33,408 nt of DNA from Monosiga brevicollis MX1 (lineage: Eukaryota > Opisthokonta > Choanoflagellata > Craspedida > Salpingoecidae): positions 199,795 to 233,202 of the forward strand of contig NW_001865047.1 in the NCBI RefSeq assembly GCF_000002865.3. The letters are read 5' to 3'. Shown here piece after piece: positions 1-33,408 of the stretch. Made by a program: the position numbers and the translations under genes. The notes below the pieces were generated by a model. The model did not search any database. It was not told the origin of the DNA and saw nothing but the letters and a program-made list of their open reading frames with translations. Each line of letters opens with the position of its first letter. The first letter of the stretch is position 1.

Positions 1-22
1 CCTCCCCCCCCCCCCCCCCCCC
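1..22. repeat. poly-C tract at the left edge
   Basis: The window opens with an almost pure C run (one T at position 3). A similar run closes the other end, so both look like places where an assembly stopped. Nothing coding is seen from here to about 390. Confidence 0.85.
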
Positions 23-218
23 GCGACCAAAAAGACTCGGCATTTTGCTTGCTCCCACCCCAATTTTTTCCGTGACCCTTGCACTGACACGCTGAGCGTG
101 CTAGATTCGCTGCCTTAAAGCATCAAGAGGAGCTATGCTTCCATTCTATGACTCAATTGATCTGCGAACGATCTTCACAAGCCCGCACTCACGTGCGCAC
201 CTGCCCGGAGGAGTTCTT

Positions 219-322
219 GGGTGTTTTCCTCACAGCCCACACGGCCTCCGCCGCGACACCCTGATGCACCCGGGTGTTTTCCTCACAGCCCACACGGCCT
301 CCGCCGCGACACCCTGATGCAC
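219..322. repeat. two-copy 53-bp tandem repeat
   Basis: A 51-base unit at 219-269 recurs without mismatch at 272-322, giving a period of 53. It lies just past the stop codon of the CorA-like gene, in its 3' flank. Both copies start with GGGTGTTTTCC and end with CTGATGCAC. The perfect identity indicates a recent duplication. Confidence 0.9.
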
Positions 323-397
323 AAGTGAGGAGGGCAAAGGGAACGCCCGCTGGGCAGGCACGATGACCACGGCCCGAGCATTTGCCCAATTATGACA

Positions 398-3300
398 TTA
401 GTGACCAGAGAGTTGCCAGTAGCCCGAGAGACGGAACCATAGAATGGTAATGATCGTAAAGCCCGCCACCAAGGACCAGAACATGACATAACCGTAGCGC
501 CAATGGAGTTCCGGCATCTGCCGTAACAAGAGTTAAATGAGCGAGAACGAGTGCAAAGTCAGGAAGGGCCCGGCAGCCCCTAAAACGCACCTCCTCAAAG
601 TTCATGCCCCAAAGGCCCGTCAGGAACTGGGCTGGGATGAAGATGGTCGTAACCAACGTCAGCAAGAGCAGCACATTGTTCGTCTGCTCGTCTTGCACGC
701 TCTAACCCCCAAAAATAGGTAACCCATGCAGTTTGACACAGTGCGTGCAATAAGTGAATGGGTGGACGGATGGTAATGCGTTGGATTCCAGCAGACTGGC
801 ACGTTTGGACCCACGCGATAGAGCTGGAAGAGGTTTTGTGTCGTATCGTTCCAAGTCTTGGCTTCATCCAAAATGGTATTGAGCTGATCTCGCAAATCTT
901 GAAAGTAAACAAGCTGTCAAAATCAAGCCGGGCGATCAAGGTGAATCTGACCTGAGACAAGGAAGTACTTGCCCCTTGCGTCACAAGCCTGTCGCGTACC
1001 TCATTTTGAAAGAAGAAGGAGAAGGGCTCCACTTTGGCGTCCCAACGCAGCGTGTGAAGACGATTGGCTAGGGCTGACATCTCTCGCATGTACAGGCTCG
1101 AGACCTTGGCATACTCAAAAAGGTGTGCACGGTGCTCCGGGCGCGGTGTTTGCGAAATGCCGTCGTCAATCATTTCCAGCCATTGCTGATGGAGCAATCA
1201 ACGACAGCATGAATGAGACTTGTGAGCACAGATGATCCACAGCTCACCAGTAGCCTCGAACAATCGCACGATACCTTCAAGACATCGCGCATGTCGTAAT
1301 TGAGCTCGGACACAGCCTCGAGGAAGAGGTACGCGAGATATTTGACATTGCCCAGAATGACGTCTGGAAAGCGTCGAATAATTTGATCCTCAAGCTCGCG
1401 CACCACGTTATACACGGGGCTATCCAGCACATCAGGATCCCTGATAGAAAGCGTCGGGTCAGTTTGCCAGCATCGAATTCATCAACAAGAAGATGCGCAC
1501 AAGGCAAGGGGACAATCGCCTCGGGTCATAAACATGAGGGCCACAACCGCATGGTACCTGAGAATGACAATCATCAAGGACTCATCCACCACCACAATGC
1601 TAACAGGAAACGATTGGAGACTGGGTGGTTGCTCATCCAAATGCCGCTTGCTGACGAGACGCGGGTCTGTTGATGCGCGCAGCCTACCAAACCCCAGAAC
1701 CAAGCAAAAACACATCAAACCAGCGGGACCGAACGATTGTGACAACCTTGACATTGGGGCCCAGCTTCACGTACACATTGGCCAACCCATAGCTCTAGCG
1801 CACGCAATTTTCGCGATGAGTATGGCACACAGGCTTGTCGCCAACCAATTGCAAACGACTTGAACAAGACCTTACCGCGTCCGATTCTTCCATCTGTGAT
1901 TGGTCCGTCTATAGCCAGGGCCCCGGTCAAAGCATGACAACCAGAAAGGTTAGCCATCTTCGGTGAGCGGGCAGGTATGAAGAGCATCACTGTTTAGCAA
2001 GATGAGATCAAGAGTGCGCGAGCGAACCCACCGGGACGTAGATGGGTGAATTGTTCATGGCGTAGACGCTTGCTAAAATGTGCGCAAAGGGCTTTTCTGG
2101 GGGCCCAACAATCTCAATCTTATCACGCTGAATGGTCACGACGTCCTGAAGAATTTCCTCATGAATGTCCAAGGCAACGGAGAGCATGTCCGCAACATTG
2201 GGATCGTACCCCTTAACGGTGACCCAAGAGCGGATCGGCCTAGTATGATGCAAAACGCGGAATGAGTCTTGAAGCAGAGTCCTGAAACATGAGCAGAAGC
2301 GTTGGCACGAAGACGATATTGCAGCCAGCTCAAAAGCGAACCCAAGTTTTTGCAGCCGATGTCGATTATCAAGCCAGTCTTTGAACTGAGCCAGGTCAAA
2401 TTCGACGTGCTGATTGAGCTGCAGTTCATAGGACAGGAAGAACGTGAGAGTGCGGTAATGAGTCGCGCACGACGGCCGTCAACGAACATGTCGCAGAGCA
2501 GGTGTGGCCCACCTCGGCGTGATTGGACGAGGCACAATAGCTGACAACCTTCACGCGAACAGGATCACGCCGAGAGAAGCCCTGCAGCTTGCGCGTGATG
2601 TCATCCATACGCAGACGCTTAAAGAATTGCACAAACTCGTCCTCCTCAATGGTGCCGGCGTTGTCTCGATCAATCTACACGTAGAGTCAAGATGAGACTG
2701 ACTCAAAGAATGGAAAAAATCCTTTGTTAGACGCCCATGGCGCTTAAGTTTGAAAGATGTGACAACACGCACCGCTTTTAACAGCCGGCCAACGGCGTAT
2801 GGGTCCTTGGCCTGTGATCAAAACAAAAAACCATGGGTATTGAGACTTGACGCTCGACACAGTCCAGGTAAATGCAGATGGACGTTGGATGAACATGCAA
2901 GGTGGGCAAGCGGCACACCTCCATGCCCAGGGCGAGCAGACCAGACTGGAATTCCGCATGCGACAATCGGCCATCATTGTCTCGGTCAAAGAGACCTGTC
3001 AAGTGTAACGCGCCCAACCCAAAAAGAAAAGAAGGAGCGATGCGTGAGACCGGTTCTGTCCCTTCCCTCTTCACAATATTGCTGCCCCGCCCTTTGCCGC
3101 CCTTTGATATGGGTTGATTGTCTCTCATGCAATGCAGCCCCCCCCAAAAAAAACGAAGCTGCATGGGAACGAGTTGAAGGGGTCATGCTTACGAAAAAGA
3201 CCTAGAGCGAAAGGTGGATTCAAAGCAACAGAAAATACCACCAGATGTGAGGACGATGCAAGACCCAAATCCAGAGGCTCAGCCGGCTGCCCTGAAGGAT

Positions 3301-4929
3301 GCAGACTGGCCAAACACTACGGGCCCATTGCTGAGGGAAGCAGTCGATGCTGAGCGACAGCACGTACGATGCAGGTTGTGTTTGCCAAAGTCAGGTTCAT
3401 TGCCGGCAGCCTTTAGCAGACGATCGCGGCGAGAGATGGGAATGCTTGGGTCCACAAGCGCCGTATCTGTGAGGTCAACCAGATCGCGATCCAGCTCTGT
3501 CCAGAAGAATGGAACAATGCCACAAAACAGAAACACAAAGACATATGAGGTTGCTCGAAAAGCCTACACAGAGGCGTGGTCTTTGAGGTTGGCAGCACAG
3601 ACCTCCTCGTGAGAGACGCCGACGCAACTGCGGAAGCTTGGTGCCGTCCTGATGTGTGACGTAAGAGACATGAGTTGCCAAAGCTCATATGAGCTTCGCC
3701 GGGACGCTGATTTTGTGCGCTAAAGTCGTGAGTCAAGGCATCGGACGAGGTGACAAACCGAGTCCTGGTGCATGCTAGAAATATTGCTCGAACGATCCAT
3801 GTCTCGGCTACGGGGTGGGCGGCTACCTGAAGGAAAAGAGTGCGGGTGGGCTGTGAGTTTGATATGACAGGGTGAATCGATGCTTTAGACAGCAGTTTTG
3901 ACGCACTGAAAGGCGAGAGGGGCTCAGGGCCAGGGGAAAAGTCTGAGCTAGTGGCTGAAGCTGCTCTCTCGTGCATCAGCGGAGCTTGACGGCTGAGTAG
4001 AGCCGTGTTTTCGTTGGGACCGGGGCTTGGGCGTGTCTTGGGGTTGTTGCTTTGGCTGGGACTGGAGGCGAAGATGTCAACATCAATGACCGAGGCAGAT
4101 GGGGTGCGACGCTTGATGGTAACGGGTACTTCACGCGGGCCGCCTTGGGGGTCCAGCTGCAGAATGGTTGACTCGGGCTCAAACCTGGTCGGCTCTTGTC
4201 GCTGCAAGCCTTGTTGTCGCTCCCGAGGCCCTGTGCGTTTGAAATGAGGTCTCTCTGTGAATAACAATCTGACACAACCTCTTCCCGGACGCGCGATTCA
4301 TGTGGCGAAGCCCACGAGCAAGCGAGGCAGAGCGCAAGGTTGGGTGCGTTATTCGCACCGCTAGCAGGCCTGGACGACTGAGGTGAGGCGCGCTTGTGGG
4401 GAGATGTGCGGGGTGAGCGACGCGGTGACTGATGAGATGGCTGCAAGGGGGCGAGTTCGTCGTCGCCATCGTCGTCGGCATCTTCAACCTCTTCAGATGC
4501 CTCAGCCTCTTCGGCGTCTTTGGACGCTTCGGCCTCGTCGGATGGCTGAACGTCTGCGTTGAGGCTTGGCTCGACGTCCAGTTCAAAGACGTCCGGATCT
4601 GCTGTGGGGCGCAGATACTGAACGTTCATCCGCCCAAACTATGTCATTGGTATGGACAGGCAGTGAGCTTGCTCGATCAAGGCGAAGGGAGCAGACACAC
4701 GGCTCCTTGGAGGCAAACGCCTGGATCGTACATGATCAATTTCGCCGACGGCCTCGACCCCTTGCGTTGAAGTGACAATGTGCAGGCGGTCATGCTCAAA
4801 GGGCGTGCCCACTTCTGCATCAAGCATGGATTCTGGGTCAATGGGCTCGCTCACGGCTGTCTCCGAGGTGCTAGGTGCCGGCGTGGCCTCGTGGCCCGGT
4901 GGCTCTGATTCTACACGGCGTTCAGACAT
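398..4929 (-). CDS. CorA-family Mg2+ transporter with EF-hands (multi-exon)
   Basis: This is a divalent-cation channel of the CorA/Mrs2/Alr superfamily, probably a magnesium transporter in a cell membrane. The C-terminus is decisive: a first membrane helix (LLLLTLVTTIFIPAQF) runs into TGLWGMNFEE, with the family's GMN signature. After a short intron (donor near 586) follow MPELHWRYGY, the second membrane helix (FWSLVAGFTIITILWF) and a stop at 398-400. Upstream, helical exons around 660-1430 resemble the CorA stalk. The N-terminal half is acidic and Ser/Pro-rich (4000-4640), hence probably disordered. Two EF-hand loops lie between: DRDNDGRLSHAE (2952-2987), canonical, and DRDNAGTIEEDE (2636-2671), with Ala at loop position 5. 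Start ATG is at 4929; the first intron is 4731-4639. Inner exon borders between 1500 and 3700 are only partly resolved. The family call is secure; Ca2+ regulation is inferred. Confidence 0.85.
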
Positions 4930-5170
4930 GCCGGCGGCGCCACTAGCACACCCACTATCCTTGGCTTTGACCTAGAATTTGCACCGCACCCACCCTGTGA
5001 GCTTGATCCAGTGCTCATTCAAGACCCGAGCATTATCAGGACGACGCAGCTTTGTCGGTGCGCCACGAGCCCCTCAACCCAGGTCACAAGCCATCACAAA
5101 AAAACAAGCACGGCACAACGAGCTCCCACAGACCACCACACAGCAGCACTCCACGACACCCTCCAAGAGA

Positions 5171-5313
5171 CACAAAGCCACACACAAGGCCACACACAAG
5201 GCCACACACAAGGCCACACACAAAGCCACACACAAGGCCACCACAAGGCCACCACAAGGCCACCACAAGGTCACCACGAGGCCACCACGAGGCCACACAC
5301 ACACACACACACA
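5171..5313. repeat. 12/11-bp minisatellite running into (AC)n
   Basis: Units of ACACACAAGGCC (12 bp) give way to ACCACAAGGCC (11 bp) and then a pure AC run at about 5294-5313. It sits in the 750-base gap between the divergent CorA-like and acetyltransferase genes. Reading frames through it (His-Thr-Lys-Pro and Ala-Thr-His-Lys repeats) are products of the repeat, not genes. Confidence 0.85.
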
Positions 5314-5354
5314 GAGCGGCGCGCGAACCAGACACACTCACCAATTTGAAGAAA

Positions 5355-5406
<52 letters not shown>
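5355..5406. repeat. (CT)n microsatellite
   Basis: About 52 bases of CT dinucleotides, broken once by a doubled T. Another CT-rich stretch lies at about 5620-5662, just before the acetyltransferase start codon. The two probably sit in its promoter or 5' UTR. Confidence 0.9.
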
Positions 5407-5410
<4 letters not shown>

Positions 5411-5679
5411 TTGGAGGCCTTTTGGGTCGCTCATGCTGACAATTCGATTCGACTCTGCATGGGTAAGCGATGGCGATGGTAGTGGTGGTGTTTGTTCTTC
5501 TCTCTGCTGGTTTAAGAGATGAGGGCGTGTATCTCTGGGAGGTTACTGTTTTACAGTGATAAGACAAATGAAGTTGTGTTCTTGGCTTCCCGTCTCTGTA
5601 ATTTCAACACCGTTCACACGTCCCTCTCTCTCTCTCGCTTTTTGCTCTCTCTCTCTCTCGCACCGACACACACACACAC

Positions 5680-7241
5680 ATGGCATCGACTTTATCGGGA
5701 TCGCGGCTCGTGCTGCGTGATGCCCGTATCACGGATCGACCGCGTCTGTTTCATGCCCTCTCCGACGGTATCTATGGCGGACATGACTACCTGTACGCTC
5801 TTGATTCCTCCATCTTGTGCTCTGTTGGTTGGCTCGACCGTAATCCCCCTCGAGCCTCTCCCTCCTCACATCCATCAACCTGGTGGTCCGCAACACGCCG
5901 CTCTTGCTCTCTCGCTCACGGGTAACGCTCGCCGATCAACAGGCCCTTGTTCTTTGAAAAGTGGCTTCACGATGATCTCCACCACATGATTGTGGCTGAG
6001 ATGGAGGAGGCGACCACGGCCGCAGAGCCCCACCCTGAGCTAGTGGGGCTTGACACGATTGGTCTCTACGATCAGGGCGCCACGGTTCTCTTTCAGGCCA
6101 TGCGTGTCAACCCGCGCTTTCGCGGACAGGGCCTTGCCAAGGAGCTCAGCGAGGGCGTGCGTCGCCTGGCACTGGCCCGATTTCCCAACGTGCGCCGGCT
6201 GCGTGCCGTGATCCAGCACCACCATACCTCGTCGATCCGCGTGCACGTAGCCCAGGGCTATCAGTGCCTTCATCGCGAAGCCTTTGGCATGGCCGCCATT
6301 GATGGCCGAGGGATGACCGCCCTTGCCCGCCGGTATGCCACGGCGGCTGCCCTCCTCGTGCAGCTGTCGGAAACTTGCGGTGGTTCCGCCGGCCACGTCC
6401 AGGCCCACGCACAGAGTTCGCAGGTTGATGTGCGGCTCGTGACAGCCCGTGAGCTCTGGGCAGGCTTGGCAGCCCTTGACGCAACCAAGCGGGCACAGTT
6501 GCTGCCTCATAACCTCTTTCTCGTCGATTGGATGCCATATGAAGCCACTTTGGATAATTTGTGCTTAATGGAACAATCTCTCGGTATGACTGCGTCTGTG
6601 CGTGGTTTGCCACTTCAACCAATGCAGTCGACCCGGTTCCATGCCTGACGTGCTTGTATGTATGCTCCGTCTCGCTGCCTTTGTCCTTTCTTCTTCTTCT
6701 TCTTCTTCCTGCTTTCCTTTCGTTTCGTGTTTCGACCCGCGCACAGACATGGCCTTTTTAGCGGCGCTGGATTCGCAGACCGGCTTGGTGGGCTTGGCTG
6801 TTTGCCAGCGCTCCGCTCGGTGCAGGTTGGTGTTTATCTGCCTCTGCGCGCCCCCGATACGTTTGTTTACACCCTACCCTGTCTTGCGCCTCGGGCTGAT
6901 GCTAGTCTCCCAATCTGGCTGACCTCCCGCTGTTGTTGTTGCGTGCCTTGTGTAGCGGGCAGCACCTCTTTGCTTGTGTCCGGTGCGACGGCGATCCGAT
7001 GCTGTTTGCGCGCTTGGCCGACGCCGCACTCGTGCTGTTTTGGCACGGATGTGCTTATCTCTGCCTTAGCTATGACCAAGCCCTGCGCGATAAGATAAGC
7101 CCCGCCGAGGACCGCCCCGACGCTCGACCGGTCCCATGCCTGACAGCCATGGCAACGCGCCTGCCCCTCGATTTCTCCGCCGACTACATGCACGGCTCTC
7201 AAGCAGTATATGAACTGGCCATTGAGCACGCTTCGACTTGA
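5680..7241 (+). CDS. GNAT N-acetyltransferase, NAT16/histidine N-acetyltransferase-like
   Basis: Transfers an acetyl group from acetyl-CoA; by family resemblance the substrate may be a free amino acid such as histidine. Four exons join in phase: 5680-5792, 5943-6583, 6747-6819 and 6956-7241, giving 370 residues, close to the roughly 369 of vertebrate NAT16. The N-terminus has the SDGIYGGHDYLP stretch, resembling the family's SEGIYNGLDYLP; the intron falls within the DYLP leucine codon. The acetyl-CoA site (GNAT motif A) reads VNPRFRGQGLAKEL, with the R-x-x-G-x-G/A turn. The C-terminal half, starting near 6420, is less conserved but keeps an open frame through both last introns, including a DWMPYEA stretch. 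No signal peptide or membrane helix is seen, so it is probably cytosolic. GNAT is secure; the HisAT substrate is inferred. Confidence 0.85.
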
Positions 7242-8280
7242 CTCGATGCAGTTGTACGATGATGCCCAGCCGACCATTTAATTTCAATCTAATTTTGACA
7301 TAATTTATGCTTTATTTTCGCTGCATTTTTTAACATCACCCCTTACATCTAATGATCTTGCGCGTGGTACTGCTTCTGCGGGATGCCGTTTAGCAGCGGC
7401 GTGGGCGACGTGTCGCTCGTGCCGCTGGTGTCGTCCGGTGCCATGCTCCTTTACGGGCGATGATTGATGGAGTGAGGTTGTTCCCCATTTATGATACAAT
7501 TGGAGAACTCTGATGATTTGCAAGAATAGTATCCAACATCAAATTCAGTTCTCTATGTTTAATTAAACAAACAACAAGACAAATTAAAGAAGAATGGCGA
7601 CGGCAGCTCCCAAGTTCAACGTCCTTGCATGGCAGCGGTGTGCAGCATCGAATGCTGTTGGTTGGACACACGGCAAAACTCGACAGAGGCACGCAAGGAA
7701 ATGGATACTGACAATGAACAACGGAGTGTGCCGTGCAGTCAGCAAGACGCTTTGACTATCCCAACTGGGAGGCGAGGCTTCACATTCTCAACCCATGTGA
7801 CTGCGGTTGGCCATTCCAAAGCTTCACTTGAAGAGATACAGTTTGTAGTGGTTTAATTATTTTGGTGGCCGGGGCCAGCGATCGAGGTTTAGGGTTTCAA
7901 CAAGTGTGGGAGAAGAACGGACAACGTAAGAGATGTCATGTCTTCATCAGCGGCACACAGCCAACGCGAAGTGAGCAAGGGGGGTTTCAGACGCGCGCAT
8001 CCGTCTAGGCGTGCGCGCGTATGTGTGCAGCGAATGCGTACGTTTGTGTGGTGTGTTTAACCAGAAACAACAACAGCATCAAGAACGACGACAAACGACG
8101 GCGACAACATTTAGTATGTGACTAAAAAAAAAGAGACAAACCACACAACGACAAAACAACGGGATAGGAGGAGCGGCTTGAGCCTAATGACAAGTACGCT
8201 GCTCCGACAAAACTCACAACGTCCGTTGGGAAGAGGGAACAAGTGTGAGCCGGGCTGCCGGTTGCAACTCCATTTCTAGC
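7242..8280. other. intergenic gap between convergent genes
   Basis: About 1 kb between the stop codons of the acetyltransferase and ornithine decarboxylase genes. It must hold both 3' UTRs. It is more AT-rich near 7260-7620 and 7850-8160. I see no exon-like frame with usable splice sites and no RNA gene. Confidence 0.6.
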
Positions 8281-9914
8281 CTAGTTAGAATCAGCCTCGT
8301 ACTGCCAAGGCAGGTTGAGAACCTCGAGAGGGAAGTCATCGGGAAGGGCCGGGGGCTGGAACTCAGCCGAGTCGCCACTCTGATCGGGGACGTAGGCAGA
8401 GAAGGCGTAGATGAAATCAGCCTTGGCAAAGCCGTTGAAAGTAGAAGCCGCCGCGCCCGTGTAGGCGCCCATGCCCGCCACGTAGAGCCACTCGCCGACG
8501 TCCAGGTCAGGGAGTTGGCACGACTTGGCAACGCAGTCAATGCTATCGCAAGTGGGGCCCCAGACGGTGCTATTGTACTTCTTGCCCGTGGCCTTCTTGT
8601 AGTTGAGGGGCTGGAGCTCGACGTCAGCGTGGTCAAAGATGATGCAGTTGAAGGAGCCATACACGCCATCATTGACAAAGTAGTTGACCATGGCACCGGC
8701 CGGGATGGTCTCAAGCTCATCGGCATCAAGCATACCCTGGAAGGTAGTCTCGGAGGGCGAGATGTCACCGCTGGTCTCGGGAGCCACGACGCGCTTGGCA
8801 ATGACGCTGAGGGCCAGGGTCATGGCGTTGGCGGCGTAGTAACGTCCAGGCTCGGCAATGAGGCGCAGGCCTGACACGTCGCTAAAGTGGTTGGCGACAG
8901 CATCGCGGATGGAGTTGGCGATCGACTCGAAGCGCACCTTGGGGGTGCGACCAGCAACGGCCTCGCCAGGGAAGCCGCCTCCGACGTCGAGAACGGTAGG
9001 GGCAAAGCCATAAGCTTCGGCGTCGCGGAAGACCTGGCGGGCCTTGGCAATGGCATCATCGTAGACAGCGGCATCGGTGCAGCCACTGCCAACGTGGAAG
9101 CTAACGCCAGCAAGGTTGAGACCAGTGGCCTTGCATGCCTCGATCAACGAGGTGGTCTGCTTGCCGACGACGGCGCCAAACTTGAGGCCGAGACGGCAGG
9201 CCGACTTGCTGTCATCGGCGAGGATGCGAAGGACGACCGAGGCCTCGGGGTAGATGCCAGCGATCTTGCGGAGCTCCTCAGCAGAGTCAAAGGTCATGAG
9301 GGTGACGCCAACCTCCTTGGCGTAGCGAATGTGTGAGGCGGGCTTGCAAGGGTTGGCATCTATGGAACGGAAAAGGAAAGCCCAGATGTGAGATTTGTTG
9401 AAGAGCAAAACAAGAAAGAACAAGAACAAAAGCAGCAAACGCTGAAAGACACCTGCGGGCGTGTGGACGAGCAAAGGCAAGGGGATCAAGGGAAAACCAA
9501 CGTACAGATGATGCGTTCGGGGGTGACACCAATGCCGAGGACGGCTTCAATCTCAGCACGGCTGGCGCAGTCAAAGTTGGCACCGAGGGAGGCGAGGCAG
9601 CGAAGGATCATGGGATCCGGGTTGCACTTGACGGCGTAAAAAGGGGTCACGTCAGGCAGCTCCTGCTTGAAGAGGTGGTGTTGGCGATAAACCGAGCCGA
9701 GGTCAACGAGGAAGAAGGCGTGCTCCTCCTTCATGACACCGGCCTTGATGACGTGCTTCAGGGTGGAGCGGAGGTGATCATGGCGGTTGCCCTTGAGCGG
9801 GATGGCCGCCAAAGTAGGGGTTTCCTCATCATTTTCGGGTTTGTCTTCAAACCCCAGATAATCCTCGGGCAGGTCGGCCTGGATCAGACCAATGGGGGCC
9901 TCAACATCAACCAT
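8281..9914 (-). CDS. ODC1: ornithine decarboxylase
   Basis: Pyridoxal-phosphate enzyme converting ornithine to putrescine, the first committed step of polyamine synthesis in the cytosol. Exon 1 is 9914-9506 and exon 2 is 9359-8281. The intron splits the Tyr codon of IIYANPCKP, a highly conserved ODC motif. The product is 495 residues against about 461 in mammals, the extra lying mostly in the N-terminus. Visible landmarks of fold-III decarboxylases: the PLP lysine in PFYAVKCNPD, the SFHVGSGC strand, the glycine loop GGGFPGEA, the phosphate-binding EPGRYY, and the catalytic Cys-Asp in GPTCDSID near the C-terminus, which favours ODC over arginine decarboxylase or antizyme inhibitor. The start ATG at 9914 gives MVDVEAP. 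The C-terminus ends in WQYEADSN. GA and GT microsatellites lie upstream. Confidence 0.95.
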
Positions 9915-10078
9915 CAGGCTTGGCGGGGGGGGGCACAAGAGACCGGAAGGAAGTACACTCCAAAACAAGTGAAAGCTGGCCAGTGACCAAGATTGTCGAC
10001 AATTGCTTGCGAAGCTTGCTGCACACTGAGGAGCGCGTTGGGAAAATGCCACCAACGCCCGCTTCGATCGAAGAAATA

Positions 10079-10236
10079 GAGAGAGAGAGAGAGAGTAAAG
10101 AGTACAGAATGTGTCTTGAGTTGATGGGGAGATGGCAAGGGAGCAAGTCGGGGAAGCGAATAGGGTAAGCCGACACAACAGTAAGCAAGTAACCGTCCGT
10201 TCACAGTCCGCGTGTGTGTGTGTGTGTGTGTGTGTG
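10079..10236. repeat. (GA)n and (GT)n microsatellites upstream of ODC
   Basis: A GA run at about 10079-10095 and a GT run at about 10212-10236 lie in the presumed promoter or 5' UTR of the ornithine decarboxylase gene. Confidence 0.85.
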
Positions 10237-10374
10237 GGGTGGATGTTACTGAAGATCACCAATGACACAAGCATGCATACGAAATACAAAAACAAGCATA
10301 TGCAAACCAGCTTTGTTTGATACACTTTCAATGGTTGTTGCAGTCAAGCAGCTTGTCCTTGGGGCAGATTGCAG

Positions 10375-10849
10375 TCACATCATCGTGGTGGTATGTTGAG
10401 GCTGACGGGAGAGCGGGGAGGGGGGGCGCGTTAGGAGGGGCGCGTGAGTGGCAAGCCTTGCTCGGGGAAGCCCAAGCCTATGGGTTGGGTTGGCAAGGGA
10501 TGACGAGGATGTTGTCTTGGATTCCGTATGATCGGGGTCGCGGGCTTGCTCTGAAGCCATGTCTCCTCGGCGCTGCTTCGGGTCCAGGTCGGTACCATCG
10601 TGGCGAGAAAGAGGAAGGAAGGAAGGAATCACGTCACGTCGTGCCGACTCATTCAACTTCATCACGTGCCCGGCATTGATTTCTTGGTCAGCATGTTGCA
10701 GTAGTTGGCAGCTGGATTTGGGCGCATCTTCGCAATGCCTCCAAGATTCTGTGTGGGCAGGGCCTGTGCGGTTGCATGTCCATCGTTCTTCCAGTGATAT
10801 CTCATCCCAACGCACATTCCAGATCGGACTGACCAACTTCAGCCTGTGT
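10375..10849 (-). CDS. possible further exon of the putative secreted protein
   Basis: An open frame follows a good acceptor (CTTCAG at about 10855-10850) and begins HRLKLVSPIW. It then carries three cysteines in C-x(14)-C-x(7)-C spacing (the C of WTCNRT, the C of RHCEDA, the C of SSCQLL). This loosely resembles the exon at 11910-11708, which starts FKLNNPVP and has LEC, NHCDDA and SAC. That suggests a repeated domain or a duplicated gene. The end of the frame (Ser/Thr/Pro-rich, to 10375) looks non-coding, so the true stop or donor is unknown. I do not recognise a family. Confidence 0.25.
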
Positions 10850-11707
10850 CTGAAGACACAATGTCATTAGTCGCCGATCCAAGGCGCCGCTGCCATTTCT
10901 TGCCTCTCTAAGCTGGGGATAGGCGCGGTTTGGGGTTCTGGTTTTGTGGGATCTGGATTTAAAAACAAAGCAATACACGTTGTGTGGATGTGTTAAAGAA
11001 TACAAGGGATGCCACAGTGTTGGCGCACGAGGCAAGCAACACGCATCTTCGCCGTGAAGCATGTCATGAGACCCATACAGATATGGCCATGGCATTGTCA
11101 GACATATTATTATTTGTTTTTGATGACAATGTATCGGATATGCTCACTGACTTCACGGCGACATCGGAAGCCGCTTGAACAACCGCACAGAAAGAAGTGG
11201 AAGAGACAATTTGGGTGTTTGACTTGATTCGACTGTGGCCGGCTATGCAACCACACCACAAACACGCTTCCTTACAACACGCCAGGCGCTCAGTGACCCG
11301 AGGCGTTAACAGACGACACGTTTCAACAGAAAAGCAAGAGGGCACAAGGCAAAGCCCTTTGCTCGAGAAAACACGCTCCCACGGGATGGGATGCACAGGC
11401 CAAAAGGCGAACGGTAAAAAAAAAGGGCCAAAAATAAAAAAAGGAAGGCCGGGAGCCAGGGTGCAACAGATGATTATTGTGCATAGAAGCAGAGCACCAG
11501 CCTCTCGGCGGGATCGAACATTGAAATGGAGGCCATTTATTCGGCCAGCCAGTATGACTCAAGCTGGAAAGTGTAGGAATAATAACCCACAAGGAGTTAA
11601 TGAGAATATCAAACCGGGTCCTCATAAATACACCTTCCTTTGCCTTGGCATCCATCTCGCGTTTCGAAGCGGCGTCAACTCTACCAGGAGAGATAAGAAG
11701 AGCGTAC

Positions 11708-12278
11708 CTCGGCAAATTCACTTTCCCAATCAGAGTTGAAGACAGACTGAACGGTTGAGTTGATCAGCTTCATGCGGCACGCTGAGATTTCAGCGTCGGG
11801 CGTGAACAACACTGCATCGTCGCAATGGTTCATCTGGACCTCGCCTGTGGTATGAGCACATTCCAGATTGAGCAAAGGGTCAGCCCTGGGAACTGGGTTA
11901 TTCAGCTTGACTCTGCACGCGCGAGCAGTACAGATGTGCAGACGGCCCATCGGACGGCCTCATGTCACGTACAGGCGGGTGTAGCCAGCACGATGCTTGC
12001 AACGAAGACGGCCAACATGACTGCGCGCGCACGGATCAGGCAGACGGAAAGCATCAGTGCAGCGTTACGACAACCAGTCGAAGACTACCATGTGAGCCGA
12101 GCACCCGCAGATTCGTAGCGAGGTGCAAGTGTTTGGCTCCCCTCGCTTCCATCAATGGCGGCGCGATTGGGAAGCATGACATTGGCATTGTATCCAGCAG
12201 ATCGGCACGCCCCGGAAACATTGGGCAAAGAAGCCCTCCTCCAAGGGACTCACCCAGAGCAAGGCGGATGGAGAACAT
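11708..12278 (-). CDS. putative small secreted protein, 5' exons
   Basis: Three exons join in phase: 12278-12254, 12020-11973 and 11910-11708. They encode 92 residues starting MFSIRLALVMLAVFVASIV, a convincing signal peptide ending near ATPA. The mature part has three cysteines (LEC, NHC, SAC) and a charged tail (SDWESEFAE) before a GTACGC donor at 11707. The third exon needs the acceptor GCAGAG; alternative acceptors give immediate stops. The gene must continue below 11700, but the next exon is not certain: one candidate is at 10849, and an acceptor at about 10843 would give a short tail with an LECALG motif. No family recognised; secretion is inferred from the leader only. Confidence 0.45.
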
Positions 12279-12768
12279 GACGGCGGTCGTCGGGTCGGAG
12301 TTTAGCAAAAGTGTGTGATCAAGCTACAAAAGTGCCCAACGCTCGCGTCAACCGGCGACAAAGCAACAAAGCAACGCTCCTCCTTGCGGTGCACTCTTTT
12401 CTCTTTTTGATTTTTCCCTTTTCGGGGGTTTTCCCTTTGGGTTATGCTTGTGGCTGTGTGGAGTGTGTGGAACAACGTGGTGGGGGGCACCAAACGTGTG
12501 AAAGAACAAAAGAGCGTAGTAGCAAAGTCCTTTTCAAGAGTTGTGTGTCTTGTTTTTCAGCAGAAAGTTGGTCTTGAATTGGGATCGCGGCAAAAACCTG
12601 GCCTAACTTATTCGTGATTTGCATTCAACCGTAGAATAATGAAAAAGAGTTGTTGTTGTGAGCCACGAGGATCATAAATTTGCTGACATTGAGAAACAAA
12701 AACAATTGAGGTATATATGTACTATTATCTCATCCAGCCCACAAGCAGTGCATTAGCTTGCGACCATC

Positions 12769-12909
12769 GATGCCGTGGCCGAGTGGTTAAGGCGTTTGGC
12801 TGCTAACCAAATGGACTCTGTCCGCGTAGGTTCGAATACTACAAGACGTTGTTCATTGGCTTGATTGGTCTGTACACCATCGAGCACAACGAATATCCTG
12901 CCGGCATCG
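12769..12909 (+). tRNA. tRNA-Ser(GCU) with an insert in the T-loop, copy 1
   Basis: Cloverleaf parts in order: acceptor GATGCCG (12769-12775), D-arm GCC/GGC around GAGTGGTTAA, anticodon stem TTTGG/CCAAA with uninterrupted loop CTGCTAA (anticodon GCT), long variable arm GGAC-TCT-GTCC (class II, as in serine tRNAs), T-stem GTAGG and T-loop TTCGAAT (12831-12837). Then 59 extra bases (12838-12896) intervene before T-stem strand CCTGC (12897-12901), acceptor strand CGGCATC (12902-12908) and G73, the serine discriminator. Without the insert the RNA is 82 nt, normal for tRNA-Ser(GCU). The A box is perfect; the B box (GGTTCGAATAC) has one mismatch, caused by the insert. A T4 run follows. A second copy lies 427 bases downstream. 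Confidence 0.85.
12838..12896 (+). other. hairpin-forming insert (candidate ectopic intron) in tRNA copy 1
   Basis: The 59 bases between T-loop and T-stem 3' strand fold into a long hairpin. The outer stem is CGTTGT (12847-12852) with ACAACG (12886-12891). A six-base bulge (TCATTG) follows, then a 10-bp inner stem GCTTGATTGGT / ACCATCGAGC with one bulged T, closed by the loop CTGTAC. The exact borders can slide by up to two bases to the left without changing the mature tRNA. Bases CTAC (12839-12842) can also pair with GTAG of the T-stem, giving an alternative T-arm in the precursor. Confidence 0.7.
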
Positions 12910-12917
12910 GTTAATTC

Positions 12918-12929
12918 TTTTGCTCTTTT
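12918..12929 (+). terminator. Pol III terminator of tRNA copy 1
   Basis: Two T4 runs (12918-12921 and 12926-12929) begin 9 bases after G73. Their position after the insert and after the 3' acceptor strand supports that the whole 141 bases are one transcript. Confidence 0.65.
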
Positions 12930-13195
12930 GGCCTCTGATCTCTTGTGCGACCTGAAGAAGTGAGGTGGGCGTCAGGCGGCCAGTATGTCGTAGCCCGGCT
13001 ACCCCCCTGTTTTTTTTTGATGCTTGCTTCCACCGATCAAGTCGGCCGATCTTCCCTTCCTCCTGAGACAGTTCCTGGAGAGAGCAAAGATTTGAACGCA
13101 CAGTTTTTCGTTGAGCAAAATCATGCTGACAATCGAGGCGATTCAAGTAATAAATAAGTTATATAACAAATTATCGTTCGTCGTTATCAACCCTC

Positions 13196-13337
13196 GATGC
13201 CGTGGCCGAGTGGTTAAGGCGTTTGGCTGCTAACCAAATGGACTCTGTCCGCGTAGGTTCGAATACTACAAGACGTTGTTCATTGGCTTGATTGGTCTGT
13301 ACACCATCGAGCACAACCGAATATCCTGCCGGCATCG
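13196..13337 (+). tRNA. tRNA-Ser(GCU) with an insert in the T-loop, copy 2
   Basis: Identical to the upstream copy over the whole tRNA body, with the same insert carrying one extra C (CACAACCG here, CACAACG in copy 1), so the insert is 60 bases (13265-13324). Acceptor GATGCCG (13196-13202) again pairs with CGGCATC (13330-13336), followed by G73 at 13337. The 5' flanks of the two copies differ, while about 20 bases downstream stay similar (T-run then GCTCTT). A TATA-like AGTTATATAAC lies roughly 35 bases upstream. No target-site duplication is visible. Confidence 0.85.
13265..13324 (+). other. hairpin-forming insert (candidate ectopic intron) in tRNA copy 2
   Basis: Same sequence as the insert in copy 1 plus one C inside the 3' strand of the outer stem, which becomes a one-base bulge. 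The inner 10-bp stem and CTGTAC loop are unchanged. Confidence 0.7.
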
Positions 13338-13342
13338 GTAGA

Positions 13343-13349
13343 TTTTTTT
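13343..13349 (+). terminator. Pol III terminator of tRNA copy 2
   Basis: A T7 run starting six bases after G73, a strong RNA polymerase III stop signal. Confidence 0.8.
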
Positions 13350-13567
13350 GCTCTTCCTTGAAGCACGATTGGTGTTTATCAATCAATGTCCCCCTTATCT
13401 CCTTCCTCAGACTTTTTACCCCCTCATCTTCACGGTGTCACGTCGATGAGGGAATTCAATTTTGTAACTCAGGGCTGGAGGCAGTCTAACGAGGTGTGAG
13501 GGACTTGCTCGTGCACGCCAAATGTTCACTGCCGTGTGGCGTATCGGAGACGCTTCAAAGGGGCCAC

Positions 13568-14990
13568 TCACGCCTCGGCTCGAGCGTTCAGCTTGTTGCT
13601 GAGGGAGCGGAGGGCCATGTCGACAGCAATGGTAATGAGAACGCTGGTCACCACCATGCCGGCTTGTGCGGCTTGCGGATAGCCCACACCGTGAAGAGCA
13701 AAGGTCCACAGCGATAAGACGGCAGCCATGTTGGCCTGCAGTCCCCACCGATAACGACACAGTCCATGCACCAGAAGAGCTCAATGTGAGTGGGGCTACA
13801 AGACTGACGACAACAACGAGTCAGGAGACGTGGGGTGTCCCGCGGTTCCAACATACCGCACACGTGGCCAGCTTGCCTTCACCGCGTGCCTGGATGGCGC
13901 GCTTGGGCGCCGTTGAAAAGTAGTCTTGGAAACTGGGGAGGCGGAGGCGGTAAAAGTTGAGTGATGAAGCTGCATGCCTTTGTGTGGTTGCTTTTGTTTG
14001 AATGTCGAGGTCAAAATCAGGCGGGAAGATCTGATGCGCATGTTCCACATACCGAACAATCGCCAGGGTTGCCTGCACGGCAATCTTGATGTAGGCGGCA
14101 CGTCGCCAGAAGGTGCCGAGCGCCGAGCTCAGCGGGCTCATCAGCAACGCTGTCAACATGCCAATGTGGAAGAGCTGGGCGAGGAATGTTGCAAAGCCAC
14201 AGCCGATAAGAGAGCTCAGTGCTGAAGATGGCCTTCATCCTTGTGCTAAACTCACCTTGTCCACTTGGGCATCGAGAAAAGCCCCAAACTTGCCGTCGTC
14301 GCCTATGGGTCATCAAGCCGTGCAAAGAGCCGATTTTGGCGTCAAGCGAGAAAAACCAGGCGAAAAGCCGTGGAGGGAGAGCCGGGCAGCGTGTCCATGC
14401 GAGTTTGCCAAAAAGGGTGTGGCATACCTCCGGCACGGCCCTTGTTGTGGTCGGCGCGGGCTACGGCTCCATCCAGACGATCCAGCATGTCATGCAGCAA
14501 GGCCAAGCCACCTGCAAGTTGACAGATAACGCAGCACAAGCGCGGCACAGTGAGCCTGGATGGTTTTGTTGGTCAAAACTTGCAGGTTGGGGATCAGCAG
14601 GTATGTGCGTGCGTGTCAACGTTACCAACCGGCTGCGGCCAGGTAGGTGGGCGCGGGGGACTGCAGGAGGTGGATGCAGGGGATGAGGCACGCGCCCGCG
14701 GCAAAGGTAATGGCGTTGGGACTGAGGCAGCGCGGAAAGAAGCGCGAGTTGGCCAGGCTCGACATGAGCCGGTTCAACGGGTCATACACGAAGCGATGGT
14801 GCCAGCTCAAGATGGGCAGCGCCAGTGCATCGGGCAGCAACTGCAGCATCACCATGGCACTGGTCTCTATGCTGTGTACTCTAAAGCAGCTCAGCGCCTG
14901 TCACAAGAAACAACTGCCGTCCAGAGAAGCAAGCAAGCAAAAGGGACGCGCCAGCACTTGAGACCAACTGCGGCAGGTGCGATCAATGTC

Positions 14991-15024
<34 letters not shown>

Positions 15025-15335
15025 GAGAGCGAGAGAGAGAGAGAGAGAAAATGAGCCAATGGCTCCATACACAGACAAAAGGGAGAGATAGAGGAGAGAG
15101 AGAAAAAGAATAGAGAGAGTGCGCGTTGTGGAGCCCTTGGTAGTGAATCAGTGTAAGCCATGGTCTTGAGTCACCAAGCTGGCTGCATGCTCCACTGCTT
15201 CTGCCACCAATCTCGGGCAACCGTCCAGCCCTCCCATAGCATCGGACGCTGGCTGTCTCGGTTCGGTGCACCTCCCCCTCGCTCCGACACCGCGTTGGCC
15301 CCCGGGCCTTTCTTCGCACCAGCACTCGCTGACAT
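13568..15335 (-). CDS. CDP-alcohol phosphatidyltransferase family enzyme
   Basis: Membrane enzyme that joins a phosphoalcohol or phosphatidyl group from a CDP-linked donor in phospholipid synthesis. The family signature is assembled across introns: DRLDGAVAR (exon ending near 14431) and, two residues into the next exon, GKFGAFLDAQVDK (near 14310-14262), i.e. D-x2-D-G-x2-A-R ... G-x3-D-x3-D. Upstream the exon at 14871 has FVYDPLNRLM and CLSPNAITFAAG, typical of the first membrane segment. Downstream exons give FHIGMLTALLMSPL and a last exon with two hydrophobic segments ending NARAEA at the stop (13568). First exon and start (ATG 15335, MSASAGAKK; or 15392) are less certain; the only acceptor keeping the frame is CACAG before 14871. 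Fifteen residues separate AR and G, where eight is usual. The substrate cannot be told. Confidence 0.75.
14991..15048. repeat. (GA)n microsatellite in an intron
   Basis: Nearly pure GA run with scattered GC interruptions, inside the first intron of the CDP-alcohol phosphatidyltransferase gene (between 15175 and 14871). It yields artefactual Glu-Arg and Leu-Ser reading frames. Confidence 0.9.
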
Positions 15336-15534
15336 TGCCACAGCGACCCACAGCTTGTGTGCGCCCCGGGCAGAAAGTTCATCACACATCACACTTTATG
15401 ACCTTCAACCAACTTCTCTCTTCTGCGTGAAAATGTCTGACAAAATTGTCAGATAAAACAGGCAACGGTCGACAAATCAGCATCAACAACAAAACATGAA
15501 CGAACACGTTGAATAAAGGGGCCGCTACTGCTGG

Positions 15535-15557
15535 TGCTGCTGCTGCTGCTGCTGCTG
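15535..15557. repeat. (TGC)n trinucleotide repeat
   Basis: About seven TGC triplets directly upstream of the ATG at 15563. No ATG precedes them in frame, so I place them in the 5' UTR of the long plus-strand gene. An upstream exon could make them coding (poly-Ala). Confidence 0.75.
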
Positions 15558-15562
15558 GTGGG

Positions 15563-18500
15563 ATGGCGACCTCGGCGGTGTCGCAGCTGGTGCGGGACTT
15601 GGAGGTGGAGGTTGCGTCACTGGTACAGCAGCTGCGAAATGCATTGGCGAATCGGGTGGATGTGGCGGTTGTGCAATGTATAGATGGTTCGGGGGCGGGT
15701 CGAGGCTGGGGCCACTCGGCGCTCGGGTGGCTCGCGGCCATCCTTGATCTCTGCCGATCCGACACGTATGTCTGGCGATCCCTTCATTCTTGATCGGTAC
15801 TTGTCGCGTTCGTCTCACCTTGGCGACCTGGCGGGCGTCTGATAATGTTTGTGCGTAGGAGCCGACAAATGTCGCGCTGGGCTGTGCAGATAATGCTCGA
15901 CACGACCGTGCCAACATCGTTTTCAGCAGTCCGAATTGTCGTGGCCACCACCGCCATGCTTGCGGCCCAGCTCACCACCGAGCACGCGCTGTACGATCAA
16001 TGGTCTCACTGGGCACGACATACGCATGCTGATACCAGCAAGCTGTCTGCACTCGCCAACCACCTATGCTCCCCAATCGAGCAAGCCTGTATCCTTCTCT
16101 TTTTCGCATCTCAGCCAACCCTGGTGAGTGTGCAACCCCCCCTGTCCGAGTCTCCGCCGCGCAAGAACCCTTGGTGTCTCTCACTAGCGCCACAATGTAT
16201 CATGCTTCTCGGCTAACAGCCAGCTGACCAGCTGCTGAATCCAGAGTTTTTCCATGCCTGGGCTTGCCAGCCCAGTTTCTCCGCGCTGCTCCCTCATCGA
16301 GCCCACAGCCTATCTTCAAGCTTGGCCCGCGGCCTGTTGGAGGGTCTGAGCCGTTGTCCAGCCTTAGACACCGGCCCTGCACCGTGGTTCCCTCTTCTGG
16401 ATGACTTGTCCTCCCGTTCCGACTTTGCCGACGTCCTTACTGTGAGCCTTACCCGCGCTCGACGCTGTCGCATCTGCACACTTTGTGGCCACTCATCCCA
16501 GCCCGCTGGCACGCACAGAGCCATTCTGAAGATCCCCTTGCCGTTATGTCATTGCCCTTGCAGCTGCTGGTTTGCTGTTTGACCTACAAAGTATGCGTCC
16601 AGCTCAATCCGCCGTGCGAGCGCGTTGCAAGGCGCTTTCACCTCAAGTGCTCTCTTTGCTCGCTCCTAGACCTGGCCTGCGGACGATGTGGTGCAGATTA
16701 TGGTCAACGCTGCTGAACAATGCCAGCCTGGGTATGGCGAACGTGGTACTGCCCTTGTTGAGGGAGCGCCACCATGCTCCCCGCAGTCAGCGCGCCTCAC
16801 TCGATGATGCCTTTGTTTTGTGATAGCTCGCCTCAAAATCTGCTGGGCCCAACCGCGTGGTATTCGCTGCATCAGGCGCTAGATCAACTCTCCATTACCC
16901 TACCCAAAGTCTGGGTTCCACCCGAGCCGGAGGCTCAGATAAACCCCGAAGGGCTTCTGAATAATCTAGAACAACAGCTGGCCACGCTGGCCACAGCTTA
17001 TCCTGCACGGCAGCCCCAGATACCTGCTGCTTCGGCCCCGGACGTGCGTGCTGAGCATGGCGCCTCCAAAGCCTCGCGCGAGCCCGCCATCAAAGCCCTC
17101 TCGCCTGTGTCGGCACCGCCAGAGGCCAAACGCCGCAAAATCTCGCCTGATGTGACCGCCATTGAGTCCAGCATTGCTCAGACTGACGTCGCCGTGTCCA
17201 GCCCTCCACACCCAGCGCCCTCACCCGAGCGCAACCAAGCAAACCTAGCCTGGCTAACAGAGCAGCGGGGTCCTGACTGGGCCCCCACCAAGCACGACTG
17301 GCGTCGTGCAGCCGAAGTGCCCCAGGCGCATCTCCTCGCGGTAAAGCAAAAGCCTCCAACTCGTCTTCTCATGCCACCCTCGGAAAGCCGCTGCACCCTC
17401 AATGTTCTGCAATCAATCATTCATCAATGCTCCCACCGTGTCTTTGGTCGCTCCCACTTGCCGGACGAGCCACCCTCAATAGTATCCACCGCCCCCAACA
17501 CTGAGCTGGCTTGTTGCATGCTTTGCGCAGCGACTCACCCTGCCGGCCCCCAGCATTGATCAAGCCAATCGCCTCTGTATGTGTTTTGCTGCTCTCCGTG
17601 CCTGTCACGAGCACGCTGTTTTTCTTGCTGACGAGCCTGGATTCTCTTCGCTTCTGTCAACTCATGGCGGTGTGCTCTGCTTGTGCCATAGTTGTGTCCT
17701 GGCGACAGGCGGGCACATTCGCACACTTTGTTGCCATGGTTGAGTGGCTCGGGCAACACTCGGCTCTGCCGACTTGGTGTCCGTCCCCACTACCACCCAC
17801 CTTGCCTCTTACGCACACGCTCGTCTTGTCTCACTGGCATGAGTCCGCGCTCCCCGCAAGTCTGCCGGTGCTCTCTCTGACGCTGCTGCGCAAGCTGTTT
17901 TCCAGCTATGAGGGAGCTGCCGACGACGGTCTGATTGCCACCCGTGATTGCATGTGGCACCGTCTCGCAGCGCTAGTGGCCTTGCACAACATCATGTTGG
18001 GAAACCCTAGCGCTCAACAAGATCTCTTTGCAGACGCCGAACACTTGTTTCTCGAGTGTGTCTCGTTGCTGCTGCTGCCACGCGCCTTGCATCGAACACC
18101 GTCTTCTCAGGTCTCATTCTGGGCTTTATTGCCCCGGGTTACGTCTCGATGCGGCAGGGTGTTCATGCTGCGGCAGGCTAGTGAGACGGTGGCATGCGCC
18201 TCGAGCATGGTTGATCCACTTGTACACAAAGCCTCCCGGGTTATGATCGCGGTCAAGTCATGGCCGGGGCTGAACGTCGACGCCTTTGATGCCTGCGCAA
18301 CTGCCGTACGTGCTCTCTCAGCCCCAGCCGTGTCACAACCTTTGTGATGGGGATCAAGTTTGTCAAAGCGTATGCTCATGCCCTGATGGCGCGTCTGGGC
18401 CCCCATCTGGCGTTCAGCTCTTGCACTCGGCAATGTCCAAAAAGGATGGCAAGCTTTATGAGCATGCCATCTTGTTACGTACGTTGTCTCGTGCAGCCGT

Positions 18501-20501
18501 CTCGCCAGCGTGTGACAAGTCGCACAGACCCTCGCTGACCAGTTTTTTCTCCGCCTCTGCACTCTTTTCTTTGTCCTTGCCCTAGGGTTGGCTTTGGGCT
18601 TTGTCGCACCGACGCGAAATTCAACCATTGTCTTTCAGGTCTGTTTTCTTGCCTCCAACTCGTTGCTATGGGACGGAAGTCACGGTTTTCTGGTTTTCTT
18701 TCGTTGGCTGTCAGCCGTCGCTCACTTTCACCACACAACCTAGTGTATGGCTGAGAGCCACCTCAATGACAAGATTGCCGTCCATTTGGCGACAAACCTC
18801 TGCCGTATCTTAGAGCAGGCAAGGTCCCAAATTTGCTCCAGCAGTTGCGCCGTGCTTTTTAACGAGGGTTCGGCTTCCTCATCGCAGGCATCAAAGGAGA
18901 AACGTGCGATTGCCGATGGTCAGTGTGTTACAGCAGCAAACTTTCTGCGCGAGCGATTGGAAAAGGTTGCTTGCAGCCCTGAATCTGAAGCGGGGAGTGC
19001 GACCCGAAAGCTGTTGGTCAAGGTGCGTCCTGTCGGCACTGTATGTCCGTGTAGGATTATGCGTCTCTTCTCTTTCGATATCCTAGCCAGCTCTCATGAT
19101 AACCCTCATTTGTGTCGGATCACTTATCCGGAATACTCGTGCAGCTGTTCAAGTCTGTGGCTCTGTTGGTGGGCACTGGAACCGGGCTCGAGTGCGTGGT
19201 TCAAGCCCAGCTACTACAGACCCTCTCGCGCTGTTGTCGTCAGCCTGCGCTCCGTGCAAACGCTTCATTGGCCATGACAACCATCTGTGAGGTCTGTACT
19301 ACATTTATCTCTGACTACTTTGCGGCCTAGGGCCACGCACGGAGCTCAGTCACGTTCGTTTTCTGCCAGGCCATGGAATCCGAACCGCGTTTGCAGCAGG
19401 CGGTGCTGTGCGATGAAGCATGTGGCGACATGCTCGTTAATTTGCTTGACAGTGTCTTTGAGCTGCGCCACGAAGACGCCCGAGACTATTTTGAGAACGG
19501 GGTTCAAGTTTGTCTCTTCTCTGCGTGTTCAGCCCCTTTGCTGCCTTCCTCCGATTATAAAAAATTCTAATATGTTTGTCGGCACGCAGGCTTATGCGGC
19601 TTGCGCCTTGGCTTATAGTTGCTCGACGCTTTGGCGCTCCATCGCTTCTATGTTTAGGTGTTGGCAGCAGTCCTACGCTGGGAAATGAAGCACGTGGCTA
19701 CAGGCCGAGCGGGTGCGCCACAGCAGAATGCCATTTTTTCTTTCCCCATCACGGCTCGAGCTTATGAATGATGTCTTGGTCACCGAGAGTCTAGGTCCAC
19801 ACTGGAGTGAGTGGCTCACCAGGCTGGGGGTTGTGCTTTGCGAACATCTCGTTCGGGACCAAGATGAGCCAGTCCTGGTCGCAAGTTTACAGGAGGCCCC
19901 GGTCGTCTTTGACTTGAGCCACGCGCTACGCGCTTGCCTCAAGGACGAATCGACATTTCTGGCATTGCTTAAGGTGAGCCTCAATTGCTGCCTGGGGAGG
20001 GGAAAGAAAGTCGAGTACAAGGGTAGACGACTGCAAGAAGCCGTAGCTGCCTAATGGCGCAGCTCACTCGGGAGGTTGGCAATTCGTTTGCAGCAAGCCT
20101 CGTTTTCCAAGGTCGTGGGACAGTTGCTTGAGGCTGGAGCACGCTTGGATGAGTGCAATGACAAGGTGATGTTATTCGTGCCATTCTAACGACACAAGTG
20201 ATTCCCAGTTTTGTCGCATCTGATTCGTGTCTGGCTGCTTGGTGCTGGTCAATCTGATTCCGATGCACAGACGTCAGCCGCAGCGATTGTGGGCATGATT
20301 GCTGCCATGGTAGCGCATGGCAAGCATCGTGCTCAATTGCGTACCTCCAGCGTCGTGCAGGTGGGAGTGCAAGCGACGTCGAGGGCTGTGGGAATGTCGC
20401 GTGCTCATGCCAGTGTGGTCTCACGTGGGTAATTCCAGGTGTTGGCGCGTGCGCGCTGGCTACAACGCGACTCTAACACCGGCAAGCAGCTTTTGCGGTA
20501 G
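15563..20501 (+). CDS. large unidentified helical protein, more than 15 exons
   Basis: I do not recognise the family. The reading frame is carried by many short exons with good GT-AG junctions that close in phase, for example 15563-15765, 15859-16123, 16232-16441, a SHSEDPLAV exon near 16519, a TWPADDVVQ exon near 16671, a long exon from about 16790, and so on to a stop at 20499-20501 (GKQLLR end). Start is MATSAVSQLV. The product is about 1000 residues, almost wholly helical and leucine/alanine-rich, in the manner of HEAT-type scaffolds. The long exon holds a proline/serine-rich linker with a probable nuclear localisation signal (EAKRRKISP, near 17128). No catalytic motif, signal peptide or membrane helix is apparent. 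A nuclear scaffold or complex subunit is a guess. The exons between 18600 and 19700 are the least certain. Confidence 0.6.
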
Positions 20502-20802
20502 GTTGCGCTTGAGCGACTCGAAGTAGTAACCTTCTCAGCGAGCAGCCTTGCCCGGAACACGTCTGACTCTTGTGGTTGCGTGGTATGTGAGATCAGGTTT
20601 TGCAACACTTTGCTGGGTCGTTAGAGACTGAAAGCATATGTAGGTTCCAGAAGGTCATCGGGGCATTCAAACCCTGATGCTCGAAACTATTTAGGTTAAT
20701 GCAAAATACGTGCATCAATTGACATGTGAAGTACACACACTTCTGTTGGACACAAAAACAGCAGCACGGCTTCTGGGGCTTTGCAGGATGAGATCTGGCA
20801 TT
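20502..20802. other. gap between convergent genes
   Basis: About 300 bases between the stop codons of the large plus-strand gene and the GTPase gene. No exon, RNA gene or repeat recognised. Confidence 0.6.
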
Positions 20803-21819
20803 CTACATGGGTGAGCCAGGATACTTGGGGCAATCTGCTGCCACCCCCACGGCAGCATCAAAGCTTACTGGCTCAGCAGCTTGCGAGTGGCGGAGGCGGT
20901 CTTCTGCAGCGCACAGTGCCGCCCAAAGAAGACGCAAGACCGGAGTTTCGATTTTGGGATCACCAACCACTACATCGGGGTTTTCGCCGTACAGCTCGAC
21001 GGGATAAATGTTGCAAGCTCGGATGCCGACGTCATGGGCCAATTCGCGAACCACATCGGCGACTTTGACGTCAGCTCCGAGAAGGTCAATCTTCGTGAGC
21101 GCCACGAGGTATGGCGTGCGCCTTTCATGCAGGCGGCGACGCAGTTGAATGATATTTTGCTGCACGACGGGATCTTTGGCTTGGGGTGCCGCGACGGTGG
21201 CAATGACGCAGTGCACGGCGTGTTGAGGTCCCGGATTATCCCGCAGAAAGTGTTTGTCTTCGTTGTCGCCCCCCTGGGTAAGGGGGTGGCCGCTGAGCAT
21301 TCTGCCCGACAGCATGGCGCGCAGGTTGATTGAGTCTAGGTTGGCGTCGTGAAAACCCATGGTGTCCCAGAGTGACCAAGGCATGATGTGTGCGGCACGA
21401 TCGTCCAAGCGAACGCCGCGTTCTTCAGCCAGGCGGGCCACATCGCTTTGGTTCAGCTTGAACTGCGTTTTGAAGAGCCGGTTCGTCATCTATTGGATTG
21501 ACTCGTCTCGGATGAGCTGAGGTGCAAGCCACGGTGCGCAATGCGCACTGGCGGTGATATTATGGGTTATGCAGAGAAGAGGCAGCAGGACACAGACCTG
21601 ACCATCCGTTGCGGCTTGTCCTTGCTCGACAATGTCAGAGAGGTGGCCGCGAACCATGAAGATTGTGTGCAGGGTGTTCAGCAGGGCCGATTTTCCGCTT
21701 CCGGCAGCGCCCGCCAGTAGAACATTGACGAGCGGAATGATGCTGGTGACATTGTGTGAGAAGCCCAACACGTTTCCGAGTAGCTTGTCGCGGACTTCGG
21801 CTGAACTCGCGTCGGCCAT
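20803..21819 (-). CDS. IFI44-like P-loop GTPase
   Basis: Guanine-nucleotide-binding protein. Exons 21819-21598 and 21489-20803 join in phase (intron GTCTGTG...CAATAG), giving 302 residues from MADASSAEVR. The Walker A/G1 motif is LLAGAAGSGKSALLNTL, followed by FMVRGHLSDIVEQG, which resembles the stretch after the P-loop in the IFI44 family. G3 is LWDTMGFHD (D-x-x-G) and G4 is VALTKIDLL (TKxD). The P-loop is in exon 1; G3 and G4 are in exon 2. No membrane segment is visible. The exon 1 frame remains open upstream through a minisatellite to 22446, with an in-frame ATG at 22446, so a longer N-terminus cannot be excluded. The GTPase fold is firm, the IFI44 assignment probable. Confidence 0.75.
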
Positions 21820-21989
21820 TTTGGCAAGTGGGATGGAAGAAACAGTCTTTTTGCAAAGGAGGTGGTTCGGATTGCCTATGGCAGAAAAATGCGTGGAAAA
21901 GCCACCGGTCGATCCGATCTTGAACAGCGGGGTAGGGCCTGTTCTTGACCCCGCAGCTCGTGATGCTTGCAATGCCAATGCACGCGTTT

Positions 21990-22200
21990 TGCTTGTGCTT
22001 GTGATGCTTGCGATGTGTTCTGCTTGTGCTTGCAATGTGTGCTTGTGTTCTGCTTGTGCTTGCAATGTGTGCTTGTGTTCTGCTTGTGCTTGCGATGTGT
22101 TCTGCTTGCAATGTGTGCTTGTGTTCTGCTTGCGTTCTGCTTGTGTTCTGCTTGTGTTCTGCTTGTGTTCTGCTTGTGCTTGCAATGTGTTGCAAAGTTT
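21990..22200. repeat. 30-bp / 11-bp minisatellite
   Basis: Roughly three copies of a 30-base unit (GTGTTCTGCTTGTGCTTGCA plus ATGTGTGCTT), then several 11-base units GTGTTCTGCTT. It lies between the divergent GTPase and coiled-coil genes. Both strands are free of stops in several frames, giving long cysteine-rich (plus) and Gln/Asn/His/Thr-rich (minus) open frames. Confidence 0.85.
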
Positions 22201-22296
22201 TGCTTGTGATGCTTGCGCCATTGCAGTGCGTGCTTTAAACTGGGGCATTTTTTTTTGCTGGCTTTGACCCTGTTGCTTTTCTTGGAGAGCAATGAA

Positions 22297-23328
22297 ATGT
22301 GGGGCTTTTTTTCCTCGCGCCAGACGCCTGCAAATCGGGATGCCGGCGCTCTCGAAGGCAGACCCCGACGGACGGTGGAGGGACAGAGGGGGCCCCGGGA
22401 TGCCAGCGCTCTCGAAGGCAGACTCCAACGGATGGAGGAGAGTCAACAGACGCTCCTGGCCGGGATAAACACGCTTGATGATCGCTTACGTCAGATGGAA
22501 ATCATCGTCAAAGCTGTCTTGTCATCGCAACACTCAGAATCGAACGTGACCTTGCCCCGTGTGATCGATGAACAAGAAGGTCAAGCCTCGGACCCGAGGC
22601 CAGGCCTCTTGTTTGAAGCGACAGCGTCACTGGAGAGAACGCACCAAACGCAGCAACCACGCACGTTTGGGGATCAAGGCACCGCCGACGACAAACATCC
22701 CTCGTCAAAACCAGAAACGCGCGAGCAAGGCGTTCAATGTGCACTACGCGTGGAGGCACAGAGTGGCCCATCGCACCCGCTCTCTCTTGGGTGCCAGGCT
22801 GCTCAGCAAGAGATTGGTCTTCGAGAGTGCAAGTCCCTACCAGCAGCGGCAGCCAGTTCGAGCTTTGTCTTACCACAACGCAAACCAGTGGCGTTGTGGC
22901 GGATGAACTGGTCTCTGACGCTCAACATGCCGGTGCTTGAGTTGCCGGTCGAAGGCGATACATCAGCCCATGCGCTGGCAGCTGTGCTATCGGCAGAGAA
23001 GGCAACACTTCGAGATGATGCCCAGCGCATGATCGTGCTTTCCAATGCCGAGTCACGTCTTGGGCAAAATCTGCAGAAAATGGAGCGACTGTGCAGGACT
23101 GGACTGCCTGGAGGCCCACACGGAGCAGTTCGCATCTGCCTTGCCCTGCTTGTTCAAGAGACACCCAAGGGTTCAATGGATTATATTTGCAATCACACGC
23201 CGACGCCGACCCCCCCAAACTGGCCTTCTTGTATCGTGGTATTGTACATCAACTCTCACGGCCAGCTACACCCGGGCGAAGCCAATGCGAGTGGCCTACA
23301 AAGGCTCAACCAGTGGCTGGCCCTGTAA
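22297..23328 (+). CDS. hypothetical protein with coiled-coil start, single exon
   Basis: No family recognised. The first in-frame ATG at 22297 gives 343 residues (MWGFFSSRQT to LNQWLAL). Residues about 14-53 hold a 20-residue direct repeat (RDAGALEGR and RDASALEGR), followed by a heptad-like helix (INTLDDRLRQMEIIVKAV). The middle is polar, rich in Gln/Ser/Pro, probably disordered. A second helical part (VLSAEKATLRDDAQRMIVLS) lies near residue 230. An unbroken frame of this length and the heptads argue for a real gene. The lack of introns, unlike the neighbours, and the unresolved 5' end lower confidence. The frame stays open upstream into the minisatellite but without an ATG. Confidence 0.5.
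   Translation: MWGFFSSRQTPANRDAGALEGRPRRTVEGQRGPRDASALEGRLQRMEESQQTLLAGINTLDDRLRQMEIIVKAVLSSQHSESNVTLPRVIDEQEGQASDPRPGLLFEATASLERTHQTQQPRTFGDQGTADDKHPSSKPETREQGVQCALRVEAQSGPSHPLSLGCQAAQQEIGLRECKSLPAAAASSSFVLPQRKPVALWRMNWSLTLNMPVLELPVEGDTSAHALAAVLSAEKATLRDDAQRMIVLSNAESRLGQNLQKMERLCRTGLPGGPHGAVRICLALLVQETPKGSMDYICNHTPTPTPPNWPSCIVVLYINSHGQLHPGEANASGLQRLNQWLAL
22336..22445 (+). repeat. 60-bp in-frame tandem repeat
   Basis: CGGGATGCCGGCGCTCTCGA at 22336 recurs as CGGGATGCCAGCGCTCTCGA exactly 60 bases later, with similarity running on for about 50 bases. The period is a multiple of three and encodes the 20-residue repeat at the start of the coiled-coil ORF. Confidence 0.85.
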
Positions 23329-23513
23329 GCAGCGTACGCTGTCAATCAGAGTGGGGCTTCTTTGTGAGCACACTCCAGCCCGCCTCATCTCTTCCTAGAA
23401 TACCTGTGTGTCTACAAGTCTTGATGCTGTGTGCTAGTGGCATTGTGATTCAAAGATCTTCCCCTACGCCCAGATCAAAATGCTCGTGAGAGCGGCTGCT
23501 TGCAAAGAATGAC

Positions 23514-23742
<229 letters not shown>

Positions 23743-23966
23743 GCAAAATGTGTGCACGCATGCATACTACTGAGCGAATCGTTGGCAATCGTCAGTTTTG
23801 TCTCTCTGTCTTGTCTGCCACTGTGTGTGTGTCTTGGCAGTGCATGCAATTGAGTGAAGAAAGGTGTTTTCAAACCTGCTCTGTGCGGGCGCGGGTGTCT
23901 TTTTGCTCGGGCGGCGGGTGACAATAAGAAAGACATTCAAAGTTTTGTGCTCTCGTTGCTGCTGGG

Positions 23967-25648
23967 ATGCAACTGCTTCAACTCTTCTGGCTGGCCTCGG
24001 TTGCCGTGGCATTGGGCCATGCTGCCACATGCCCTGGAGGTGGGTTGGTCAAGTCTGCTCCAAGCCCCTTGTCCCTTCTTGCCCTTTCAGCGACATCTTT
24101 CCCGAATTGTCCGAGATTTTCGCGCTGACTCTCACCATTTGCTTGGGGGCCAGGAGTGCCGGGCTGCTTGCCCGAAGCCAATGCGTGCCGGGTGTGCCAT
24201 CCGACGTGCCTGTACTGCCAGCGAATTGGAGATATGAGTCCTGATGGTGTTTGTGGACCGGACGACTGTTTGCAATGCCTGCACGTACGTGGTTGCCCGA
24301 GGCTTTTGCCTTTCCTCTGCAAGCTCAAGTACCAGGCGACAGCCTGTGATCGATGTCAAGCCGGGCTTGACAGTGGCGCATGGATGATGCGTGCTAATGT
24401 GGCGGCCCCGCTGTCACCCCGTGGCCTTGCACGCAATGCCAGGGCTATCGCTTCATTGAAAAGTATGAAGACGGCACCGGAGAGTGTACGGATCGACGTA
24501 CGTGGCCCAAACATGCCATCCACGAGTGGCAGGCCGGGTTGATGTTCATTGCGCGGGCTTGGCGTGCCCGCTCACCGATGCCCCTCCTCCTACTGGTGCA
24601 CCTCGGTTTTAGCGGCCATCTTCAAGGCTACGTGTCCGCAATCCTTTGCCTTGTGCTCTCCTGAAAATGAATGCGAGAGCTGTGACTCCTCCTGCGAATA
24701 CTGCCAGGTCTGTCTCGCACCAAATCACGGTTGCAAATCGTTGTTATGCCCATCTCCGCCTTCATGCTAAATCCCTGGTATGGTATGTGTCCTGCCTGGG
24801 CTGGATATCGGTAGGGAGAAACGCAGGTTTGCGGCGTCAAGGATTGCATGTCATGCCGCGAGGGCTTTGTGCACCATGAACTCTTTGACGATGGCACAGG
24901 CGAATGCTTACGTGAGTTGGTCGTATACCTGCTGAGTCTGCGGTGTTGAGGCGGATGTACTATTCAGCAGCACCGGGTCTGGGCGCAGGCCATGATGTTA
25001 GCGATGTTAACTCTGACCTCATGACTGCGCTTGCTTGTAATGAAATGCCGATGTGCCAATCAAAAGCGCCGGGTGTCCAATTGGAGCAACACGAGGTCAC
25101 CTGTCCAGAGGACATTCCTGGCTGTTACCGGGACAATCGGTGCGCTGAATGCCTCGTTCCTCTCTCCCACCACTGCGTACTGTATTGGATCTTTTGCGTT
25201 GCTCGATGCTCATACGCTGCTGAGGTCAGGTGTACGAGCTGTCATCCATCCTGTGAGTATTGCCAGAGCATGGTGACGTTTTCGGGGCAATGTACAGAGA
25301 TGGATTGTCACACGTGTCCCGAGGGGCGCATCCTCGAACGCATCGATGGTAGCACAGGTCGCTGTATTGTCCTGGGTAAGTTTGCTGTTTTTGTCTTGGC
25401 TATAAGGGGGCCACCAGATGGCCGCGTGCATGGTACTCGTTTCTTACCTGATGTCACTCTGTTGCTGGCACGCGTGAATAGAGCCCGAGCAGCGGGGGGC
25501 TGCAGCTGCAGCGTCTCAACCCGACAACGGGATGCCAGAGCTGGCAGAGCAAGCCAGCTCCACTCCTTTCTGGCTCTCGGTCTTTGTGGTTGGCGGTTGT
25601 GTGTATTTATTGTTCAAAATGGGAATCGTGCGCGCCTTGCTACGCTAA
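23967..25648 (+). CDS. furin-like Cys-rich type I membrane protein
   Basis: Probable cell-surface protein of the growth-factor-receptor/furin-like Cys-rich repeat type. Exon 1 (23967-24039) encodes the signal peptide MQLLQLFWLASVAVALGHAA, then CPG. After the intron, the next exon gives ACRVCHPTCLYCQRIGD and CGPDDCLQC. Further exons supply CTQCQGYRFIEKYEDGTGEC, CESCDSSCEYCQ, KDCMSCREGF with DDGTGECL, and CTSCHPSCEYCQ with MDCHTCPEG. These form at least three units of C-x2-C-H-P/S-x-C-x-Y-C alternating with DGTGEC. The final exon has an Ala/Gln/Glu linker, one membrane helix (FWLSVFVVGGCVYLLF) and only a ten-residue basic tail (KMGIVRALLR) before the stop at 25646-25648. No kinase or other cytoplasmic domain is present. 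Exon borders between 24300 and 25250 are approximate. Confidence 0.7.
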
Positions 25649-25961
25649 GCCACGCATTCCACTGGCAAGTCATGCATGCCTTGCCCTGTCTTGAATACGG
25701 GCACAAGCCACGGCGAGGACAAGATCGAGATTTCTTGTGGTTTATCAAATTGAAGGCGTATGATTATTATCAGGTGCGGGCGCATGAGCGGAGGGTTATC
25801 TGCAGGCCTCTTGCAAGAGAGGTGTTGTCAACGCCAACCAGATCCAAAAGGGTATATGATTGGAGGTCAATGACAAGTCTGTCAACCTGTATGTTGGCAT
25901 GGATGCGGGCGCAGTGGCCGTGCGTACCCATGGCATGTCAAGAGCCATTTGGCGTCAAATG

Positions 25962-27230
25962 TTATTGGCTGGTCGAGACGGTCGTGTTGCTACTGCCCGT
26001 GCTCTTGGCGTCGCGAAGCCATGCCGGGGGTGCCGTCCGCGTCGAAGGACTGTCTCGTGCAGCAGCCGGGGTAGGCGAGGGTGTTGAGGCCGTGCCTTGC
26101 TTGCGAAAGCGTTCAAAGTTCGTCTGCATAGCACTGAAGAGCTGCAGACCGTGCCCACCGGGCACATCAACAAAGTGACACTCGAACCAGTCCGATTTCG
26201 GGGCTGGGGTAATGATGGCCACAACGTCTCGTCCCTCGGCTCCGTTTAAAACGCTGACAAATCGAACCTCCTGGACGGGGCACCGCTTTAAGGCTTGATC
26301 TGTTGGTGGCGGCAACAGGCGCAGGTGAGTGGATAAACAGCACCGCTACTCGCGTCTTTCCCCGGTTGGTGATGTCCCTGATCCATGGGGACTTACTGGC
26401 ACCCTTGAGGGCAATCTGAAACACCTTGGTCGTGATTTGCACCAAAGCCGGCTGGCCTTTGGCCGCGGGATGTCCAGTTTTCTAAACACGATTAGACAGG
26501 GCAAAAAAAAACAAACACAAATTGCACACGGCAGGAATGAATAGATAGTTGACAGCCAGGGTGGAAGCAGAAAGTAGGATGAAGAAGAGGATGAGATCAT
26601 GGTCGGGGGCAAACGAAAAACAAAAACAAAAAAACGTACAGCGAGCTTGGCTCGCTTGGTTTGGTTGGCGTCGAAGGCACGAAGAACCACGGCGTCACCC
26701 TTGGAATTTCGAACGGGGACTGTGCCCAGATAGTTGCCAAAAGCGCGACCGGGGTTCTCTTTTTCCGGGGCAGTCTGTGCGGACTGAGCTGGTCGAACGC
26801 GCTGGGTTGGCTGGCGAGCTGGTGCGGCTGTTTTCTTGGGCTGGGCTTTTTTGGCTGGCGCGGATGACACAAATTTGTTTTGGGCAGCTGCGACACGACC
26901 GCTGACGCTACTGGCGCTAGGTACGTATTCTGGGTTGTCGTCAGACAGACGATGAGACCATGAGAGGGCAAAAGGCGGTGCAAAGGGAGGGGGAGGAGGA
27001 GAAAGCAACGAGGCAGATGGCGGATGGCGAAACAGCGGGACGGTGGCTGAAAGGGGTATTGGTGGATCCTCCATACCTTGCGCACGGGGTGGCGCGGCGC
27101 TGGGTGGTTCAGGCGTTCGGGTGGGAGTGACGGTATCATCGGGAAACTCGGCATAGAGGTCTTCTTGATCAAAGTCGCCCTCTTGCAGATCAGCCGGAGC
27201 ATCATAGAATTCGATCATTTGCTCTGCCAT
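25962..27230 (-). CDS. PTB/PID-domain adaptor protein
   Basis: Likely cytoplasmic adaptor that binds NPxY-type peptides or phosphoinositides. Three exons, 27230-26640, 26481-26397 and 26299-25962, join in phase to 337 residues. The N-terminal 160 residues are acidic, then Pro/Ser-rich and lysine-rich, probably disordered. The PTB domain begins at FGNYLGTVPVRNSKGD, a typical first strand (YLGS-x-x-V-x-x-x-x-G), continues across both introns through LVQITTKVFQIALKGA, and ends VRFVSVLNG, DVVAIITPAP, FECHFVDV and the closing helix LQLFSAMQTNFERF. The tail (about 45 residues) is Thr/Ser/Pro-rich. The start ATG at 27230 (MAEQMIEFYD) was chosen as the first that gives an ordered acidic N-terminus. 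It converges with the furin-like gene, leaving 313 bases between stops. Confidence 0.75.
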
Positions 27231-28335
27231 GGCGAACAGGTTCCGTTTCCCTGCCTTGGCACGGGCCTTAGCTGCAAGCCAAACAACCGAGCCGTGGCGG
27301 TGTGTGAGCGTGCGCACCGAGCTTGAGCATCTCCACCACCCAAAGCCAATCAACCATGATAACAAGCCCACCCCATCCCTCCCAGCAACAACGCCTGGAG
27401 CGAGCTGTTCGGAAAAGGAGGCAAAGCGCAGCCAGAGGGCGCAACGGGATGGAGCGAAAGAGGCGAGAGGGGGGGGCGGCTCCGAGCGCAATCCGTTTAG
27501 CCACACACACCTCGAGCGGCGAAAGCGAGAGAGATCAGGAGAGGGAGAGGAAGAGTTAGGGAGGGAAGAGGTACTGATGCACCGTCTGCCGTCACGTCCC
27601 CGCCCCTGTATACAAGTACATCGGATGGAGGCGACCGGACCGGCTGCCGTTTGACCCCCAAAATCGAGGAGTGTGTTAGATCGCCTTTGTCCCACAACTT
27701 GTTGAAGCGAGACGCGAGGAAAATGTAGATCTAATACAGTCTATAAGTTAAGTTATGGAAGATAGAATAGGGGTTATTGTCGGAAGGATGGAAACATCAG
27801 GACTCTTCTTTCTTCTTCTCATCCCTACCACAATACTCTCACTGCATTCGTCAAAACAGATCAACTACATTTAGTAGTACAACCCCAGTTGCATGCATGT
27901 ATGCATTTGGGCGGGAGCGGAATGCCAGAATGCCCGCTGCGATGGCCCATCGCAACCCAGGACTGCCATCTATGCTTGGTGCGTGCTCACACCCCATCTA
28001 CTGCTGTGAATTTGTGTATGTGCGCGCGCTTCCTGCAGCTGTGCGACCCGGCTGGGTCAGCTGACTGGCGAGAGACAGTCCAGTCGATACAGTTTGCGAT
28101 CGGAATGCTTGTGCAAGCGTCATTTTTTTTTTTGCTCTTTTGCGGTTCCGGTCTTTGACATCACGCTGCTTGCGCTACGGCCCAGGGCGCTCCTGCTGCA
28201 TGAAGCGACACAGCTGCTTGATCAAGCTTCCATTCCAGCGTTACCACTCGCACAGTTGCTGCGATCGGCCAAAATCAGACCACCAACACAGCTGCGGGGG
28301 TTCTCAAGGTCTAGCCAACGCCAGAGCAGAGCGCC
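27231..28335. other. divergent intergenic region
   Basis: About 1.1 kb between the start codons of the PTB and PH genes, so it must contain both promoters. The stretch 27380-27560 is GA-rich, and 27700-27790 is AT-rich. A leucine-rich open stretch near 28150-28330 has no clear start or splice sites, and I do not call it a gene. Confidence 0.5.
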
Positions 28336-29104
28336 ATGGCTGAGACGCTGCTGTGGGAGGGGGAAATTGTCAAGGAGGGCGGGGGCATCAAGTCGTGGCG
28401 GCGACGATTTTGCAAGCTCACATCGCAGCACCTCTCCTATCACTGCCACAAGCACGGCAAAGGACGCACCAACAAACGGGTGCCGCTGGCCCAGGTGCAG
28501 GTAGGCTGACTGCCACATTTGCTGCTCTGGGCCTGGTAATTCCGCTGCAGCCTCTCCTCACCCATGTATTCCCCCTGCACGAATCTCTTCCGCCCTCCTG
28601 CAGCGCGTGGTGCCGCCGCAGCAATGTATCACCGCCTGGAATGGTGTTGAGGATATGCGGCGCTGCCTTGGCGTGGCCTTGGAGACGGGCCGCACCCATT
28701 GCTTTGTGTTTGAGACGTCGGAGATTTGCCTGAACTTCCAGGTCCAGCTGAATCTGGCCCTCCTGCATACCCTTCAACACAGCGACAACGCGCTCATCGT
28801 GTCTTACGGCCTTGGGCAGCTGACCACCCTCCTGAATGCCCATCCCGAGCCCGTCGCAGCCGCCCTGCGGGAACCCGCCCGTCACATTGCCCGCCTGCAA
28901 GCCTTGGTGGCCGCCAAGGGCAAGCACCCCGTCATCATCGAGTACGCCGAGCTTTTGCTTGGTGCAGCCAATGCCCCATTGGTGGGCCGCCGCGACAGCC
29001 GCTATGGTCCTGAAAGCCTGCGTCGCCCATCTGCCACCGCCGTCCTTCCCTCACTCCCCGCCACCAACACCACCATCGCCATTCCCTCTGCCGCCTCGAG
29101 CTGA
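28336..29104 (+). CDS. PH-domain protein
   Basis: Small phosphoinositide- or protein-binding adaptor. Exons 28336-28500 and 28604-29104 join in phase to 221 residues. The start is in a good context (GCGCCATGG). Residues 5-30 read LWEGEIVKEGGGIKSWRRRF, the classic first strands of a pleckstrin homology domain with the basic K/R-x-W-x-x-R-x-F pattern. After the intron, the domain closes with GVEDMRRCLGVALETGRTHC and FVFETSEICLNFQVQL, the final helix. The remaining C-terminal part (about residues 110-221) is helical and alanine-rich, then Ser/Pro/Thr-rich to the stop at 29102. Its role is unknown. Confidence 0.75.
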
Positions 29105-29329
29105 CCAGCCGTGGGTCTCTGGAACACCCCCCCTTCCTAGCAAGAACAAAGCGTTCTTTTTGACTGCTGTGCTCTATTTTTATCTCATTCATTCCTGTGG
29201 GCACACGGCCCCGTACCATGTTTTCAGGTTTTTTTTTCAGTTGAGTCTCGTATCAGTGCGAGCGGCGTGAGCCGACCGAGCCAACCTGATTCTGTCAAAG
29301 CGGTATACAGGGGGTGGGAAGTGGGGGCG

Positions 29330-29605
29330 GAGAGACTTAAAGAGAGCTTGAGAGAGAGCTTGAGAGAAAGCTTGAGGGAGCTTAAGAGAAAGAGAGCTTG
29401 GGAGAGAGCGTGTGTGTCAAGAGGAGAGCCAAGAGGCGATGAAGAGGAGACCAGGGTGAGGAGAGCAAAGAGGAAGATGAGGACCATGGCAAACATCCAT
29501 CCTACGTAACCTCCCATATGTGTGCGTGTGTGGCATTGACCAAATTTGGAAAAAGTGTGAGAGAGAGAGCTTGAGAGAGAGAGAGAGCTTGAGAGAGAGA
29601 GAGAG

Positions 29606-29645
<40 letters not shown>

Positions 29646-29712
29646 AGAGAGAGAGAGAGAGAGTTTGAGAGAGAGTTTGAAGAGAGAGAGTTTGAAGAGA
29701 GAGAGAGAGATT
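29330..29712. repeat. GA-rich repeats with AGCTTGAGAG units
   Basis: Two blocks (about 29330-29410 and 29560-29712) of GA dinucleotides interspersed with GCTTGAGAGA and GTTTGAGAGA units. They lie in the gap between the PH and Arf-like genes. Confidence 0.85.
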
Positions 29713-29800
29713 TGTTGTGTTTCGAGCATTTCGCGCCTTCTCCTCTTACTCCTCTTACTCCTCTGGTGGTGCTGGTGGTGCTGGTGCTGCGGTTCTAGGG

Positions 29801-29885
29801 CCCTGATCTCTGGTGGCCTGATATCTGGTGGCCCGATCTCTGGTGGCCCGATCTCTGGTGGCCTGATCTCTGGTGGCCTGGTGCC
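29801..29885. repeat. 15-bp minisatellite
   Basis: About five copies of CTGGTGGCCTGATCT with C/T changes, fading into CTGGTGCC units. It lies 0.3 kb upstream of the Arf-like gene. The period is a multiple of three, so open frames run through it. Confidence 0.85.
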
Positions 29886-30204
29886 TGGTGCCCTGGTTCT
29901 GACTCTCTGATTCTTTGATTCTCTGGTGCGAGCCCTCTAGTCTTATGGTCCTTGGCTCTCGGAAGCAAGCGAGCTTGTCGTTTGCGTTTCACAGCTCTTT
30001 TGGGCTCTGGTCGCCTTTTTTCTTTCCATCCAGGCCGCGTCATCGTGACAACGCCGCCGGGCATTCCTCAGGGGCCCGCTTTTGTTGAGCTTGTGCCAAC
30101 GTGGCATTGTAGCAAGCAAGCGAGATCACTTCAAACCAAAGGGGTGGAAGCTTGGGCCAAGGTCCGCGAGGCATCTCTGACGTTTCATTTTGCCACCAGC
30201 CATC

Positions 30205-31141
30205 ATGGGCGCCGTCATGTCCTGGATGTGGCCGCTGCGCGAGCATCGCATCGTCTTAGTCGGCTTGGATGCCGCGGGCAAGACCACCATTCTCTACCAC
30301 CTCAAGCTCGGAGAGGTGCTCCAGACAATCCCCACCATTGGCTTTAACGTCGAGCGCGTTGATCAGGATAACAAGAAGCTGGTGCTCTGGGACGTTGGCC
30401 TACGCTCTGCCGCCCGCCCACTTCTCCATCATTACACCGTCGACGCCGAAGGATTCATCTTCATCCGTAGGTCCCCGCATCGGCCAAACGTCAGCGGAAG
30501 AAGGGCGCTTCCCAAGGCTCTACCCCTTGCCACCGTGCTGCGTGACCGTCCGTTGCTTCCTCATTGCACATTTTGCGCGCAACGTTGTCATTGGCAGTTG
30601 ATTCGGCCGATAGGGAACGGCTCAGCGAAGTTCGCGAAATGCTCGATTTCAGCCTTTTGAAGGCTTCCCCCCGCACCCCCATTCTATGTGTGTTTATGCG
30701 GTCTTCTCGTTGACCCCCGCCGCCCAAGCATTCGTCCCTTTATTTCGCCCATTCAGCGTCGTGGCCCACATGCATGCTTTGGCATGACTATGCTCCTCCT
30801 CACCACTCTCTTGGTGCTCCAGTCGTGCTGAACAAACAGGACTTGGCCGGCGCCATGACCATAGACGAGTTTAAAACCGACTTTCTTCAGTCTAGCGATA
30901 TGAAGCGGCCATTGTACGTTGCCTGGTGCTGCGTTGTGTCGAGTTGGTGTTTCACACCGCCATCTGCATGCTGCTCTCCAAGCTCCTGCCTACTCAGCTC
31001 ACATGAGACGCGACTTGCTTGGTGTTGCCTTTGGGGACCTCGGACAGCCACATCATTGCCATCAGCGCCAATACCAAAGAGGGCATTCAGCAGCTGCAGG
31101 ATGACGGCCTAAGATGGCTCGCAGGCTCTTTATGCAAATAG
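30205..31141 (+). CDS. Arf-family small GTPase with altered switch II
   Basis: Membrane-trafficking GTPase of the Arf/Arl family. Exons 30205-30466, 30598-30687, 30823-30913 and 31048-31141 join in phase to 178 residues, against about 181 for Arf. Gly2 (MGAVMSWMW) is a myristoylation candidate within an amphipathic start. G1 is GLDAAGKTT, switch [11 protein letters not shown], and G4 LNKQDL; the G5 position reads AISANTKEG. Effector and core positions match Arf closely ([21 protein letters not shown]). The exception is switch II: the expected WDVGGQDKIRPL reads [12 protein letters not shown], so the second Gly and the catalytic Gln are Leu and Arg. The Gln-to-Leu class of mutant locks Arf in GTP form, so this protein may hydrolyse GTP poorly. 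No frameshift or stop suggests a pseudogene. Confidence 0.85.
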
Positions 31142-31736
31142 GGTTTCGGATAAAAAAGCAGCCACACTTTTGTTTGTTTGCAGGGTAATCAGTGCATAGA
31201 AGCACTTGTAGCAACGCGTGCTGACTGCCGAGCAGAAGTACCGTTTGCCCGACCCCCAGCCACACGAGGAAAGTGTCAGCTCCGAAATCGCAATCATGTT
31301 AAAAACACCTGTACCAACACGCTGCACCACTCTCAGCGGCCAGACGATACTCCAGCTCCGCCACCGCCCGCAACATCCCGCTGTTGTCGCCGCCATCCCC
31401 TCCGTCCAGCAAAAATGCCACCAGCCAAGGAAGAAGAAAACGCCTCAAACAGACAAGCATTGGATACCAGTCACACGACTTGAAAAGAAAAACAATCGTA
31501 GAGTTGGAGACGTGAGAGACTAAGAATTCAATTGTTGACACACGCCAGGTGCATCTTGACTCGCGGGCCTGGCCCAGCCCATGGTCGTAAGTATGCCCCG
31601 TCCAGCCTGCCAAACCGACGGGCTAGACGTGGCACCAACAGCAGCAAAAAGTTCTGCGTTGAGTGACCGGAAGCAGCTGAAAGAAAAGCAGCTGTCAAAG
31701 GAAGATTGAAAACAGTGTGTACCTACAACACTGCAC
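31142..31736. other. gap between convergent genes
   Basis: About 600 bases between the stop codons of the Arf-like and ABCG genes. Short frames exist on both strands, but none has a domain or a convincing exon structure. Confidence 0.5.
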
Positions 31737-33237
31737 TTAAAGGGTATCAATGCGCAGGTGGTGCTCCGACGTTTGATGCGTCGACTGCGACGAGCCCAAA
31801 GACTCATCGGCATCCACCACATGGTCTACAAGCTCCACGTCAGTCGATATCTTGATAGCTGTTGCCTGGGTCGCGGTTGCTTCGCTTGATTCCGTTTGTT
31901 GCTACGTCAATACACACACCCACGCATTTCGAAATGAACGGCAAGCGCCTGCAATTGGAAAAAAAAAAAAACAAAAAAAAAAAAAAAAACAAAAACAAAA
32001 AAACAAGCATGCACAACAGCTGGGAGTTGACTTACGCTCTTGCCAAAGTTACGGTTTGTGAACCACAGCATGCCGAAATGGACGAAGCGCCAGAAGATGA
32101 CCCATGCAAGTACAACTACCCAGTCCTCCCAGATCTTGACATCGTCATCATACTTGAAGAGCTGTGTCAGGGGAACAAGGATCAAAAGACATGAGAAAAG
32201 ATATGTCTGGCAGTCATGAATAGATGCGAGCATAATTCAACCCGAGCCCACCCATCGCGAGAGAACAACTGACCGCAATCAACAAGTCGTTGCCGTCGAT
32301 CGAGGTCATGCCGTTGATGGGCTCAATGAGCTCATAAGTTTGACCACGCATAGCATTGGTCATGGAACCACGTGTGCCCCAAGCTGCCAGAGGACATTGC
32401 AAACGCCAGACGATGAATCATGAGTCGTTGTAAAGCATCGCGCGCTTGTGGCACGATCCTTGTCGACCTGAGCGAGGTAGACTTGTGCGTTTGAGCATTG
32501 TGCGATACATACTGCTGGGAATGATGTAGGGCACCCAAGATACGGCCGGCGGCATGTCATCGACAGGCAGGAAGAACCCTATGTAACACACACACAATAG
32601 GTCAGGCGACGGAGGCGCGTCGGCAGGGTTCGTCGACAGGGTTGCAGAGTACGCAAGCCATTCAGGATCGATGTACACCACCCCAATTGACCGTACCAGG
32701 GAAGAGGAAGAGCAGGCCCAGCACGATCATGGAGAACGACTGCAGCGAGGCGACAAGACGCATCGGATTACAAACGAGTGGACAAGTGAGGCAGACGCAA
32801 GTGCACGGTGGCACGGCCAGATGTCGCGGGCGCACACGTACGACAGAGAGCATGGGGTTTTTGAGACCTTCCACGACCGTCAGGACAATGGCCTCCATCA
32901 GCAGCATCAGCGCAAAGGCGGTCAAGACGGCGTAGGCAAAGGCATCAAAGGCATCGTTGAAGCCGGCCATAAAGTGGAGCGGAATTTCGTAGGCCAGGGC
33001 GCAGATAAAAGTGTAGGGCATGGAAGCGATGAACTGGGACACGCAAAAGCTGCTGAGGCGGTAGGCGCCATTGACATAATCTTGCTGGACGACGCGGCGA
33101 TCGACGCAAAAGGTCGGGGCACCGGCCACCACAGAGAACAACACGACCCAAATGTTCATAAAGAGAGCACCCGTGACCTCGGTCAGGCGAGACACGCTAT
33201 GTGCTGTACGCCAGTACAGACTGCCAATGATCAGACC
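31737..33237 (-). CDS. ABCG-type ABC transporter, C-terminal half (partial)
   Basis: Membrane domain of a G-subfamily ABC transporter, exporting lipids or hydrophobic compounds. The first exon in view starts after an acceptor at 33238: GLIIGSLYWR, then GALFMNIWVVLFSVVAG, a helix-rich stretch with YRLSSFCVSQFIASMPYTF, and VLTAFALMLLMEAIVLTVVEG. Later exons give SFSMIVLGLLFLFPG, then GFFLPVDDMPPAVSWVPYI (the loop after TM5 typical of ABCG), and VVVLAWVIFWRFVHFGMLWF as the last helix. An acidic Ser/His-rich tail ends at 31737. The ATP-binding half (Walker A, LSGGQ, Walker B) would lie beyond the right edge and is absent here, so the gene is cut by the contig end, not by mutation. The tail exon acceptor (near 31850) is the least certain point. 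Confidence 0.75.
31961..32003. repeat. A-rich tract in an ABCG intron
   Basis: Runs of A broken by single C residues. On the coding (minus) strand this is a long pyrimidine tract inside the last intron of the ABCG gene. Confidence 0.8.
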
Positions 33238-33385
33238 CTGAGCATCGTGGTAGGAAGGAAGCCACAAGCGAGGACATGGGTCGACACGACACAAGCGTGA
33301 GGTTTGCCCAGTGCAAGCTCTTGAAAAAGAGACGAAAAAAAAAAAAAAAACATAAAATTAAAAATAATATTCAAGCTTGAATCAC

Positions 33386-33408
33386 CCCCCCCCCCCCCCC
33401 CCCCCCCC
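33386..33408. repeat. poly-C tract at the right edge
   Basis: The window ends in about 23 C residues, after an AT-rich stretch with an A17 run near 33336-33352. Like the left edge, this is probably where the assembly broke. Confidence 0.85.

Follow-up and report, generated by a model that had tools for sequence, protein, structure and literature searches.

Two loci in the window, a 33,408-nucleotide stretch of Monosiga brevicollis MX1 DNA, are very probably working nuclear tRNA-Ser(GCU) genes, each interrupted by an ectopic T-loop intron at position 59/60 and spliced to an 82-nt tRNA. Both loci (copies A and B) have the anatomy and base pairing of a complete tRNA; no intact copy is present in the 39.47 Mb of genome searched, genes resembling Sen2 and Sen34 are encoded, and disruptions of the same kind recur in other tRNAs of this organism. 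An earlier note on this DNA had proposed that a nuclear tRNA gene of a protist close to animals carries an ectopic intron here, and the absence of an intact GCU gene, two more families with T-arm inserts and one permuted family all support that proposal.

Anatomy of the tRNA-Ser(GCU) genes

Copy A was read directly in the 5′ to 3′ direction at 12769-12909, where the parts of a class II tRNA-Ser(GCU) had been described as complete, and all of them were found in order: the acceptor strand GATGCCG, the A-box TGGCCGAGTGGTTAAGGC, the loop CTGCTAA, the variable arm, the T-stem strand GTAGG and the T-loop, split as TTCGAA/T. The 59 bases that had been said to split this loop lie between positions 59 and 60 (Table 1). 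On the far side of the insert are T60, CCTGC, CGGCATC, G73 and a T-run, so the complementary strands, the discriminator base and the T-run do stand 3′ of it as the earlier note had claimed. The anticodon loop is likewise unbroken in the sequence, and an insert at 37/38, the canonical position of eukaryotic tRNA introns, is therefore absent. In both copies the acceptor pairs 7/7, the T-stem 5/5 (with one G-U), the D-stem 3/3 and the anticodon stem 5/5; with all tested exon pairs kept, neither copy has the broken pairs or degenerate exons that would mark a pseudogene.

Splicing in silico of copies A and B gives, in each case, an 82-nt product that ARAGORN recognizes as Ser(gct), and the predicted 82-nt tRNA with a 7-base T-loop is what removal of the 59 bases leaves in copy A. 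The T-arm of the spliced form is identical to GTAGGTTCGAATCCTGC of the intact Ser(CGA/AGA) genes of the same genome. The insert boundary is ambiguous by two bases, in that cuts at 58/59, 59/60 and 60/61 yield an identical product. When the unspliced loci were submitted to ARAGORN, both copies were again called Ser(gct), with the T-arm closed falsely on the first insert bases, and the Rfam model RF00005 matched the loci over model positions 8-63 only, at 33 bits.

Copy B (13196-13337) starts 427 nt from the start of copy A, and the two share a 128-nt ungapped repeat that is 99% identical. The insert is 59 nt long in copy A and 60 nt in copy B, a difference of a single base in 60. Close to the gene, five of the six bases before it and about 20 after it are common to the two copies; farther out, where identity is 28% (−60 to −7) and 21% (+23 to +80), the flanks are unrelated. 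Selection would account for near-identical inserts amid unrelated flanks, as could gene conversion or the recent copying of a short unit.

Table 1. Features of the two tRNA-Ser(GCU) loci, in positions of the window.
Feature	Position	Strand	Remarks
TATA-like element upstream of copy A	12712-12718	+	at −57; usual range in this genome −42 to −28
Copy A 5′ exon, positions 1-59	12769-12836	+	ends GTAGGTTCGAA
Copy A A-box/D-arm TGGCCGAGTGGTTAAGGC	12776-12793	+	exact pattern match
Copy A B-box core GGTTCGA in 5′ exon	12829-12835	+	after GGTTCGAAT: insert bases replace CC
UUCG (54-57), 5′ strand of proposed 4-bp central helix	12831-12834	+	constrained fold
Copy A 59-nt insert (putative intron) at 59/60	12837-12895	+	bounds set by the T-arm GTAGGTTCGAATCCTGC of intact Ser(CGA/AGA)
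CGAA, 3′ strand of proposed central helix	12890-12893	+	constrained fold
3-nt bulge UA/U at predicted 3′ splice junction	12894-12896	+	constrained fold; putative cleavage site
Copy A 3′ exon: T60, CCTGC (61-65), CGGCATC (66-72), G73	12896-12909	+	sequence
Copy A T-run, Pol III terminator-like	12919-12922	+	sequence
TATATA upstream of copy B	13160-13165	+	at −36
Copy B 5′ exon	13196-13263	+	sequence comparison
Copy B 60-nt insert, one extra C before CGAATA	13264-13323	+	sequence comparison
Copy B 3′ exon	13324-13337	+	sequence comparison
Copy B T-run, terminator-like	13344-13350	+	sequence

The frequency of fortuitous pairing was estimated from 12-nt sites able to pair with the 5′ strands of the T-stem and acceptor, G-U being allowed. 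The window, with 66,794 positions on its two strands, has five such sites, two of which are the real Ser sites; other loci, some of which overlap, have six in 524,786 positions. The chance of a site within 100 nt is thus ~0.15%, before G73, the identity of CCTGC with the paralogues and the recurrence in tRNA-Cys are counted.

Outside the coding part, the disrupted genes resemble ordinary ones, since TATA-like motifs and T-runs have similar frequencies in the two groups. Among the 15 disrupted genes, 11 have a TATA-like motif that begins between −42 and −28 (Ser 1/2, Lys 3/5, Cys 2/3 and Thr 5/5), as do 12 of 15 intact control tRNA genes chosen by the authors, the background being 28 of 9,518 window positions. 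A T-run of at least four starts within 17 nt of every disrupted gene (15/15) and of all controls but one (14/15).

Elsewhere in the window, a gene of the pyridoxal-dependent ornithine/DAP/arginine decarboxylase type lies at 8284-10343 on the minus strand, in two overlapping frames that are presumably exons. An identical 51-bp direct repeat is found at 219-322, its copies 53 bp apart start to start, and GA-rich simple repeats are located at ~14990-15050 and ~29540-29710.

Search for an intact nuclear tRNA-Ser(GCU) gene

The earlier note had suggested looking for an intact tRNA-Ser(GCU) elsewhere in the genome, and that search, run over 57 contigs totalling 39.47 Mb, returned no intact nuclear GCU gene. 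A DNA query with the whole gene found eight places, namely the two window copies with their insert and six other Ser genes, which align to the query over 8-75 or 8-68 only and have the anticodons CGA, AGA and TGA; the same query over the 39.47 Mb found no insert sequence outside the two Ser(GCU) genes. The class II A-box, with up to two mismatches allowed, occurs at 15 places, of which 14 are exact and correspond to eight Ser and six Leu genes; among all of these the GCU anticodon is confined to the two window copies, and the one inexact place gave no tRNA. Because the 39.47 Mb searched holds no intact synonymous gene, the two Ser(GCU) genes would have to work. The published M. brevicollis assembly is ~41.6 Mb, larger than the sequence searched, and the remaining ~2 Mb could contain an intact gene.

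A Ser(gct) gene is present on contig C57, which was taken as mitochondrial from its size (76,568 bases, the length of M. brevicollis mtDNA); 17 tRNA genes lie within 40 kb of its start. That gene is no substitute for a nuclear one, because a mitochondrial gene serves another compartment. A Ser(gct) with a 77-nt intron called by ARAGORN on contig C22 (locus L082) was rejected as a GCU gene, as it reads better as a tRNA with a CAT loop. Read in this way, the tRNA-like sequence there (232-397, minus strand) has the loop CTCATAA, an anticodon stem interrupted at 29/30 by 94 nt and a T-stem with one mismatch (C50-C64); it is possibly another disrupted tRNA, or else a pseudogene.

Splice-site structure and splicing enzymes

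With the cloverleaf imposed on the Ser precursor, the exon bases UUCG (54-57) can pair with CGAA of the insert, and a bulge of 3 nt, UAU, separates this helix from the T-stem. A helix and a 3′ bulge of this form belong to a bulge-helix-bulge (BHB) splice site, where the cut would fall at UA/U. This arrangement is the best fold of copy B once the cloverleaf is imposed; for copy A, a competing CGTTG/CAACG stem equals the proposed motif (−44.9 vs −44.7 kcal/mol). The 5′ half of the motif consists of a loop only, where a 5′ bulge with an inner helix does not form. Neither Ser copy, nor any of the eight Cys and Lys copies, adopts the full cloverleaf as its free minimum-energy fold. In the Ser precursor the free fold pairs GTAG with CTAC of the insert, and forcing the cloverleaf costs 3.6 (copy A) and 2.7 (copy B) kcal/mol relative to it.

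Sen2-like and Sen34-like genes were identified by matches to PF01974 on contigs C41 and C42. PDB matches mark the C41 gene as Sen34-like and, via its catalytic exons, the C42 gene as Sen2-like; a phmmer query with a different Sen2 exon gave no match. Ordinary anticodon-loop introns are present in this genome in Tyr(GUA) and Pro(CGG), and given these introns and the Sen2/Sen34-like genes, the splicing endonuclease should be active.

From these elements we infer transcription, cleavage, ligation and use in translation along the following route. Pol III would transcribe the entire Ser(GCU) unit, served by the A-box, the retained GGTTCGA core, the upstream TATA-like element and the T-run. The precursor would form the T-stem GTAGG/CCTGC and, across the bulge, the 4-bp helix in which UUCG (54-57) of the exon pairs with CGAA of the intron, and the Sen2/Sen34 tRNA splicing endonuclease would cut after A59 and within the 3-nt bulge (UA/U). 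A tRNA ligase would then join the exons to give the 82-nt tRNA-Ser, which would decode AGC and AGU.

Other disrupted tRNA families

Inserts at 59/60 are also present in the three tRNA-Cys(GCA) genes, one on contig C17 (locus L118, from 292, plus strand) and a pair on C52 (two copies at L119, minus strand), where they measure 23, 19 and 19 nt. All three keep 7/7 acceptor and 5/5 T-stem pairs, and each insert ends in TATA before T60. Their exons are identical; in its 5′ part, the insert of the C17 copy is unlike that of the C52 pair. No intact or further tRNA-Cys(GCA) was found by DNA query of the 39.47 Mb, and the folds of these genes have no clear BHB motif.

Five tRNA-Lys(CUU) genes with a disrupted T-arm were found, four at L040 (from 455, 876, 1599 and 2155, plus strand) and one at L039 (~728-628, minus strand). 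Each has a normal 5′ part, with the 7/7 acceptor complement farther 3′, and removal of 15-16 nt at 59/60 together with 12-35 nt at 65/66 made all five recognizable to ARAGORN as Lys(ctt). The second insert forms a hairpin, its sequence varying from copy to copy. A DNA query of the 39.47 Mb gave these five genes and Lys(TTT), with no intact Lys(CTT). A 2018 tRNAscan-SE survey of the 218-scaffold M. brevicollis assembly lists, in the portion consulted, one gene per lysine codon and five CUU pseudogenes (PMC6188563). Those pseudogenes are probably the five disrupted genes described here, and the intron claim for Lys is weakened because the survey reports an intact Lys(CUU) gene.

The tRNA-Thr(AGU) loci, also five in number (L115, plus; L116, one plus and two minus; L117, minus), have the 3′ half 35 nt upstream of the 5′ half in a 107-nt unit that is identical at all five. 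When the halves of one unit were joined, ARAGORN returned Thr(agt). This layout reads as that of a circularly permuted tRNA, with the predicted junction in the anticodon loop at ~37/38, where the BHB is weak. A TATA-like motif precedes the 3′ half at all five loci and the 5′ half at none, and a T-run follows the 5′ half at all five. No ordinary Thr(AGT) was seen among the 26 places that match the A-box pattern with one mismatch. Salpingoeca rosetta appears to be without a Thr(AGT) gene in the consulted portion of the survey (PMC6188563), a gap that would be expected if the gene is permuted there too. The Thr(AGU) loci also gave five Y RNA-like (YrlA) Rfam matches of 28-30 bits, under the cut-off of 69.

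The genome scan with Rfam RF00005 returned 63 rows and missed ordinary tRNAs, and it was supplemented with B-box and A-box patterns and DNA queries. Genes for Ala(AGC), Gln(CTG), Leu(AAG), Arg(TCG, CCG), Gly(TCC), Pro(AGG) and Ile(TAT) were not located by Rfam, the A- and B-box patterns or the DNA queries, of which only Ala had its own; such genes could be disrupted or divergent, or could lie beyond the assembly. A fragment on contig C50 (L106, 767250-767700, minus strand) reads as the 3′ end of a tRNA-Asp alone. Overall, the nuclear tRNA genes of M. brevicollis are likely to be of an archaeal or Cyanidioschyzon-like kind, with T-loop introns in Ser(GCU) and Cys(GCA), introns at both 59/60 and 65/66 in the T-arm of Lys(CUU) and a permuted Thr(AGU), such that decoding of AGY, UGY and ACY would need a relaxed splicing endonuclease.

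Alternative explanations

It is improbable, in our judgement, that both Ser loci are tRNA pseudogenes or tRNA-derived repeat copies and that an intact GCU gene lies in unsearched sequence. The assembly searched is indeed incomplete, but its 39.47 Mb contain no further Ser(GCU) copy, and with two copies only the loci do not constitute a repeat family. In the portion consulted, a review places short D- and T-arm insertions mostly in one of many synonymous copies and supposes these to be pseudogenes (PMC4090602), and the label of pseudogene was given to five Lys(CUU) genes in the M. brevicollis tRNAscan-SE survey, beside one ordinary Lys gene per codon (PMC6188563, likewise in part); in the Ser loci, however, every tested exon pair is intact in both copies, including the strands 3′ of the insert, and the same position is interrupted in all three tRNA-Cys(GCA) genes found.

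The intron could instead be real and the mature T-arm GTAGG/ACTAC, in which case the 59 nt removed would lie between 65 and 66 (AAGACG...CCTGC). This is how ARAGORN and Rfam align the T-arm, and the GTAG/CTAC hairpin does form in the free fold, but the pairing leaves a G53-A61 mismatch. CCTGC, by contrast, pairs in full (5/5) and is identical to the paralogues. tRNAs keep G-C at 53-61. The tRNA-Cys inserts, moreover, begin with TGCGT or ATAAG and do not complete a T-stem in this way, and we regard this placement as very unlikely. Group I and group II introns are far longer than 59-60 nt, and an origin from either was rejected because the insert is far too short.

Least credible of all is a fixed, non-functional transposon insertion, for example of a Dada element, which targets tRNA genes. 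CGAATA stands at both ends of the insert, and its 6 bp would suit the 6-7-bp target duplications of Dada elements, of which Dada-1_MB is listed from M. brevicollis (PMC3706591, portion consulted). The same repeat is expected from the UUCG/CGAA helix, since UUCGAA is its own reverse complement, and removal of an element with one CGAATA would leave a 9-nt T-loop rather than the standard 7. No terminal inverted repeats were seen by eye in the insert, which the whole-gene DNA query placed only in the two Ser(GCU) genes.

Comparison with known systems

Eukaryotic tRNA splicing is usually described as limited to the anticodon loop. Canonical introns lie at 37/38 and are presumably removed by the same endonuclease; the Ser(GCU) insert differs from them in position. 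We found no report of ectopic T-loop introns or permuted tRNAs in choanoflagellates or other opisthokonts among the open-literature papers listed, going by their titles and abstract openings. If the intron reading is right, this would be the first opisthokont case known to us, perhaps older than M. brevicollis given the missing Thr(AGT) gene of S. rosetta, and, in this choanoflagellate, a single-celled member of a lineage that is sister to animals, a Sen2/Sen34 enzyme much like that of animals would be able to act elsewhere in the tRNA, or would newly have come to do so. Published gaps in choanoflagellate tRNA sets, recorded as pseudogenes or missing genes, may then be disrupted or permuted genes invisible to standard finders.

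The earlier note had placed ectopic introns in archaea, Cyanidioschyzon and nucleomorphs, which agrees with the portions consulted of three published accounts (PMC3978253, PMC4090602, PMC9602550), on which the following comparisons draw. According to the same accounts, permuted tRNA genes occur in archaea, Cyanidioschyzon merolae, green algae and a nucleomorph, and the 2014 review among them considers such genes to be so far confined to certain clades (PMC4090602). C. merolae, like M. brevicollis, combines nuclear T-loop introns, as in tRNA-Ile(UAU), with permuted genes in one genome, and has a BHB-type junction (PMC9602550, PMC3978253). It is, however, a red alga with a compact genome, and its motif is hBHBh′, whereas in Ser(GCU) nothing beyond the helix and the 3′ bulge is clear; its processing was followed by RT-PCR (PMC9602550), whereas the Ser(GCU) intron is predicted from sequence.

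The nucleomorph of Guillardia theta also has D- and T-arm inserts, including a T-arm insert in tRNA-Cys(GCA); many are without a defined BHB, and their excision was confirmed by RT-PCR (PMC3978253, PMC4090602). Those inserts are 3-24 nt long and belong to a remnant algal nucleus, in contrast with the Ser inserts (59-60 nt) and Cys inserts (19-23 nt) of M. brevicollis, a free-living flagellate. Among archaea, Pyrobaculum and Thermofilum have tRNA introns at various positions, and the permuted junctions of Thermofilum pendens fall at 59/60 as well (PMC3978253), although the T. pendens genes are permuted there and the Ser(GCU) genes are interrupted in order. The T-loop intron is thus of a known kind; its occurrence in the opisthokont lineage appears to be new, and an essential decoding role for such genes would be unusual.
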